Shown here piece after piece: positions 1 to 64,000 of a DNA stretch of 64,000 nucleotides (positions are counted from its first letter, which is position 1; each line of letters opens with the position of its first letter). The notes beneath the pieces were generated by a model. The model worked only from the letters and a program-made list of their open reading frames with translations, did not search any database and was not told the origin of the DNA. The DNA is from Calditrichota bacterium (lineage in GTDB: Bacteria > Calditrichota > Calditrichia > Calditrichales > Calditrichaceae), in contig JAJRSO010000061.1 in the NCBI GenBank assembly GCA_024278755.1, positions 1 to 64,000 of the forward strand, read 5' to 3'. A program made the translations under genes and the position numbers.

Positions 1-99
1 ATGCGCAGAGTGGATAATTATAAAAAATTGCATGAAATGCGTGCTGTGTTAAAACAAGAAGTGACTAAACAAAAGAAAACTATAAAAAATGTGGCGTGA
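1..99 (+). CDS. C-terminal end of an unidentified upstream gene (partial)
   Basis: Frame 1 is open from the first base of the window to a TGA at 97-99, giving about 32 residues rich in Lys and Arg. No domain can be recognised in so short a piece. It may be the tail of a gene that starts before the window, or chance. A promoter-like site and the rmlC gene follow it on the same strand. Confidence 0.35.
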   Translation: MRRVDNYKKLHEMRAVLKQEVTKQKKTIKNVA

Positions 100-143
100 C
101 CTTTTCTTAATAAATTTCAACTAAGATTTGGACATCGCCAAGC

Positions 144-172
144 TTGACTAAATAATAAAATAATAACATATT
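144..172 (+). promoter_or_regulatory. Sigma70-type promoter for rmlC
   Basis: TTGACT at 144-149 and CATATT at 167-172 are separated by 17 bases, in an AT-rich stretch about 28 bases before the rmlC ATG. This matches the housekeeping consensus at 9 of 12 positions. The predicted leader is short and carries the AAAAGGA ribosome site. Confidence 0.5.
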
Positions 173-199
173 CTTAATTCATTTTTAAAAGGAAATGCT

Positions 200-787
200 A
201 TGCAGGTAACAATAGAATCGGTGCATCTCGGCGCCGTGGCGGTGCTTAAACAGGAAAGTTTTCAGGATGCCCGTGGGTTTTTTACGGAAGTGTTTCGGGA
301 AGACCAGTTTAAAGCGCTGGGGCTCCCGTCGCGTTTTGTGCAGGATAACCATTCCGGCTCGGTAAAAGGCGTGACCCGTGGGCTGCATTTTCAGTGGGAG
401 CCGCCCATGGCCAAGATGATGCGTGTAACTAAAGGCGAAGCCTTTTTGGTTGCCGTCGATATTCGCAAAGGCTCGCCCACTTTGGGTCAGTGGTACGGAC
501 GGATTTTGTCGGACAATAGTCGTTTGCAGATTTATGCGCCGGCGGGATTTGCCCGGGGATTTTCCGTTATCTCCGAATACGCGGAAATTCAGTACAAGGT
601 AACCGGCTTATACAACGGTGAAGCGGAATCCGGTATTTTATGGAACGATCCCGAAATCGGTATTGAATGGCCGGTGGAAAATCCGATTCTTTCGGAAAAG
701 GACACAAAGGCTCAGACCCTAAACCAGTGGCTTAATTCGCCCGAGTCGAATTTTTTTAAATATGAACCCGGTCAGGATTTAGCCTAA
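200..787 (+). CDS. rmlC: dTDP-4-dehydrorhamnose 3,5-epimerase (RmlC-like)
   Basis: A 195-residue cupin enzyme that epimerises C3 and C5 of dTDP-4-keto-6-deoxyglucose in cytoplasmic dTDP-L-rhamnose synthesis. The family signature GVxRGLHxQ is present as GVTRGLHFQ with the catalytic His63, followed by the VDIRKGSPT segment (Asp87) and the APAGFARGF strand; here the usual His of GFAHGF is Arg. The length is normal for the family. The ATG is preceded by AAAAGGA at good spacing. It is followed closely by an NAD-dependent epimerase and an rmlD gene, which fits nucleotide-sugar synthesis; rmlA and rmlB are not in the window. Other RmlC-type sugar epimerases cannot be excluded. Confidence 0.88.
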   Translation: MQVTIESVHLGAVAVLKQESFQDARGFFTEVFREDQFKALGLPSRFVQDNHSGSVKGVTRGLHFQWEPPMAKMMRVTKGEAFLVAVDIRKGSPTLGQWYGRILSDNSRLQIYAPAGFARGFSVISEYAEIQYKVTGLYNGEAESGILWNDPEIGIEWPVENPILSEKDTKAQTLNQWLNSPESNFFKYEPGQDLA

Positions 788-874
788 ATAACAGATTGTC
801 ATTCTGAGAAAAACGTTTTCAGAGAGATGGTAAATAACGAAAAGGATTTTAAGCCTAAAAATAAGGAAAACAGT

Positions 875-1825
875 ATGCGTATTTTAGTTGCCGGCGGCGC
901 CGGTTATATCGGCTCTACCCTTATTCCGCGTCTGCTGGAACGAGGGTATGAAATTGACGTGATTGATCTCTTCTGGTTTGGCGACCATCTGCCCAAAGAG
1001 GTGGGACGCATAAAAAAAGATATTTTTGAAATGCAAGCGTCCGAAATGGAAAAATACGACCAGGTTATTTTTCTCGCCGGTCTGTCCAACGATCCCATGG
1101 CCGAATTCTCGCCGGGACAAAACTTTATTTCCAATGCGGCGGCGCCGGCCTTTATGGGTTTTATCGCCAAACAGGCCGGCGTAAAACGCTTTATTTATGC
1201 CGGTTCCTGTTCCGTTTACGGCTACACAGTGGACGAATTGTATGACGAAACTTCTCCCGCTATTTCCAATTATCCATACGGAATTTCCAAGCTTCAGGGC
1301 GAACAGGCCGTGCTGGCCATGGCCGATGAAAACTTTTCATTTATCGCGCTGCGCCAGGGTACGGTAAGCGGTTACAGTCCGCGTATGCGCCTCGACCTGA
1401 TCGTCAATACCATGTTTAAAAGCGCGGTGCTGAATAAGGAAATCACCGTTAATAATCCGGCCATCTGGCGTCCCATTCTCAGCATCCACGATGCGGTGAC
1501 CGCCTATATCCGGGCCATCGAAGCCAGTCCGTCGATTTCCGGTATCTTTAATGTAGCCTCGGCCAATTATACGGTTGGCGAAGTGGGCGATATGGTACGC
1601 AGTTCGGTGCAGGAAAATATGGATATGGAAATTAAGCTGAATATTAAGCACATTCAGGATTATCGCAATTATAAGGTAAGTATCGAAAAAGCACGTAATA
1701 TGCTTAGTTTTAAACCGCATTACGATATTGATATGATCGTTAAAGATCTGGTTGCGAATTTTGATAAATTTAAAGATTTTGATAATCCCGCTTATTACAA
1801 TATCCAGGTGTTTAAGGAATTATAA
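875..1825 (+). CDS. NAD-dependent epimerase/dehydratase (extended SDR)
   Basis: A 316-residue extended short-chain dehydrogenase/reductase acting on a nucleotide sugar. The N-terminal Rossmann motif GGAGYIG lies at residues 7-13 and the catalytic pair YxxxK is Tyr135/Lys139, after an AGSCSVYG strand. The open frame extends back to 827, but ATG 875 is preferred: it has AAGGA at 864-868 and begins directly with the Rossmann strand MRILVAGG. The substrate cannot be read from sequence; the position between rmlC and rmlD suggests a deoxysugar or UDP-sugar step. The family is certain, the specific reaction is not. Confidence 0.85.
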   Translation: MRILVAGGAGYIGSTLIPRLLERGYEIDVIDLFWFGDHLPKEVGRIKKDIFEMQASEMEKYDQVIFLAGLSNDPMAEFSPGQNFISNAAAPAFMGFIAKQAGVKRFIYAGSCSVYGYTVDELYDETSPAISNYPYGISKLQGEQAVLAMADENFSFIALRQGTVSGYSPRMRLDLIVNTMFKSAVLNKEITVNNPAIWRPILSIHDAVTAYIRAIEASPSISGIFNVASANYTVGEVGDMVRSSVQENMDMEIKLNIKHIQDYRNYKVSIEKARNMLSFKPHYDIDMIVKDLVANFDKFKDFDNPAYYNIQVFKEL

Positions 1826-1894
1826 ATGATCATTAGTGTTCGGTTAAATAAAAGAACTTTTAAAAAAGAAAATTGGGTTGATTATTTCGTATTT

Positions 1895-1981
1895 TGACCC
1901 TCCCCGGTTCCCGATTTATCGGGAACCTTTCCCCTCCCTAATTGAATTAGGGAGGGGCTTGCCGAAAGTAAGGGGTGGGTA
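1895..1981. repeat. Palindromic intergenic repeat with two hairpins
   Basis: This lies in the 304-base spacer 1826-2129, which holds no gene. A perfect 10-bp stem is formed by 1906-1915 and 1918-1927, and a perfect 13-bp stem by 1931-1943 and 1945-1957 around a single G. The ends (TGACCCTCCCC at 1895 and GGGGTGGGTA at 1972) are imperfect inverted repeats. It resembles REP- or MITE-like nonautonomous repeats and could also act as a transcription terminator. The rest of the spacer is AT-rich without further structure. Confidence 0.65.
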
Positions 1982-2129
1982 AAAGAAATGTTTAATAATC
2001 AAGTCTCAGTTTTTTACTAAATGCACTAACCTTTGATGTACATAGTGCTTTTTAGACATTTGTTACTTTTTAACCGGACACTATTGATAAAGGATGAATT
2101 TTGAAGGATAAATTATTTTTCAGGTAAAT

Positions 2130-3002
2130 ATGCAAAAACTTAAAGTCGTCGTTATCGGTGCAAACGGCCAGTTGGGATCGGATATCAGCGCTTATTTTTC
2201 CGGGCGCTGTACCTTAACCGGATTAACGCACGAACAGATCGAAATTACGAACCTCGACAATGTTCGTAACGTATTATCCTCATTAAAGCCGGATGTGGTT
2301 ATCAATACGGCCGCCTACCACAATGTGCCCAAATGCGAAGAAGATCCGCTGCGTTCGTTCGAAATAAACGGACTGGGCGCTTTAAATCTCGCTAAGCTGT
2401 CCACAGAACTAAAATATAAATTTGTACACTATTCCACCGACTATGTCTTCGACGGCGCCAAACAGCAGGCCTACCTGGAGAGCGATTGCCCCAATCCGTT
2501 AAATGTGTATGCGCTGACAAAGTTAGACGGTGAGAAACTGATCCAAAATTACAGCGAACGTTATTTTATAATTCGGGTGGCTGGTATTTACGGTTTAACC
2601 CCCTGCCGGGCCAAGGGCGGAAATTTTATCGATACGATGGTGAAAGCGGCCGCTGCTCGTCCGCTGGTAAAAGTGGTGAATGATGAAGTTCTGACGCCCA
2701 CCTCCACACAGGAGATCGCCCGCAATACCTGGGAACTGATTCAGACAGAAGCATACGATCTTTATCATATGACGGCGCAGGAGGCGGTTTCGTGGTACGA
2801 GTTTGCCCGGGTCATTTTCAAGGAATTAGATTTAAAAACCCCGCTGGAATCCTGTTCCGCTTCGGAATTTCCGTCTCCGGTTAAACGTCCGCTGTACAGC
2901 GCCCTGGAAAACGGAAACCTCAAAAAAATAAATCTCGATTTAATGGGCCACTGGAAAACTGCGCTGATTGATTATTTAAGTCAATACAAAGCGCTTCGAT
3001 AG
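2130..3002 (+). CDS. rmlD: dTDP-4-dehydrorhamnose reductase (RmlD-like), copy 1
   Basis: A 290-residue SDR protein that would reduce dTDP-4-keto-L-rhamnose to dTDP-L-rhamnose. It has the GANGQLG nucleotide-binding motif near residue 10, the RmlD signatures INTAAYHNVPKCE and HYSTDYVFDG, and the catalytic YALTK (YxxxK). Length is normal. The ATG follows an AGGTAAAT stretch, a weak ribosome site. A second, clearly divergent RmlD homologue lies at 8773-9663, so one of the two may serve a different sugar. Confidence 0.85.
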   Translation: MQKLKVVVIGANGQLGSDISAYFSGRCTLTGLTHEQIEITNLDNVRNVLSSLKPDVVINTAAYHNVPKCEEDPLRSFEINGLGALNLAKLSTELKYKFVHYSTDYVFDGAKQQAYLESDCPNPLNVYALTKLDGEKLIQNYSERYFIIRVAGIYGLTPCRAKGGNFIDTMVKAAAARPLVKVVNDEVLTPTSTQEIARNTWELIQTEAYDLYHMTAQEAVSWYEFARVIFKELDLKTPLESCSASEFPSPVKRPLYSALENGNLKKINLDLMGHWKTALIDYLSQYKALR

Positions 3003-3261
3003 AATCGTTCCCCGTCTTTGCGCCTGTCCCGGGTGGAACGAGGAAACTAGCGCAAGCGATGAAGTAATCCACGCCCGTACCTCGCCCGCCATGACCGCAC
3101 GCGGGGCGCACCCGTCATCACGAACGACGAAGGAGTGAAGTGATCCCATGCCGGGCTGGCGGCAAATTCCAAGTATCAACTTCCAAACACCACAATCCAG
3201 GTTGTACTGTGAACTGCAAACCGTCACCTGTTCACTGCAAACGGCTTTCCGCTTTCCCCAT

Positions 3262-3306
3262 AGGGATCGCTTCGTTCGCTACACTCTTTCGCGATGACGA
3301 TGCGCC
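3262..3306 (+). repeat. Short direct repeat, copy 1
   Basis: A stretch containing TCGCTTCGTT and CGCGATGACGATGCG is repeated imperfectly at 3442-3486. The two differ at a handful of positions in the middle. It overlaps the start of the longer direct repeat. Confidence 0.6.
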
Positions 3307-3440
3307 ACGAACACTCCCCCCTGTCCTTTGGACATCCCCCCTTATTTTTAAGGGGGGAACCGGAACGCGTATCCTTTAAATATTTGAAATTCCATTCGTG
3401 TAAATCCGTGTAATTCGTGGACAAAACGTTCGGTGACGGC
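3293..3440 (+). repeat. Long direct repeat, copy 1
   Basis: About 148 bases shared with 3613-3766 at high identity. The unit contains TGCGCCACGAACAC, CCTTTGGACAT, a CCCTTATTTTTAAGGG palindrome-like core, CCTTTAAATATTTGAAATT, and a quasi-tandem TTCGTGTAAATCCGTG stretch ending in GTGACGGC. The copies differ by small indels in the C and G runs. Confidence 0.8.
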
Positions 3441-3441
3441 A

Positions 3442-3486
3442 AGGGGTCGCTTCGTTGGCAACGCTCTCTCGCGATGACGATGCGTG
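3442..3486 (+). repeat. Short direct repeat, copy 2
   Basis: Second copy of the unit at 3262-3306, ending with the same CGCGATGACGATGCG string. Its arrangement between the two long copies suggests stacked insertions or duplications of the same intergenic material. Confidence 0.55.
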
Positions 3487-3506
3487 GGGGGCGCCGGTGA
3501 TCCCAT

Positions 3507-3594
3507 GGATAAATCCCGGGGCTATTCAGAGCTGACTTGCCACGAGGTTCACCTCGTGGATAAAGGCTCCGGAAATATCCTCGGGGATTTATCC
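3507..3594. repeat. Nested palindrome (cruciform-like)
   Basis: Outer arms 3507-3519 (GGATAAATCCCGG) and 3582-3594 (CGGGGATTTATCC) are inverted copies with one mismatch. Inside lies a perfect 9-bp hairpin, CCACGAGGT / ACCTCGTGG, at 3540-3559 with a two-base loop. Such a structure is typical of small mobile palindromic repeats; function unknown. Confidence 0.65.
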
Positions 3595-3612
3595 CCACCA
3601 TCGCTCACTCGG

Positions 3613-3766
3613 AATGACGGTGCGCCACGAACACCCCCCCCCTTGTCCTTTGGACATCCACCCCTTATTTTTAAGGGAGGAACCGGAACGCATATCCTTT
3701 AAATATTTGAAATTCCATTCGTGTAAATCCGTGTAATTCGTGGACAAAACGTTCAGGGATGACGGC
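3613..3766 (+). repeat. Long direct repeat, copy 2
   Basis: Second copy of the unit at 3293-3440. It includes the same CCTTTAAATATTTGAAATT and TCGTGGACAAAACGTTC strings and ends in GATGACGGC. It has a longer C run (C9 at 3634-3642) than copy 1. Confidence 0.8.
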
Positions 3767-3906
3767 ATTGAACTATATCACTTTCTTCCACGTATAAATC
3801 CCAACATACCCGATTTTCTTAAGGGAGGTATCCGGTAGTTCAACTTGATCCAATCTGGATTTATAGTTAGCTTAATCATTTTTTACGATAAAATAAAGGT
3901 ATCCGT

Positions 3907-6552
3907 ATGAACTGGATAAAAACAAACCGAATTGTTGCGCTGATTGTTTTTTTAATCGCTCTTACCGTGTATTTTTTAACCGCCGCGCCTGCTGTTTCTT
4001 TTTGGGATTGCGGTGAGTTTATTGCCTGTAGTTTTAAGATGGCGGTGCCTCATCCGCCCGGCGCTCCGCTCTTTTTATTATTAGGTCGGATTTTTTCGCT
4101 GCTGCCGTTTGCCGATGATATTGCGTTTCGCATAAACACGATTTCGGTCATTACCAGCGCCCTAACCATTATGCTGCTTTATTTAACGATTGTGCATTTA
4201 GTACGTGCCTGGAAGAGTAAATTAGAAGGTGATTCGGAATGGTTAACCGCTATTTTCTCCGGTGTGATAGGATCGCTGACCTTTGCTTTTACCCATAGTT
4301 TTTGGTTCAATGCGGTCGAAGCGGAAGTGTACGCGCTTTCAATGTTGTTCACATCGCTGTTGGTGTGGCTGATTTTAGTCTGGGCCGAAAAATCGGACGA
4401 ACCCGGAAACGAACGGTATCTACTAATGATTGCCTATATCGTCGGCCTGGCCATTGCTGTGCATTTGCTCAATGTGCTGGCTCTGCCTTTTGTTGCAATG
4501 ATATATTATTACAAGAAATTTGATTTCAATCTAAAATCCTTTCTGACTATGACAGCGGTAACCGCAGTGGTGATGTTGGCGGTTTACCCGGGAATTGTAA
4601 AATATATTCCAAAACTAACCCGGGTGATAGGTTTTCCCGGCTTAGCGCTTGCTTTTTTAGCGCTTCTATGGTCGGCCTGGTGGGCTTTAAAAAATGGGAA
4701 AAAGATTTATGCGATTAGTCTGGCTTCCATTATTTTAATTATGATCGGCTATTCCAGTTACGGCTCCATTTATATCCGCTCTAATCTGAATCCTAATATT
4801 GATGAAAACAACCCCGAAACGCTGGAAAAATTTATCGGCTATATTGAGCGCGAGCAATACGGAGACCATTCCATTACCGATCGTGAAGGGGTTTGGAAAA
4901 CATCGCCAAATGCCCGGAAATATACTTCCACATCCGATTACTTCTGGAATTACCAGGTTAACAAAATGTACAACCGTTATTTTTTATGGAATTTTGTCGG
5001 CCTGAGCAATGACGAGGCCAGCGTGGATTTTAGTAAATTTTTTATGCTGCCGCTTTTGTTAGGGTTACTGGGAATTTATTGGCATTTCAGGCGAGACCCC
5101 AAACGCGCGCTGGCGGTACTGGCCCTCTTTTTTATGACCGGGCTGGCTATTGTACTTTATCTTAATCAGCCGGATCCACAGCCCCGGGAACGAGATTATA
5201 GCTATGTGGGGAGCTTTTTTGCCTTTTCCATTTGGGTCGGGCTTGGATTTGCCGGATTCATTGATATTTTAAAAGAGTTTGTTTTTAAAGATAAAAAGAC
5301 ACTAAAATTGTCCGTGTTGTATGTAACGTTTACCTTTTTGCTCATTGCCGTTCCCGGCCAAATGCTGGCAAAAGATTTTCACCGACAGGATCGTACCGGT
5401 AATTATGTGGCCTGGGACTACTCCTACAATATGTTACAATCCTGCGAGCCGAACGCAATTTTATTTACGAACGGTGATAATGACACCTTTCCGCTATGGT
5501 ACCTGCAGGAAGTGGAAGGAATCCGAACCGATGTGCGTATTGTAAATTTGAGTCTGCTGAATACCGATTGGTATATTTACCAGTTGCGCGATATGAAGCC
5601 GAAGGTGCCCATGCGTATGAGTAACGGAGAAATTGACCGTGTGGGTGTTCGTCCCTGGAAGGAAAAGAAAATATCCATAAAAGTGCCGGAAAAAGTTGCC
5701 AAACGGTATCATGAGGAATATCTAAAGCAATATGAAAAAAAGAATTTACCTCTTCCCAATGAGATTAAATTTACGGTTAAACCGGCGATAAAAAGTCAAT
5801 ACGGCGGACTGCTTCGTACACAGGATTATATGATTATAAACATCATTGCAGCCAACCAGTGGAAGCGGCCTGTTTATTTTGCCGTAACCGTACCGCGCAG
5901 CAATATGGTTTCGGAACTGGCCGATTTCTTCAGAATGGACGGCCTGGTTATGAAACTGGTGCCTTATAAGAACTGGGAATTATCGGCGCCTGAAATGAAA
6001 AAAAATCTCTTACAGGTATATAAATTCCGCGGTTTAAACGATCCGTCGGTTTATCTGAATTTGAGTACCTTAAGCTTGTTGCAAAATTACCGCCATGCCT
6101 TTGTGCAATTGGCCGATTATTACTCTCGTACCAATCAGCAGAGCGAGATTAAACATATCCTCGAAGAAATGGACAAAAAGATTTCCCCCGATGTAATTCC
6201 CTGGACAAACCCCGGCATTGAGGCGGTAACCTACGCTTTTCGCATTATTGCCGATTCCACTTACGAAGATACGATTTTGAGCAATGATCGGTTTAACCGT
6301 AATTTGCCGCTTTTAGGAGAACACCTGTTGCGTTTGCGCAGTCCTAAAAAAGCAGTGCCGCTGTTAGAAAAAGCCTACGAGCTCAGTCCGGTTAATCCGC
6401 GGGTTTTGGGTTTACTGCTAAATGCCTACGAAATGAGCGGGCAGGCCGAAAAAGCAATTTCTCCGCTGGAACAGTGGCTGGAGCTGAACCCGCAGGACAA
6501 AAATGCGAGAAGACTGTTGGAGTCTATTAAAGGGAAAAACCAGAAGAATTAA
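3907..6552 (+). CDS. DUF2723 family membrane protein with C-terminal TPR region (GT-C-like)
   Basis: An 881-residue polytopic inner-membrane protein. The N-terminus (TAAPAVSFWDCGEFIA, then HPPGAPLF) is the hallmark of the DUF2723 family, related to TMEM260/protein O-mannosyltransferase-like GT-C proteins; the Asp-Cys-Gly-Glu motif near residues 36-39 sits where GT-C enzymes have their catalytic acidic loop. About a dozen hydrophobic segments follow, then a soluble part with NGDNDTFPLWYLQ and a C-terminal TPR-like region (KAVPLLEKAYELSPVNPR, residues ~810-870). The likely role is transfer of a sugar from a polyprenyl carrier to protein or another acceptor, by family inference. It overlaps the next gene by one base, so the two are co-translated. 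Confidence 0.85.
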   Translation: MNWIKTNRIVALIVFLIALTVYFLTAAPAVSFWDCGEFIACSFKMAVPHPPGAPLFLLLGRIFSLLPFADDIAFRINTISVITSALTIMLLYLTIVHLVRAWKSKLEGDSEWLTAIFSGVIGSLTFAFTHSFWFNAVEAEVYALSMLFTSLLVWLILVWAEKSDEPGNERYLLMIAYIVGLAIAVHLLNVLALPFVAMIYYYKKFDFNLKSFLTMTAVTAVVMLAVYPGIVKYIPKLTRVIGFPGLALAFLALLWSAWWALKNGKKIYAISLASIILIMIGYSSYGSIYIRSNLNPNIDENNPETLEKFIGYIEREQYGDHSITDREGVWKTSPNARKYTSTSDYFWNYQVNKMYNRYFLWNFVGLSNDEASVDFSKFFMLPLLLGLLGIYWHFRRDPKRALAVLALFFMTGLAIVLYLNQPDPQPRERDYSYVGSFFAFSIWVGLGFAGFIDILKEFVFKDKKTLKLSVLYVTFTFLLIAVPGQMLAKDFHRQDRTGNYVAWDYSYNMLQSCEPNAILFTNGDNDTFPLWYLQEVEGIRTDVRIVNLSLLNTDWYIYQLRDMKPKVPMRMSNGEIDRVGVRPWKEKKISIKVPEKVAKRYHEEYLKQYEKKNLPLPNEIKFTVKPAIKSQYGGLLRTQDYMIINIIAANQWKRPVYFAVTVPRSNMVSELADFFRMDGLVMKLVPYKNWELSAPEMKKNLLQVYKFRGLNDPSVYLNLSTLSLLQNYRHAFVQLADYYSRTNQQSEIKHILEEMDKKISPDVIPWTNPGIEAVTYAFRIIADSTYEDTILSNDRFNRNLPLLGEHLLRLRSPKKAVPLLEKAYELSPVNPRVLGLLLNAYEMSGQAEKAISPLEQWLELNPQDKNARRLLESIKGKNQKN

Positions 6553-7535
6553 TGAAGATTTTAAAAAATACGATTAAAATTCTTATTTCAGCGGGGCTTT
6601 TGGCTTATCTTGTTTATCGGGCGGAACCGCAGAAAATAATCGACATTTTAACGACCGCCTGGCGGGCAAACGGCTTTGTTTACCTTGCGGCGGCTTTTTT
6701 CTTTGAAATACTTGCTGTATTTATTATGTCCATGCGTTGGCGGAAGCTGTTAAGCGGTTACCGGCTTAAAGTGAAACTCAGCCGTTTAACCGGCTTTTAT
6801 CTGATTGGTTTGTTTTTTAATAATTTTTTGCCAACCAGTATCGGCGGGGACGTAATTCGTATTTATAAAGTAGTGAATGAAACGAGCGACCGCGCCAGTG
6901 GATTCGCCAGTGTTATTATTGAACGTATTATGGGAATCGCGGCAACGCTCCTTATTGCCATTGTCTCCCTCTTTTTTATATCGCAGCAATTTCACAGTAA
7001 AAAACTGATGGCGGCTTCTATTTTGCTTTTTTTATCGATATTCGCCGCGTTTGCTTTTATTATTGTGGAACGTCCTTTTAAATTATTGTTACGCTTATTT
7101 GATAAACTTACCTTTTTTAACATCGGTGAAAAGGTTAATAAATTGCTGGAAGCAATCCACTATTTTAGTGAAAAGCGTCGTATTCTGTTGTATGCTTTTC
7201 TGTTTTCCCTCGCATCGCAGGGCGCCATTGTAGTAATGAATTATTTTTTAGCGCTGGCGTTTAATATTCAAATAGATTTTATGTTTCTGGCCATGGTAAT
7301 TCCCATTACTTTTGTGCTTACGATTTTACCATCGATAAACGGAGTGGGGCTCCGTGATCTGGGTTTTGTGGGTCTGCTTGCGCGTGTGGGCGTAAGCAAT
7401 GCAGCCGCATTGTCCATGTCTTTTATGAATCTGATCATTCCCATGATGCTTTCGATTGCCGGAGCGGTGTTGTTTGTTGTTCAAAAACGTAATTCAAAAG
7501 GAGATGGTTATGACGTACTCAAAACAAGTTCTTAA
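6552..7535 (+). CDS. Lysylphosphatidylglycerol-synthase-TM/AglD-like membrane protein
   Basis: A 327-residue integral membrane protein of the UPF0104 type (flippase-like LPG synthase transmembrane region). It has 7-8 hydrophobic helices and the family pattern FFNNFLPTSIGGDVIRIY, followed by ASVIIERIMG and LPSINGVGLRDLGFV. The lysyl-transferase domain of full MprF proteins is absent. Related proteins act beside polyprenyl-phosphate glycosyltransferases, so a role in lipid-linked sugar handling with the DUF2723 neighbour is a fair guess. Its ATG overlaps the TAA of the upstream gene, and its 3' end overlaps the next gene. Confidence 0.8.
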   Translation: MKILKNTIKILISAGLLAYLVYRAEPQKIIDILTTAWRANGFVYLAAAFFFEILAVFIMSMRWRKLLSGYRLKVKLSRLTGFYLIGLFFNNFLPTSIGGDVIRIYKVVNETSDRASGFASVIIERIMGIAATLLIAIVSLFFISQQFHSKKLMAASILLFLSIFAAFAFIIVERPFKLLLRLFDKLTFFNIGEKVNKLLEAIHYFSEKRRILLYAFLFSLASQGAIVVMNYFLALAFNIQIDFMFLAMVIPITFVLTILPSINGVGLRDLGFVGLLARVGVSNAAALSMSFMNLIIPMMLSIAGAVLFVVQKRNSKGDGYDVLKTSS

Positions 7536-8541
7536 ATTGTTGGTACTGCTTTTATCCTTTTCAGTTTTGGTTTTCATTAACTCCTGCAACATTAAGCCGG
7601 GTACACTTGGGGCCCAGTATCGTATTTTTGTCGTGGCCGATTCAGCATTTTGGCAAACGGTAGAACCGCAGGTGCGGGCAGTTTTCGAAAAAGAGCTGGT
7701 TACCCCGCATTCCGAAAAAAGTTATTTTATTACCATGATTCCCCTCGATCAACTAAACGCACTGAACGATCGTATGAATGTTTTTTTTATGGGGATTATA
7801 AATGGCGAAGGCGCTGTGGATCAGTATCTTACCAAATATATGCCACAAAATTTTAAACAGGGGGTACAGGAGGGAAAGTATTTTTATTCCTTTAATAAAG
7901 ATATGTTTGCCCGTGATCAGATTAGCCTTATTATGATGGCCGCGGATACCTCGTCCTTCCTTGCAAATCTTGAAGCAATGAAAAGTGAAATATATAATAA
8001 ATTTACGGAAAAATATTTGGCCCGGCTTAAAAAAACCATGTTCGAACGCGACGACAACCCGTCTGTGCAAAAATTTCTGAGGAAACATTTTGGCTGGAGT
8101 ATACAATTGCAGCAGGATTATTTTATTGCCAACGATGATGAAGAGACAAAATATGTCTGGCTGCGCCGTATCCATCCCAATCGCTGGATCTCTATCTGGG
8201 AGATGGAACGCACAACAGACAGCCTTAGCCTGGATACGTTAAAACAAATCCGCAACCGTATGGCTCGTAAATACTATCAGGGTGATATTGTTGTGGATGA
8301 AGATCTCTCTTTGGAAACGGTTCCTTTTAACGGCTATCCGGCACAGAAGATGACAGGGCTTTGGCAAAACGATTCTCTTGTCGTAGGCGGCCCGTTTCGG
8401 CTTTATGCGCTGAAGGATACGCTTAAAAACAAACGGTATTTCATTGATATTGCCGTTATGGCTCCCGGCGAACTAAAAAAACCGTATCTGGACCAACTGG
8501 AAGTTATGGCACATACGTTTCGTGCGGTTGAGCAGGAATAA
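7510..8541 (+). CDS. DUF4837 family lipoprotein
   Basis: A predicted lipoprotein of 343 residues. ATG 7510 is preferred because AAGGAG at 7498-7503 is 6 bases upstream; the ATG at 7504 touches the ribosome site. The signal peptide (KLLVLLLSFSVLVFINSC) ends in a lipobox-like INSC. The mature protein begins with a GAQYRIFVVADSAFW strand typical of DUF4837, followed by two related alpha/beta halves. Function is unknown; the family is common in Bacteroidota and relatives. It overlaps the preceding membrane protein by 26 bases, implying co-expression. Confidence 0.75.
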   Translation: MTYSKQVLKLLVLLLSFSVLVFINSCNIKPGTLGAQYRIFVVADSAFWQTVEPQVRAVFEKELVTPHSEKSYFITMIPLDQLNALNDRMNVFFMGIINGEGAVDQYLTKYMPQNFKQGVQEGKYFYSFNKDMFARDQISLIMMAADTSSFLANLEAMKSEIYNKFTEKYLARLKKTMFERDDNPSVQKFLRKHFGWSIQLQQDYFIANDDEETKYVWLRRIHPNRWISIWEMERTTDSLSLDTLKQIRNRMARKYYQGDIVVDEDLSLETVPFNGYPAQKMTGLWQNDSLVVGGPFRLYALKDTLKNKRYFIDIAVMAPGELKKPYLDQLEVMAHTFRAVEQE

Positions 8542-8772
8542 GAGTATTACCCAAAGTTCTGATGTGAAAATTAGGAAACGCCAAAACACAAATAAACACC
8601 AAATTCAAAAACTTAAACAGGCATCTACAAGATGATTTTTGTTATTTGCACTTTAGAATTTAAGGTATAATTTAAATACCGACTTGCTTTATATTTTTAA
8701 AAGTATTTAATTAAAGGCTCGGTTTATAGCTTCTGCTGAAAGCCGGGATAATAAACAATAAAAGGATTATAA

Positions 8773-9663
8773 ATGAGCAGAGTTCTCATTTTAGGCGCAA
8801 ATGGACTATTGGGCCAGGCAATGCAACATAAATTTAATCAGATGCATCGGGTGACGGTCTCTTCTTTTGAAGAGCGCAGTTTCCTCCCGGAGCTGTCTTT
8901 GCCGTATATCCAGGCCGATTTAACAAGCCGCATCGATGTTCGCAACTTAATTTCAAAAACCGATCCCGAAATTATTATAAATACAGCCGCTTATACCAAT
9001 GTGGACGGATGTGAAGAAGAACGGGAGAAATGCTGGGCGGTAAATGTTCTGGCAATGGAAAATGTTTTAGAAACACCCTACAACCCCCCCCCCATTATTG
9101 TCCAGATATCGACCGATTATGTGTTTGACGGGGAGCATGGCAATTATCGGGAAACAGATTCTCCCAATCCACGGGGGAATTATGCCCGAAGCAAAATGGC
9201 TGCCGAAAACATTTTGAATGCCGCCGGTTTTGAATACATTATTGCCCGTACGCAGATACTCTTTGGAAACGGACAAAATGTGCGTCCCAATTTTGTAACC
9301 TGGCTGATTAACCGTCTTCGGGAGAAAGAAGCGGTACAGGTTGTCGGCGATCAAACGGGTTGCCCCACCTATGCGCCGGATGTGGCCGATGCCGTGTACC
9401 GTTTATTGGAAAAAGAGGCCTATGGGTTGTTCCATATATCCGGGCCGGAGGCTCTGAGTCGGTATGATTTTGCCCTGCAGGTAGCGGACGTATTCGAACT
9501 GGATAGCGCTCTGATTAAAGAAATAACCACCGAGCAACTCCGGCAAAAATCTGCACGCCCCATGAATTCTTCGTTGATACTGGATAAACTTTATAACAAT
9601 ATTAACTGGCAGCCCCGTTCCGTTATAGACGCGCTGCGCCATATGAAATCGGAAATGGAATAG
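8773..9663 (+). CDS. rmlD: dTDP-4-dehydrorhamnose reductase (RmlD-like), copy 2, with C10 tract
   Basis: A 296-residue SDR enzyme with GANGLLG near residue 8, the RmlD signatures INTAAYTNVDGCE and ISTDYVFDG, the catalytic YARSK, and the substrate-loop GDQTGCPTYA. It is closer to canonical RmlD than the copy at 2130. A run of ten C at 9084-9093 encodes Pro-Pro-Pro just before the ISTDYVFDG strand, and a one-base slip would truncate the enzyme. It is followed without a gap by the GT2 gene. Upstream 8542-8772 is AT-rich and gene-free. Confidence 0.87.
   Translation: MSRVLILGANGLLGQAMQHKFNQMHRVTVSSFEERSFLPELSLPYIQADLTSRIDVRNLISKTDPEIIINTAAYTNVDGCEEEREKCWAVNVLAMENVLETPYNPPPIIVQISTDYVFDGEHGNYRETDSPNPRGNYARSKMAAENILNAAGFEYIIARTQILFGNGQNVRPNFVTWLINRLREKEAVQVVGDQTGCPTYAPDVADAVYRLLEKEAYGLFHISGPEALSRYDFALQVADVFELDSALIKEITTEQLRQKSARPMNSSLILDKLYNNINWQPRSVIDALRHMKSEME
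9084..9093 (+). repeat. C10 homopolymer inside rmlD copy 2
   Basis: Ten consecutive C cover the last base of an AAC codon and three CCC codons. The frame is intact at this length. Tracts like this are prone to slipped-strand mispairing, and in surface-polysaccharide genes they often act as phase-variation switches. Confidence 0.85.
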
Positions 9664-10386
9664 GTGATGGTTGATCCGGCTAAGGTGGTTATTGTTGTTC
9701 CCACCTATAATGAAATTGAGAATGTGGAACGGCTTGTGGAGGCTCTGTGCAGTTATCAACCGGGGATCAATATTCTGTTTGTGGACGACAGCTCACCCGA
9801 TGGAACAGCGGCGCGTATAAAGAAAATGCAGCAGGAAAGGGATAGTATCCATTTGTTGGAACGTCCCGTTAAAGAAGGACTGGGCCGCGCTTATATCGCC
9901 GGATTTAAAGTTGCGTTAGAAAAAGGATTTCAATACATTTTTGAAATGGACGCGGATTTTTCCCACGATCCGAAAGAAGTCCCCAATTTTTTAAAAGCGA
10001 TAGAAGAGAATGATTTGGTGTTGGGCAGCCGTTACATTAAAGGCGTAAATGTGGTTAACTGGCCGCTGCGCCGTTTGCTACTCAGTTATTTTGCCAATAT
10101 GTATACGCGCATTATAACGGGTTTGCCCATTCAGGATGCCACCGGAGGATTTAAATGTTTCCGGAGGGAGGTGCTGGAAAGTATTGATCTCGATAAAATT
10201 GAATCAAACGGATACGGTTTTCAGATAGAACTGAGTTTTAAAGCCTGGAAAAAAGGATACCGGATAAAAGAAATTCCGATTATTTTTGTTGACCGCCAGT
10301 TTGGTGAGTCGAAGCTATCTAAAAATATCATGTGGGAAGCGATCTTTTTAGTATGGAAGTTGCGTCTTTCCAGTTTAATTAACTAA
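9664..10386 (+). CDS. Polyprenol-monophosphomannose synthase-like GT2
   Basis: A 240-residue GT-A family 2 glycosyltransferase similar to the catalytic domain of dolichol-phosphate mannose synthase. Signatures are [13 protein letters not shown], the VDDSSPDGT nucleotide-binding loop, the [10 protein letters not shown] metal-binding motif and [14 protein letters not shown], ending in [10 protein letters not shown]. No C-terminal membrane helices are present, as in the Dpm1/Ppm1 short forms. It would charge polyprenyl phosphate with mannose or a similar sugar on the inner membrane. It starts at GTG 9664 directly after the rmlD stop (ATG 9667 is an alternative). A GDP-mannose-forming enzyme lies at 30440. 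Confidence 0.88.
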
Positions 10387-10397
10387 CAGGAACACTT

Positions 10398-11366
10398 ATG
10401 GCCCTCAAAACACATAAATTCGTCCTGGATTTTGAAAAACCGGTCGTCGAATTAGAAGATAAAATTATCGAAATGCGCGAATATGCGCAATCTGCCGGAG
10501 TGGAGTTAGAAGACGATATCAGACGATTGGAAAAAAAAGCCGGCCTGCTGCGTAAACAGATATATACCAACCTGAACCGCTGGCAGCGTTATCAATTGGC
10601 CAAGCACCCGCTGCGTCCCTACACGCTGGATTATATCAGCGCCTCAACCAGCTATTTCGAAGAGATGCATGGCGACCGCTTTTTTGCCGATGATAAAGCT
10701 ATTGTCGCCGGATTTGCCCAGATGGAAGAATTCTCCCTTGTCATTATCGGCCAGCAAAAAGGTCGGGATACCAAACAAAAATTACATCGTAATTTTGCCA
10801 TGGCCAATCCCGAGGGCTACCGCAAGGCTATGCGCATTATGGAACTGGCTGCAAAATTTAACAAACCCGTTGTAACATTAATAGATACGCCGGGCGCCTA
10901 TCCCGGAATTGGCGCCGAAGAGCGCGGACAGGCTCAGGCCATTGCTCACAATTTGTTTCAGATGTCCCATTTACCGGTGCCGATTATCAATGTCATTATC
11001 GGAGAGGGTGCTTCGGGCGGCGCCCTTGGTATTGGGGTTGGCGACCGAATATTAATGATGGAAAATTCCTGGTACTCGGTGATCAGCCCCGAAGGCTGCG
11101 CCGCTATTTTATGGAAGGATGCGGCATACGCGCCGCAGGCGGCCGAAGCAATGAAAATTACCGCGAAGGATGCCAAGGACCTGGGAATTGTAGACGAAGT
11201 AATTAAGGAACCCGAGGGCGGCGCACATCTGGATATGGCCGAAGCAGCCGGCTATGTAAAAGATGCCATCCTGCGCAATCTGCGGGAGCTGATTAAAATT
11301 CCGGCTGACGATCTGATCGAACAGCGTATCGAAAAATTCAGCAATATGGGCGAGTGGAAGGAATGA
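10398..11366 (+). CDS. accA: Acetyl-CoA carboxylase carboxyltransferase subunit alpha
   Basis: A 322-residue cytosolic subunit that, with AccD, transfers the carboxyl from biotin to acetyl-CoA in the first committed step of fatty acid synthesis. Sequence marks are the N-terminal coiled-coil ([11 protein letters not shown]), [57 protein letters not shown] and [12 protein letters not shown]. The length matches E. coli AccA. AGGA precedes the ATG. The stop codon overlaps the start of the thioesterase gene. Confidence 0.97.
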
Positions 11367-11764
11367 TTCTGCACGAAACCCGGTTTAGTGTACGCTATGC
11401 CGAAACCGACCAGATGAAATTTGTACACCATTCCAACTATATCGTCTGGTTCGAAATGGGTCGGTTAGCCTTGATGGAAAGTGTCGGGGTTTCATATGTT
11501 GAATTGGAAAGACAGGGGTATCTGTTGCCGGTATTGGAAGCCGGCGCCCGTTATCTGAAACCGGCCCGCTTTGGAGACGAACTGACGATGAAAACGGCTA
11601 TTTCCGAAAGACCCAGGGCAAAAATTAAATTTAAATATCAGATTTTTAATGCTAAAGAAGAATTGCTTTGTTCCGGTTTTTCAATGCACAGTTTTATGAA
11701 CCGAAACGATAGGGCCATAAAACCACCCAAAGTGTTTCTTCAAAAAATAAAGGAATTTTTTTAA
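11363..11764 (+). CDS. YbgC/FadM-type acyl-CoA thioesterase
   Basis: A 133-residue hotdog-fold thioesterase of the 4-hydroxybenzoyl-CoA/YbgC type. The active-site stretch [23 protein letters not shown] carries the expected Asp and Tyr/Phe-Glu positions, followed by [20 protein letters not shown] 11363 overlaps the accA stop (ATGA); GTG 11354 would add three residues and cannot be excluded because the GGAAGGA site sits immediately before the ATG. It probably hydrolyses short- or medium-chain acyl-CoA; coupling to accA fits lipid metabolism. Confidence 0.85.
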
Positions 11765-11929
11765 ATGGTACAGCAGGAACTGCTCGATATTTTAGCCTGT
11801 CCCAAATGTAAAGGGGAGTTGGAGTATAATGAACAGAACGACACTTTGATTTGTAATGCCTGCCGTCTGATTTACCGGGTGGAAGACGATATTCCAATCA
11901 TGCTGATCGATGAAGCAGAATCCTTTTAG
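11765..11929 (+). CDS. Trm112-like small zinc-ribbon protein (UPF0434/YcaR type)
   Basis: A 54-residue protein starting at the ATG that follows the thioesterase TAA without a gap. It shows the Trm112 layout: LLDILACPKCKGEL with CxxC at residues 12-15, a second CxxC (CNAC) at 30-33, and the closing YRVEDDIPIMLIDEA strand. Bacterial members bind zinc and are thought to support methyltransferases or to be membrane-biogenesis accessory proteins; the role here is unknown. Confidence 0.85.
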   Translation: MVQQELLDILACPKCKGELEYNEQNDTLICNACRLIYRVEDDIPIMLIDEAESF

Positions 11930-11948
11930 GTATATGTGGGTTAAGCAC

Positions 11949-11977
11949 TTGACAAGTTGGATTTCTGCTTTTATATT
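11949..11977 (+). promoter_or_regulatory. Strong sigma70-type promoter upstream of the PorV-like gene
   Basis: TTGACA (11949-11954), exactly 17 bases, then TATATT (11972-11977): 11 of 12 consensus matches. Transcription would start near 11984, leaving a leader of about 170 bases before the ATG at 12156. The leader ends in a terminator-like hairpin. Confidence 0.7.
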
Positions 11978-12095
11978 CTCTGTACTTTTTTATTGAATAA
12001 TCGGGAGCTGGCCTATAAGCCGTTTGTTAAAGGTACTTTTTTATAATAAGTGATAGTTTTGTCTGCCTTTAATAAACGTTCCCGGATCAATATAT

Positions 12096-12142
12096 ACCGG
12101 TTAGTAGATTGAAGCAGTCAATCTACTAACCGGTTTTTTTTT
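12096..12142 (+). terminator. Intrinsic terminator/attenuator-like hairpin in the leader
   Basis: A perfect 17-bp stem (12096-12112 with 12118-12134) around the loop AGCAG is followed by nine T (12134-12142). The TAGGAGG ribosome site of the PorV-like gene begins immediately after the T run. There is no gene between the promoter at 11949 and this hairpin, so it either ends a ~150-base RNA or controls readthrough into the gene. Confidence 0.85.
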
Positions 12143-12155
12143 AGGAGGAAATATC

Positions 12156-13259
12156 ATGAAGAAGTTTATTTTATTTATTCTGTTAGCAAGCGCAGTGTTT
12201 ATTGAAACCGATAGCCTGTATGCCCAGGGCGAAGCCGCATTGCCCTTTTTACAAATAGCGCCCGGCGCTCGTAACGGCGGCCTCGGCGAAGGCGGTGTGG
12301 CTTTGGTAAACGATGCAACCGCCATTTTCTGGAACCCAGCGGGATTGGCGTTTCAGTATGAAGACCCGGAAACGCAAAAACGGGGGCAGGTCACATTTAT
12401 GCACTCTAAATGGCTGCCGGCCTTTAATTTTAACGATCTCTATTATGATTATATGGCGGCCCGGTATTCTTTTGATGATCTTGGCGTTCTGGGCGCCAGT
12501 ATCACGTATCTGAATCTGGGTATTAATATTCATACGGATGAGGAGGGAACCGAACTGGGCACCTTTGATTCGTTTGAATATGCCATATCTCTGGCTTATG
12601 CTGCAAAACTGGCTAATAACCTGGGAATCGGAATCAATGCTAAAATTATCCAGAGTAATCTTTCCAGCGTATCGGTGGGTACCGAAAGCGGAGATGGCCG
12701 GGCCACAACGGTTGCCATTGATGTTGGTATGTTGTGGACACCGGAATATGATATCTTTGATAATCACCTGAATCTTGGTTTTAATCTGTCCAACTTTGGT
12801 CCGCATGTAACTTATATCGATCAGAAACAGGCCGACCCCATGCCGACTAATTTGCGTTTGGGGCTGGCATACGACGCCTTTGACGACGGTTTTAATAAGA
12901 TTACGGTGATTTATGATTTAAACCGTCTGTTGGTCCGACGCTATACCGATAAAAATGGCGACCCCCAAGTGGACGGCGTATTTAAAGCAGTCTTCTATTC
13001 CAGTTGGGTGAAAGGTGATATCTCCGATCGTATTAACAGCTTTACACAGTCGTTTGGGGTCGAGTACAAATACGGCAATATTATTGCTATTCGCGGCGGT
13101 TATTTTTATGAAGATCCAAAACACGGAGATCGTAAATTTATGACCTTTGGCGCCGGAATCAATTACAGCATCTTTAATTTTGATTTCAGCTATATCAATG
13201 CCGAAAAAGATCATCCACTTGCCGGAACCACGCGGTTTTCGCTGGGTGTGAATTTTTAA
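12156..13259 (+). CDS. porV: PorV/LptO-like outer-membrane beta-barrel (T9SS-associated)
   Basis: A 367-residue protein with a signal peptide (MKKFILFILLASAVF, cleavage near YAQG) and the PorV/PorQ opening: FLQIAPGARNGGLGEGGVAL, then ATAIFWNPAGLAF. Alternating amphipathic strands continue to a C-terminal strand ending in Phe (RFSLGVNF), typical of outer-membrane barrels. In T9SS organisms PorV shuttles cargo from the translocon to the attachment complex. Length and the FMHSKWLPAFNFNDLYYDYMA segment favour PorV proper over the shorter paralogues at 41011, 52875 and 62121. AGGAGG lies 8 bases before the ATG. It has its own promoter and terminator, so it is monocistronic. Confidence 0.8.
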   Translation: MKKFILFILLASAVFIETDSLYAQGEAALPFLQIAPGARNGGLGEGGVALVNDATAIFWNPAGLAFQYEDPETQKRGQVTFMHSKWLPAFNFNDLYYDYMAARYSFDDLGVLGASITYLNLGINIHTDEEGTELGTFDSFEYAISLAYAAKLANNLGIGINAKIIQSNLSSVSVGTESGDGRATTVAIDVGMLWTPEYDIFDNHLNLGFNLSNFGPHVTYIDQKQADPMPTNLRLGLAYDAFDDGFNKITVIYDLNRLLVRRYTDKNGDPQVDGVFKAVFYSSWVKGDISDRINSFTQSFGVEYKYGNIIAIRGGYFYEDPKHGDRKFMTFGAGINYSIFNFDFSYINAEKDHPLAGTTRFSLGVNF

Positions 13260-13263
13260 TATA

Positions 13264-13287
13264 AAGGGGACTTCGGTTCCCTTTTTT
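13264..13287 (+). terminator. Intrinsic terminator with UUCG tetraloop
   Basis: An AAGGGGAC / GTTCCCTT stem (one G-U pair) closed by a TTCG loop, followed by a T run. It lies 5 bases after the PorV-like stop codon. Confidence 0.85.
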
Positions 13288-13402
13288 CGTGTGGCTCTGC
13301 CACTATTCATCCGCCGGAAACGGTATCCCTGGGACGGGAAAATTAAATTCCGATGAGAATGACTATCGTTACAATATCAATACAACCTGGAGAACAGACG
13401 GG

Positions 13403-16312
13403 GTGAAACTACGACACATCGTTCCGCTGCTATTTTTTTCTTTATCGTTCATATTTGCACAGACCGAAACAGTAAACATTTGTGCGTTGCGGGTTGATTT
13501 TATCGAAGACCAAAATACCCTAACCACAGGGAATGGTCTGTTTATGATCGATACGCTTACGCAAGAACCCTACGCAATTGATCCGGCCCCGCATAACCGA
13601 CTCTATTTTCAGGATCAAATCCGTGCGGTTGCCCATTATTTCGATAGAGTTTCCGGTGGGAAACAACAGGTTAGCGGAACGGTATTCCCGTTAGAAGCAG
13701 ATAGCGCATATCATTTACCTCATTCCATGGGATATTACAATCCCAACGGTACCGAAGAGCAGAATAATCTTGGGCTGGCCCGGCTTTTATCGGATGCCGT
13801 TGAAGCGGCAAAGATCAGCGGTGAGGTGGATTTTTCAGCCTATAATCTTGTAGTTGTGTTTCATGCCGGCGTCGGAAAAGATGTGGATGTGGGTTATGAT
13901 GAAACGCCGCAGGATATTCCGTCGCTTTTTATTACGCCTGATTTTTTAAAAGACGCCTTTGGCGATGATTTTACCGGCATCGATGTCGGTTTAAGTGAAA
14001 CAATTAATTCCGGAATCATTCTTCCTGAAACCGAAAATCAGGAGGGTTTATCTTTGGCGCTTACCGGTATGTTTGCCGCCAATATCGGCAGCGCCCTCGG
14101 CTTGTACGATCTGTTCAGCCCGTCCAAGCAACGAACGGGTATAGGCCGCTTTGGTTTGATGGACATGGGGTTGATGAATATGAACGGGCTGATTCCATCG
14201 CCGCCCGGCGCTTTTTCGCGCTATAAACTGGGCTGGGATGAAGTAGAGACGCTTGAAGAACCGCAAACGAATGTCAGGGTCCGCCGCTTGGGAGCGGACG
14301 ACAACGGAACGCCTTCGCTCATACGAATTCCCATTAACGAAGACGAATACTTTTTAGTAGAATACCGCGGGGATAGCGCCGTGAATCTGGATTCACTATA
14401 CGGACGTTTGATTAACGGCCGCTCGCCCCTGCCCACCTATCTTGAATTGCTGGAAATCTATTTCCCCGGTCAAATTGTGCGCGGCGAAAGCGGCGTGTTA
14501 ATCGCATTACCTGATTACGACTGGGGAATCCCCGGGGCGGGGCTTTTAATCTGGCATGTGGACGAACGTATCATTGCGGAAAAGGGAGCGGGCGGTAGTG
14601 TCAATGACGATCCGCTGATGCGGGCGGTGGATATCGAAGAGGCCGATCGGGCTCAGGATATCGGACAAAAATATCCTTTTCCCGATTCCCGCGCCGGTAT
14701 CGAATTCGGTTGGTTTGCGGATTTTTGGTATAAAAGCAATCCGGCCTATCGGAACGGCGTAGTCAACGAATTTTCGGATAATTCATCGCCCAATACTCGT
14801 TCGAATTACAGCCGGTCGGCTTCGCATATAACCATAAATAATTTTTCGGATAACACCGGCATAGAGATGTCCTTTGATTTTTTACGCGGATGGCTAGAAC
14901 AGCCGTTTCCGGTTTCTCTGTTTTCAGCAATAACCGCAAAAACGATGCTGGCCGCCGGAGCGGTGGAAGGCCAGTCGTTGCCTTTCCTTTTTGCCGCGGG
15001 AAGCAATGGTGGTATTTTTGCCATGAACCGCGACGGACAGGGGCTGATTGACAGCGCATCTGTTCTGTTTGCCCAGAATACGGCTTTTGAAAATCGCCCG
15101 GCCCTCGCGCTGGCTGATTTTAACCGGAACGGAAAATACGATCGTCTGTTTGCCGCCGGCGGGGACAGCCTTTTTGGTTTTGACCTGCAAAACGGTACGC
15201 CTGTTTTTAAGCGCGGCTTTTCCTCTCCCGTTAGTTCCGGACCGGTTGTGTCTGCTGGATTTGTCGCCGTCGGATGTGCCAACGATTCCCTTTATGTCTT
15301 TAATACCGCCGGTGAAATTGTAAATACCTACGGGCAGGCGGCAAACAGTTCGGCCCTTCTGCTGAATGGGGCGGGGGAACCGCTTGTATTCAACGCGCCG
15401 ACTTCCTTCGCGGCGCTGTTGCCTCTGTTCGAAAATGAAAACAATCTGTTGGTTTATGAACCGTCCGCGCAAAATATTAAAGTATATACCTATCCGGACA
15501 GGACGTTAAAATCGTCGTGGGCGGCCGTCGTACAACCCGTAGGCCCACCGGCGTTTGCGGATGTGGATGCCAACGGTATTTATGATATTATACTCAATCA
15601 GCAGGATGGTATTTACGCCTTCAACCGTTCCGGATTTTTACTAAACGGATTTCCGTTACGGCCGCTTCTGGCCGAAACTGAATTTTTGGTTGGCAGTCCG
15701 CTTATTCTGGACGCCGACGGAGACGGTGCGCTCGATTTTATCGCGGCAACAAACAGAGGCGCCATTGTCGGTTTGCGCGCTAATGGCCGGGCGCTGAACG
15801 GTTTTCCTCTTAGCACAGGGGGCGAAATGACCGCAACGCCTTTTATACTGAATCTGGACGGAGATGCCACGCTGGAACTGGCGGCCGTCAATACGTCCGG
15901 TTCGGTTTATGTATGGCAATTAGATGCTGTGGAAGGTTCTGCTTCCAACAAATGGTTGTCAGCGTTTAACAGTCCCGCAAATAATCTGCAAATTACGCAA
16001 ACGCTTTATCCGGCCAAAGTGGGCAGCGCGCTTCTGCCGGCAAAACGGGTTTACAATTATCCCAATCCCAATAGCGGCAGCACGACTACAATCCGTTACT
16101 ACTTAAACGACGCAGCCCGGGTGAACATCCGCATTTTTGATGCTTCCGGAATGCCGGTGGATAAATTTGACGGGCCGGGGCAGGCCGGAACAGATAACGA
16201 GATTAAGTGGAATGTGAAAAACATTGCTTCCGGCGTCTATTTATGCCGGGTTAAAGCCGTGTCGGCTACCCGCAGCGAAAGCCGGATTATTAAAATTATG
16301 GTTGTACATTAA
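13403..16312 (+). CDS. Secreted M6-peptidase-like protein with degenerate active site and T9SS sorting domain
   Basis: A GTG start at 13403 is chosen: GGAG lies 10 bases upstream and the product begins with a signal peptide (VPLLFFSLSFIFAQ). The longer frame back to 13289 starts inside the terminator. The 969-residue protein resembles immune-inhibitor-A/M6 peptidases at residues ~25-480: FQDQIRAVAHYFDRVSGGK, VVVFHAGVG, IGRFGLMDMGLMN, then WHVDERI. Where M6 enzymes have HExxHxxGLxD it reads ANIGSALGLYD (residues 226-236), so both His and the Glu are lost. A propeller-like region with DADGDGALDF repeats follows, then a C-terminal sorting domain beginning NYPNP (~residue 890). Probably a non-catalytic surface protein. 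The next gene begins right after its stop. Confidence 0.75.
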   Translation: MKLRHIVPLLFFSLSFIFAQTETVNICALRVDFIEDQNTLTTGNGLFMIDTLTQEPYAIDPAPHNRLYFQDQIRAVAHYFDRVSGGKQQVSGTVFPLEADSAYHLPHSMGYYNPNGTEEQNNLGLARLLSDAVEAAKISGEVDFSAYNLVVVFHAGVGKDVDVGYDETPQDIPSLFITPDFLKDAFGDDFTGIDVGLSETINSGIILPETENQEGLSLALTGMFAANIGSALGLYDLFSPSKQRTGIGRFGLMDMGLMNMNGLIPSPPGAFSRYKLGWDEVETLEEPQTNVRVRRLGADDNGTPSLIRIPINEDEYFLVEYRGDSAVNLDSLYGRLINGRSPLPTYLELLEIYFPGQIVRGESGVLIALPDYDWGIPGAGLLIWHVDERIIAEKGAGGSVNDDPLMRAVDIEEADRAQDIGQKYPFPDSRAGIEFGWFADFWYKSNPAYRNGVVNEFSDNSSPNTRSNYSRSASHITINNFSDNTGIEMSFDFLRGWLEQPFPVSLFSAITAKTMLAAGAVEGQSLPFLFAAGSNGGIFAMNRDGQGLIDSASVLFAQNTAFENRPALALADFNRNGKYDRLFAAGGDSLFGFDLQNGTPVFKRGFSSPVSSGPVVSAGFVAVGCANDSLYVFNTAGEIVNTYGQAANSSALLLNGAGEPLVFNAPTSFAALLPLFENENNLLVYEPSAQNIKVYTYPDRTLKSSWAAVVQPVGPPAFADVDANGIYDIILNQQDGIYAFNRSGFLLNGFPLRPLLAETEFLVGSPLILDADGDGALDFIAATNRGAIVGLRANGRALNGFPLSTGGEMTATPFILNLDGDATLELAAVNTSGSVYVWQLDAVEGSASNKWLSAFNSPANNLQITQTLYPAKVGSALLPAKRVYNYPNPNSGSTTTIRYYLNDAARVNIRIFDASGMPVDKFDGPGQAGTDNEIKWNVKNIASGVYLCRVKAVSATRSESRIIKIMVVH

Positions 16313-19300
16313 ATGCATTTATTCTATAAAAAAGAGGGCATTACCCTAAAGAACGTACCGTTTTGCCCTTCCCGCAGTTTAAAGCCGCAAGGCAGTGGTT
16401 CCCGGCATAGATTCCCGATAAAAACATTCGCAAATGACAATCTATCGCCGCTTCAGATTCAGAATCCTCGTAGGCTGGCTACGGCAAAAAAACTGTTTTT
16501 ATATGTCGTGTTCTTATTTCTAGCGATAGGGCAGCTACGGGCACAATTTATCGATTACAACCATCCCGAGTTGCAATGGAAAACCTTTGAGACCGAACAT
16601 TTTATCGTTCATTTTCCCGTGGGCGCCCGGCATACCGCGCTGGAAGTTTCTAAAATAGCCGAAGAGATTTATCCGCACGTCACCGGAATTTATAATTACG
16701 AACCCTCCGGTAAAATACAATTCGTCATCAGAGACACCGATGATTATTCCAATGGCGGCGCCTATTTTTTAGACGATAAGGTTGAAATTTGGGCCTCCAA
16801 TCTCGACTATATTTTCCGTGGCACAACCAACTGGCTGCGTAATGTGGTGACCCATGAATTCACGCATATGATTTCCATCCAAAAAATGATAAAATCAAAC
16901 CTGACCTTTCCCTTTGGATTTTTGCAGTACATTTCGTATGAAAAAGAGAAACGTAAAGATGTGGTGCGCGGCTTTCCCTCCACGGTAATGGTTTATCCGG
17001 TCAGTTCCATTATTTTACCGGTCTGGTTTGCCGAAGGCACAGCCCAGCACCAGGTAAACGGCAGCCGCTACGATTACCGCGACCCGCATCGGGAGATGAT
17101 CCTGCGCGACCGGGTTCTGCACAATCAACTGCTCAGCTATAATGCCATGTCGGTTTTCGGTAAGGGCAGCAACGGAAATGAATCTTCTTACAACCAGGGG
17201 TTTTCGTTTATCAACTATCTGACCCACCGTTTCGGCGAACATATTTTAAGCGATATTACGCGGCAGGCCTCAAAGTGGGATGAATTTACCTTCGAAAGCG
17301 CTTTTAAGTCGGCGGTACGCTTTCCGGTAACAACCATGTACGCGGCCTGGAAAGATTCGCTACGTAAAACCTATGCGACGCAGACGGCCCTGATTCGTAA
17401 AAATTTACATACAGGCGCCCCTGTCGAAAAAGAGGGCAGCGCCAATCTTTATCCCGTCTGGTCACCCGACGGTACAAAGATAGCCTATGTTTCCAATAAA
17501 GGAGAAGATTATATCAGCAAGAGCAGTCTGATCTTATTCGATCCGCAGAGCGGCAGTAAGAAAAAACTGGCTGCCGGAATCACCTCGTCGCTAAGCTGGT
17601 CGCCGGACGGGCGCTGGATTGCCTACGCCCGCCAGGAACGCAACCGGCATCATTCATCTTTTAATGATTTGTTTCTGTATGATTTGCATCAGGATAAAGA
17701 GATTCGCCTCACAAAAAACATGCGGGCGCTGAATCCCGATTTCAGCCATGATGGGAGAAAACTAATATTTATTACGGCGGCCAACGGCCTGAACCAGTTA
17801 AATGTTCTGGAGTTACCGGATACGATTTCGGAAGAAATGAACGATCGTGTCTGGTTTGATCGCGAAACGGGGAAGCTGAGTCACGAAGAAAAACAGGACG
17901 GACCGCTCTGGCGTGAAGCAGAATTTTCCGGAATAAAAATACAACAATTACTCGCCTTTCAGGACGGCCGACAAATTTTTCACCCGCGCTGGTCGGGCGG
18001 CGACAGTCTGATTGTCTTTGATACGGCGGTGGAGTACGGTCGCAATCTTGGCGTATACCGTATAAAACAAAAAACATTTTCGCTTTTTATGGAAGCCGAA
18101 GAAGAGCTACGTTATCCGTATTTTCAGCCCGGCTCTCCCTGGCTCTATTACGCGGCCAGTAGTACCGGAATCTATAATATTTACCGCCGCAATCTGCAAA
18201 CCGGCCAAAACGAGTTGCTAACCAATGTTACCGGCGGGGCCGTGATGCCGGCGGTAAACCGGCAGGGCGCCCTGGTCTATGCCTTGTACGACAGCAGTAA
18301 TTATCAAATCTATAAAATGGATCAGCCGCAGCCGCTGAATCCTGCCACGGCTGTTTATGATCCGCAGTACATTACCCGTATTCCGCAAAAAAACTTCGAT
18401 AATACGGTAGACGTAGTGCCGGAAATTAACGATTACAAACAATCCTTTACGGATATCCACATCCTGCCGCGCCTTTGGGTGGATTACGGAACGTTTAAAC
18501 CCGGTTTTTTTGTCACCTCTTCCGATGTGCTGAACAAGTATAATCTAACGGCCGGGGCGGCGGCCAATTCCGATTTCGATTACGATCTGTACGGCTATTT
18601 TGAAGTAAAAGAGACCGAGCCCACCCTGTTTATAGAAGCCTATAATATTTCACAGACAATTAAAGGCGATACGGTGCAGGTGTCGCGGAGTGATCAGGGC
18701 GTCAATACGCTTATCTACAACAGCGATATTCGCTTCAATCTTGCCGAAGTGCATGCCGGGCTAACCATGCGTCTCTTCGATAGGATCGATTTAAAGGCGG
18801 CTTATATCTGGCGAAATTACGGGGCAAAAATCAGTCAGAATAAATACTTTAGCACCCTTCTCGATAAATGGACGCCGGCGCACGGGACTTTTCATTACAC
18901 CTATTTAAAAGGCCATGCCTTGGAGTGGAGCCTGACCGCCAACCATCCCCATGCCGACCGAAACCGGGATATAAATCCCAGCGGCGGCTACTATCTGCAT
19001 TTTGTACACAGTTTGGAATACAATGAACTTTTAAAGAATCTGGTGCTGAGTTATATTAATGCCGAAAATTATAAAACCTATATTTTTAACCGTGTGGAAC
19101 TGGATGTGGAAAAGTATTTTAAAAATCCGCTTTTCCCGACCCACAGTTTTGCGGTGCGCTGGCGCGGTGGCTTACTTGATCGGAAAACCAATGATTTTTT
19201 TAATCTTTATGCCGGTGGGCTGATTGGCATGAAGGGCTATTCCTATTTTAGTATCGAAGGTCGTTACAAAAGTATTTTGACGCTAACCTATCGTTTTCCG

Positions 19301-19645
19301 CTCTGGCAGAATATGGATTTGCGCATGGGGAATCTGAGTCTTGATAAATTGTATCTTGGCGTTTTTTATGACTGGGGCAATGCCTGGAATGAGAATAAGA
19401 CCTTGCAGTTTGATGATTTTAAACGCGACATCGGTTTGCAGTTGCGTATGGACGCTTTTTCGTACTCCTTGTTCCCGACCCGTTTTTTTGCGGAAGCCGT
19501 CTATCCTATGGATAGCGCGCGTAATTTTGACGGGTCACGCGGTTACACCATAACTTATCCCCGTAAATGGCGGTATTATTTTGGCTTATTGTACGAGTTT
19601 GATTTGCGGGAAAGAATGGGCGGCCTGTTTGGCAGGATGCGCTGA
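16313..19645 (+). CDS. HExxH protein fused to TolB-like propeller and Omp85-type barrel
   Basis: A 1110-residue protein. Residues ~57-78 form a signal peptide (KKLFLYVVFLFLAIGQLRAQ) behind an unusual 56-residue basic extension; no closer ATG, GTG or TTG in frame was found. A gluzincin-like domain follows with HEFTH at 181-185 and a downstream WFAEGTAQH that could give the third zinc ligand. Then WD40/TolB-like blades (YPVWSPDGTKIAYVS, SLSWSPDGRWIAYAR), and from ~residue 690 a beta-rich region ending like the Omp85/D15 surface-antigen barrel (GMKGYSYFSIEGRY, LGVFYDWGNAW). It is probably an outer-membrane-anchored metalloprotease or chaperone; function unproven. The ATG follows the upstream TAA directly, so translation is likely coupled. 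Confidence 0.75.
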   Translation: MHLFYKKEGITLKNVPFCPSRSLKPQGSGSRHRFPIKTFANDNLSPLQIQNPRRLATAKKLFLYVVFLFLAIGQLRAQFIDYNHPELQWKTFETEHFIVHFPVGARHTALEVSKIAEEIYPHVTGIYNYEPSGKIQFVIRDTDDYSNGGAYFLDDKVEIWASNLDYIFRGTTNWLRNVVTHEFTHMISIQKMIKSNLTFPFGFLQYISYEKEKRKDVVRGFPSTVMVYPVSSIILPVWFAEGTAQHQVNGSRYDYRDPHREMILRDRVLHNQLLSYNAMSVFGKGSNGNESSYNQGFSFINYLTHRFGEHILSDITRQASKWDEFTFESAFKSAVRFPVTTMYAAWKDSLRKTYATQTALIRKNLHTGAPVEKEGSANLYPVWSPDGTKIAYVSNKGEDYISKSSLILFDPQSGSKKKLAAGITSSLSWSPDGRWIAYARQERNRHHSSFNDLFLYDLHQDKEIRLTKNMRALNPDFSHDGRKLIFITAANGLNQLNVLELPDTISEEMNDRVWFDRETGKLSHEEKQDGPLWREAEFSGIKIQQLLAFQDGRQIFHPRWSGGDSLIVFDTAVEYGRNLGVYRIKQKTFSLFMEAEEELRYPYFQPGSPWLYYAASSTGIYNIYRRNLQTGQNELLTNVTGGAVMPAVNRQGALVYALYDSSNYQIYKMDQPQPLNPATAVYDPQYITRIPQKNFDNTVDVVPEINDYKQSFTDIHILPRLWVDYGTFKPGFFVTSSDVLNKYNLTAGAAANSDFDYDLYGYFEVKETEPTLFIEAYNISQTIKGDTVQVSRSDQGVNTLIYNSDIRFNLAEVHAGLTMRLFDRIDLKAAYIWRNYGAKISQNKYFSTLLDKWTPAHGTFHYTYLKGHALEWSLTANHPHADRNRDINPSGGYYLHFVHSLEYNELLKNLVLSYINAENYKTYIFNRVELDVEKYFKNPLFPTHSFAVRWRGGLLDRKTNDFFNLYAGGLIGMKGYSYFSIEGRYKSILTLTYRFPLWQNMDLRMGNLSLDKLYLGVFYDWGNAWNENKTLQFDDFKRDIGLQLRMDAFSYSLFPTRFFAEAVYPMDSARNFDGSRGYTITYPRKWRYYFGLLYEFDLRERMGGLFGRMR

Positions 19646-19679
19646 TTTTTCAACAGAGATTAATTTTTAAGGGTGACGT

Positions 19680-20570
19680 ATGAAAACACGTATTGGCTTA
19701 GCCATTTTCTTCTTGTATACATCTGCTTTTGCGGCGGACCTGCAAAAGCAGAAAAATGAAAATCCGGTCGTTTACAATGAATCACGGTTTGCATTAACGC
19801 AGCAGGCCCGGCAGGACGAACAGGGTGAAATGCAGCAGGATATTCAAAAAAAATCAGGTCTCAAGGCGGCGCTGATGTCTGTGGCGCTTCCCGGCGCCGG
19901 GGAAGTATATGCAAAAAGCTACTGGAAAGCCACTCTGTTTGCCGGATTGGAAGCCGTCTTTTGGTCGGGCGTTTTTATTTATACGTCAAAAGCAAACGAT
20001 AAAGATGCGCAAATGCGCCGCTACGGCGACAAACACTGGGATTCGCAAAAATACTGGTCTAATGTCTACCGCCGCGCAGAGGCCGATGGTAAATGGCCGG
20101 GTAGCCCACTTTCGCCTGATAATGAAGGACAGTTAAACGAAGCGGATATAGCCAATTCTATGGATGATTTGCAGGCGGCCGAAACTGTGGTATTTACCCA
20201 TTCACTTCCTACTAAAAAAACTCAGCAATATTATGAGATGATTTACAAATATCTGCATCAGTTTGGCGTGGGCTGGGACGATGTGGCGGAAGAATTCGGC
20301 GATCCGTATTTTTACGATACAAAGGGGAATTATAAGTATCCCACCTCCAATGTAAAAACCTACCGCGGGATGCGGAACCTTAGCAACGACTTATATGGTC
20401 TTGCCGATAAAATGGTAATGCTGGTTATGGTAAACCATCTGGCCAGTATGTTTGACGCCGCTTATACGGTTAAAAAATATAACCGTACCATTAACTATTC
20501 TTTCCGTATGAAGCCGCTTTTTAACGGCTCGGGGTATACGAATACCTACGGGTTTAATTTTACCTGGTAA
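19680..20570 (+). CDS. DUF5683-like envelope protein, paralogue 1
   Basis: A 296-residue protein with a signal peptide (TRIGLAIFFLYTSAFA). The core KAALMSVALPGAGEVYAKSYWKATLFAG matches the DUF5683 pattern of a hydrophobic, Pro-Gly-rich hairpin followed by a second hydrophobic segment. The rest is Tyr/Trp-rich and poorly conserved. Function unknown. It is followed after 4 bases by a shorter paralogue with the same core and spacing of aromatic residues, and preceded by the propeller/barrel protein, so it is probably part of the same transcription unit. Confidence 0.65.
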   Translation: MKTRIGLAIFFLYTSAFAADLQKQKNENPVVYNESRFALTQQARQDEQGEMQQDIQKKSGLKAALMSVALPGAGEVYAKSYWKATLFAGLEAVFWSGVFIYTSKANDKDAQMRRYGDKHWDSQKYWSNVYRRAEADGKWPGSPLSPDNEGQLNEADIANSMDDLQAAETVVFTHSLPTKKTQQYYEMIYKYLHQFGVGWDDVAEEFGDPYFYDTKGNYKYPTSNVKTYRGMRNLSNDLYGLADKMVMLVMVNHLASMFDAAYTVKKYNRTINYSFRMKPLFNGSGYTNTYGFNFTW

Positions 20571-20574
20571 TTTT

Positions 20575-21306
20575 ATGAAACATCTTTTGATTGCTTTAAT
20601 AATTTTTGCAGGATTTCCGCTTTTTGCGCAGTCCGTAATTCCGTTCGAAAGCCAAAACACACTGGCGGCTGGGGACGGGTTCCATTTTAAATCGGATACA
20701 ACGGTTAAACCTGGGTTCCGGAAAAAATCGCCCGGCGTTGCAATGCTAATGAGTCTGATCCTTCCGGGAAGCGGGGAATATTATGCCGGAAGCAAGCAAT
20801 ACACCGCCTGGTTTATGGCTTCCGAAGTTCTGCTTTGGCTGGGCCTGTACGCCAATGACGCCTATGCGGCCAACCTGGCTGATGAGTATAAGAGCTTTGC
20901 AGCGCTTCATGCGGATGTGCAAACCTCGGGAAAAGACTGGCAGTACTGGACCAATATCGGCAAATACGACGATATTTATAGTTACAATGAACAGCGCCGC
21001 CGGCAGCGTTTGTTTGATGAGGTGTATGAAGAAAATCAGGCCAACTACTGGCTGTGGGATTCGTATGATCACCGTATTAAATACGACCGCAAACGTATCG
21101 ACGCCAACGAAGCAACGGCCCGACTGATCTATTTTCAGGCGGCGATTGGGCTGAATCATCTGATCAGCGCCATTCACGCTATGTACCGCGTCCGTATGCA
21201 CAATAAATACCGGGATTCACGAACCGCATGGAATTTGCAGTTTGAAAGTGCGCCGCAGGGACACTCGTATTCTGCCTTTAAAGCCACTCTTTCTGTCCGG
21301 TTTTAA
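20575..21306 (+). CDS. DUF5683-like envelope protein, paralogue 2
   Basis: A 243-residue protein with a signal peptide (LLIALIIFAGFPLFAQ). The core VAMLMSLILPGSGEYYAGSKQYTAWFMA parallels the upstream gene, as does a later DWQYW/KYW segment and a C-terminal helix (IGLNHLISAIHAMYRV versus VNHLASMFDAAYTV). The tandem copies most likely arose by duplication and diverged. Role unknown; a membrane or outer-membrane location is inferred from the signal peptide and the C-terminal LSVRF. Confidence 0.6.
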   Translation: MKHLLIALIIFAGFPLFAQSVIPFESQNTLAAGDGFHFKSDTTVKPGFRKKSPGVAMLMSLILPGSGEYYAGSKQYTAWFMASEVLLWLGLYANDAYAANLADEYKSFAALHADVQTSGKDWQYWTNIGKYDDIYSYNEQRRRQRLFDEVYEENQANYWLWDSYDHRIKYDRKRIDANEATARLIYFQAAIGLNHLISAIHAMYRVRMHNKYRDSRTAWNLQFESAPQGHSYSAFKATLSVRF

Positions 21307-21349
21307 AAGCATCTTTGTAAAAGTATAATTCTGATAGAAATCATACATC

Positions 21350-21507
21350 GTCATTCTGAGGCGTCTGATATTTTTCTGACGACGAAGATCCCCTCTCCGG
21401 AAGGCCTTACGACTTTCCGCTGCGGGTTTCCCAGGCAACTGTCTATGTGGTCATCGGTACGAAAACGGTATCTAAATGGAGGGGATTCCTCCTGTCGTCG
21501 GAATGAC
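21350..21507. repeat. MITE-like intergenic element with inverted ends
   Basis: The left end GTCATTCTGAG...CGACGAAGATCCCCTC is an imperfect inverted copy of the right end GAGGGGATTCCTCCTGTCGTCGGAATGAC. The exact 11-mer GTCATTCTGAG also occurs at 798-808, and GGAATGAC at 3611-3618. The element fills most of the 249-base spacer between the DUF5683-like pair and rsmB. Confidence 0.6.
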
Positions 21508-21555
21508 AGTATTGGGTTACTATTCTGATAATCCAGCAAAGCGAAGGACTTAAAA

Positions 21556-22881
21556 ATGGCCTCAGCCCGCGAAGCGGCATATAATATCGTCTTTCAGTTT
21601 GAGCAGGAAAAAGCGCGCTTAGATATTTTGCTTGCCGAAGGACTGAATATTTTTGAAAACGATAACCGCAACCGCCGCTTTGCCCGTAATCTCAGCTCCG
21701 GTGTGATTCGTCATCTCCTCTATCTGGACTGGATTTCCAGCCAATTGTACCGCGGTAATTTTAAAAAAATGCTAAGCAAAACAAAGGCACTGTTACGCCT
21801 TGCTCTGTACGAAATTATTTTTATGGATGCCGTTCCCGTCCGCGCTTCTCTGAACGAATATGTTAATCTCGCTAAAAAGAAGCTCGGTTTTAAAACCAGT
21901 CAAATGGTCAATGGTATTTTACGCAGTTATCTTCGCCAAAGGGAAACGCTGAAACCCGAAAATAAGATTGCAGATCCGCTGGAGCGGCTGAGTGTTTTGT
22001 ATTCATTTCCACTATGGATGGTACGGCGCTGGGAAACGTACTGGGGGTTGGAAGAGACCGCGCGTTTGTGCCGTTCGTTAAACAAACCGCCCCGTTTCGA
22101 TTTACAGATAAACACGGCGTTAATTTCAGCGACTGATTTTAAAAAGCGGCTTCGGGAGCGGGGGATCGCCTTTCAGGAATCCCGCTATTTTGAAAATATG
22201 CTGACGGTGGAAGATTTTTATGAAATTATAAAGCAGGGCTGGCTGGAGCAGGGTTTGTGTTCCGTTCAGGATGAAAGCGCAGCCATTCCGGTTCGGTTAC
22301 TGAATCCGGGAAAAGAAGATCGGGTGCTGGATATTTGCGCCGCACCGGGCGGAAAATTTTTACAATTACTACAAAGTAATCCCCAAATGGCGGTAGCGGC
22401 GGATATTGATTTAATGCGTTTAAAACGTGTAAGAGAAAATGTAACCCGTTTAAAACTACCCGGCGGATATTTTGTCTGTGCCGACGGACGGCATCTGCCC
22501 TTTAACGCGCAGTTTACAAAAATTTTGCTGGACGCCCCGTGCAGCGGTCTCGGCGTAATCCGCAAACATCCCGATATTAAATGGCGGCGCCAGCCGCAAG
22601 AGCCCGCGTCTTTTTCAATCCTGCAACAGGAAATCCTTGAGTCCGCCGCGGAATCACTGGGCGCCGGCGGCCGCATGACCTATTCGACCTGCACCATTGA
22701 CGAAGCGGAAAATGAAGATACCGTCGCCTCATTTTTAAAAGAAAACGCGGATACCGTTTCCGTAATCCCGCCCGAAGAAAAATTTCATTCCTTTGAACGC
22801 GGGCATTTTCTGCGTACCTTCCCTCAGAATCACGATACGGACGGAAGCTTCTGCGCACTTTTTCAAAAAAATAATGGATAA
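21556..22881 (+). CDS. rsmB: 16S rRNA m5C967 methyltransferase RsmB
   Basis: A 441-residue methyltransferase. An N-terminal NusB-like RNA-binding helical domain (residues 1-~135, from ASAREAAYNIVFQFEQ) is followed by the SAM-dependent core: DICAAPGGKF (motif I), LDAPCSGLGVIRKHPDIKWRR (motif IV with one catalytic Cys) and TYSTCTIDEAENE (motif VI with the nucleophilic Cys). The product is 5-methylcytidine in 16S rRNA. GAAGGAC precedes the ATG. The NusB-plus-RsmF/Nop2 layout separates it from RsmF. Confidence 0.92.
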   Translation: MASAREAAYNIVFQFEQEKARLDILLAEGLNIFENDNRNRRFARNLSSGVIRHLLYLDWISSQLYRGNFKKMLSKTKALLRLALYEIIFMDAVPVRASLNEYVNLAKKKLGFKTSQMVNGILRSYLRQRETLKPENKIADPLERLSVLYSFPLWMVRRWETYWGLEETARLCRSLNKPPRFDLQINTALISATDFKKRLRERGIAFQESRYFENMLTVEDFYEIIKQGWLEQGLCSVQDESAAIPVRLLNPGKEDRVLDICAAPGGKFLQLLQSNPQMAVAADIDLMRLKRVRENVTRLKLPGGYFVCADGRHLPFNAQFTKILLDAPCSGLGVIRKHPDIKWRRQPQEPASFSILQQEILESAAESLGAGGRMTYSTCTIDEAENEDTVASFLKENADTVSVIPPEEKFHSFERGHFLRTFPQNHDTDGSFCALFQKNNG

Positions 22882-22950
22882 TGTTGCCAAAAGGGACTTT
22901 ATTTATTACATTCTGCGGTCATAATCAGAATGAAGTAGCGCCGGTACAGA

Positions 22951-24276
22951 ATGCTCGAAGACTTAACACAGAAGCTTGAATCCGCCTTTAAGAGGTTGCG
23001 CGGACACGGAAAACTGAGCGAAGAGAATATCGCCGAATCGTTAACCGAAATTCGTCGCGCCTTATTAGAAGCGGATGTAAACTACAAAGTGGTTAAAGAT
23101 TTTGTGGCTTCCGTGCGTGAAAAGGCCGTTGGCGAAGAAGTGATGCGCTCAGTCACGCCCGGCCAGCTGGTTGTGAAAATTGTACACGACGAAATGGTTC
23201 ATCTTCTCGGAGGTACGGCAGCGCCCCTAAAATCAGCCGGGATTCCACCAACCATTTTAATGCTCTGCGGATTGCAGGGTTCCGGTAAAACAACCTTTGC
23301 CGGAAAGCTGGCGTTGCATCTGCAAAAGAGCGGGCGTAAGCCCATGCTGGTGGCAGCGGATGTGTACCGTCCGGCAGCCATTGAGCAGCTAAAAGTTTTA
23401 GGGCGCGGTTTAAACGTGCCGGTGTACGACGAAGGAATCGGGGATCCGGTAAAGATTGCTTTTAACGCTATCGGCGCCGCCCGTCAAAAATTTTGCGACA
23501 CGATCATTCTCGATACGGCCGGTCGCCTGCATATCGACGAAGCCATGATGCATGAGCTCGTTAAGGTAAAAAGCCGGATTCGGCCCCATGAAATTCTGTT
23601 TGTCGCAGACGGGATGACCGGGCAGGATGCGGTTAATACGGCAACGGAATTTGCCGAACGTCTGGATTTTAACGGCGTCGTACTTACGAAAATGGATGGT
23701 GACGCCCGCGGTGGCGCCGCTCTTTCCATTAGGGCCGTAACCGGCAAGCCGATTAAGTTTTTAAGTATCGGCGAAAAGCTCGAAGAATTGGAGCTGTTTC
23801 ATCCCGATCGCATTGCTTCGCGGATTTTGGGAATGGGCGATGTGGTTACTCTGGTCGAAAAGGCGCAAAGCACGCTGGACCAGGAAAAAGCAAAACAACT
23901 TGAAGAGAAACTAAAAAAAGCGGAATTTGATCTCACAGATTTTAGAGATCAGCTGCAACAGATAAAAAAAATGGGCTCATTGGAATCATTGTTAAAGATG
24001 ATTCCCGGCGTCGGGCGGCAGCTTGGCAACGCGCCGGTGGATGAGCGCGGACTGGTTCGGACGGAGGCGATTATTAATTCCATGACCTTCGAAGAACGCA
24101 CCAATCCCAGAATTTTAAATGGAAGCAGGCGCAAGCGGATTGCCTTGGGCAGCGGCACCCGGGTTCAGGATGTCAATCAGCTTATAAACCAGTTCCAGCA
24201 AATGAAAAAAATGATGAAACAAATGAAAGGCAAATCTTTTAAAGGCTTCGGTGGAATGCCCTTTGGGATGGCTTAA
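22951..24276 (+). CDS. ffh: Signal recognition particle protein Ffh
   Basis: A 441-residue SRP54 GTPase that binds signal peptides and 4.5S RNA and delivers nascent membrane proteins to FtsY. N domain (residues 1-~90), G domain with GLQGSGKTTFAGKLA (G1), DTAGRLHID (G3), TKMDGDARGGAAL (G4), and a Met-rich M domain ending QMKKMMKQMKG. The start MLEDLTQKLESAFKRL is canonical, though the ribosome site is weak. It leads the conserved block ffh-rpsP-khpA-rimM-trmD-rplS. Confidence 0.97.
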   Translation: MLEDLTQKLESAFKRLRGHGKLSEENIAESLTEIRRALLEADVNYKVVKDFVASVREKAVGEEVMRSVTPGQLVVKIVHDEMVHLLGGTAAPLKSAGIPPTILMLCGLQGSGKTTFAGKLALHLQKSGRKPMLVAADVYRPAAIEQLKVLGRGLNVPVYDEGIGDPVKIAFNAIGAARQKFCDTIILDTAGRLHIDEAMMHELVKVKSRIRPHEILFVADGMTGQDAVNTATEFAERLDFNGVVLTKMDGDARGGAALSIRAVTGKPIKFLSIGEKLEELELFHPDRIASRILGMGDVVTLVEKAQSTLDQEKAKQLEEKLKKAEFDLTDFRDQLQQIKKMGSLESLLKMIPGVGRQLGNAPVDERGLVRTEAIINSMTFEERTNPRILNGSRRKRIALGSGTRVQDVNQLINQFQQMKKMMKQMKGKSFKGFGGMPFGMA

Positions 24277-24300
24277 GATTAAAGTAATGGAGGTTTTGAA

Positions 24301-24822
24301 TTGGCAGTTAAGTTAAGATTACGCCGGATGGGACGGAAAAAGAAACCATTCTACCGTGTAGTAGCTGCAGACAGCCGCGCCCCGCGTGACGGCCGTTTTA
24401 TTGAAATAGTTGGCACTTATAATCCACTCAGCAGTGAAGCGCAGGTTGAATTACAGGAAGATCGCGTTTATTATTGGCTTGAAAATGGTGCGCAGCCTAC
24501 CGATACCGTTAAAAATATATTCCAGAAAAAAGGCCTTTGGCTTAAATGGGATTTAATGCGCAATGGCGCGGACGAAGCAAAAATCAGTGAAGAATTTGCA
24601 AAATGGGAAGCGCTGCAAGCCGAGCGCGAAGCACGCATTGCCGCCGGTAAAGAACAGGAAATGAAGGCAAAAAGAGCCGAAGAAGAGAAAGAAGCCGCAG
24701 AAGCGGAAGCCGAAAAACAGGCCGCTGCCGAAAAAGCTGCCGCTGAAAAGGAAGAAGCGGAAAAAGCAGCTGCCGAAGCAGAAGCTGCTACGGAAACTCA
24801 GGATGAGGCAGATGCAAAATAA
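24301..24822 (+). CDS. rpsP: 30S ribosomal protein S16 with long charged tail
   Basis: Residues 1-~85 are a standard S16 ([26 protein letters not shown]). The start is TTG at 24301, fixed by GGAGG at 24289-24293, seven bases upstream, and by the canonical N-terminus. Residues ~100-173 are an Ala/Glu/Lys-rich, probably helical extension; total length 173 against about 80-90 in E. coli. Tailed S16 proteins are known in FCB bacteria. Lies between ffh and khpA. Confidence 0.95.
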
Positions 24823-24909
24823 GGGAATATTAAGCTGAAATTGTTTGAAACCTTAAATAGTGCGAAATGGCTAAGTATTGTTATTCCCAAACGGAGGAGG
24901 CACGCAGAT

Positions 24910-25140
24910 ATGAAAGAATTTGTTGAATTCATCGCGAAGCACTTGGTTGACAAGCCTGACGAAGTCGGAGTTGCAGAAGTAGAAGGCGAACGTGTAACGG
25001 TATATGAGTTGCGCGTCGGTGAAGGTGACCTGGGTAAGGTTATCGGAAAACGGGGCCAGACTGCAAAATCCATACGGACTCTTTTAGCTGCCGCTTCGGC
25101 AAAAGCCGGTAAACGCGCCGTCCTCGAAATTTTAGAATAA
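24910..25140 (+). CDS. khpA: KH-domain RNA-binding protein KhpA (YlqC)
   Basis: A 76-residue single KH domain. The GxxG loop is GKRG in [21 protein letters not shown] 24910 is chosen because GGAGGAGG ends 9 bases upstream and the protein then matches the family length ([16 protein letters not shown]); the open frame before it is not coding. It binds RNA, in other bacteria together with KhpB, and is nearly always next to rpsP and rimM, as here. Confidence 0.93.
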
Positions 25141-25141
25141 A

Positions 25142-25642
25142 ATGTATTTAGTAGGGAAAGTGCTCAGACCTCGTGGTCTTAAGGGTGAGGTAAAGGCGGA
25201 AATTGTCACTTCTTTCCCGGAACATTTTAAAAAACTTAAAGCACTTTTGGTTAAGACAGACAAAGCTTCTCAAACGCTTGAACTGTCTCAGGCAAAACTG
25301 GCGAATGGATATGTATATCTGGAATTTAAAAATATTCATTCGGTGGAAGAAGCCAATCTCCTTCGTAACGCCGAGTTGTATATTGAGCAGGGGCAATTGA
25401 CCGAACTGAGTGAAACGGAATACTATATTCACGATTTGATTGGTGTTCGGGTCTTTGATGAAAACGGACGTCCGATTGGCGAACTAATAGAAGTGGAATC
25501 ATATCCCAGCAGCGATGTGTATGTGGTAAAAGCGCCGGACGGCAAGTGCCATATGATTCCGGCAATAAAAGATGTGGTTAAACAGGTAGATCTTAAAAGC
25601 AGTCGTATGACCATCCATGTGATGGAAGGGCTGCTGGAATAA
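25142..25642 (+). CDS. rimM: Ribosome maturation factor RimM
   Basis: A 166-residue 16S processing factor that binds S19 and helps 30S head assembly. The N-terminal barrel begins YLVGKVLRPRGLKGEVKAE and the C-terminal PRC barrel contains YYIHDLIGVRVFDENG and MIPAIKDVVKQVDLKS. It starts one base after the khpA stop, without a ribosome site, so translation is likely coupled. Confidence 0.95.
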   Translation: MYLVGKVLRPRGLKGEVKAEIVTSFPEHFKKLKALLVKTDKASQTLELSQAKLANGYVYLEFKNIHSVEEANLLRNAELYIEQGQLTELSETEYYIHDLIGVRVFDENGRPIGELIEVESYPSSDVYVVKAPDGKCHMIPAIKDVVKQVDLKSSRMTIHVMEGLLE

Positions 25643-25653
25643 CGTTCTTTGAT

Positions 25654-26355
25654 ATGCGCATTGATATTATCACCGGTTTTCCCGGAATTTTGGAAGCGCC
25701 GCTTAATGAGAGTATCATTAAAATCGGACGCAAGAAAAAGATTGCAGAGATTAATCTTCACGATCTAAGAGATTACACCGATGATCGGCACCGTACTATT
25801 GACGACTATCCGTACGGCGGCGGTCCGGGAATGGTTTTAAAAGTGGAACCACTGGTGCGTGCTTTGCGGGAAGTTTTTAAAGAAGCGCCGGAAAAAGAGG
25901 CGCGAATCTTACTTCCTTCTCCGCGGGGACAACGGTTTAACCATAAGGCCGCTGTGGGTCTGAGCCTAGAAAAGCATCTCGTCTTTTTATGCGGGCATTA
26001 TAAAGGAATTGACCAGCGCATCCACGAGTTTTTTAATATCGATGAAATTTCCATTGGCGACTATGTGCTAAGTTCGGGAGAAATTGCCACACTGGCCATT
26101 GTGGATTCGGTGGTGCGGCTTCTGCCCGGTGTGATTAAAGATATCGAATCGGCCTGGAGCGATTCTTTTTCGGAAGAGCTGCTGGACGCGCCCTATTACA
26201 CGAGGCCGGAAATTTACGAAGGAAAACGCGTACCTAAAATTTTATTATCCGGAAATCACGCGGATATTGGTAAATGGCGGCAGGAAGTGCGCGAAAGAGA
26301 TACCCGGGAACGACGCCCGGATTTATATGAAAATTATCAGAAATCAATAAAATAA
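25654..26355 (+). CDS. trmD: tRNA (guanine37-N1)-methyltransferase TrmD
   Basis: A 233-residue SPOUT methyltransferase that makes m1G37 in tRNAs reading CNN codons. Signatures: [25 protein letters not shown], and the knot region [15 protein letters not shown] with [13 protein letters not shown], including the catalytic Asp. C-terminal domain [21 protein letters not shown] is normal. Follows rimM after 11 bases. Confidence 0.97.
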
Positions 26356-26372
26356 AAAAGCAGGAACAGATT

Positions 26373-26711
26373 ATGGATATGTTACATACAGTTACAGCAA
26401 ATCAGTTGCGCAGCGATATCCCCGAATTTCGTGCGGGTGACACGCTGGCCGTACATGTACGTGTTATCGAAGGCGACAAAGAGCGCGTTCAGGTTTTTCA
26501 GGGGGTGTGTATTAAGCGTAAAGGCGGCGGTATCAACGAAACGTTTACCGTTCGTAAAATTTCAAACGGCGTTGGTGTGGAACGTATTTTCCCGCTTCAT
26601 TCACCGCGCTTGTCAAAAATCGAAGTGGTTCGCCGCGGGCGCATCCGTCGTGCAAAACTCTATTACCTGAGAGACCTTAAAGGTAAAGCTGCACGAATTA
26701 AAGAAATATAA
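26373..26711 (+). CDS. rplS: 50S ribosomal protein L19
   Basis: A 112-residue L19 located at the 30S-50S interface. Typical stretches: [44 protein letters not shown] and [23 protein letters not shown] is placed well before the ATG. It ends the ribosomal block and is followed by a strong terminator. Confidence 0.97.
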
Positions 26712-26714
26712 ATT

Positions 26715-26741
26715 AAACGCCGGTATTTGCCGGCGTTTTTT
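26715..26741 (+). terminator. Intrinsic terminator after rplS
   Basis: A perfect 9-bp stem, AAACGCCGG / CCGGCGTTT, with a six-base loop, followed by T residues. It closes the ffh-rplS transcription unit. Confidence 0.9.
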
Positions 26742-26854
26742 AATTGCGGGATTACGATTCTTTCCGGAATAAATCCTTCCTTTTTTTTGAACGAAGATTC
26801 CGCTATCCTTTTCATTCTTCTTGCGCCGAATGGGAAAATTTGCGAATTTCAGCT

Positions 26855-28591
26855 ATGCTAAATGACAAACCATTATATTTCCGAATCGTTATTATTTTTA
26901 TCCTGCTTTTTTCCGTAAGTTGTGCCACCCGAAGAGCGCCGGGCGGCGGACCGGTGGATCGTACGGCTCCCACGGTTATTCAGACCGTTCCGATAAAAGA
27001 TTCTTTACATATACCGCTTAATCTATCGGAAATTGAGATTCGGTTTTCCGAACGAATGGAACAATCCAGCCTTAAAAAAAATCTTTTTATTTCACCCCCG
27101 CTTGAATTTGATATTGAATGGAAAAACTGGGAGCATGTCTTGCTCCATTTAAATGAGAAACTTTTGCCCGATCAAACGTATGTTATTTCCATTGCGCCGG
27201 GTGTTCAGGATTTGCATAAAAACAGTTTGGCCCAGAGTTACCAATTGGCTTTTTCCACGGGGAATCTGCTGGATAAAAACAGTATTGCCGGACGGGTCTT
27301 CGGGCTAAAAAAAGATCAAAAGGTGAACCTGTTTGCCTATATTTTAGCCGATACATCGGAGTTTGATCCTTTTCGAAAAGAGCCTTTGTATGTATCTAAA
27401 AGCGGAAAAAACGGACACTACCGACTGAGTTATCTAAAAGACGGACATTACCGGATTTTAGCGGTAGACGATATGAATCATAATCTTCTTACAGACACCG
27501 ACTTTGAATCTGTTGGTATTTCGTATAGCGATGTCGTTTTGGATTCGCTGCACACACAGTTTGACGGACTGGATTTCTATCGGCTTAGTCGTAGCGATAC
27601 AACCGCGCCTTCTGTTTTGGGTGTGCGTCCCTTATTTGACAACAGGATTCAACTGCGCTTAAGTGAGCCCGTTTTGCTTGACACCCTGTTTTCGCTCTCC
27701 ATTACAGACAGTATTTCCGGAGACACCTTACCGGTTTTGGATATCCGGCCGGATGACGAGTTCAATAATATTGTAACGGTGTTTAGCGGTAGAGCCGACA
27801 GCGGCGCCGTTTATAAAATGTCTCTTCCGTTTGTGCAGGACAGCGCCTACAATCGAAACGATTCGATTCCGAATCTCTATTTCCATCCTTCTGTAAAACA
27901 GGATACGGTTCAGTTTAGGCTATTGAATTTTTTGCCGAAGGATAGCTCTCAAAACATGCCGCTACAAACAAAGGTGGAATTTCAGTTTTCACAACCGGCA
28001 AATCGCAATGCGCTTTTATCCGCCTTTCATCTGTTTACAACAAGCGGGGTGGCCGTTCCCGGGCGCTGGGATTTTACATTAATAAAAACGGCAATTTTTT
28101 CGCCGCTGAAACCTCTGCTGCCAGATTCGTCCTATCGTGCCGAAATTGATTTAGGCCGCACAACCGATGTTTGGGGAAAAGTGCTTGCGGATTCAGTAAT
28201 CAGCCATTATTTTACAATCGTACCGTTCCGGGAGTTGGGAGAGATTTCGGGAACAGTCCGTTTTCAGAGAGAGTCAGATAAAACCGTATTTTTAAAATTG
28301 CGATCTTTAAAAAAAGGCCAACCAACGGTAAAAACTATGGTAAAGCCTACCGGAGAATTCCGATTGGAGAATATACCGGAAGGGAAATATACGCTTAGCG
28401 GGTATTTGGATGAAAATGGAGACGGTCGGTTTTCTGAGGGGATTCTGTCGCCGTTCCGGTTTTCGGAACCTTTTAAATTTTCGTCTGATACGATAAAAGT
28501 ACGCAAACGGTGGGAAACGGAAAACGTATTTTTCGATTTACCCGTACCGGAAAGGGAAAATGGAACGGTTAATTCAGTTTACCAAAATTGA
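26855..28591 (+). CDS. Lipoprotein with Ig-like (Big_5/SbsA-type) domain
   Basis: A 578-residue lipoprotein starting at ATG 26855: signal peptide IVIIFILLFSVSC with lipobox Cys, followed by ATRRAPGGGPVDRTAPTV. This opening and the IRFSERMEQSSLKKNLFISPP strand are typical of bacterial Ig-like Big_5 lipoproteins in Bacteroidota. Further Big_5-like repeats appear near residues 250-470 (RIQLRLSEPVLLDTLF; VEFQFSQPANRNALL). The end (GEFRLENIPEGKYTLSGYLDENGDG) resembles a carboxypeptidase-regulatory-like fold. Probably an outer-membrane or periplasmic structural protein; function unknown. It overlaps dapF by 32 bases. Confidence 0.72.
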   Translation: MLNDKPLYFRIVIIFILLFSVSCATRRAPGGGPVDRTAPTVIQTVPIKDSLHIPLNLSEIEIRFSERMEQSSLKKNLFISPPLEFDIEWKNWEHVLLHLNEKLLPDQTYVISIAPGVQDLHKNSLAQSYQLAFSTGNLLDKNSIAGRVFGLKKDQKVNLFAYILADTSEFDPFRKEPLYVSKSGKNGHYRLSYLKDGHYRILAVDDMNHNLLTDTDFESVGISYSDVVLDSLHTQFDGLDFYRLSRSDTTAPSVLGVRPLFDNRIQLRLSEPVLLDTLFSLSITDSISGDTLPVLDIRPDDEFNNIVTVFSGRADSGAVYKMSLPFVQDSAYNRNDSIPNLYFHPSVKQDTVQFRLLNFLPKDSSQNMPLQTKVEFQFSQPANRNALLSAFHLFTTSGVAVPGRWDFTLIKTAIFSPLKPLLPDSSYRAEIDLGRTTDVWGKVLADSVISHYFTIVPFRELGEISGTVRFQRESDKTVFLKLRSLKKGQPTVKTMVKPTGEFRLENIPEGKYTLSGYLDENGDGRFSEGILSPFRFSEPFKFSSDTIKVRKRWETENVFFDLPVPERENGTVNSVYQN

Positions 28592-29357
28592 GGCTGCCGG
28601 GAACGATTTTATTTTTCTTGATGCGACGGATATACCCGTTGACGCGCAAATAGCAAAACAACTTTGTGCTCGTCATTTTTCTGTTGGCGCCGACGGACTT
28701 ATTTTTATGAATGGTTTGCATATGCGTTATTTCAATGCGGACGGTTCCGAAGGCAATATGTGTGGCAACGGGCTGCGGGCTGCGGTATTGTTTTCGTATA
28801 TTCAGGGCTTAATTCCTCATAGAGAATTTGTAGAGCTTGAGGCGAGCGATGGAAAGCATCTGGTAAGGATTAATACTCCCGACGATATCTCGGTTGAAGT
28901 TATCGAAGATCCGAATTCTTATTTTATACCTGATCTAAGTGGGAAAATAACTGCGGATCTATCGGTATTAGGCTTTTTTAATACGGGGGTGCCGCATTTG
29001 GTGCTTAAGGTTTCCGGAGATTTACAAAAGACAGATGTAAGCGGAATAGGAAAAAAATTACGTTTTGATTCAACTTTTGAGCCGGAAGGGACGAATGTAA
29101 ACTTTATTACAATTTCAGATGACCGTTCCATCCAAATACGTACGTACGAACGCGGCGTGGAAGAAGAGACGCTTGCCTGCGGGACAGGCGCTGTGGCGGC
29201 GTATATTGCGACCGTTTCCGAAGACAATGTGGCGGCGAACATTCAGGCAAAAGGTGGTCGTTTAAAAGTTTTTAAAGAAGAAACACGCCTGTTTTTAAAT
29301 GGCGCCGCCCGGATTGCTTTTGTCGGGCAGACCGTTGTTGAAATCGAAAACAGATAA
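28560..29357 (+). CDS. dapF: Diaminopimelate epimerase
   Basis: A 265-residue cofactor-independent epimerase that converts LL- to meso-diaminopimelate for lysine and peptidoglycan. Both catalytic Cys motifs are visible: NADGSEGNMCGNGLRAA and EETLACGTGAVAA; KIEAAGNDFIFLD is the family start. The ATG lies inside the 3' end of the lipoprotein gene. Residues NTGVPHLV and RTYERGVEEETL are conserved. Active by all visible criteria. Confidence 0.95.
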   Translation: MERLIQFTKIEAAGNDFIFLDATDIPVDAQIAKQLCARHFSVGADGLIFMNGLHMRYFNADGSEGNMCGNGLRAAVLFSYIQGLIPHREFVELEASDGKHLVRINTPDDISVEVIEDPNSYFIPDLSGKITADLSVLGFFNTGVPHLVLKVSGDLQKTDVSGIGKKLRFDSTFEPEGTNVNFITISDDRSIQIRTYERGVEEETLACGTGAVAAYIATVSEDNVAANIQAKGGRLKVFKEETRLFLNGAARIAFVGQTVVEIENR

Positions 29358-29473
29358 AAATATCCAAATGGTATTATTTCCGATTCCTGAAGCGTAAAAA
29401 AGGTCCCTGTCCATTTGGAGTTCCCGTTGTTTATGACGGAGATATTCAAAGTAAAACTGCATCAGGAGGAAGT

Positions 29474-30430
29474 ATGAAAAAAGCACTCGTTTTAGTTATC
29501 GTAATCCTGTTGGCAAGTTCGTGCGCCTGGTTTAAAACGGAGCCGAAACCGGAACCCGTCACCCCGCCGGTAAAAGATCTAAAAGCAGAGCGGGATCGGG
29601 AGTTGGCCGAAGCCGAAGATTTTGTTGCCAGTGGTATTGCCTACTATCAAAAAGGGAATGATACGCTTGCGGTACAGTTTTGGGATAAAGCGTTGGCCAT
29701 TATTCCGGATGACGCGGAAGTCCATAATTTTAAAGGAATGGCTCTGCATCGGATGGGGCAAATTAAGGATGCGCTGCATGAATTTGAAGCGGCGCTGAAC
29801 ATTAATCCCGCTTACCCTCAGGCATACAATAATGCCGGCTACATGTGGTTTATGCTCAATAATTACGACCGGGCCGAAGCGGCTTATGAACAAGCATTAA
29901 AGTATAAACCGGATTATCGGGAGGCGCAGGAAAATAAAAAACTTTTGGATAGCGTTATTGCCGGGAAACTGGCCCGACAGGTTTTTGAACTGAGTGAATC
30001 TGCGGCTAAAAAAACAGATTACGACGATCAGATTATTGCCTTTCGGAAGGTTTTAAAACTGGACTCCACATATGCCAAAGCACATAATAATATTGCCGTT
30101 GCCTATTTTTACACCGGTAAAGAAGATTCGGCTCTCTACCATCTCGAAAAGGCGATTCAATATCAAAAGAACTATCCCGAAGCTATAAATAATCTGGGCT
30201 ATTTATACAAAACCGCCGGGAACTATGAAGTTGCCATCAAACTGTTTTTAAAAGCGCTTACGCTAAAGCCGCGCTATGCCGGCGCCCTAAATAACCTGGC
30301 GGAAACATACTATCTGAATAATGAATTAAAAAATGCCCATCGTACATTAAATACCGTTTTGGATTTATATCCCGGAAATATGGTGGCAAAGCGATGGCTT
30401 TTAAAAGTTGAAACAAAGGAAGCAGAATAA
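29474..30430 (+). CDS. TPR-repeat lipoprotein
   Basis: A 318-residue lipoprotein: signal MKKALVLVIVILLASSC with lipobox ASSC, a Pro-rich linker, and at least six tetratricopeptide repeats (for example ALHEFEAALNINPAYPQAYNNAGYMW; ALYHLEKAIQYQKNYPEAINNLGYLY; ALTLKPRYAGALNNLAETYY). TPR lipoproteins scaffold envelope complexes. AGGAGGAAGT precedes the ATG. The gap to dapF (29358-29473) contains a 9-bp inverted repeat (29363-29371 / 29411-29419) of unknown meaning. Mannose-1-phosphate guanylyltransferase follows after 9 bases. Confidence 0.85.
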   Translation: MKKALVLVIVILLASSCAWFKTEPKPEPVTPPVKDLKAERDRELAEAEDFVASGIAYYQKGNDTLAVQFWDKALAIIPDDAEVHNFKGMALHRMGQIKDALHEFEAALNINPAYPQAYNNAGYMWFMLNNYDRAEAAYEQALKYKPDYREAQENKKLLDSVIAGKLARQVFELSESAAKKTDYDDQIIAFRKVLKLDSTYAKAHNNIAVAYFYTGKEDSALYHLEKAIQYQKNYPEAINNLGYLYKTAGNYEVAIKLFLKALTLKPRYAGALNNLAETYYLNNELKNAHRTLNTVLDLYPGNMVAKRWLLKVETKEAE

Positions 30431-30439
30431 GGAGACAGG

Positions 30440-31516
30440 ATGTATATTGTTCTGATGGCCGGTGGCGTTGGTTCCCGGTTTTGGCCGCGAAGCAGAAAAG
30501 AACTGCCAAAACAGATGTTAAATTTGCTGGGTGAACAATCAATGTTGCAAATGACCTATGAACGCATCAAACCTTTGGTAGAACCGGAAAAAATTCTGGT
30601 GATTACAAATAGTGATCTCAGCGCGTTGGCCAAGGAACAACTGCCGGAGCTACCTGAGGAAAATATAATTTCCGAACCGTTTGGACGGAATACCGCGCCT
30701 TGTATCGGACTGGCCGCCGCTATTATTCAAAGTCGTACAGCGCGCGACGAAGTGATGGTTACCCTACCCGCGGATCATCTGATAGCCGACGATAAAAAAT
30801 TTCGTCAAACTATCCGCGCTGCCGAGGAATTTGCAGGCAACAATCAGTGTTTGGTTACACTGGGAGTAAAACCCGGCTACCCCGAAACCGGCTATGGGTA
30901 TATTCAGCGAGGAGAAGAAACAGCCATGACTGGCGGTTTGCCTGTGTATAAGGTAAAAACCTTTGCGGAAAAACCGAATATGGACACGGCAAAACGTTTT
31001 ATTAAAAGCGGTGATTTCCTCTGGAACAGCGGAATGTTTATCTGGTCCGTCGATTTGATATTAAAAGAGTTTAATACACATGAGCCCGAAATGGCCGAAG
31101 GTTTTAAAGTAATTCGCAAGGCGGCTGGAGCGGATTCTATGGCCGATGTTATTTTTGATGTCTATTCAAAACTACGTTCCATTTCTATCGATTATGCCAT
31201 AATGGAGAGAGCCGAGAACGTTTGCATTATTGAGGCGGATTTTATATGGAATGATTTAGGCTCCTGGGAGGCCGCGTACAATATTGCAGAAAAAGATAAG
31301 CAGGGAAATGCGGTGCAGGCAAAATTTTTCCAGGCCTTGGATTCGGAAAACAATTATATATTTACACCGGATAAAGTAGTGGCGATGATAGGAGTGGAAG
31401 ACCTGGTGGTCGTTGAAACGAAAGACGCTTTGCTCATCTGTAAAAAAGAACAATCGCAAAAAGTAAAAGAAGTAGTTGATGCGTTGCGGCGAAAAAAGAT
31501 GGATCACATTATATAG
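30440..31516 (+). CDS. manC: Mannose-1-phosphate guanylyltransferase
   Basis: A 358-residue nucleotidyltransferase that makes GDP-mannose from GTP and mannose-1-phosphate. Signatures: VLMAGGVGSRFWPRSRKELPKQ with the GxGxRxxP-type pyrophosphorylase loop, EPFGRNTAPCIGLAA, LPADHLIADD, FAEKPNMDTAKRF and the WNSGMFIW motif with DLGSWEA. It is the single-domain form without an isomerase domain. AAGGAGAC precedes the ATG. The product could feed the polyprenol-mannose synthase-like enzyme at 9664. Confidence 0.93.
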   Translation: MYIVLMAGGVGSRFWPRSRKELPKQMLNLLGEQSMLQMTYERIKPLVEPEKILVITNSDLSALAKEQLPELPEENIISEPFGRNTAPCIGLAAAIIQSRTARDEVMVTLPADHLIADDKKFRQTIRAAEEFAGNNQCLVTLGVKPGYPETGYGYIQRGEETAMTGGLPVYKVKTFAEKPNMDTAKRFIKSGDFLWNSGMFIWSVDLILKEFNTHEPEMAEGFKVIRKAAGADSMADVIFDVYSKLRSISIDYAIMERAENVCIIEADFIWNDLGSWEAAYNIAEKDKQGNAVQAKFFQALDSENNYIFTPDKVVAMIGVEDLVVVETKDALLICKKEQSQKVKEVVDALRRKKMDHII

Positions 31517-31525
31517 AACAGGCGT

Positions 31526-31804
31526 ATGGATAAAGAACAGTTGTTGCTGCAATTATTGGAAATCATAGAAAAGCTTTCTGTTACGGTTAAATATGACCGT
31601 GGGAACTTTAAAGGCGGACTTGTACGCTATCACGAGGACAATATTTTTTATATTAACCGTAAAGCCGACATCGATACTAAACTACAAACAATTGTCAATG
31701 AATTAAAAGAAATGCATATCCCGGAGTCACTTATTTCTCCGGAATTACGACTGGCCTTTCCGGACCTGTTGGACGCACAGCCGGAAACAGAAAAACCGAA
31801 TTAA
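31526..31804 (+). CDS. Small protein of unknown function
   Basis: A 92-residue, mainly charged protein without signal peptide. It has an N-terminal helical part (MDKEQLLLQLLEIIEKLSVTV), a beta-like segment YDRGNFKGGLVRYHEDNIFYINRK and a helical end with SPELRLAFPDLL. I do not recognise a named family. It lies 9 bases after manC and before the PilZ gene and has codon use like its neighbours, so it is probably a real gene. Confidence 0.7.
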   Translation: MDKEQLLLQLLEIIEKLSVTVKYDRGNFKGGLVRYHEDNIFYINRKADIDTKLQTIVNELKEMHIPESLISPELRLAFPDLLDAQPETEKPN

Positions 31805-31872
31805 AGTCGGGCAAAACAATTCTTCATTTATGTCAATCAGCCAATAGTTTGATTTACTGAAAGGAGTTATCA

Positions 31873-32211
31873 GTGGACTTTAAGGGCAGAGGTGCGGAAC
31901 GTATAAAATCAGATATTCTTGCCGCATTTATTTTGTATAACAAGGATGGAACCATTGTAAACCAAGGCATGGCGAAGACAATGGATATCAGTCGTACCGG
32001 TGCGGCTATTGAATTTCAGACGCCACTCGAAGAGGGCCTTAAGATTGAATTGACTTTGGGAATGGGAGAGGAGGTTGTTAAACTGAAAGGAACCGTTAAA
32101 AACACGGCGGTTATTGACGAGCGAAACTTCCATATAGGCATAGAGTTTGATTTTCTAACCGAAGAAGATATTAACCGGATTGGTATGCTATATCCTTCGA
32201 TTATAAAATAA
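31873..32211 (+). CDS. PilZ-domain protein (candidate c-di-GMP binder)
   Basis: A 112-residue single PilZ domain starting at GTG 31873 (AAGGAG six bases upstream). Both ligand motifs can be traced: an RxxxR (RGAER, residues 6-10) and a DxSxxG (DISRTG) followed by AAIEFQTPLEEGLKIEL and a closing GIEFDFLTEEDINRIG. This pattern is compatible with binding of cyclic di-GMP. No output domain is attached. The intergenic 68 bases before it show nothing distinctive. Confidence 0.82.
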   Translation: MDFKGRGAERIKSDILAAFILYNKDGTIVNQGMAKTMDISRTGAAIEFQTPLEEGLKIELTLGMGEEVVKLKGTVKNTAVIDERNFHIGIEFDFLTEEDINRIGMLYPSIIK

Positions 32212-32653
32212 AAGTACGGTTTTGCACGATTTTTTTTGAATTTTTTAAACCGTTTATTCCGCTTTTATTAAAAATCTAATTGCGACAAGCCTGGATAGTT
32301 TTATATACGGCAAATCTGCTGAATGGATTGCGCCATATTTTTAAAGCGTAAGTAATAAGATTTAGCCTCTCTTTTTTTTCACAAACGACGTAGTTGATTA
32401 TAAATCAAATTTATTTTTGTTATCCGAATAATTTTAGATTATATTTCCTTCTAATCCTAAGCAAATAACAATACAAAAATACTCATTAAACAGCGCGTTT
32501 TACATAAATTGTTTTTTGAGGAAATCGGAAAAGTTGCGATATGAATCACAATTTTAATACACCGTTTGTTTATTTTTATTGGTAAGAGCTTATGGCTTGA
32601 TTAAAATCCAAAGTAAATATACTAATCACTAAATTAGACCTTAAGGAGGACTG
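32212..32653. other. Gene-free AT-rich spacer before the T9SS cargo genes
   Basis: 440 bases with no credible gene, RNA gene or repeat. It is rich in A/T with T runs (such as 32230-32237). The only distinctive signal is the promoter near its 3' end. Confidence 0.6.
32597..32625 (+). promoter_or_regulatory. Sigma70-type promoter for the sialidase-like gene
   Basis: TTGATT (32597-32602), 17 bases, TACTAA (32620-32625). The start point would lie about 20 bases before the AAGGAGG ribosome site of the gene at 32654. Confidence 0.45.
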
Positions 32654-34840
32654 ATGAGAAGAATTTTTACTATGTTTATTGTTTTAATGCTTGCGTCGGC
32701 TACAGTATTGATGGCCAACGGGAGAAACGGCCGGGAGCTCCGCGTTCCTCAGCTGCAGAAAGTTATGTCAAAAAGAATGATTCAGCCTAAGGCTGAAAAG
32801 TTCTGGAATACAACGCCACCGGAAAATCCGGTTCCGCGCGGTCCGAGAGATTTTGTACCTACCATAGACAGAACCACAACCTTTAATTATTATCATATGC
32901 GCATAGATTCTTCCCGTAATGGTTATGGTTGGCTGGATGCTTCCATTCGCACCCTCGCCCGCTACAATGATGTGGACACCTGGGGTAGCGGCGTTGTGGA
33001 AGACTATATGGTAATGGCTTACCGTCAGTTCCTGGCAAGTGACGAAAACACCGGCGTCATTGGTAGCGCATTTATCAACCTGGAAAACGGACTGGAAAAC
33101 AGCACGCCTGTTATCTTCGAAAACCTGAATCAGGATTTAAACGGAAGCGCTTCCGGTGGTCGGTATCCTTCAATTGTAGTTACCGATTATCCGATTGTCA
33201 TCTGGAATCAATATTTAAATTCCGGTGGTACGCTGGCCGATCCGCCCGAATCACATATCTACGAATCACCTAACTACGATGGTTATAATAACCCGGGTTA
33301 CTATGATGTACCCATTCAGTTTGATGACGGTTATACCGATCCCAACAACGGGAGCGTAGCGCCGACAACAAACCGCCTCTGGCAGCAATCTACTGTAGCT
33401 GCACAGCCGAATGTCAGCACCGAAAACTACTATCTGATTTCCATGATGGATACGTGGATGTCTGATGTGGAAAAATCTGTTTACGGTGAAGATCATACTA
33501 AAAATTTACTGTATGCAAACACCGACGATCCGTATGACTGGACTACAAAAGTCTGGCACCCGTGGGATCCGCAGGATGTCAACTGGACCATGTTAAACAA
33601 TGCCGTTGATATGAATAAAAACGGTTTAGCCGCAGTTGTGGGCGCCGGCGAATTAGAATATCATTCTTCCGATTCCGGCTGGTACTATGAAGAGATGAAG
33701 ATAACCTATATGACGTCCACCGATTTCGGTAATACGTGGAGTAATGTGGATACGGTACATTTTGCCGATTTCTTCCCACTTTATGTATATGCGGCAGATT
33801 CGCTGATTCTGTATTGGGAGATATTACCGACCGGCGATACGGTGCTTACTTCTTATGAAGGTCCTACCTTCTCCGGTATGGAAAGTGATATTGATGTCGT
33901 AGTCGGTGAAAATGATACTATTTATGTTGGCTTTCAGAAATTATGGGGACGTCCCAGTGAAGACGGAAGCGGCTGGTACCCGAATGGTAATTATACCGGA
34001 TTTTATGTAGCAATGACCGGTGACCGCGGCAATACCTGGAGTATGTCGCCCATTGCGGCCAATGTTGGTTTTTATCAGGGTGATGACGATCCGCCTAACT
34101 CGGAAATGACCATGACTTTCTTTGGCCCTGAGATTGATCTGGGTATTGATGATGCCGGTAATTTATACGCCGGATGGTTGGATCGCCCGCGTTTAAATCC
34201 GCAACAGGCGGTGGCCGGACGTTATGTGTCTATAAATGACGGCGGAAGTAAAGACTATGTTACTGATGTTTATGTTTCACGCAGTACCAACAACGGCGGA
34301 AGCTGGAGCTGGCCGCTGAATGCAACCGAAACGCCAAGCATTGATGAATATGAATTTAAAATGGCTAAACAGGTTTCGTCGGCAAATAATGGAACCGTAT
34401 ACTTCGGTTATAATATTGCCGCAACGGATCGTCTGCTTGCTTCCGGTGAAAACTCCGGAACAATGCCGGACCTAAACAGAGACGCATATGTGGATATGGT
34501 TAATTACATCTGGGTTGGCTACGGAAATGATTTACGCGATGTTTCCGACGTCGACGGTAAAATAGTGCACACGGCAAACTCTTTTGCTCTGGAGCAGAAC
34601 TATCCGAATCCGTTTAACCCGGAAACGCTGATTGAGTTTACCGCCGCAAAATCAACCCACGCGCTGGTTGATGTATTTAGTTTAACCGGTGAAAAAGTGG
34701 CGACTGTTTTTGACGGGCAGGCACGAAGCGGTATCAATAAAGTACGTTTTAACGGCTCTAACTTAGCGGCGGGCGTTTATTTTTATCGTCTGACAATGGC
34801 TGGAAAATCAGCTGTACGTAAAATGGTTCTTGTAAAGTAG
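32654..34840 (+). CDS. Secreted Asp-box (sialidase-like propeller) protein with T9SS sorting domain
   Basis: A 728-residue exported protein: signal MRRIFTMFIVLMLASATVLMA, then a beta-propeller-like body with three Asp-box motifs, STDFGNTWSN (~residue 355), TGDRGNTWSM (~455) and STNNGGSWSW (~543). The catalytic Arg triad of sialidases is not evident, so an enzyme activity is not claimed. The C-terminal ~85 residues are a type A sorting domain: EQNYPNPFNPETLIEF, then GVYFYRLTMAGKSAVRKMVLVK. It is expected to be displayed on or released from the surface. A strong AAGGAGG site precedes the ATG; a terminator-like hairpin follows. Confidence 0.78.
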   Translation: MRRIFTMFIVLMLASATVLMANGRNGRELRVPQLQKVMSKRMIQPKAEKFWNTTPPENPVPRGPRDFVPTIDRTTTFNYYHMRIDSSRNGYGWLDASIRTLARYNDVDTWGSGVVEDYMVMAYRQFLASDENTGVIGSAFINLENGLENSTPVIFENLNQDLNGSASGGRYPSIVVTDYPIVIWNQYLNSGGTLADPPESHIYESPNYDGYNNPGYYDVPIQFDDGYTDPNNGSVAPTTNRLWQQSTVAAQPNVSTENYYLISMMDTWMSDVEKSVYGEDHTKNLLYANTDDPYDWTTKVWHPWDPQDVNWTMLNNAVDMNKNGLAAVVGAGELEYHSSDSGWYYEEMKITYMTSTDFGNTWSNVDTVHFADFFPLYVYAADSLILYWEILPTGDTVLTSYEGPTFSGMESDIDVVVGENDTIYVGFQKLWGRPSEDGSGWYPNGNYTGFYVAMTGDRGNTWSMSPIAANVGFYQGDDDPPNSEMTMTFFGPEIDLGIDDAGNLYAGWLDRPRLNPQQAVAGRYVSINDGGSKDYVTDVYVSRSTNNGGSWSWPLNATETPSIDEYEFKMAKQVSSANNGTVYFGYNIAATDRLLASGENSGTMPDLNRDAYVDMVNYIWVGYGNDLRDVSDVDGKIVHTANSFALEQNYPNPFNPETLIEFTAAKSTHALVDVFSLTGEKVATVFDGQARSGINKVRFNGSNLAAGVYFYRLTMAGKSAVRKMVLVK

Positions 34841-34870
34841 TAGACGGAACCGGTAGAAATGAAATATTAT

Positions 34871-34911
34871 AAACAAATGGCAGGCCATTAGCGTCTGCCA
34901 TTTGTTTATTT
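34871..34911 (+). terminator. Terminator-like hairpin after the sialidase-like gene
   Basis: A perfect 13-bp stem, AAACAAATGGCAG (34871-34883) with CTGCCATTTGTTT (34895-34907), and an 11-base loop, then ATTTAAAA. The T run is weak, so efficiency is uncertain. Confidence 0.65.
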
Positions 34912-34970
34912 AAAATCGAATCAGAACAACTCCTTTATTCCATAATAGATAATAATAATGCGGATACAGT

Positions 34971-34992
34971 TTTTTAAGTTAAAACTTAAAAA
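34971..34992. promoter_or_regulatory. 22-bp palindrome upstream of module A (operator-like)
   Basis: TTTTTAAGTT and AACTTAAAAA form a perfect 10-bp inverted repeat with a two-base centre, 50 bases before the receptor start. It could bind a dimeric regulator; no equivalent was seen before module B. Confidence 0.4.
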
Positions 34993-35041
34993 GCAAGCGT
35001 CTGTAAAGCGACTAATTCAGAAAACCAAAAGGTTGAATTAA

Positions 35042-37774
35042 ATGAAACGATTTATCTATGCATTAATAATCCAACTCTGTCTTTTATCCGTTGCCTTTTC
35101 AGGAACGACAGGCAAATTAGCCGGCAGAGTTATTGATGCGGTTACTAAAGAACCCATTGCCGGCGCAAATATTATACTGTAAGGAACCATGAGAGGAGCC
35201 TCAACGGATGTGGACGGGGAATATTACATTATTAATATTCCGGCCGGGCGGTATACCGTTACCGTGTCCTATGTAGGCTATCAGGGAATTAAACACCCGA
35301 ATGTGAATATACTTATCGATCAGACCACCAAACTTAATTTTCAGTTATCTGAAGATATCTCCGAGGCAGAAACGATTGTTGTTACGGCAGAGAGCTTTAA
35401 AGTCCAGAAAGACGAAGTAACAAAGAAGATTACAATTCAGAGTGAAGATATTCAGGCCATGCCGGTTCAGGATTTTTCGGAACTTGTTACTGCGCAGGCG
35501 GGTATTATTCAGATTGAAAGTAGTGTGCGCGGTATCAGCGGATTCGAGGACCGTGGAATTGAAGAAATTCATGTGCGCGGGGGGCGTTCCGGTGAAATCG
35601 GATATACGATTGACGGAATGTATATAACCAATCCCTTTTACGGACATAAATATTCGTGGACCCAGCTAAACGATTTTGCTCTGGAACAGGTCGATATAAA
35701 AACCGGCGTCTTTGATGCCGAATACGGCGGCGCCATTTCAAGCATGATTAATATGATTACCCGTGACGGTGGAGATAAACTTGAGGGAAACCTCCGTATT
35801 AGAACTTCCAATCCGGGACGATTGTTTAACCCGGCTACTTTTTTCAGTAAAGATAAAAGCGCGCCGTTTGATATCGGTTTAAGGCAAGATTATTTGCGCG
35901 ATAACCGTTTGATTTCCGGTGGTTTTGGCGGTCCGGTTCCGTTTACCAACAATAAATTAAAGTTTATTGTTACCGGCCATAAACAGCGTTCTTCCTACGG
36001 AGTATGGGAATTTGATAATAAAACTTTTAATACGGCCGATCCCTATAATTTGGATAATGAATTTGTAAATCAGCTTGATACCATTGCCGGCTGGCGGGCC
36101 ATGGGTTTTCGTACCGGCTGGGATCTCTATTCAAAATTAAGCTGGCGTATTAATAACTCTATGAAGCTGGATTTTTCCGCTTGGAACCTGGAAACCGTAT
36201 TCCGGACGATGAACCTTGCCAATTTCGGCTATTTGTATTACGAAGAAGGCCGCAATATAGATACGCAGACATCTGACAGGCAAGCGTTGATGTTTAACCA
36301 CCAAATTTCCAAAAGTGTTTTCTATGATTTGCGCTTCTCCCGGTTTTATCAAAAAATGTTTATCGGTGTGACGGATAATGGAAAAGAAGATGGACGGTAT
36401 TTAGATCCGGATGAATATGTGGCTCCGGAAACGGATATCGACCATTTTGACACGAATCCTTTTTGGTATGAGTTTATTGTATCCGGACATGATCGCTATT
36501 ATCATCAAAACTATGCCGAAACATACGAAGGCTTTGCCAATATTCTGGCACAGGCAACCAAACATCATCAGCTTAAAATGGGCGCCTCTTACCGCCGGCA
36601 TACCATTATGATCGATGAAATTCAGCTCCCCTGGCTTTTAACCCCCTATAAAGAAAAATATAAAAAACATCCCGAAGAGGCGGCAGCTTATATTCAGGAT
36701 CTGATTGAATACGATTATATGACGATTCATCTTGGATTGCGGTTGGATATGTTTAATTCCAATCATGAATATTGGGACGATCCCTATGCGGTTGATAAAA
36801 AGTTAGTTAAATCGCAATGGAAATATCATCTGAGCCCGCGTCTGGGTTTTTCGCATGTTATTACGGATAATGCAACCTTTACATTTGGGTACGGAAAATT
36901 TACACAGCTACCCACCTATCGTAACCAGTATATCAATGCGGAACGTGATATTAAAACCTACTCGCCGATTGTCGGAAATTCCGGCTTAAGCATGGAAGAT
37001 ATGACCGCGTACGAATTTGGCGTGAACATGGGCGTTGATGATCATACTATCGTTCAGGTAATAGGCTGGTCAAAAGAATACTCTAACTTAACCTCAACGG
37101 AACGGATACCACAATTTCCGTATTCCTATACAACCTTCTTAAATACCGATTACGCAACGGCCCGCGGCATGGATATTGTTGTCCGTCGGCAGGTGCCGGG
37201 AAAATATTCGGCTATTTTGCAGTATACGTATTCACGCGCAACTGCTAACCGTCCCGATCCCTGGGAAGGATATCGTTCTACTCAAACAACGCGTACGATG
37301 CCAAAACGTGAAATCCTGATGGGCTATGATCGGTCTCATGACATTAGTTTAATACTTTCTTATCAGATAAATAAGAGTGAAGGGCCTGCTCTGTTTGGAT
37401 TCCATCCGTTTGAACGCACACGGCTTAACATAATGTCGATGGCGCTTAGCGGCTGGCCTTATACCCCTGTGCTGGGTACGGTTGCGGGAGAGACAAATTC
37501 CGAGCGGGGGCCTTGGAATTTTACGACCAATTTTAACTTACGCCGCTATTTTAATGTATACGGCGTAGATATGATTTTTGGAGTTATGGTTCAAAATGTG
37601 TTTGACCGTAAAAACGAAATTGATATATGGCCTTCCACAGGAACCGCTTCGGATCCCGGGCTCCGTTTAAACCGTTTGGTTGAAATGGGTATCTACTCCA
37701 AAACAATGTTTGATCGGCCCTTTATGTATGGCCGCAGAAGACAAATTGATTTTTCATTGGAAATTGCGTTTTAA
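35042..37774 (+). pseudogene. TonB-dependent receptor of module A, interrupted by in-frame TAA at codon 47
   Basis: Full length would be 910 residues. From ATG 35042: signal peptide (MKRFIYALIIQLCLLSVAFS), then a carboxypeptidase-regulatory-like domain (GKLAGRVIDAVTKEPIAGANIIL), a TAA at 35180-35182, and then the same frame continues (GTMRGASTDVDGEYYIINIPAG) through the plug (EEIHVRGGRSGEIGYTIDGMY) and a 22-strand-type barrel ending in LEIAF. The intact paralogue at 45864 has Gln47 (CAA) at the matching position. An ATG at 35189 could restart translation using AAGGA within the stop context, but the product would lack a signal peptide. No other frame disruption is visible. It is either a recent pseudogene or read through; the substrate is unknown. 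Confidence 0.8.
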
Positions 37775-37789
37775 AGAAAGGTACGTATA

Positions 37790-40700
37790 GTGACACGTTT
37801 TATAAAAATACTTGCCATATTGCTGTTTGGTACATGGATGCTTCTTTTTGCCGAACATCCGATAAAAAAACAGAGCGGAACAGCGCTTTTAAAAGCACCG
37901 GATGATCCGCTTATCAGCAGAGCCAGGGCCTACCTGGATAAAGGAAAACTTAAGATTGCCGTTCAGAACTACGGCCGTTTTGTAGATTGGGATGTATTCC
38001 CGGCTGCCGCCTGGGGTAATTTTACCTATATCCCGGATGTCTCGCTAATGGTGGGCATTCCCGGAAAGGATAAAAACGGAAATCCCTACCCCTGGGCTGT
38101 TGGAAAAAAAGAGATGTATATCATACAGGATAATGATTTTAAAACGTTTGGTTCCGATACCACCTATTGGGGGCCAACCGTTTCGGAATCGTGGATGGAT
38201 CGTACACCGAATTCCAATCGTGTGGACTGGGAATCGAAAGCGGAATCCCAGATTTACCTGCACAATCCTCTGATTACGGCAGGTAAATACTTTGGAGAAC
38301 AGGGCTTATATACTTATCCCGAAGATCAATATCCGCTGATTGCCACCAGTGATATTCCCGAGACATGGCCTGTCCGAGTAAATGCGCTGGGCGAAGAAGA
38401 ACCGTTCTGGCCAGGGCCGTTTGCATCGGATCCGTCAGATACGTCGGATACGCCGAAAGAACTTAAAGGTGTTTTTGTATCCGATCAGGATATCTATTTT
38501 GAATTTGACGATCGCTTTGCCACCCGCGATATTGATACGACCCAGGGCTATCCCATCGGCATTCGCGCTACCGTTTCCGCTTATTCATATAGCGCCAGTA
38601 TTTCCGAAGATATTGTCTTTTTTAAGATGTATCTGCATAACGATTCGCAGTGGGATTACGAAGGCGTCTATGGCGGTTTCTATTTTGATGGTGACTCCTA
38701 TAATACCGATTTAAACGGTATTCGCTGGCGTCAGACCAACGAAGATGATATGATGGGTTATAATACCGATCAGGATTTTGGATATATTTACGATCTGCTG
38801 GGCGGCTCGGAATATCCCGAAACAAACGGAGAACCATTAGCCTATGCGGCTGTTAAATTACTGGAAACACCTAAAGCAACCGAACCGGTTGATTTGGATG
38901 ATGATGGTTTTGATGATATTCAGATTGGCGATCCCCTGGGTTTAACCGGCTGGCACTGGTTTAGCTGGTATGTGCGTCCGGGCGCTAAAGACGGCGGCGT
39001 AAATGGGCCTTTCTCCGGCGATGGACAAACGCCCTACCAGGCAAATAAAGAAGAAATTCAATATAAAATAATGGCCGGCGATACAATGGGCATTACCGCC
39101 AGCGATCAGGAAAACTATTTCCATCCCCGGAAATATAAAGTTGGCGAAGCCATTGTCTCCGGTGAAACAAATCCGCGTTTTGATTCCATCGAGGGGTTGT
39201 TGCTTGATTATCCGCAGGGTTTGGATTGTGTATTTATTATGTCCTCCGGGCCTTTTAGCATAGCCTCCGGTGATTCTGTCCCTTTCTCGTTCGCCGTTAT
39301 TATGGGGCAAGATACGGCCGATTTGCGTATCAATGCGGATGTGGCTCAACTTATGTATGACAATAATTACCAGGGCGCCCGCGCTCCGGTGGCTCCGGTT
39401 GTTACGGCCAAAGAGAGTGATCGCGAAATAACCTTATATTGGAATTCAGAATCTACCGAGGATGAAGACATTATTACCGGTTATCAGGATTTTGAAGGTT
39501 ATCGTATCTATAAGAGCACCGATAACGGAAAAACCTGGGGTAAAAGACAATTTGATCCGCAGTCCGGCACGGAATATTGGGAGCCGATAGCACAATACGA
39601 CCTGGATAATGAGATAAGTGGGTATGAACCGCTTCCGCCCAGACGTTATCTTGGCTCTAATACAGGTTTGTCTTTTAAATTTACGGGTACCGATGTGGAA
39701 AACGGCGTTTAATATCTTTACGCGGTCTGTGCTTACGACCGTGGTTTTATCCCTGGAAATCCGCTCTATGATCCGGATGATAAAGCGACTGAGTTAGGAC
39801 TGACCTTCGAAATTCCATCACTCGAAAACCTGCTTTCTAACAGCTCATATCTGGACCATATTGTAAAAGTAATCCCGCATCGGGGCGCCAGTAATACGGT
39901 TTTAGAAAACTTAAAAGTCGAAAAACTACCGGGAACTATCGGAACCGGCGTCTTTAATGTAGAAGTTGTTTCTCCGCCGCTGGTTACGGGCGATACCTAT
40001 GAGATCCATTTCGATTCCGAATACATGGATGTAGATAGCACACAGCTTGTTCCCGGTTCTCAGACATATTCCATTATCAATACCGTTTCCGGAGATACGC
40101 TGGTTAAAGACAGCAAACAGTATTCAACGGATGAAAAACAGGTAGCGCCTCCTATTTATGACGGTATCAGTTGGATGATTAAAACCAGCCGGGATATTTC
40201 CGTTAATTTGGATGATGTATACTGGAAAGAGGGTTCCGTTGGTACCTATCGCTTTAGCTCATTGAAATTTAATTCAAATACAGTAAAGACACGCAGCGAT
40301 TACGAAATTCGATTTTTTAACGAACCGGTTGATTCTGTTTTTAGAAGAAATCCTGGCGGCAGGCTATTGCACTTGGTTCCATTTCAGGTATGGAATACGA
40401 TAACCCATCACAAGGGTACGCTTGTTTCATTGCGCGGGGACGAATGGAATCAGCAATATACCTATCAGGTATACGAAGATACACTTCCGGATATCGCCGG
40501 CAACGAAATTAAGACTCTTGTGTTTAAATGGGAATGGATTGAACCGGGAACCGTGGATCCGAATACCGGGGAAACGCTACCCGCGGATACTCGCCCGCAA
40601 GAGGGAGATGTTATGGTTATTCCGGTACGTAAACCGTTTGAGCATGGCGATGTTTTTCGTGTTCAGTCCGATGATGTGTTTAAAGTGGAAGCCGTAAAAG

Positions 40701-41002
40701 ATACAACACTTGATAATGTTAAGGTGGTTCCCAATCCCTATATTGTACATGCTTCCTGGGAGAAGGATGACTTTGTCAGGAAATTACAGTTTACAAATTT
40801 ACCGGATAAGTGCTGGATTCACATTTTTACCGTTGTTGGTGAGCGTGTGATAAAAATCCGTCACGAAAGTTCCAGTGATGGTAGTGAGGACTGGAATTTA
40901 CTTACATCCAACCGGCAGGATGCTGCCCCCGGATTGTACGTTTATGTGGTGGAAGCCGATAATGGTAAAAAGATTACCGGCAAATTTGTACTTATCAAAT
41001 AG
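37790..41002 (+). pseudogene. Large T9SS-CTD protein of module A, interrupted by in-frame TAA at codon 641
   Basis: GTG start at 37790 with AAAGG about 8 bases upstream, and a signal peptide (FIKILAILLFGTWMLLFA). The coding frame runs 640 codons, meets TAA at 39710-39712, and continues in the same frame to 41002 (1070 codons in all). The frame after the stop reads YLYAVCAYDRGFIPGNP, which aligns with TYYFAVTAYNYNSDPNVP of the intact paralogue at 48865, both following an Asn-Gly. It has a fibronectin-III-like part (APVVTAKESDREITLYWNS) and a C-terminal sorting-type domain (VVPNPYIVHASW...GKFVLIK). Truncation would remove the sorting domain. Function unknown. Confidence 0.8.
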
Positions 41003-41010
41003 GAGTGGAC

Positions 41011-42030
41011 ATGAAATTTAAATTGACATTGACTGCATTTCTCGTTTTGAATGTTTCGTTGTTTGCTCAGGGCGAGTTATCAAAAGTCGCAACGGGTACG
41101 GCCCAGTTTCTTAAAATTGGGATTGGCTCCCGTGGCATAGCGCTTGGTGATGCTTACACGGCATTGGCGGACGGCGTACATTCCATGTATTGGAATCCGG
41201 CCGGCATTCAAAAAATAGGACATACGGCAGTTGCCGTTTCTCAGTTGGATTTATATGCGGTAATTAAGCATAGTTTTATCGGAGCGGTTGCGCCGATTGA
41301 TGAAAACACGACCATTGGGGCTTCGTTGCTGTATCTTTCGTCCGGTGATATTGAACGAACGACAATTGCAGAACCGGAAGGGACCGGGTCGTATTTTTCT
41401 ACCTCGCACATGGCCTGGGGATTAACCGTCTCACGCAGAGTTACGGAACGTTTTAGTTTAGGTGTTACCATAAAATATATATCCGAACGGTTAGATATGG
41501 CGGAAGCTTCTACCGCTGCTTTTGATATCGGTTCTCAGTTTGACACCGGTATTTATGGCCTGAAGATAGGAATGGTTCTGGCAAATTTTGGCGGTAAAAT
41601 GAAATTTGACGGAGCAAATTTAAACTACGAACAGGATAACGAACTAACCGGAATTTCTTACCCGACCGGCGCCCGTTTAAGAACGGAGGAATGGCCGATT
41701 CCGCTTTTGTTCCGCCTGGGGATAGCATTGGATGTTATGGGAAAAGACTCGGAAATATTTAGCAGTGAAAGAAACAGAATTACACTGACTATGGAGGGGA
41801 ATGACCCGGTAGACAATGTGCTGCATTACAATTTTGGCGCCGAATACGAATGGAATAGTATCTTTGCGATTCGTGCGGGGTACAAAGAAAATTACGACGA
41901 AGCAGGATTTACCGCAGGCGTAGGGTTGGATTTTACCAAAATAGGCATTGGCGCCCGTTTGGATTATGCCTATAACGATGTTGGTTTATTAGGCAAGATA
42001 CATAATTACAGCCTTGAGTTTTCTTTTTAA
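41011..42030 (+). CDS. PorV/PorQ-like outer-membrane barrel of module A
   Basis: A 339-residue protein starting at ATG 41011 (AGGAG 5 bases upstream, overlapping the previous stop TAG). Signal peptide KLTLTAFLVLNVSLFAQ, then the family opening TAQFLKIGIGSRGIALGDAYTALADGVHSMYWNPAGI. The rest is an amphipathic-strand barrel ending in LEFSF. In T9SS systems such barrels bind or shuttle cargo; this one is probably the partner of the large CTD protein next to it. Paralogues are at 12156, 52875 and 62121. Confidence 0.8.
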   Translation: MKFKLTLTAFLVLNVSLFAQGELSKVATGTAQFLKIGIGSRGIALGDAYTALADGVHSMYWNPAGIQKIGHTAVAVSQLDLYAVIKHSFIGAVAPIDENTTIGASLLYLSSGDIERTTIAEPEGTGSYFSTSHMAWGLTVSRRVTERFSLGVTIKYISERLDMAEASTAAFDIGSQFDTGIYGLKIGMVLANFGGKMKFDGANLNYEQDNELTGISYPTGARLRTEEWPIPLLFRLGIALDVMGKDSEIFSSERNRITLTMEGNDPVDNVLHYNFGAEYEWNSIFAIRAGYKENYDEAGFTAGVGLDFTKIGIGARLDYAYNDVGLLGKIHNYSLEFSF

Positions 42031-42065
42031 AAAGCAGATTTAAAAAACTGCAAAACAATATTGTA

Positions 42066-42102
42066 TAACACCAAAAAGGGCTATATGCCCTTTTTGGTGT
42101 TA
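42066..42102. terminator. Long terminator-like hairpin after module A
   Basis: A perfect 16-bp stem (42066-42081 with 42087-42102) around TATAT, containing AAAAAGGGC/GCCCTTTTT. It is symmetric and lacks a long T run outside the stem, but the T5 in the descending arm may serve; it could work on both strands. Confidence 0.65.
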
Positions 42103-42185
42103 TACTGAATTTTGTTAAATAGGGCACAATTAATAATTAGAGCCATTCGTATATTTTTTTATTTTACTAACGAAGGAAGAAGAAC

Positions 42186-45100
42186 ATGAAGTTTAAACTG
42201 TTACTACTTGGTCTGCTGATTATCGGGCAATCAGTATTTGCAAAGGATATTTATCATAAAAATATTGCTTTGTTTTGTTTGAACAAAGAGATGCCCCAGC
42301 TGGAAGTAAAAAATAATAATGGGCATCCGGAAACCCAATTTGCATGGCTAAACGAAATGATTGCTAAGTATAATATTTCCGAGATTAGCCGCTGGATAAC
42401 CTCTGCCGACGAACGCGATGTGGACGGCGATGTTAAATTAATGAATATCTACCGCGCTGTTTTTGCAGAAGACAGAGATATTCCGGAACTGGATGGTATC
42501 ATCGATGAATTCCGGGCGGTCGATGATGTATATGGCGCCTATAAAGAGGGTATTTATCGTGTTGAAAGCACACCTTATACACCCAATGACCCGCGTTATG
42601 ACGAACAATGGTATGTAACAAAAATTATGGCCGATTATGCCTGGGGGCTGTTTAGCGGAACTCCAGGCGACCCGGATATTCTGGTTGGTGTAGTGGATAC
42701 CGGCGTGGATACCGAACATCCTGAATTTGACGGTGTGCTTTATGTAAATCCCGGGGAAGACATAAATCATGATGGCGTATATACCAGTGCCGATAACAAC
42801 GGCGTGGACGATGATCTCAACGGTTATGTGGATGATGTGGTCGGTTGGGATTTTGCCGATAATGATAACAATATCCGGCCGCCCGATGTGGGAACCACCC
42901 ATGAATTAAGCCACGGCACGCATGTGTCCGGCGCTATCAGCGCTTTGCCGGATAATAATGAAGGTATTGCCGGTGTCTCTTTTAGAAGTAAAATTATTGC
43001 CACGAAACATTCACAGGATGGCGATTACACTCAACCGGCTCTTTACTCTACGTATGATGGTATTACCTATGTTTCCAAAATGGGTGCAAAAATAATTAAC
43101 TGTTCCTATGGGTCATCCGGTTCAAATCCCTTCGAACAAAATGCGATTAACAATGCCGTAAATAATTACGGTTGTATTGTTGTTTGTGCCGCAGGAAATG
43201 ATGGAACTGACAACGATGTCTCTCCGCATTATCCAAGTGATTATAGTAATACCATTGCCGTTGCGGCCACTACTTCCGGGGACGTAAAATCAAGTTTTTC
43301 CAACTATGGAAGCGTAATTGATATAAGTTCGCCCGGCTCTGCAATTTTAAGCACCATTCATTGGAATGCCGGAGGGTATGAAACTTGGGACGGGACATCA
43401 ATGGCCAGCCCGATAGCGGCCGCCTCTTATGCCTTGCTTTGGGCATATTATCCAACCTGGAGCAGAACCGATATTATCGATCGTATTGCGGCGTCTGCAG
43501 ACTATATTGATGATTTGAACCCTGACTATGCGGGTCAATTAGGCGCCGGAAGGGTAAATCCTTATAATGCCATCGCCCAATCGATTTTTCCAAACCTCCA
43601 TTTAGACAGTTATAATTACACACTGATTTCGGATCCCAATGGAGACGGGCAGCTGAATCCGGGAGAAAATGCAAGCCTGCATATTACGCTTATGAACGAC
43701 GCCGGTTGGCAGGATGCAACCGGAACCAATGTTGTGCTTTCTTCTACCTCTTCCTATATCTCATTTCCGGACGGCAATGCAGCAATGGGCACAATTACTG
43801 CCGGGTCGACCAAAGAAAATACCAGTGATGCGCTGGAATTTTTAATTGATGCGGACGCACCGCTTACTCCCATAACAATTACACTTACCATTACAGCTAA
43901 TCAATCCGGTTCGGATCCGTACGAAACGACCGAAACACTTGAGGTTACTCCAACCTTAAACCAAATCGGTTTCCCGACATTGAGCACGAATATCATTAAC
44001 CCGGTTGCGGTGGACAGTCTTTATGCCTCTTTATCTGACCAGATAGCCGTCATCGACCAAAGCGACAGCTTATATTTAGTAAATAACGATGGCTCACTTG
44101 TTTCCGGTTTCCCTGTTTATGTAGGCTTTGTAAAAGGCGCGCCGGTCGTTGCGGATGTTGATAATGACGGACAAAAAGAAATTATTGTTGTTGAACGCGG
44201 CGGAGAGCTGCGCATTGTAGAACGGGATGGAACTATTTCGTTGTTACATGATGTTGGTCAGACTACCGACGGCGATATTGCCGTTGCCAACATGGACAGC
44301 GATCCGGAACTGGAAATTGTTTTTGGTACAAGCTCCCGTGATTTACATGCGATTAATATAGACGGGACGGAAGTTTCTGGTTTCTGGTTTGATGTAGCGG
44401 GCCGTATTACAAAAGGAGTTGCTTTGGCAGATTATACCGAAGACGGAATTCCGGAACTGGTATACGGACTGTCCAATGATGAGTTACATGCTCAGAAAAC
44501 TGATGAAACGGAATTACCCGGCTTCCCGATTGATTTGCTTGACCGTCTGGATGTTTCCCCGGTTGTCGTGCATATTACAGATAATGCAAGTTCGCAAAAT
44601 GATTATTTTATCTTTGCCGCCACCGGAGCGGATACGCTCTTCCGAATTAATATGGATGGTGGTGTCATTGAATCAAAATATTATTACGGTTCGACAATGA
44701 ATTCAGCGCCGGCAGTGGCAGATATAAATAAGGATGGCCAGTTGGAAGTGGTCTTTGGTACCGACGACGGAAATCTGCATGCTGTTAAATTTGACGGTAC
44801 TTCACTATCAAATTTTCCCATTCAGTTAAACGGCTCCATTATTTCCTCTCCTGTTTTTGCCGATTTTGACAATGACGGAACCATCGAAATTGTAATTGGA
44901 ACGGAATTGGGACATATGTATGTTTTGCATAGCGATGGTTCAAACTATCGTAATTTCCCGGCTGACTTTGACACCCACCAGGATGGCTCGCCGGCCATTG
45001 CTGATATAGATAATGACGGTGATCTGGAAATTATTGTTGGCACAGGCACAGGTTTAAATGCCATTGATGTTCAGGGCACAAAATATGAAGATGGATTATG

Positions 45101-45467
45101 GCAGACCTACCTGTCCAATAATCAGCGTACAGGTACCTATCATTATATTCAGGGTGCAAGTGCCATTCAGGATAAACCTTCTGTTCTTACAGAATTTTCG
45201 TTACATCAAAATTATCCAAATCCGTTTAATCCCAGTACGGTAATAAGCTATCAATTACCTTCGTCCGGGTTGGTTAACGTATCTGTTTATAATGTTCTGG
45301 GGCAGGAAGTTAGTACACTGCTTAACGAAGAACAAAATGCCGGAATGCATACGGTTACCTTTAATGCTGCCGGTTTTGCCAGCGGAATATATATCTATAA
45401 GCTGCAATATCGCTTAGAATCGGGTACGGTAAAAGCATTACAACGTAAGATGCTTCTTATGCGTTAG
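42186..45467 (+). CDS. Secreted subtilisin-like serine protease (S8) with VCBS-type repeats and T9SS sorting domain
   Basis: A 1093-residue exported protease. Signal peptide KFKLLLLGLLIIGQSVFA, a prodomain-like part, then the S8 catalytic triad: Asp171 in VVDTGVD, His243 in HGTHVSG, and Ser405 in GTSMASP, with GNDGTDN as the oxyanion-Asn region. A Ca-binding-like loop DINHDGVYTSADNNGVDDDLNG precedes the His. After residue ~600 come FG-GAP/VCBS-like repeats (VADVDNDGQKEIIVVERGG and similar), then a type A sorting domain (HQNYPNPFNPSTVISYQLP ... KMLLMR). It should degrade protein at the cell surface. GAAGGAAGAAG lies before the ATG. A terminator follows. Confidence 0.9.
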   Translation: MKFKLLLLGLLIIGQSVFAKDIYHKNIALFCLNKEMPQLEVKNNNGHPETQFAWLNEMIAKYNISEISRWITSADERDVDGDVKLMNIYRAVFAEDRDIPELDGIIDEFRAVDDVYGAYKEGIYRVESTPYTPNDPRYDEQWYVTKIMADYAWGLFSGTPGDPDILVGVVDTGVDTEHPEFDGVLYVNPGEDINHDGVYTSADNNGVDDDLNGYVDDVVGWDFADNDNNIRPPDVGTTHELSHGTHVSGAISALPDNNEGIAGVSFRSKIIATKHSQDGDYTQPALYSTYDGITYVSKMGAKIINCSYGSSGSNPFEQNAINNAVNNYGCIVVCAAGNDGTDNDVSPHYPSDYSNTIAVAATTSGDVKSSFSNYGSVIDISSPGSAILSTIHWNAGGYETWDGTSMASPIAAASYALLWAYYPTWSRTDIIDRIAASADYIDDLNPDYAGQLGAGRVNPYNAIAQSIFPNLHLDSYNYTLISDPNGDGQLNPGENASLHITLMNDAGWQDATGTNVVLSSTSSYISFPDGNAAMGTITAGSTKENTSDALEFLIDADAPLTPITITLTITANQSGSDPYETTETLEVTPTLNQIGFPTLSTNIINPVAVDSLYASLSDQIAVIDQSDSLYLVNNDGSLVSGFPVYVGFVKGAPVVADVDNDGQKEIIVVERGGELRIVERDGTISLLHDVGQTTDGDIAVANMDSDPELEIVFGTSSRDLHAINIDGTEVSGFWFDVAGRITKGVALADYTEDGIPELVYGLSNDELHAQKTDETELPGFPIDLLDRLDVSPVVVHITDNASSQNDYFIFAATGADTLFRINMDGGVIESKYYYGSTMNSAPAVADINKDGQLEVVFGTDDGNLHAVKFDGTSLSNFPIQLNGSIISSPVFADFDNDGTIEIVIGTELGHMYVLHSDGSNYRNFPADFDTHQDGSPAIADIDNDGDLEIIVGTGTGLNAIDVQGTKYEDGLWQTYLSNNQRTGTYHYIQGASAIQDKPSVLTEFSLHQNYPNPFNPSTVISYQLPSSGLVNVSVYNVLGQEVSTLLNEEQNAGMHTVTFNAAGFASGIYIYKLQYRLESGTVKALQRKMLLMR

Positions 45468-45485
45468 CCCGGTAAGATACCTTTT

Positions 45486-45531
45486 AAAAGCCTTTTGGGG
45501 CGGATAAAACCGCCTTAAAAGGCTTTTTTTA
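45486..45531 (+). terminator. Intrinsic terminator after the subtilase gene
   Basis: An 18-bp stem (45486-45503 with 45510-45527, two G-U pairs), loop ATAAAA, then a T run. It separates the subtilase from module B. Confidence 0.88.
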
Positions 45532-45712
45532 TATTAAAAGTATATAATTATCTTGCGCTAAATCAATATTTATACGATATTACAAGCCGTTATAGAAGAA
45601 AATAACCTAACCGGGGAATTTCAACGGCCTGATCTTACCCCGCTTTTTTAATAAAATTCAGCAGGATGCACTTATTAAAGGTGTCTGCCGTGCAGTTTAC
45701 CGTACATAAACC

Positions 45713-45742
45713 TTGACAATAGAGGTGCTTATATTATATATT
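45713..45742 (+). promoter_or_regulatory. Sigma70-type promoter of module B
   Basis: TTGACA (45713-45718) and TATATT (45737-45742) with an 18-base spacer; both hexamers are identical to those of the PorV-like gene promoter at 11949. Expected start near 45750, giving a ~115-base leader. Confidence 0.6.
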
Positions 45743-45798
45743 TTCGCTTGTGATGAAGCGCACAGATTAACCCGATTTAAAATATCAGGAGGTGGTGT

Positions 45799-45807
45799 AT
45801 GACATAA
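45799..45807 (+). promoter_or_regulatory. Two-codon leader frame (ATG-ACA-TAA) with strong ribosome site
   Basis: AGGAGGTGG at 45788-45796 sits just before ATG ACA TAA, 60 bases upstream of the receptor start. A ribosome site this strong in front of a minimal frame could hold a ribosome or influence leader folding. Chance is possible. Confidence 0.25.
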
Positions 45808-45863
45808 TAGGAGTGTGTACTATATTTTTTTTACTGAACTGTTAAATTAATGGAGGTTAAGGG

Positions 45864-48827
45864 ATGTTCAAAAAAGTGCTTTTATTACTTTTGACCTTAG
45901 CTATGCCGATTTTTCTTTTTGCTCAGTCGACGGGTAAAATAATGGGTGTAGTTAAAGACAAAGATACCGGCGAGCCATTGCCTGGTGTTAATGTTATAAT
46001 TCAAGATACTTACTTTGGTGCTACTACAGACATCGATGGGTATTATGTAATCCTCAATGTTCCTGTAGGTGCTTTTAGTGTTGAAGCCAGTTATGTTGGT
46101 TACACGAAAGCCATCTATAAGAATATCCGCGTTTCTGCGGGGCAAACCACAGAACAAAATTTCGAGTTACAATCAACCACTTTGGAACTGGGTGAGGCTG
46201 TTGTAGTTACCGCAGAGCGGCCGCTTGTTGAAAAACATGTTACCCAGAGTGTTGCCAAGGTAAACTCCGAACAATTAGATGAGCTTCCGGTTCGCGGTAT
46301 TACTGCCGTTCTGGCGTTGCAGCCCAGTGTTGTTGTTCAGGATGGCGCGCTGCATATCCGTGGCGGTCGTTCTGATGAAGTTGGTTATTATCTGGATGGC
46401 GCATCAACGGTGGATCCTGTTTCGAATACAAATGCAGTTTACGTTATTCATGATGCTGTAGAAGAAATTCAGGTTCTGGCCGGCGGATATACGGCCGAAT
46501 TCGGTGGCGCTAATTCTGGTATCGTCCGTTCGGAATTACGTTCCGGTACCCGTGACTATCGTCTTTCTCTTGATTTTCAGACTGACAAATTTGTTGGTAT
46601 TGGTGAAGAATTTCTTGGTACACAATCCTGGAATGATCATATTTTAATCGGAACGTTTAGCGGCCCCTTAGGCACAGACAAAATAAGACTTTTTGCCGCA
46701 GTTGAAAACAATTTTGAAGGTGATTTTCAAAAACGTTTCACAAAAAGTTTCCGTTTCAACGAAAGTAATTTACAAAATCCGCTGATTGATGATCAGCGCG
46801 GTAGTAAAACATTTGGCGATACAATTCCTGAATTGTATTATCCAAACTATACACCGGATAATCAGCGTAACCGCTGGACGGTTAACAGTACTTTGCTGTT
46901 TGATTATAATCCAATTCAGGTTCGCATAAGCGCTTTGTATAACCAGCGTACATATACAAATGACGGGCTTCCTGTGTTGCATATCCTGAATGACAGAAAT
47001 CAATACACAGACGCTCGTAACTTACTGCTTAGCGCAAAACTGACGCATATTCTAAATCCGACTTCTTTTTATAATTTAAAAGTAAGTTATTTTGATGATT
47101 ATGCCGAACGTAAAGATGATTATTTTGGCAGTGACTGGCGTTCCTGGTCGGATAGTGCCAAAGTATACGAACATACTAATGGCGATGTCGTTTTTCGCGA
47201 TGCGGCGCACGGAAATTATTCCTACCTGCTTAATGGATTTTCCTTTAGCCAGGATGGTACATTAAAGAGCGGCTGGTATAATAAAAACTCACAGAACTAT
47301 ATTTCCGGTTCTATGAACTATGTAAGCCAGATTAATCGTCATAATGAAATTAAAGCCGGCTTTGACGCCCGCTATTATACGGTGCGCAATTTCTCTATTT
47401 ATACACCGACGGCTTTAGACAGAACACAGTTTTATGGTAGTGAAGAAGCTGTGCCTGTTGCTGCCTGGGCCGAAGCGCTTGGTTCACGGAACTATGGCTA
47501 TGACCGTTTTGGCAATGAGACCGATAAGGGTCAGGATGCCGCGCGTACGCCGTTATTTGCTTCCTTTTATATTCAGGATAAAATCGAATTTGACAACCTG
47601 ATTATCAATGCCGGTCTGCGGTACGATTATTTTGATACCGATGATAAAACACTCATCCATCCCGATGATCCGGCAGTAAACGAAGCAGAAGCCTTGATTA
47701 AAGATGAGGCCTGGAGAGATCTGGATCCGTTCCAGTATATTAGCCCTCGTTTGGGAATGTCTTTCCCCATTAGTGAAAAAACGGTATTCTATACTCAGTA
47801 TGGCCGTTTTGTTCAAACACCGAAACTAAGCCATATCTACCGTAGTTATAACGAACTTGGTACTCAGATTGTAACCGCAGGTAACTACTATACTGCGCCG
47901 ATTGCATACGGTTTAGAGCCGATTGAGACCACTTCCTATGAAATTGGTTTCCGTCAGCAAGTGGGCGAAGTGGCCTCGTTTGATATTACAGGTTTCTATA
48001 AAAACCTGAAAGGTCAGATTGGTTCGGACAGGGTTACAGCAGCGCCTAACTCATCAATCCAGACCTATGACCGTTTGGCAAATGGCGATTTTGCGACTAC
48101 AAAAGGTCTTGAGTTTAAGATGATTATGCGTCGGTTTAACCGCCTTCAGGCACAGTTAAATTATACGTACACCATCGCCGAAGGAACCGGCTCCGGTGAA
48201 AATTCATACCATGCCGCTTCTTATCGTAATACGGCAAAACCCACGATTACATCTCCGCTTGATTATAACCAGAAACACCGTGGTTCTATAAATCTGGATT
48301 ATCGTTTTGGTGAAAATGACGGTGGCCCGATTTTCTCAGGATTTGGCGCTAACTTGTTATACACATTCTCAAGTGGGCATCCGTTTACCTTGGTGGATTT
48401 CTCTTTAGGTCAGGTAAATGGGTATGATGCCGGCGTTAATTATATGAGTGATACGCGTTCCCGTGAAGCTTTGGAGCCTATTAACAGCTCGTCAACTCCA
48501 TGGACTTCTAATATTGATCTCCGTCTCGATAAATCCTTTAAGGTGTTAGATAATCTTAAAGCCCAGGTATATGTGCGCGTTACCAATCTGTTAAATACGA
48601 AAAACATCATCAACGTATTTCAGGCCACAGGCAGCGCTCAGGATGATGGTTTTATCAATGATCCTACCAAAGCTGAGAGTTTTATCAATACCTATGGCGG
48701 CCAGGATTATATAGATATGTATAAGGCTATTAATCTTGAAAATGGCCAGGCATATTGGAGTGCAACCGGAATGCAGTTATACGGTAATCCACGTCAGGTT
48801 ATGGTTGGCATGAAGTTAATTTACTAA
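45864..48827 (+). CDS. TonB-dependent receptor of module B (intact)
   Basis: A 987-residue outer-membrane receptor. Signal peptide FKKVLLLLLTLAMPIFLFAQ, a carboxypeptidase-regulatory-like domain (residues ~22-105: GKIMGVVKDKDTGEPLPGVNVIIQ, with Gln47 encoded CAA), a plug domain (HIRGGRSDEVGYYLDGAS; TAEFGGANSGIV) and a long beta-barrel ending in MVGMKLIY. The domain order is that of SusC/OmpA-type receptors, but no SusD is adjacent; instead a giant CTD protein and a PorV-like barrel follow. TGGAGG precedes the ATG. Likely energised by TonB; substrate unknown. Confidence 0.88.
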   Translation: MFKKVLLLLLTLAMPIFLFAQSTGKIMGVVKDKDTGEPLPGVNVIIQDTYFGATTDIDGYYVILNVPVGAFSVEASYVGYTKAIYKNIRVSAGQTTEQNFELQSTTLELGEAVVVTAERPLVEKHVTQSVAKVNSEQLDELPVRGITAVLALQPSVVVQDGALHIRGGRSDEVGYYLDGASTVDPVSNTNAVYVIHDAVEEIQVLAGGYTAEFGGANSGIVRSELRSGTRDYRLSLDFQTDKFVGIGEEFLGTQSWNDHILIGTFSGPLGTDKIRLFAAVENNFEGDFQKRFTKSFRFNESNLQNPLIDDQRGSKTFGDTIPELYYPNYTPDNQRNRWTVNSTLLFDYNPIQVRISALYNQRTYTNDGLPVLHILNDRNQYTDARNLLLSAKLTHILNPTSFYNLKVSYFDDYAERKDDYFGSDWRSWSDSAKVYEHTNGDVVFRDAAHGNYSYLLNGFSFSQDGTLKSGWYNKNSQNYISGSMNYVSQINRHNEIKAGFDARYYTVRNFSIYTPTALDRTQFYGSEEAVPVAAWAEALGSRNYGYDRFGNETDKGQDAARTPLFASFYIQDKIEFDNLIINAGLRYDYFDTDDKTLIHPDDPAVNEAEALIKDEAWRDLDPFQYISPRLGMSFPISEKTVFYTQYGRFVQTPKLSHIYRSYNELGTQIVTAGNYYTAPIAYGLEPIETTSYEIGFRQQVGEVASFDITGFYKNLKGQIGSDRVTAAPNSSIQTYDRLANGDFATTKGLEFKMIMRRFNRLQAQLNYTYTIAEGTGSGENSYHAASYRNTAKPTITSPLDYNQKHRGSINLDYRFGENDGGPIFSGFGANLLYTFSSGHPFTLVDFSLGQVNGYDAGVNYMSDTRSREALEPINSSSTPWTSNIDLRLDKSFKVLDNLKAQVYVRVTNLLNTKNIINVFQATGSAQDDGFINDPTKAESFINTYGGQDYIDMYKAINLENGQAYWSATGMQLYGNPRQVMVGMKLIY

Positions 48828-48864
48828 TTAAATGTTCATGTGATAGATTTTTAGGAGTATATAT

Positions 48865-51800
48865 ATGGTAACCAAAAATAAAAAAATCCCCTTCCTCTTA
48901 ATGATAGGGATTTTAATATTGGCGTTTGCGTCCGGCCTTATGGCAAGACAAAATCCTGCTGCTGTATCAGATCAGGCTTTTGCAAAAGCGGCCGCAGATA
49001 AATATTCAAGAACATTATTCAATATTTCGAACTGGGCATATTGGTTGTATTATGACGGTATGTCTGCACAAACTCCTAACGGAGATTCCGGCGGTATCTA
49101 TCCGCGGGGAACAACCGGCGTCATTTTTACAGACGGTATCGTTTGGGGTGGTTATGTACAGGATGGAGACGCTTCAAAACCCTCCCTTCGTGTTGGCGGC
49201 CAGACCTATAATATCGGTACAACGCCGGGTTGGATTGAAACAGCAGGCGACGGTGTAAATCCTCCTGTTGCTATTTCTGCGGATGACCCGAGAGCGCGTA
49301 TCTATAGAATCCGCCAGGATTACACCTCTTTGGTTTCCCTTGATAAAGATGGTAATAAGGTATATTCGGCAGCGCTTAAACAAGATGCCGCCGATGTAAA
49401 CTTTAAAAGCAGTGAAGCCGTAACTCCGGAAGATATGGACGCTGTTATGGCCCAGTATGAAACCGACTGGAAAGAATGGCCGGTTGATTTAGGCGCTCCT
49501 TACTATGATGAAAATGGTAACGGCGTTTATGATCCGGTTCTGGTTGACGGTATTCCTCAAATTGGTGTTTGGGATGCAACGACCAGTTCGTATAGCGAAT
49601 ATTACGATCGTCCGGGAACTGCCGGCGCCGATCAGGTTATTTGGTTTGTCGTAAATGACTTAACGGAAGCCAGAACACTTAAACTGTATGGTTCCCCTCC
49701 TATGGGTATGGAATTACAGGTTACGGTTTGGGGATACAACCAGCCGAATTCCACTTTGGGACAAATGCTGTTTAAAAAATTCAAGTTCATCAATAAATCA
49801 GGATATGACATTGATTCTATGTTTGTAGCACAATGGTCTGACCCCGATTTAGGAAATTATGCAGATGACCTTGCCGGTTGTGATATTGACCTGAGTTTAG
49901 GTTTTGCCTATAACGGTTTCCGTACCGATTCTCAGTTTGACCCGTTTGGTTTACCACCCGCAGCCGTTGGATATGACTTTTTCCAGGGCCCAATGGTGGA
50001 CGGCGTTGCCGGCCAGGATTTAAACCACAATGGCGTGGATGATGCTGATGATTATGCTGTATTCGGTTTGGAAAGACAAGGCCCGGGTAAGATCAATCTT
50101 CCCATGACCAGTTTCTTGTATTTTGCCGCCGGTAGCCCTATTTCCGATCCGGATTTAGGAGAATATGAATCTACCAAAGAGTGGTACAATATGCTCAACG
50201 GTTTTACGCCGACTCCGGACTTAGATAATCCGACTCCGTATACCGTTCAAAATGTTAAAAACGGAACGCCTACGTTATATCCCTTGTCCGGTGATCCTTT
50301 CCTCGGAACGGGAGATGTGGACGGACAGAGCACAAATCTGCCTCCTGGTGATCGCCGTATCGGTTTGGCGTCTGGTCCATTTAATATGGCGCCCGGTGAC
50401 GAACAGGAACTGGTTGTTGCCGTTGTAGGCGGTATTATTAATCAAACTGGCGGCGACAACAGAAATGCTGTTGCTCAGTTAAAACTGAACGATGCTTATG
50501 CGCAGTTCTTATACGATAAACTGTTTGCCGGTGTACCGAGTCCTCCTAAGGCGCCTCAGGTAACCGCTAACGAATTTGACGGAAATGTAACTTTCGACTG
50601 GGGTTCTGATGCGGCCGCAGTTGCCGAAACAGAACGCGACGATCCTGTTTTAGGGTTTAATTTCCAGGGTTACAATGTGTATCAGTTACCGTCGGAAACA
50701 GCAAGTAAAGACCAGGCCAAATTAGTGGCAACTTATGACATTGTGGACCGCGTTGGTATTATCCGCGCGAAACAATTTTTGCCTTCCTTTGGCGATGTTG
50801 TGACGGTTCCGGTTCAATATGGTACCGATTCCGGCATTAAGAGATATCTGAATATTGATCATGATTATATCAATGATCTGCCTCTTTATAACGGACAAAC
50901 CTATTACTTTGCAGTAACGGCTTATAACTATAATTCGGACCCGAATGTACCCGAGCAGTCGCTGGAATCGGCCTTAACGCCGATTGCCGTAATTCCTCAG
51001 CCGAAAACGCCCGGTTATTCCGATGGTTCTGCCACAGATGAGCAGATTGCAAATGCACATTCGGCAGGCGTTTCGGAACAAGCCACACTGAAGATTAATG
51101 TGGTTGACCCGGCAAAAATTACCGGCGATGATTACAAATTGTTTTATGAATACTGGCACTATTATATGGATGTTGACGGAAAATGGAAACGCACTGCCTA
51201 TCCGGATTCTGTTGCACCCGTTGCAAAAGCCGGTGATGTTTCGCCGAGTTCGTTTAGTGCCATTGCCTATACGAGTCCTACTCCGGGAACAAGGGACTTA
51301 AAATTTATCCTTGATTTAGTTTCCCCGGATTATGATTATTCGGACGGTGTTTCATTTACTTTTCCGCCCGAAGTGACCATTAACAGCGCCGAAACCGTTG
51401 TCGGTAACGGGGACGGTAATCCGCATGATGCGATTATTGACGAAGCGACCAATACGGTTACCTGGGGTTCGCCCGATACAACCGGTTTTGGCCCCTTCTC
51501 CGGTGGCGAAGTATTTACCATTAATGTGAATACGCCGACCCTTCCCTTAGACGTTGATTATATTATCTTTGACGATGGCTGGGGATTTTACTTCCTCGCT
51601 AACTATGGCCTGCCTCCCGGCGTTGTAATATTCGGTACGGGTACGGTAACCATTTCCGAAGAAGCTTATGCTTTTAAAACGGTTCCCACATGGAATCTGG
51701 AAGATGTAACCACCGGTGAAATAAAACTGGCCGGTCAGGAACATATGTATACTTCCGCTGACGCCATGAGCGCACCGATTGTGGATGGTTTCCAGATTAT

Positions 51801-52833
51801 CGTAGGCGGTAGCTATGATGCGCCTATGGATTTTTCAAGCGCAATAGTTACTCGTCTTGACGGCACAACAGAAGAAGTTGGTGATTTTGGTCATGCTGGT
51901 TCCGGCATTGGCAGCTATGGCTTTTATGGCTGGGCCGCCTCTGCACGTTCCATCGATGCAGAAGGCCATGGTACAACCGATCTGAATACACTGATTAAGG
52001 ACTATGAAATTCGCTGGACAGGTGAATTTGATACCACCGATGTTGGTGGCGTCACTATCATTACGGTGAAAGACGGCACGGGATCAATGGCGTATTTAAG
52101 CGGCGCCCGCGGTTACAGCTTAGCGGATCATCCGTTTAATCCCAATCCGGGAACGGACGCTCCGTTTATGGTGCGTGTTCCGTTTGAGGTATGGAATGTA
52201 GATGATAATGTTCAGATAAATATTAATATCTACGATCGTAAAGGTGACCCGACGACAGGTGAATTCCAGGCATGGAATCCGCATGACAGGATGTACACCA
52301 ACTTCATCAATACGCCTTATAGTGATGATTTAGCTACGGTTTCCGGCGCGCTGGATGAGCAGACCTGGAACCTGGTATGGTGGGATTCTGAATTAGCAAA
52401 GGGAGAGAAAGTTTATATTAAATACGCCAATCCGATTATTATCGGATCGGATGAATTTTCATTCTCAACCGCTGGTTTAGGTGAATCCTTCAGCGAAGAC
52501 AGAGTGGCTGAAGATGTTGGTAATGTGGGTGTATTCCCGAATCCGTATTATGCATACAACCCGGCAGAACCCAATCGTTTCACCAGGTATGTTACGTTTA
52601 ATCACTTAACACCTACAGCAACCATAAGAATCTTTGATTTAGCGGGAGCACTGGTGCGTAAATTAGATAAAGACGACCCGAGTCAGTTCCTGCGCTGGGA
52701 TTTACGCAACGAATCTGATATCCCTGTCGCAAGCGGCATTTATATTGCGCATATCGACATGCCCGAAGCGGGTAAGACCAAAATACTTAAGGTCTTCATC
52801 GTTCAGGCACAAGAAATGCTTAAGTTTTATTAA
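48865..52833 (+). CDS. Giant secreted T9SS-CTD protein of module B
   Basis: A 1322-residue protein with a signal peptide (IPFLLMIGILILAFASGLMA). The N-terminal part (NWAYWLYYDGMSAQTPNGDSGG; a large DEN-rich region with LNHNGVDDADDYAVFG) is not recognisable as an enzyme. A fibronectin-III-like region near residues 555-720 (APQVTANEFDGNVTFDWGS ... NGQTYYFAVTAYNYN) is shared with the interrupted paralogue at 37790. The C-terminal ~100 residues (VFPNPYYAYNPAEPNRFTRYVTF ... SGIYIAHIDMPEAG ... KVFIVQ) resemble a sorting domain, with an atypical tail AQEMLKFY. Probably surface-attached and the cargo partner of the PorV-like protein. TTAGGAG before the ATG. Confidence 0.75.
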   Translation: MVTKNKKIPFLLMIGILILAFASGLMARQNPAAVSDQAFAKAAADKYSRTLFNISNWAYWLYYDGMSAQTPNGDSGGIYPRGTTGVIFTDGIVWGGYVQDGDASKPSLRVGGQTYNIGTTPGWIETAGDGVNPPVAISADDPRARIYRIRQDYTSLVSLDKDGNKVYSAALKQDAADVNFKSSEAVTPEDMDAVMAQYETDWKEWPVDLGAPYYDENGNGVYDPVLVDGIPQIGVWDATTSSYSEYYDRPGTAGADQVIWFVVNDLTEARTLKLYGSPPMGMELQVTVWGYNQPNSTLGQMLFKKFKFINKSGYDIDSMFVAQWSDPDLGNYADDLAGCDIDLSLGFAYNGFRTDSQFDPFGLPPAAVGYDFFQGPMVDGVAGQDLNHNGVDDADDYAVFGLERQGPGKINLPMTSFLYFAAGSPISDPDLGEYESTKEWYNMLNGFTPTPDLDNPTPYTVQNVKNGTPTLYPLSGDPFLGTGDVDGQSTNLPPGDRRIGLASGPFNMAPGDEQELVVAVVGGIINQTGGDNRNAVAQLKLNDAYAQFLYDKLFAGVPSPPKAPQVTANEFDGNVTFDWGSDAAAVAETERDDPVLGFNFQGYNVYQLPSETASKDQAKLVATYDIVDRVGIIRAKQFLPSFGDVVTVPVQYGTDSGIKRYLNIDHDYINDLPLYNGQTYYFAVTAYNYNSDPNVPEQSLESALTPIAVIPQPKTPGYSDGSATDEQIANAHSAGVSEQATLKINVVDPAKITGDDYKLFYEYWHYYMDVDGKWKRTAYPDSVAPVAKAGDVSPSSFSAIAYTSPTPGTRDLKFILDLVSPDYDYSDGVSFTFPPEVTINSAETVVGNGDGNPHDAIIDEATNTVTWGSPDTTGFGPFSGGEVFTINVNTPTLPLDVDYIIFDDGWGFYFLANYGLPPGVVIFGTGTVTISEEAYAFKTVPTWNLEDVTTGEIKLAGQEHMYTSADAMSAPIVDGFQIIVGGSYDAPMDFSSAIVTRLDGTTEEVGDFGHAGSGIGSYGFYGWAASARSIDAEGHGTTDLNTLIKDYEIRWTGEFDTTDVGGVTIITVKDGTGSMAYLSGARGYSLADHPFNPNPGTDAPFMVRVPFEVWNVDDNVQININIYDRKGDPTTGEFQAWNPHDRMYTNFINTPYSDDLATVSGALDEQTWNLVWWDSELAKGEKVYIKYANPIIIGSDEFSFSTAGLGESFSEDRVAEDVGNVGVFPNPYYAYNPAEPNRFTRYVTFNHLTPTATIRIFDLAGALVRKLDKDDPSQFLRWDLRNESDIPVASGIYIAHIDMPEAGKTKILKVFIVQAQEMLKFY

Positions 52834-52874
52834 TGGCCAATTGTGAATCAAGTATAAGTAAAGGGAGACCTATA

Positions 52875-53912
52875 ATGATAAAGAAAAAAACACTTAGCGG
52901 ATTTGTACTCTTCGCTATAATATTAATGATGACGTACACTGCGGGCATCGCCGGTGATACAGACCGGATTGGTACTGCAGCGGGTGTTCAGGTTCTGGTT
53001 CCAACCGGGGCCAGAGATATATCCACCGCAGGTTCGAATATGGCTTTTACCAGCGGTATCCATGCCATTCATTGGAATCCGGCTGGATTATCCAGAATGC
53101 AGAATTCAGCCGCAGGACAGTTCTCTACGATGACTATTTTTAATGACATCAAGGTTAATTATCTTGCAGTAGGCGCTAAAATGGGCGGTCTCGGTGATTT
53201 TGCGTTTAGCATTAAAGCATTTGATTTTGGTGATATACCTATTACAACGCGGGAAGATATGGACGGCCTTAGCGGCTCTACTTTCTCTCCCACATTTGTA
53301 ACAACAACCTTAACCTATGCTAACAGCCTGACCAACGCGATTCGTGTGGGAGTGAATGCAAAGTTTGTCTATGAAAGTATTCCTTCTGCATCGGCAAGCG
53401 CTGTTGCTTTTGATATCGGCCTTCAATACGATGGTTTGGCCGGCATTGAAGCGCTGTCTTTTGGCGTGGCAGTGAAAAACATCGGTAGCGGTTTAAATTA
53501 TACCGGTTCCGGTTTAACCAGCGAAGTTCTTGATGCCTCCGGACGTTCGGATTTTCTGAGCCGTGAAGCTTCAACGAATGACCTGCCGGCTTCTTTTGAC
53601 ATCGGTGTTGGTTATAAACTGGCAATTGATGAAAAAAGCAACATGCTTCTGTCTTCGGCATTTGTCAATAATAACTTTGGCTATGACGAGCTCAGGTTAG
53701 GTGCGGAATATAGTTTTAATAACTTTATATTCCTGCGCGGTGGTTACAATTATGGTGTTGAGCAACCAGCAGACGATCAGCTGTATACTTTTTCTCTGGG
53801 TGCAGGCATTAACTACAATCTCGGTGGCGTCAATCTGGCTATCGATTATGCGTACCGCGACTCACAGTTTTTTGATGCAAACAACATGTTTGGATTAACA
53901 CTTGGTTTCTAA
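52875..53912 (+). CDS. PorV/PorQ-like outer-membrane barrel of module B
   Basis: A 345-residue protein. ATG 52875 is chosen (GGGAG 7 bases upstream and an immediate signal peptide, TLSGFVLFAIILMMTYTAGIAG) over the longer frame from 52833 that overlaps the previous stop. Family opening: QVLVPTGARDISTAGSNMAFTSGIHAIHWNPAGL, then the barrel, ending FGLTLGF. It parallels the module A barrel at 41011 in order, spacing and length, so the pair [large CTD protein + barrel] is probably a functional unit. Terminator follows. Confidence 0.82.
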   Translation: MIKKKTLSGFVLFAIILMMTYTAGIAGDTDRIGTAAGVQVLVPTGARDISTAGSNMAFTSGIHAIHWNPAGLSRMQNSAAGQFSTMTIFNDIKVNYLAVGAKMGGLGDFAFSIKAFDFGDIPITTREDMDGLSGSTFSPTFVTTTLTYANSLTNAIRVGVNAKFVYESIPSASASAVAFDIGLQYDGLAGIEALSFGVAVKNIGSGLNYTGSGLTSEVLDASGRSDFLSREASTNDLPASFDIGVGYKLAIDEKSNMLLSSAFVNNNFGYDELRLGAEYSFNNFIFLRGGYNYGVEQPADDQLYTFSLGAGINYNLGGVNLAIDYAYRDSQFFDANNMFGLTLGF

Positions 53913-54352
53913 ACAATAAAAATCAAGGTGAGTATAAAAGCCGCTCCGTTTTCGGGGCGGCTTTTTTTGTTTAAATATAATTTGTCTAAGAAGAGAGCAA
54001 AATAACCAAGTTCTAATAGTTCTTTCAGGGTAAAAATAAACGGCCGACGAGTCAATTGGACGTATTAAAAAAATATTTAGGCCCCTGTGAGTAGGTGTAA
54101 ATACAAAAAATCCACTGATTCAACGCGTAAAAACCGGCATAAAAAGAATACTTTAAAAAGAGGGGCGATTTTTTCGTAGGCTTATAATTATGTTTTGCTG
54201 ATTCTATCCTTTTCTTAAAATAAAAACACAATTGTTTCGTATCTGTTTTTAAACAGCCATTGACTGATTTTGGTCTAAACGTGAAGATCCTATAACGCAG
54301 CTAATTTCTAAAATTAACGCAACTATTTTTGATCTGACACTAAAATAAGGAT
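53913..54352. other. Gene-free spacer between convergent genes
   Basis: 440 bases separating module B from the minus-strand TonB receptor. Apart from the module B terminator I see no gene, RNA or repeat; composition is AT-rich. No clear minus-strand terminator was found next to the receptor stop at 54353. Confidence 0.55.
53938..53968 (+). terminator. Intrinsic terminator after module B
   Basis: A GC-rich stem AAGCCGCTCCG / CGGGGCGGCTT (one G-U pair) with a TTTT loop, followed by a run of T. It ends the module B transcript. Confidence 0.88.
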
Positions 54353-56530
54353 TTAATATCGTAAAGAAAGAGAGGCTTGTAGATACCGTTTCTTCAGGTA
54401 GTAATATTTAAATCCGCTATTGTCAAAAATGTTTTTAGCGGAAATTTGTGCGTTAATTTCCAAGGTTTTAAAAAGATAATGTTTAAAGCCGAGGGAAATA
54501 TCCATGTCATAAAAGGGTTTGATTTTTCTCGTATGAATTTTATTTAGAGAATCATAATACCATGCGCTGCTTACACCTTCATAAAAAAGAGTGGAAGAAA
54601 GGTAAAATCCGCTTGGAAGGACAAAACCAGAGTAAAAACCGGAATTGCTTTTTGGCTTGTAAGCATATAATAGCGGATTGTCAATATTCAGGAAAATAAA
54701 GGAAGCGCCACTGTAAAAATATCTAAAAATATTGTTAAACCTAAAAGAAGCTTCAAAGCCGAAAATAGTTGCCCGCCCCTGTTGAACCAGAGCCATAATG
54801 GCATCAAACGGACGCTGAATAATACTATTGTATATGGTACGAGAGAAAAGCCCTGCACGAAACTCCATATTATGATAAATAGCATTTGATGGAAAGTATT
54901 TTGTTGAAAGGCCGCCTTCCATCGAACGGCTGAATTCGGGTTCTATACGCGTAAAAGAACTATCGTTTCGTGAATTGTCGGCTATATCTCGGCTGTATGC
55001 TTCCTGAGTTAAGGATGGATATTTCACATTTCTACCATAGTTTAAATAGGGACTGATTTGCCAATGTTCCATAGTATAATTTATTTGAGCGCCAATCATA
55101 TTAGTAAAAGCGCTATTGCCGGAAGCAGGAAAATCACCGCGTAAACCGATGAAGGTTTCCCATGAAAGATTTGAAATCTTGTCTAAACGATCTCTATAAG
55201 AAAAGACAGCCGCTGTAGTTAATCGGTTATCATATATATAGGCATGATATAAATTACTTTGCCAATTGATATCTTTTACCTTTGAATCGGTTTTTAAATC
55301 ACTATGCATATATTCGGTTAAAAATTGTATGTTTGCATCTCTAACCTTTATCTTTTTTGCAACGCGTATGAAAAGTTGATTTGATTCGTAAGAAGAAATA
55401 TACCGGCTGCTTCCGGCTGGTTTACGTTTAATACGGTTAATGGAATAGTGTTCACTTATCTGTAACTGAACGTTATCGAGAGTAAAGAAACTACCGGAAT
55501 ATGCGCTGGTAGCAAGATAATTTTTATAGCTGCTTTCCCAGAGCGGTTTTTTATAATCAAAGGAATAGTTAATAAATTTTGTGCTTATTCGTCCGTTCTT
55601 TAACAAATAATTTACACTTAAATGATGATTTTGTTTGGTCGTTTTAATACGGGTGTTTTTGGATTTAACGGAGTATCGTTCGCCGGGGAAATATTCTATT
55701 TCCGGATTAAATGAACTGAATTGGAAAAAATATCCGACATATGAATGTTTTGTTAAGGGCAGGGAAAAGCTGCCTGTAAGGTAACGGGTATCAAAGCTAC
55801 CGATTTTTGTTTTTAAGAAAAAAGAAGTGTTTAAACTTTGCCGTGTGGTAATATTTACGATGCCTCCAAACGCGCCGTTACCAAGCAGAGCCATCCCATT
55901 CCCTTTAACAACTTCAAGACGCTCAATATTTTCTATGGGAATTATGGAAAGATCGGCAGAATTGTCAAAACTCAGTGCATTTATTAAAACACCGTCAAGA
56001 TATACATTAACTTCATCGGAATTACTGCCCCTAATTTGAATCTTTCGTCCATCGAGATCGTTGCCTTCTATGCGTACGGCGGCAATTGGCTTTAAAAGGT
56101 CGCTCAGTTCATTACTGCCGCTCAATTGGATATCTTCCGCTTTGATAACATCTTTTGCATGCGGAATATCTTCATGTAACAGATCGCTTCGATTACCGGT
56201 TACAATAATAGTTTGCCCTAAATGCATTTTCTCAGGTTGTAGGTAAATGACAGATTTGTTTTGGAAATCGTTTAACGCAGCGGAAAAGTCTTTATATCCC
56301 ATATAGGAAATTTTTAAAGAATCATCCATAGAAATAAATGCTATTTTAAGACGAAAATATCCTTCGGCGTCCGTACTGGTTCCAATTTTCTTTTCATTAA
56401 GAAAAACATTTGCACCAGCCAGCGGATTTTTAGTGAAAGCGTCAAAAATCCGGCCGGAGATTACAAGACTCTGAGACCGGGATGGAACAAAAAGTATAAA
56501 GGTCAAAAACCAGATTAAAAGAATGTTCAT
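54353..56530 (-). CDS. TonB-dependent receptor with short carboxypeptidase-like N-domain
   Basis: A 725-residue minus-strand receptor. ATG at 56530 is chosen because it starts a signal peptide (MNILLIWFLTFILFVPSRSQ) 19 bases after the upstream gene stop; in-frame GTG 56539 is an alternative. After the N-terminal CarboxypepD-like domain (ISGRIFDAFTKNPLAGANVFL) comes a plug (IQIRGSNSDEVNVYLDGVLINAL; VVKGNGMALLGNGAFGGIVNIT) and a ~520-residue barrel ending in QASLSLRY. It is a smaller receptor type than those of the two modules. The upstream lipoprotein gene is nearly adjacent, so they are likely co-transcribed; the ligand is unknown. Confidence 0.87.
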   Translation of the reverse strand: MNILLIWFLTFILFVPSRSQSLVISGRIFDAFTKNPLAGANVFLNEKKIGTSTDAEGYFRLKIAFISMDDSLKISYMGYKDFSAALNDFQNKSVIYLQPEKMHLGQTIIVTGNRSDLLHEDIPHAKDVIKAEDIQLSGSNELSDLLKPIAAVRIEGNDLDGRKIQIRGSNSDEVNVYLDGVLINALSFDNSADLSIIPIENIERLEVVKGNGMALLGNGAFGGIVNITTRQSLNTSFFLKTKIGSFDTRYLTGSFSLPLTKHSYVGYFFQFSSFNPEIEYFPGERYSVKSKNTRIKTTKQNHHLSVNYLLKNGRISTKFINYSFDYKKPLWESSYKNYLATSAYSGSFFTLDNVQLQISEHYSINRIKRKPAGSSRYISSYESNQLFIRVAKKIKVRDANIQFLTEYMHSDLKTDSKVKDINWQSNLYHAYIYDNRLTTAAVFSYRDRLDKISNLSWETFIGLRGDFPASGNSAFTNMIGAQINYTMEHWQISPYLNYGRNVKYPSLTQEAYSRDIADNSRNDSSFTRIEPEFSRSMEGGLSTKYFPSNAIYHNMEFRAGLFSRTIYNSIIQRPFDAIMALVQQGRATIFGFEASFRFNNIFRYFYSGASFIFLNIDNPLLYAYKPKSNSGFYSGFVLPSGFYLSSTLFYEGVSSAWYYDSLNKIHTRKIKPFYDMDISLGFKHYLFKTLEINAQISAKNIFDNSGFKYYYLKKRYLQASLSLRY

Positions 56531-56549
56531 TGTTTTCACAATACAAATC

Positions 56550-57233
56550 TCATTTAAAACGTTTACGAATGGAGTATCCTTCATAATCCTCGACATAGAT
56601 ATAGTAGAAAAAACCGCGCGATATAAGCGTCCAGTTACCTTCAAGCGCTATAGGTACGAAAACCGTATATTCTGCGCTTATAGTAGAGGGATAGGACCGA
56701 ACGGTTAATACAAGATCCAACTGTTTATATACATGTTCTCCATCTTTTTCATAAAAAAAACTACCTCTTACCAGACGAATATCATAATTCCCTTGATAAT
56801 CATGTAAAAAAACATGGCACATAAGTCGGCGTGTGTTTAAATAAGTAGAAACATAAGAACTGTCAATTACCGGCGCTGCATAATCCAAAGAAATGTCGCG
56901 TTGTATATCTTCCTGATAAATAATGAAGCTATTGGTATATGGTAGATAATTTTTAGCGGAAACATTAACGGAAACAGGACGGTTTCGTTCATCGTCGGTT
57001 TTTATTTCATGAATAATTCGAAAGGCGCCAAACACATCGGTATAGGTTTTTTGGTTGCCGATCTCAACCAGGGCACTATCTACATAATCACCGGTAAAAG
57101 TATTTTGTACCGTACCGTAAACGGCAATGGAATTATCGGGAAGAGAGACATCATATTTATAGCCGATATATTGTTCACAGTTGGATACTAAAATCAGGAA
57201 TAAAACAAGAAAGATAAGAGAAAGGGGTTTCAT
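56550..57233 (-). CDS. Lipoprotein of unknown function paired with a TonB receptor
   Basis: A 227-residue lipoprotein starting at ATG 57233: signal MKPLSLIFLVLFLILVSNC with lipobox VSNC. The mature part opens with a carboxypeptidase-regulatory-like fold (IAVYGTVQNTFTGDYVDSALVEIGNQKTYTDVFGAF), followed by a beta-rich half (LDLVLTVRSYPSTISAEYTVFVPI ... YYIYVEDYEGYSIRKRFK) in which I recognise no family. Its stop lies 19 bases before the receptor start, suggesting that it could be a surface or periplasmic partner for that receptor. Confidence 0.65.
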   Translation of the reverse strand: MKPLSLIFLVLFLILVSNCEQYIGYKYDVSLPDNSIAVYGTVQNTFTGDYVDSALVEIGNQKTYTDVFGAFRIIHEIKTDDERNRPVSVNVSAKNYLPYTNSFIIYQEDIQRDISLDYAAPVIDSSYVSTYLNTRRLMCHVFLHDYQGNYDIRLVRGSFFYEKDGEHVYKQLDLVLTVRSYPSTISAEYTVFVPIALEGNWTLISRGFFYYIYVEDYEGYSIRKRFK

Positions 57234-57260
57234 AATTGTACCATATGAAATTATAAACAA

Positions 57261-57291
57261 TTTAAAAGGGCAATATTACTGCCCTTTTAAA
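57261..57291 (-). terminator. Terminator-like hairpin after the ABC permease (minus strand)
   Basis: A perfect 12-bp stem, TTTAAAAGGGCA / TGCCCTTTTAAA, with a seven-base loop, between the permease stop and the lipoprotein start. On the minus strand it is followed by an AT-rich stretch, so it could end the ABC transcript. Confidence 0.65.
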
Positions 57292-57325
57292 AGTCTAATA
57301 TATTAATGTATAAAAGTCAAAGCGC

Positions 57326-58591
57326 TTATTTATAACTAAACCATTTAATAATCTCCGGGAAGGTAGGACGTTTGCCATACATTAAAATACCCACTCTAAA
57401 AATCTTGGAAACAATCCAAATAACCGCTATTGTTGAAAATATCAAAATCAGGATGGAACCGGCTATTTCGATAAACGGCGGATTGGAAATATTAATTCGG
57501 CCGAACATCATGATAGGTGAGAAAAAAGGAATCATTGACATAATGGTAATGATGGAGCTGTTGGGGGATTTTACTAACATTCCCAGCATCATCAGTGGTA
57601 CAATGAGGAACATAATCACCGGAAAAATAAGCTGTTGCGCTTCCTGGTCGGTATTGACAATGGAGCCAATCGCCGTAAACAGGGCGGAATAGAAAAGGTA
57701 ACCTAATAAATAAAAAATAACGAAATAAATGAAAATACCGGGTTGAAAGTTGAAATATTTTGTTGATATAGGCAAAACATTTCCGCCATACAGGACCATA
57801 GCAATCCCGAATAAAGCCCAGATGATATACTGGGTCATGCCGACAGAGCCGTGCCCTATTATTTTTCCGGCCATCAACTGAAAAGGGTTTGTACTGCCTA
57901 AAAGTACTTCGATAATTCGCGAGCTTTTTTCTTGGATAATGCTACGCATAATGGTGCTGCCATACATAATCAAAGTCATATACAAAATCATTATAAGAAT
58001 AAACGTACTAAAATATTCACTCTGGAAACCGGTCTCACTTTCCTCGCCTTGTTTCGTGATTTTTGTTGTAGTCATCACCAGGGGGCGAGAAAGTTCCTGA
58101 ATAATATCCGGATCCAAACCGGATTTCTTAATGCGCCGATCGATTACAATTTTTCCTATAGCGTTGCGGAACGATTTGTTAAGTACATAATCGGAAACAC
58201 TCATAGCGAAAAAATTAACCTTTCCGGAATCAGACACATTTGCAGGAATAACCACCAAAGCGTCAATTGAATTATCTTGAATAAGTTTTTTCTGACTATT
58301 AAGTAAATCCTCCGAATGCATTGTTTTAGTTGGCACCTTAACAAGATTAAATTGTTTCTCGCCTGTACTCAGTGTATCGTTAAGGGCTTTTTCAAGGTCA
58401 TTAAAAATATAGCCGGTATGGTCTATTACATTCGTTTTAACGACGTCTTCACTTTTCAGTTGCATGATTAAAGAGGGAACAACGCCCATAGCTATCATCA
58501 ACAGAGGCGTGAGCAGGGTTATAAAGATAAAACTTTTTTTAAATACCGTTTCTTTATATTCTCGTTTAATTAAGGCCCATATTTTATTCAT
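57326..58591 (-). CDS. ABC-2 type exporter permease (NatB-like)
   Basis: A 421-residue permease. ATG 58591 is preferred over 58597 because the GGAGGGA site then has proper spacing. One N-terminal transmembrane helix (FIFITLLTPLLMIAMGVVPS), a large periplasmic loop (residues ~45-200), then five or so helices including IIQEKSSRIIEVLLGSTNPFQLMAGKIIGHG, a conserved ABC-2/NatB stretch. With the ATPase upstream it should export a small molecule or Na+-type substrate; specificity unknown. It overlaps the ATPase gene by a few bases. Confidence 0.88.
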   Translation of the reverse strand: MNKIWALIKREYKETVFKKSFIFITLLTPLLMIAMGVVPSLIMQLKSEDVVKTNVIDHTGYIFNDLEKALNDTLSTGEKQFNLVKVPTKTMHSEDLLNSQKKLIQDNSIDALVVIPANVSDSGKVNFFAMSVSDYVLNKSFRNAIGKIVIDRRIKKSGLDPDIIQELSRPLVMTTTKITKQGEESETGFQSEYFSTFILIMILYMTLIMYGSTIMRSIIQEKSSRIIEVLLGSTNPFQLMAGKIIGHGSVGMTQYIIWALFGIAMVLYGGNVLPISTKYFNFQPGIFIYFVIFYLLGYLFYSALFTAIGSIVNTDQEAQQLIFPVIMFLIVPLMMLGMLVKSPNSSIITIMSMIPFFSPIMMFGRINISNPPFIEIAGSILILIFSTIAVIWIVSKIFRVGILMYGKRPTFPEIIKWFSYK

Positions 58592-59489
58592 TATCATTCC
58601 CTCCGGCTAATTGCAGAAAAATTTCATTCAAACTGGATTGTCTGCTGAGCAGGCTGTGAATTTTAATATTCGGTAACAAATCCGTCAGCAATTCATTGGG
58701 CGTAAATCCATCGTGTAGTTCAATTTCAGCGGAATTAGGATAATCATGAATACTTTTTACCGCTTTGCTTTTTTGGATATACTGAACATCTACGCTGTAT
58801 TCCAGCCTTAACGAGTTCTTCCCGTATTGTTCACGGATTTGATTGATAGGCCCATCCAAAACCTTTACGCCCTTTTGGATCATTAAAATATCATCGCAAA
58901 GTTTTTCGGCGGCTTCCATCATATGGGTAGAAAAAATAATGGTTTTGCCGCTGCTTTTGATTTCCAGCATAATGTCTTTAATCAGGTTTACATTTACCGG
59001 GTCCAGTCCGGAAAAAGGTTCATCCAGGATAACAAGTTCGGGGTTGTGCAGGATGGTGGAAGCAAATTGTAGTTTTTGCTGCATTCCCTTGGAGAGTTCT
59101 TCAACCTTTTTATCGGCCCACTCGCTCAGCTCCAGCTTTTCCAGCCATTCGTAGGCCAGTTGTTTTCCCCGCGTCGCCGGTAATCCGTGCAGTTCCGTAA
59201 AAAAGGTCAGCAGTTCACGCACTTTCATTTTTTGAAAAATGCCGCGTTCTTCGGGTAAATAGCCGATTTTCGATTTTGTTTTATCACCGATGGGTTCGCC
59301 GAAGAGAGAAATCGTTCCGGAATCGGGAATTAAAATATTCATAATCATACGGATGGTGGTAGTTTTCCCGGCGCCGTTAGGGCCAAGCAAACCGTATATC
59401 TTACCGGGTTCAACTTTAAAACTTACCTTATCCACGGCCTTAAAATTACCGAAGGATTTACAGATATCATCTACGTCAAGAAGCGCCAT
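58584..59489 (-). CDS. ABC transporter ATP-binding protein (NatA-like)
   Basis: A 301-residue ATPase. Walker A is GPNGAGKTT (residues 36-44), the Q-loop region IGYLPEERGIFQKMKVRELL, signature LSKGMQQKLQFA, Walker B LVILDEPFSGLDP and the switch His in FSTHMMEAAEKL. The EERGIF form of the Q-loop is typical of NatA/ABC-2 exporters. A C-terminal regulatory extension follows. TGGAGT precedes the ATG. Operon with the permease. Confidence 0.92.
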   Translation of the reverse strand: MALLDVDDICKSFGNFKAVDKVSFKVEPGKIYGLLGPNGAGKTTTIRMIMNILIPDSGTISLFGEPIGDKTKSKIGYLPEERGIFQKMKVRELLTFFTELHGLPATRGKQLAYEWLEKLELSEWADKKVEELSKGMQQKLQFASTILHNPELVILDEPFSGLDPVNVNLIKDIMLEIKSSGKTIIFSTHMMEAAEKLCDDILMIQKGVKVLDGPINQIREQYGKNSLRLEYSVDVQYIQKSKAVKSIHDYPNSAEIELHDGFTPNELLTDLLPNIKIHSLLSRQSSLNEIFLQLAGGNDNE

Positions 59490-59752
59490 ATTAACTCCAT
59501 TGAATTGTGGTTTAAAATACTGAAAAAAGTTATGTGTCAGGATACAACAAAAAGGATCAAATATTCAAGAACTACGTAAAAAAAAATAAAAAGGTTGCAG
59601 ACGAGCGCTCCTTGGCTTTTATGAAATTTCGGCAGGAATAAAATGCAGGTAATAATAAATACTCCCGTTTTGCTTAAAATTTGTCGTGTTGAATTAACTA
59701 CCGCTTTTAAGTAACTTATAAATTATTATAGTTAGAAAAGAAACGAACAAAC

Positions 59753-61270
59753 ATGATTCGCCGAACCTTTTTAGACCGCTTACTATCCTTTTTATCCGCG
59801 CTGGTATTTTTACCGTTTTCCACTTTTGCACAGGGCAGCCGTTATCTTACTATCGTGAAAAACGGCCGGGAATCCCGTGCGCCCTATTTTGAAAAATTTG
59901 GCCAAATCTATATTTCCCTCATAGATTTTGCCCAAAGTGGAAATTTTGGTTTTTATACAAACGAAGACCGGCGTAAAACGGTGCTGTATGCGGGACGGGA
60001 TAAGATTAAATTTACGGCCGCTAATTCCTTTATTGTATTGAATGATCGTATTCTTCAGGTATTGGGAGAACCCGTTTGGCGGGAACGCGAAATATGGATT
60101 CCGGCGGATTTGCTCGTTTCTATATTTAATGAAAATACAGCGCATGTTATGCAGTTTGACGCGGATAAAAAAATCTTTAGCATCGGTTCAAAAAATGTAA
60201 ATATTGCCAGTATTCAAATCAGCGCCAAGTCGAACGGTACTCTGCTCCATATTTACACGACAAAACAATTCGACCGTAAAAACATCCATCTTAAATTAGT
60301 GAATAACTGGCTTTATGTGGAAATTTTTAACGCCAAGTTAGACGTTAATTCTATAAACCAAAAATTACAATCCGGTCTTGTTTCCGAAATTCGGGCGGTA
60401 CAGTTTGATAATAGCGCGTCCATTGCCTTCAAACTGCGTAAAAAAATAGTCACGCGGGAATTAGCGCTCGATCCAGACAGTACAGATCTGCTTATTTCCC
60501 TGCGTACCGAAGAACCGCTGGTGAACCGGCAGTCTGAGAAAAGAAAATTAGACGATCAGAAGAACGACTGGAAAATTCATACCATTGTTATCGATCCCGG
60601 ACATGGCGGCAAAGATCCGGGGGCCATTGGATACGGACGACTTTACGAGAAAAATATTGTGTTGCCGGTGGCTTTGAAACTGGGAAAAGAGATTAATAAA
60701 CGTCTGCCCGGAACCAAGGTTGTATTCACCCGAAAAACGGATGTATTCATTCCCTTGTACCAGCGAACGAAAATTGCCAATGAACACAACGGGAAATTGT
60801 TTATCAGCCTGCATTGTAACTGGAATCCAAATAATAAAGCCCGTGGTTTCGAAACCTTCTTTTTAAGCGCGGATAAAGATTCCCGGGCCAGAGACGTTGT
60901 GTTAAAAGAAAATGAATCTATAAATTTTGAAAGTAAAAAAGAACGAAAACGTTATCAGGGTGTTAATTTTGTCCTTGCCACCATGGCTCAAAACGCGTTT
61001 ATTAAGCACAGCCAATATCTTGCAACGGTCGTGCAGAAAGCAATGACCCGGAAATTGTCATCTATCGAGATGAAGAGCCGCGGAGTGAAGCAGGGCGCTT
61101 TTTGGGTAATGGTCGGCGCTACGATGCCCAATATTTTAGTGGAAATGGGATTTATTTCCAATAAGCACGAAGCGCGTACCTTAAAACGCAGCGCAACGCA
61201 TACCAAGCTAGCCTCCGCCATTTGTGATGGCGTGGTAAAATATAAACGCGATATCGAAGGCGCAATGTAA
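59753..61270 (+). CDS. N-acetylmuramoyl-L-alanine amidase (Amidase_3) with stalk/AMIN-like N-terminus
   Basis: A 505-residue periplasmic or secreted amidase that cleaves peptide stems from peptidoglycan. A signal peptide (DRLLSFLSALVFLPFSTFAQ) is followed by a copper-amine-oxidase-like stalk region (~30-145) and an AMIN-like beta domain (~150-255). The catalytic domain begins HTIVIDPGHGGKDPGAIG (zinc His), then YEKNIVL (zinc Glu), LFISLHCNWN (zinc His) and closes with ILVEMGFISN, carrying the catalytic Glu. Length and layout match AmiC-type enzymes of FCB bacteria. It is directly followed by murI, another cell-wall gene. The 263-base spacer upstream holds no gene. Confidence 0.9.
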   Translation: MIRRTFLDRLLSFLSALVFLPFSTFAQGSRYLTIVKNGRESRAPYFEKFGQIYISLIDFAQSGNFGFYTNEDRRKTVLYAGRDKIKFTAANSFIVLNDRILQVLGEPVWREREIWIPADLLVSIFNENTAHVMQFDADKKIFSIGSKNVNIASIQISAKSNGTLLHIYTTKQFDRKNIHLKLVNNWLYVEIFNAKLDVNSINQKLQSGLVSEIRAVQFDNSASIAFKLRKKIVTRELALDPDSTDLLISLRTEEPLVNRQSEKRKLDDQKNDWKIHTIVIDPGHGGKDPGAIGYGRLYEKNIVLPVALKLGKEINKRLPGTKVVFTRKTDVFIPLYQRTKIANEHNGKLFISLHCNWNPNNKARGFETFFLSADKDSRARDVVLKENESINFESKKERKRYQGVNFVLATMAQNAFIKHSQYLATVVQKAMTRKLSSIEMKSRGVKQGAFWVMVGATMPNILVEMGFISNKHEARTLKRSATHTKLASAICDGVVKYKRDIEGAM

Positions 61271-62116
61271 ATGAATAATCCCATCGGTATTTTTGATTCC
61301 GGAATCGGCGGTCTGACCGTTGTAAAACAGCTGATGCATTTAATGCCCGATGAGCAGCTCATCTATTTTGGGGATACGGCTCGGGTGCCCTATGGGACAA
61401 AATCGAAGCAACTGGTGCAGCAGTATGCGCTGCAGGACGCCCATTTTTTACAGCAGTATGATGTTAAAATGATTGTCGTTGCCTGTAACACCGCCTCTGC
61501 TTCCGCATTGGATGTGTTGCAAAAAAAATTAGATATTCCCGTTCTCGGCGTGGTAACGCCGGGCGCCTCTTCGGCTGTTGCTCAAACCCGAAACGGCAAA
61601 ATCGGAGTCATTGGCACTTCTGCTACGATTAACAGCAATGCCTACACCGATGGAATAAAACGTTTGTCCGCTACGGCAGACGTATATGCACAAGCCTGTC
61701 CGCTACTGGTGCCGCTGGTGGAGGAAGGCTGGTTAGATGACTATGTGACCGCGCTAACTATTAAAAAATATTTACACGATCTTTTAAAGGCGCATATCGA
61801 TACCCTTATTTTAGGCTGCACACACTATCCGGTTTTATGGGATGCGATTCAGGCGATTACCGGGGACAACGTTACCCTGATTGACTCGGGTAAAGAGACG
61901 GCAAAGGCGGTACAAAAAATGCTAGCGGAAAAAGGAATGTTACATTCGGGGCCGAAATCGGCAGAAGATCGTTTTTTTGTGTCGGATATTCCTGCCAAAT
62001 TCGAAGAGGTAGGATCGCGCTTTTTAGGTAAACCGCTGAAGAATGTAGAACGGGTTGATTTTGATCAGTTCCTTATTCGTTCCGGTTTAACAGATGAATT
62101 TCAGATACAGGAATAA
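61271..62116 (+). CDS. murI: Glutamate racemase
   Basis: A 281-residue cytosolic racemase that supplies D-glutamate for peptidoglycan. Both catalytic Cys are present: VVACNTASASA and ILGCTHYPVL, with the FDSGIGGLTV N-terminal motif and GDTARVPYGTKS. Its ATG follows the amidase TAA without a gap and lacks its own ribosome site, so it is coupled. Its end overlaps the open frame of the next gene. Confidence 0.96.
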   Translation: MNNPIGIFDSGIGGLTVVKQLMHLMPDEQLIYFGDTARVPYGTKSKQLVQQYALQDAHFLQQYDVKMIVVACNTASASALDVLQKKLDIPVLGVVTPGASSAVAQTRNGKIGVIGTSATINSNAYTDGIKRLSATADVYAQACPLLVPLVEEGWLDDYVTALTIKKYLHDLLKAHIDTLILGCTHYPVLWDAIQAITGDNVTLIDSGKETAKAVQKMLAEKGMLHSGPKSAEDRFFVSDIPAKFEEVGSRFLGKPLKNVERVDFDQFLIRSGLTDEFQIQE

Positions 62117-62120
62117 AGTC

Positions 62121-63065
62121 ATGCGTAAAAGTTTATTAGGTATTTTTATATTATTGCAAATCGCTTTCGCAGGCGATCGGCTTACCACAGGATTTGAATT
62201 TCTGCGAACGGATTTCAATCCGCGTACGGCCGCAATGGCCGGTTCGTATTTAACGATGACCGGCGATGTAAATGGTATGTTTAGTAATCCGGCGGGAATG
62301 GCGGATATCCGGCAACAAAATTATAGCTTTAATTATACGAACTATCTGCTGGATATTTCCGGCGGTACGGCGGCCTACAGCAGAGTCATTCCTAAAATTG
62401 GCGTCCTGACGGTTGGTGTTGTGTATATGGATTTTGGTGAATTTGACGAAACCGACGATGACGCGGTTTCCACAGGAAGTATGTATAGCGCAAACAGTTT
62501 TGCTTTTGTTACCGGCTTATCTGCAAATTTGGATGAACATTTTTCTTATGGAATAAACGCCAAGTATATTTTTTCGAAAATTGAACGGTATTCCGCATCG
62601 GCTTTGGCCCTCGATTTTGGCCTGCTCTATAAGGCGCCATTCGAAAAAGACCTTACATTTGCCATAACGTTGACCAATGTGGGAACAAACATTACTTATT
62701 TTAAAAATGAAAAAGAGCCGCTGCCCCAAAACCTGCGCATCGGGGTCAGTAAAAAACTGGCCCATCTTCCGCTGGAAATAGCGCTGAGTCTGCACGATTT
62801 AAACCGGAGCGGTGACAGCTTTTCCGATTATTTTAAACGCTTTTCCGCCGGTGGAGAGTTTAGAGTAAGTGAAACGCTGCGGCTGCGTGCCGGCTATGAT
62901 TATAACTTATACGACGGGCTGAACAGTACCGAAAACGATAAATTCGGCGGTATTTCTGCCGGGCTTGGAATTCTGTGGAAATCATTCCGTATTGATTATT
63001 CTTATTCTAATTTAAGTATTTTGGGCAATGTGCACCGATTTGGTTTTAGCGGTATTATACCCTAA
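62121..63065 (+). CDS. PorQ/PorV-like outer-membrane barrel
   Basis: A 314-residue protein. ATG 62121 is chosen (AGGA 8 bases upstream, then signal RKSLLGIFILLQIAFAG) rather than 62094. Family opening: GFEFLRTDFNPRTAAMAGSYLTMTGDVNGMFSNPAGMADI, then a barrel with the HRFGFSGIIP end. It is close in size to PorQ-type T9SS proteins but lies in a cell-wall gene context. Paralogues: 12156, 41011, 52875. Confidence 0.78.
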   Translation: MRKSLLGIFILLQIAFAGDRLTTGFEFLRTDFNPRTAAMAGSYLTMTGDVNGMFSNPAGMADIRQQNYSFNYTNYLLDISGGTAAYSRVIPKIGVLTVGVVYMDFGEFDETDDDAVSTGSMYSANSFAFVTGLSANLDEHFSYGINAKYIFSKIERYSASALALDFGLLYKAPFEKDLTFAITLTNVGTNITYFKNEKEPLPQNLRIGVSKKLAHLPLEIALSLHDLNRSGDSFSDYFKRFSAGGEFRVSETLRLRAGYDYNLYDGLNSTENDKFGGISAGLGILWKSFRIDYSYSNLSILGNVHRFGFSGIIP

Positions 63066-63219
63066 ATCCGGTAAATTTCTATATTTGTTATTTCTTCATT
63101 TAAAAGAAGGGGCGCAATATAACAGGGTTTGGCAAAGGCCGGCCGTTCGGATTCCGAACGTATCGAGGTCTGTTTAGCCGAAAGTTCACCTTGTTTTTAA
63201 GCGCTAACTCGGTTTAACT

Positions 63220-64000
63220 ATGTTTATTGACTACACTAAAATACATCTTATTGCCGGAAACGGCGGCAGCGGCTGCATGAGTTTTCATCGTGAAAAGTTT
63301 ATTGCCAAAGGCGGCCCGGATGGCGGAGACGGTGGTCGCGGCGGCAGTATTATTTTAAAAGTAAACCCCCATTTGCGCACCTTAAAAGATTTTACTTACC
63401 GGCGGGTTTACAAGGCAAAGCGCGGGCAGCATGGCATGGGGTCCAATTGTCACGGACGCAAAGGACAAAACATTGTGCTGGAAGTCCCTCTGGGAACAGT
63501 AGTTAAGAATGCCGAAACAGGTGAGACCCTAATGGATTTTACCGATCTGAATCAGACTTTTACCGTGGCCAAAGGCGGCCGAGGCGGAAAAGGAAACGCC
63601 CGTTTTACCACGCCCACACACCAGAGTCCCAGGGAATGGGAAGTGGGTTTTCCGGGAGAAGATATCTGGATTGAGCTGGAACTTAAGCTGATTGCCGATA
63701 TTGGCTTGGTCGGTTTGCCCAACGCAGGGAAGTCCACGCTGCTTTCCCGTATCTCTTCGGCAAAACCCAAAATAGCCGATTATCCGTTTACGACGTTAGA
63801 GCCTAATTTAGGTATTGTGGCCTATCGCAATTTCAGCAGCTTTGTAGTGGCCGACATTCCCGGACTTATCGAAGGCGCGCACGAAGGCAAGGGACTGGGC
63901 ATTCAGTTCCTGCGTCATATCGAACGTACACGGGCCCTGGTCTATTTAATTGACGTAAACGAAGACGACCTCGATCAGGCCTTCAAAGCGCTGGAAAATG
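63220..64000 (+). CDS. obgE: GTPase Obg (CgtA), 5' part; runs off the window
   Basis: The ATG at 63220 opens a frame to the end of the window (260 codons). Residues 1-~157 form the glycine-rich Obg domain (AGNGGSGCMSFHREKFIAKGGPDGGDGGRGG). The G domain follows with G1 GLPNAGKST, switch I YPFTTLEPNLG, and G3 DIPGLIEGAHEGKGLG. It is a large-ribosomal-subunit assembly GTPase. The 154 bases upstream, 63066-63219, hold no gene. Confidence 0.95.
   Translation, partial: MFIDYTKIHLIAGNGGSGCMSFHREKFIAKGGPDGGDGGRGGSIILKVNPHLRTLKDFTYRRVYKAKRGQHGMGSNCHGRKGQNIVLEVPLGTVVKNAETGETLMDFTDLNQTFTVAKGGRGGKGNARFTTPTHQSPREWEVGFPGEDIWIELELKLIADIGLVGLPNAGKSTLLSRISSAKPKIADYPFTTLEPNLGIVAYRNFSSFVVADIPGLIEGAHEGKGLGIQFLRHIERTRALVYLIDVNEDDLDQAFKALEN

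Follow-up and report, generated by a model that had tools for sequence, protein, structure and literature searches.

Can a cell of this Calditrichota lineage make the outer-membrane receptor encoded at 35042-37774 of the window (the whole stretch of 64,000 nucleotides that was analysed), when the reading frame of the gene carries a TAA near its 5' end? The gene could have died recently, the codon could be translated, translation could start behind it, or the codon could be present in the assembled sequence and not in the cell. The features at issue are the following.

35042..37774, + strand: gene of 910 codons for a TonB-dependent receptor, broken by a stop at codon 47; the read-through product has CarboxypepD-like and Plug domains (Pfam and orthologues)
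35180..35182, + strand: in-frame TAA, codon 47; GAA (Glu) in the same-genus orthologue (sequence and alignment)
35189..35191, + strand: ATG six bases 3' of the stop, a possible restart, with AAGGA upstream (sequence)

The position of the TAA as the 47th codon from the ATG at 35042, described in an earlier, sequence-only reading of this DNA, can be read directly in the letters. The same description of a signal peptide and part of a CarboxypepD-like domain before the stop, and of a further 863 open codons after it, is borne out; the frame ends at the TAA at 37772-37774. When the stop is read through, the protein matches PF13715, PF13620 and PF07715 above the Pfam cut-offs, and the hallmarks of TonB-dependent receptors are all present: a signal peptide (recognized by eye in the aligned orthologues), a CarboxypepD_reg-like domain and a Plug domain. 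The interrupted frame is more than a product of chance, because its homology to nine orthologues, none of them interrupted, extends across the stop. Rfam gave no match in the window, and thus a regulatory RNA around the stop was not seen. Receptors of the SusC-like superfamily that have a CarboxypepD_reg-like domain share with this protein the signal peptide, the CarboxypepD-like domain and the Plug, and likewise have neighbors of the PorV kind and of the kind with a type IX sorting tail. The difference is the interruption at codon 47, which occurs in this assembly only.

The direction of the base change follows from the orthologues. The same receptor is found uninterrupted, at 66-95% identity, in nine genomes of the family; five of the 15 family genomes, some of them incomplete, have no ortholog this close. 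The sister protein, from the same genus (genome G001, the Calditrichaceae metagenome bin record JANTFQ010000027.1), is 95% identical and has GAA (Glu) as codon 47, and the change is therefore G>T. In the alignment of the other orthologues the position is occupied by Lys, Glu, Asp or Val, and by Gln in none. The sequence-only reading was right that one base change suffices, as GAA differs from TAA in a single letter. Its C-to-T change from a CAA codon for Gln47, however, had been derived from the paralogue at 45864, which is about 25% identical over its length (as compared with the receptor of the sister), and is ruled out by the lack of Gln in any orthologue.

The orthologues also bear on the possibility that ATG 35189 is the true start and that the part upstream of it is non-coding. 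Such a start is suggested by the closeness of this ATG to the stop and by the AAGGA just ahead of it. Against it, every orthologue whose 5' end is complete starts at the site corresponding to ATG 35042 and has a signal peptide, and the Met at 35189 lacks conservation beyond the genus. Orthologues beginning at 35189, which the sequence-only reading had named as evidence that would overturn an interruption, were not found among those complete at the 5' end. A product made from 35189 would have no signal peptide and an incomplete CarboxypepD-like domain. The start at 35189 was rejected on the orthologue starts and is the least probable of the readings considered here. The first 46 codons of the receptor (35042-35179) show an unusually low synonymous divergence from the sister, 0.27 compared with a receptor mean of 0.68; the starts of the genes at 32654 and 41005 are low in this respect too (0.30 and 0.38).

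The genes flanking the receptor keep their order across the family, and a second stop lies in the next gene:

32654..34840, + strand: intact and conserved upstream neighbor; its product carries a type IX secretion sorting tail (PF18962, synteny)
37790..41002, + strand: downstream gene, a single gene of 1062-1085 amino acids in relatives with a complete copy (alignment to relatives)
39710..39712, + strand: second in-frame TAA; GAA (Glu) in the sister and most other relatives (alignment)
41005..42030, + strand: PorV-like outer-membrane protein gene, conserved neighbor, intact (PF19572, synteny)

The downstream gene, the product of which has no Pfam match, is split here into an open reading frame for its front part (37790-39712, 640 amino acids) and one for its C-terminal part (40025-41002). 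Two paralogous modules, 35042-42030 and 45864-53912, adjoin each other, each with a receptor, a long protein and a PorV-like protein in the same order.

The receptor itself does not have the signs of a pseudogene, that is, relaxed selection or further lesions. Its dN/dS relative to the sister is 0.019 over the gene and at most 0.005 just after the stop, where the CarboxypepD domain continues and the plug follows. The amino acid changes that can be assigned to a lineage number nine here, with the stop included, compared with 14 in the sister, which amounts to no acceleration. The other orthologues agree with one another at 401 columns, and this receptor and that of the sister each depart from a single one of these. 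A very recent loss would leave dN/dS unchanged, and dN/dS is therefore blind to it. The statement of the sequence-only reading that there is no other decay thus holds for the receptor but passes over the in-frame TAA in the adjacent gene.

In-frame stops were then looked for elsewhere in the genome, which is a 3.94-Mb draft of 79 contigs, 95.8% complete and probably metagenome-assembled. The scan covered 1.69 Mb, or 43% of the genome, and selected stops flanked on either side by a coding signal in the frame of the stop, and then those with homologues aligning across it. The homology screen was run with coding-frame filters; its unfiltered version was swamped by antisense matches. Sixteen homology-supported stops with an identifiable lost residue were found, 13 at Glu and three at Ser positions, a proportion that may favor Glu sites because the lost residue was recognized partly through the conservation of Glu:

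35180-35182 and 39710-39712, Glu: the receptor and the next gene
L231:626 (contig C25 at about 70626), + strand, Glu: CysS, Glu in three relatives
Glu: GlnRS, mixed column
Glu: RsmE
Glu: saccharopine-dehydrogenase-type enzyme, GAA in the sister
Glu: MglA
L137:14648, L138:9648 and L140:2831, Glu: non-ribosomal peptide synthetase genes, the column at L140:2831 mixed
L225:3524, Glu
L196:1453, Glu: chemotaxis receptor
L130:8987, Glu: DUF2202 protein, a relative of PDB 3q4n
L205:7417, Ser: Xaa-Pro-aminopeptidase-type enzyme, TCG in the sister
L115:17249, Ser: M1-type peptidase
L116:15087, Ser: protein with a T9SS tail, mixed column

The gene names that have no Pfam, NCBIfam or PDB match behind them come from reading the sequence. 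About nine further candidates were left without an assigned residue; FlgE (L197:226) was not assignable by PDB alignment. The stops do not cluster significantly; clustering would have hinted at local decay or at thin coverage. In a comparison genome that is presumably Caldithrix abyssi (G006, a single 4.98-Mb contig), 0.82 Mb searched for homology in the same way had no protein-coding in-frame stop except one selenocysteine TGA, the other matches being dispersed repeats and similar non-coding matches. The receptor stop is thus not the isolated event, or the codon tolerated in this one gene, that it had been taken for; it belongs to a set spread over the genome. In another draft genome of the family (G012:C366; L037, match 7718-10345, - strand), a different receptor has a TAA in its CarboxypepD-like domain (VRL*DVKV).

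All 16 assigned stops fit a single substitution class, G:C>T:A, with the lost codons mostly deduced from relatives, most of them distant, and with three of the 16 residue columns mixed (GlnRS, L140:2831 and L116:15087). The change from GAA or GAG to TAA or TAG is a G>T on the sense strand, and that from TCG to TAG is a C>A, the same change on the opposite strand. Were all single-base routes to a stop equally probable, this class would account for about 30% of them, and finding it in 16 of 16 cases would have P about 4e-9. The mutated G is on the plus strand of the contig in nine and on the minus strand in eight of 17 cases, one unsure case included. The implied rate, about 2.8e-4 per stop-capable site, is a lower bound because detection is incomplete. 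It corresponds to at most about one G>T error per receptor-sized gene, in agreement with the absence of other changes in the receptor. Gly, Tyr and Cys codons are spared among the assigned stops, an outcome that a plain G:C>T:A process would give with P about 0.003, and one therefore has to assume that G is preferred where A follows it. Apart from this dinucleotide and a slight surplus of C at the preceding base, the sites have no longer motif in common. The sense-codon changes at invariant columns of five genes offer too few sites to show a G:C>T:A excess.

One member of the set bears on its interpretation. The TAA at L231:626 interrupts cysS, of which the genome has no other full-length copy, and cysS is essential: cells are not expected to survive without cysteinyl-tRNA synthetase. 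The loss of mutY or mutM produces G:C>T:A mutators, and no such loss was seen here: mutY and fpg (mutM) are both intact and above the cut-off. The stop in single-copy cysS and the intact repair genes speak for an error in the consensus. The TAA at codon 47 is therefore probably a wrong base in the consensus of the draft genome, a G reported as T, and one of a genome-wide set of such errors. The sequence-only reading had fairly allowed for an assembly error as an alternative.

The copying of 8-oxoguanine as T during library preparation is a usual source of a G:C>T:A signature, and its usual proof is the orientation of the reads. In the case of the receptor, the G that begins the Glu codon GAA would have been oxidized and copied as T while the library was prepared, and the error would have been kept where coverage was thin. 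All the affected genes, including the receptor, its downstream neighbor and cysS, would then be intact in living cells. We infer all three elements of this scheme, namely that the changes are in the data rather than in the cells, that coverage was thin and that oxidation was the cause. An oxidative error is expected to strike essential genes as readily as others, and the TAA in cysS agrees with this. G>T artefacts are known to arise when oxidized guanine is read as T (PMC12390751), and the same paper discusses the 8-oxoguanine G>T / C>A sequencing artefact, for which it cites Costello et al. 2013. The stops described here resemble that artefact in their single class, G:C>T:A, in their presence on both strands and in having no relation to gene function. 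They differ in that they are seen in the assembly consensus alone, into which the artefact would have passed, and in that the sites favor G then A.

Alternatively, the receptor could have been lost through a real and very recent nonsense mutation, GAA to TAA at codon 47. The product would then be a fragment of 46 amino acids, or an unexported protein restarting at 35189; the stop in the next gene would have accumulated as the cluster no longer mattered, and a G:C>T:A bias in the population would explain the signature. This is an ordinary way for genes to die, and stops in two adjacent genes fit the loss of a whole module. The receptor may also be dispensable, as the family genomes without a close ortholog suggest. 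Pseudogenes with a single recent nonsense mutation likewise have one in-frame stop in an otherwise undecayed gene; unlike them, the stops found here share one class over many genes, single-copy cysS and other conserved genes included, which a living lineage should not tolerate. Furthermore, mutY and mutM are intact, and decaying genes should also have acquired stops by C>T and G>A in Gln, Arg and Trp codons, none of which was assigned with confidence. A real loss of the receptor is thus unlikely, yet it is the most serious competitor of an error in the consensus.

It is also conceivable that the full receptor is made because UAA (and UAG) is leaky or is decoded as sense, mainly as Glu. The Glu positions of 13 of the 16 stops, the lack of decay in the affected genes and the presence of an essential gene among them would all fit. 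UAA as Glu was suggested by the first stops found and was dropped on several grounds: TAA is the terminator of 27 of the 37 genes of the window, RF1 and RF2 are intact, the 46 tRNAs of the 95.8% complete genome include no UUA or CUA anticodon, and TAG at Ser positions in enzymes fits poorly with a Glu meaning and well with C>A. These observations do not support UAA as a Glu codon, and a sense or leaky reading of this kind is very improbable. In peritrich ciliates (NCBI table 30) stop codons are read as Glu. The stops described here share the Glu positions with that code and differ in that TAA is the main terminator, TAG is found at Ser, both release factors are intact and the tRNAs found include no cognate one. 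Even less probable is a combination in which the stops are real, arising from a natural G:C>T:A process that favors G then A, and leaky termination at UAA and UAG yields CysS and the receptor. Were the stops true, it would be surprising for a cell to survive when its single cysS carries a TAA.

With a consensus error as the preferred explanation, the receptor is an ordinary one. The case is of low biological interest and of moderate interest as a caution on such assemblies. In-frame stops in conserved genes of this draft are not to be taken for pseudogenes or recoding, and calling of open reading frames splits real genes at such stops, as happens at 37790-41002, which becomes two. A tally of in-frame stops by substitution class, made by comparison with relatives, is a cheap way to check other assemblies for such errors.

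A peroxiredoxin has a TGA at the cysteine position (FV*ATE; L131:11760, - strand), and the genome has a tRNA-Sec gene (L070:911-1002); this protein is likely to be a selenoprotein, also present in C. abyssi (L184:2898, - strand). tRNA-Trp was not seen among the 46 tRNAs. A Gln-Arg-Glu tRNA cluster is present in two copies, L076 (contig C2) and L077 (C50:140900-141800), one of which is on a 4.4-kb contig. One frame of a dispersed repeat, which seems to lie between genes, reads like NSTNLHESIQCNFNKNNPCLSVEIGGYAFLDWTH; C. abyssi has a similar repeat. Copies of the NSTNLHESIQCNFNKNNPCLSVEIGGYAFLDWTH type are at L205:9401, L192:4397, L227:15192, L116:9463, L147:4950 and L123:19694.

Follow-up and report, generated by a model that had tools for sequence, protein, structure and literature searches.

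A conserved Calditrichaceae gene interrupted by an in-frame TAA, probably an oxidative-type base error in a metagenome assembly

Loss of MutY or MutM gives G:C>T:A mutations. The GO system, to which these two enzymes belong, is covered in PMC11078426. Deep human data contain, at low fraction, C:G>A:T sequencing errors that arise from guanine oxidation at DNA shearing (PMC5521083). As for stop codons that acquire a sense meaning, a 2021 screen covering more than 250,000 genomes presents the bacterial reassignments known so far as UGA changes (PMC8629427). For UAA and UAG there is a trypanosomatid precedent, the nuclear code of Blastocrithidia, in which UAR is read as Glu and UAA serves also as a stop (PMC12153298).

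The window analysed here is the whole stretch of 64,000 nucleotides at the start of contig JAJRSO010000061.1. Its gene of interest lies in a module that resembles the neighbourhood of type IX secretion cargo in combining a receptor, a large exported protein and a PorV-family gene. It differs in that the sorting domain falls below the family cut-off and in that the relatives are Calditrichaceae, not Bacteroidota. The features of the module are:

35042-37774, + strand: upstream gene for a TonB-dependent receptor, broken by the first TAA (Pfam CarbopepD_reg and Plug; orthologues uninterrupted)
35180-35182, + strand: first in-frame TAA, inside the TonB receptor gene (GAA in the same-genus relative)
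37790-41002, + strand: single gene of 1070 sense codons and one internal TAA (translation; nine uninterrupted orthologues; TIGR04183, 19.4 bits)
39710-39712, + strand: the in-frame TAA under study (GAA or GAG, Glu, in nine of nine orthologues; GAA in the same-genus relative)
39713-40024, + strand: coding stretch after the stop, with no in-frame ATG, GTG or TTG
41005-42030, + strand: downstream gene of the PorV/PorQ family, uninterrupted (NF033709, 196 bits, above cut-off)

Directly downstream, at window positions 42186-53912, is a second module of similar layout, with a subtilase carrying a sorting domain, a TonB receptor, a large protein and a PorV-family gene, all uninterrupted.

The initial annotation had described a large protein that starts at GTG 37790, stops at codon 641 and is followed by 429 further open codons. 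Translation bears this out: 640 codons precede the stop, and the frame then stays open to a TAG ending at 41002. The same annotation had called the 39713-40024 stretch coding despite its lack of a start codon, and here too it was right. The hexamer score is positive around TAA 39710 with no competing frame, the low dN/dS given below extends past the stop, and the earliest in-frame ATG, GTG or TTG is the ATG at 40025. Translation restart past the TAA was rejected, since 104 codons without a start would have to be bridged. The alignment to the paralogue at 48865, in which NGV*YLYAVCAYD pairs with NGQTYYFAVTAY, is genuine, though weak at 24% identity over 583 residues (E=4e-18). As for the C-terminal sorting-like domain that had also been proposed, it is present, but weak, scoring 19.4 bits against TIGR04183 where the cut-off is 23. 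The product is a large protein of exported type, whose C-terminus weakly resembles a type IX sorting domain.

Orthologues were sought in 60 related genomes and compared over their full length, or as far as their contigs reach. The gene is present in nine members of the same family at 56-86% identity and is interrupted in none of them. A split into two genes at TAA 39710, which the initial annotation had also considered, is therefore rejected; 37790-41002 is a single gene that includes the stretch beyond the TAA. Between the Gln and Glu that had been entertained for the affected codon, the orthologues are unanimous for Glu (9/9, GAA or GAG). The same-genus relative, represented by the Calditrichaceae MAG contig JANTFQ010000027.1, has GAA at both 39710 and 35180, and in more distant relatives the receptor codon is Glu, Lys, Asp or Val. 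On the genomes compared, both TAAs are thus private to this genome, and both are GAA to TAA changes. Because of the TAA at 35180, ORF callers begin the TonB receptor 147 bases late, at 35189.

Selection was measured against the same-genus relative, for which dS is saturated at about 1.5. The dN/dS ratio is 0.08 past TAA 39710 and 0.04 ahead of it, and the whole-gene values are 0.055 for the 37790 gene and 0.019 for the TonB receptor (dS about 1.5), with no frameshifts. Ratios this low show long conservation, but they are compatible with a very recent change.

Stops of the same kind were then found to extend well beyond this module. We scanned 1.478 Mb (about 37% of the genome), using a model of coding hexamers that had been trained on this genome, compared the matches with relatives and removed natural gene ends (e.g. 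L102:9330 and L096:9072). This left 17 in-frame stops that could be resolved against relatives, while about 10 additional likely ones were left uncounted because the orthologous residue was not clear. The stop-bearing genes include glmS, pyruvate kinase, htpG, uvrA, oligopeptidase B and flgE, as well as genes for a GldE/CorC-type protein, a cysteine-synthase-like PLP enzyme and a dihydroorotate-dehydrogenase-like protein; the remaining stops are in the two genes of the window and in six others. Those located elsewhere in the same genome as the window include:

L198:1510-1512: in-frame stop in glmS
L199:11292 and L199:15049: in-frame stops in htpG and pyruvate kinase
L094:6127: in-frame stop in uvrA
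L093:9183: in-frame stop in oligopeptidase B
L205:13395: in-frame stop in the PLP enzyme

Two-way homology scans added at least one further clear stop in this genome (L216:1614, Glu). The closed relative G006 showed no in-frame stop in 400 kb under the identical scan and none in 22,556 aligned codons under the homology scan. Frameshifts were not in excess across the scanned sequence, so assembly errors of the frameshift type were rejected.

This wider distribution bears on the reading of the two TAAs as a joint signal of the module, as the initial annotation had taken them. At a density of about 28 likely stops per 1.48 Mb, any given stop has another within 4.5 kb with a probability of about 0.16; two TAAs in one module are therefore unremarkable, and with similar stops in housekeeping genes across the genome that reading finds no support. 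Decay confined to this module was rejected for the same reason, i.e. the occurrence of like stops elsewhere. An ordinary pseudogene, in which this operon alone had become nonfunctional and gathered two nonsense mutations, would account for both stops lying in adjacent genes. It would also fit the distribution of changes on this branch, which is slightly richer in the part after TAA 39710 (24 against 16) than in the part before it (11 against 19). We nevertheless regard it as very unlikely, given the absence of frameshifts, the low dN/dS throughout and the conserved genes elsewhere in the genome that carry similar stops; moreover, an ordinary mutation spectrum would contain transitions.

The spectrum is in fact confined to one class of change. 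Ten of the 17 resolved stops are TAA in place of GAA. TAG replaces Glu at two sites, Ser at three and Glu or Gln at one, and TGA replaces Gly (GGA) at one. In the GAA group, the ancestral codon was taken from the nearest relative compared, whereas at two Ser sites and one Glu to TAG site it had to be inferred because the relatives vary (Ser/Thr or Glu/Ser/Lys). The pyruvate kinase stop is ambiguous in origin, with Gln (CAA) in the same-genus relative and Glu in G006. A single G:C>T:A step explains all 16 unambiguous sites. Since such steps make up 22-30% of the nonsense opportunities offered by the codon usage, 16 of 16 has a probability of about 4e-9 to 4e-11. Inside the G:C>T:A class, the stops roughly track codon usage. 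A comparison of G:C>T:A missense changes gave 22/139 against 18/112, i.e. no excess, in a test without power; near-identical repeats within the genome likewise offered no power. From the ~17-27 stops over about 50,000 nonsense-capable G:C sites, we infer a rate of about 4e-4 changes per site, or about 700 changes genome-wide. A strictly G:C>T:A spectrum is the mark of oxidised guanine, whether in cells with failed repair or during DNA preparation.

The initial annotation had proposed that TAA 39710 is read through. In its general form, this would be a dual-meaning code in which UAA and UAG terminate genes yet are read internally, chiefly as Glu. The Glu found in relatives at most of the stop sites and the conservation downstream of TAA 39710 would fit such a code, and the trypanosomatid code described in PMC12153298 is a precedent, with in-frame UAA and UAG at Glu positions and UAA also a terminator. 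The Blastocrithidia code differs from the present case, in which in-frame stops are very rare, occur also at Ser and Gly positions, include TGA and have no matching tRNA that we could find. Four sites speak against a Glu code, three Ser and one Gly at a TGA, and a single mutational class explains them all. Of the 594 long genes sampled, 369 end in TAA; prfA and prfB score above cut-off and are uninterrupted, so that RF1 and RF2 are intact; and a stop at this codon occurs in none of the nine orthologues and in no other genome of the family. Among the tRNAs read, which are most of the 46 listed by Rfam, none has a CTA or TTA anticodon. On the remaining Rfam-listed tRNAs, no anticodon matched the UAG anticodon-loop pattern, and the UAA pattern was likewise absent from the remaining tRNAs among the matches listed, one tRNA at C63 lying outside this check. 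A reassignment of UAR to Gln or Glu was rejected on the mixed residues, the intact RF1 and RF2 and the failure to find a matching tRNA. We know of no bacterium with a dual-meaning UAA/UAG code, and we consider readthrough or recoding extremely improbable here; with G:C>T:A stops spread over the genome, mixed residues and no decoding machinery found, the readthrough of TAA 39710 is unsupported.

It remains to ask where such guanine damage would have taken place. One answer is in the cell: TAA 39710 would be a real and recent nonsense mutation in a G:C>T:A mutator lineage, caused for example by a GO repair defect or by heavy oxidative damage in the habitat, and the 37790 gene, the TonB receptor and dozens more genes would be truly broken in the sequenced population. 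The spectrum, with nothing but G:C>T:A, is equally what is expected of MutY or MutM loss and identical to that of GO-system mutators, and uvrA itself bears a stop. These mutators differ from the present genome in that MutY and MutM are both present and apparently intact here. MutM is full-length with its key motifs and has no changes at 54 invariant columns, while MutY, also full-length with its key motifs, has three conservative changes at 63 invariant columns; loss of mutY or mutM was rejected because both genes are intact by length and motifs. We would also expect stops in the middle of glmS, pyruvate kinase, uvrA and flgE to be hard to sustain as the consensus of a free-living population. 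To our knowledge, only glmS among the stop-bearing genes is essential in model bacteria, so that essentiality separates error from mutation only weakly. Overall, a mutator lineage is unlikely, though less so than a pseudogene or recoding; if the stops were true, they would indicate a strong natural G:C>T:A mutator.

The other answer, which we consider the probable one, is that the in-frame stops entered the metagenome assembly as oxidative-type (8-oxoG-like) base errors. It is favoured by the invariance of Glu in the nine orthologues, by the 17 stops here against none in G006, by the restriction to G:C>T:A without an excess of frameshifts and, as regards a mutator, by the full-length MutY and MutM with their motifs. 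The stop, the Glu of the relatives and the genome-wide set of like stops with its exclusively G:C>T:A spectrum are observations, whereas we infer that the changes are errors rather than mutations, and what chemistry underlies them. In the living organism the gene would then be single, ordinary and intact, with codon 641 encoding Glu, and TAA 39710 would be a base-level error in this metagenome-assembled genome, which would contain probably 50-120 nonsense errors and several hundred G:C>T:A errors altogether. The process would act specifically on guanine; the most plausible candidate is oxidation of the 8-oxoguanine type, occurring before library preparation or in the course of it, and its errors would have entered the consensus at places of low read depth. 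In agreement with the 8-oxoG artefacts of PMC5521083, the changes are substitutions only, strictly G:C>T:A and scattered irrespective of gene function, so that glmS, pyk, htpG, uvrA and others are struck regardless of their importance. However, the known artefacts are of low fraction, whereas in the present case a metagenome consensus would have had to take them up, which requires low depth. Contigs of up to 322 kb suggest fair coverage, and this counts against an artefact. A literature search found no paper on guanine-oxidation-type errors in metagenome assemblies.

The initial annotation was therefore correct in its observation of one gene across the TAA, and the stop itself is most probably spurious. 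Read at face value, the assembly would yield dozens of false pseudogenes, truncated proteins or apparent cases of recoding, including a broken glmS, uvrA and pyruvate kinase, and the G:C>T:A nonsense pattern bears on any other finding of a broken gene in this genome. A simple check follows: where all in-frame stops are one G:C>T:A step away from the codon of the relatives, oxidised DNA should be suspected before biology.

Two observations concern the tRNA genes. A selenocysteine tRNA (anticodon TCA) lies at L272:911-1002 (G000:C53), which makes recoding of UGA to selenocysteine likely in this genome; the stops studied here are not explained by it, and selenocysteine at the TGA site was rejected because both relatives have Gly (GGA) there. 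In addition, two contigs carry the same Gln-Arg-Glu tRNA cluster, differently spaced, at L106:15-453 (G000:C2) and L072:1079-1660 (G000:C50); the duplicate may be a second locus, or it may come from another strain by way of a stray contig.
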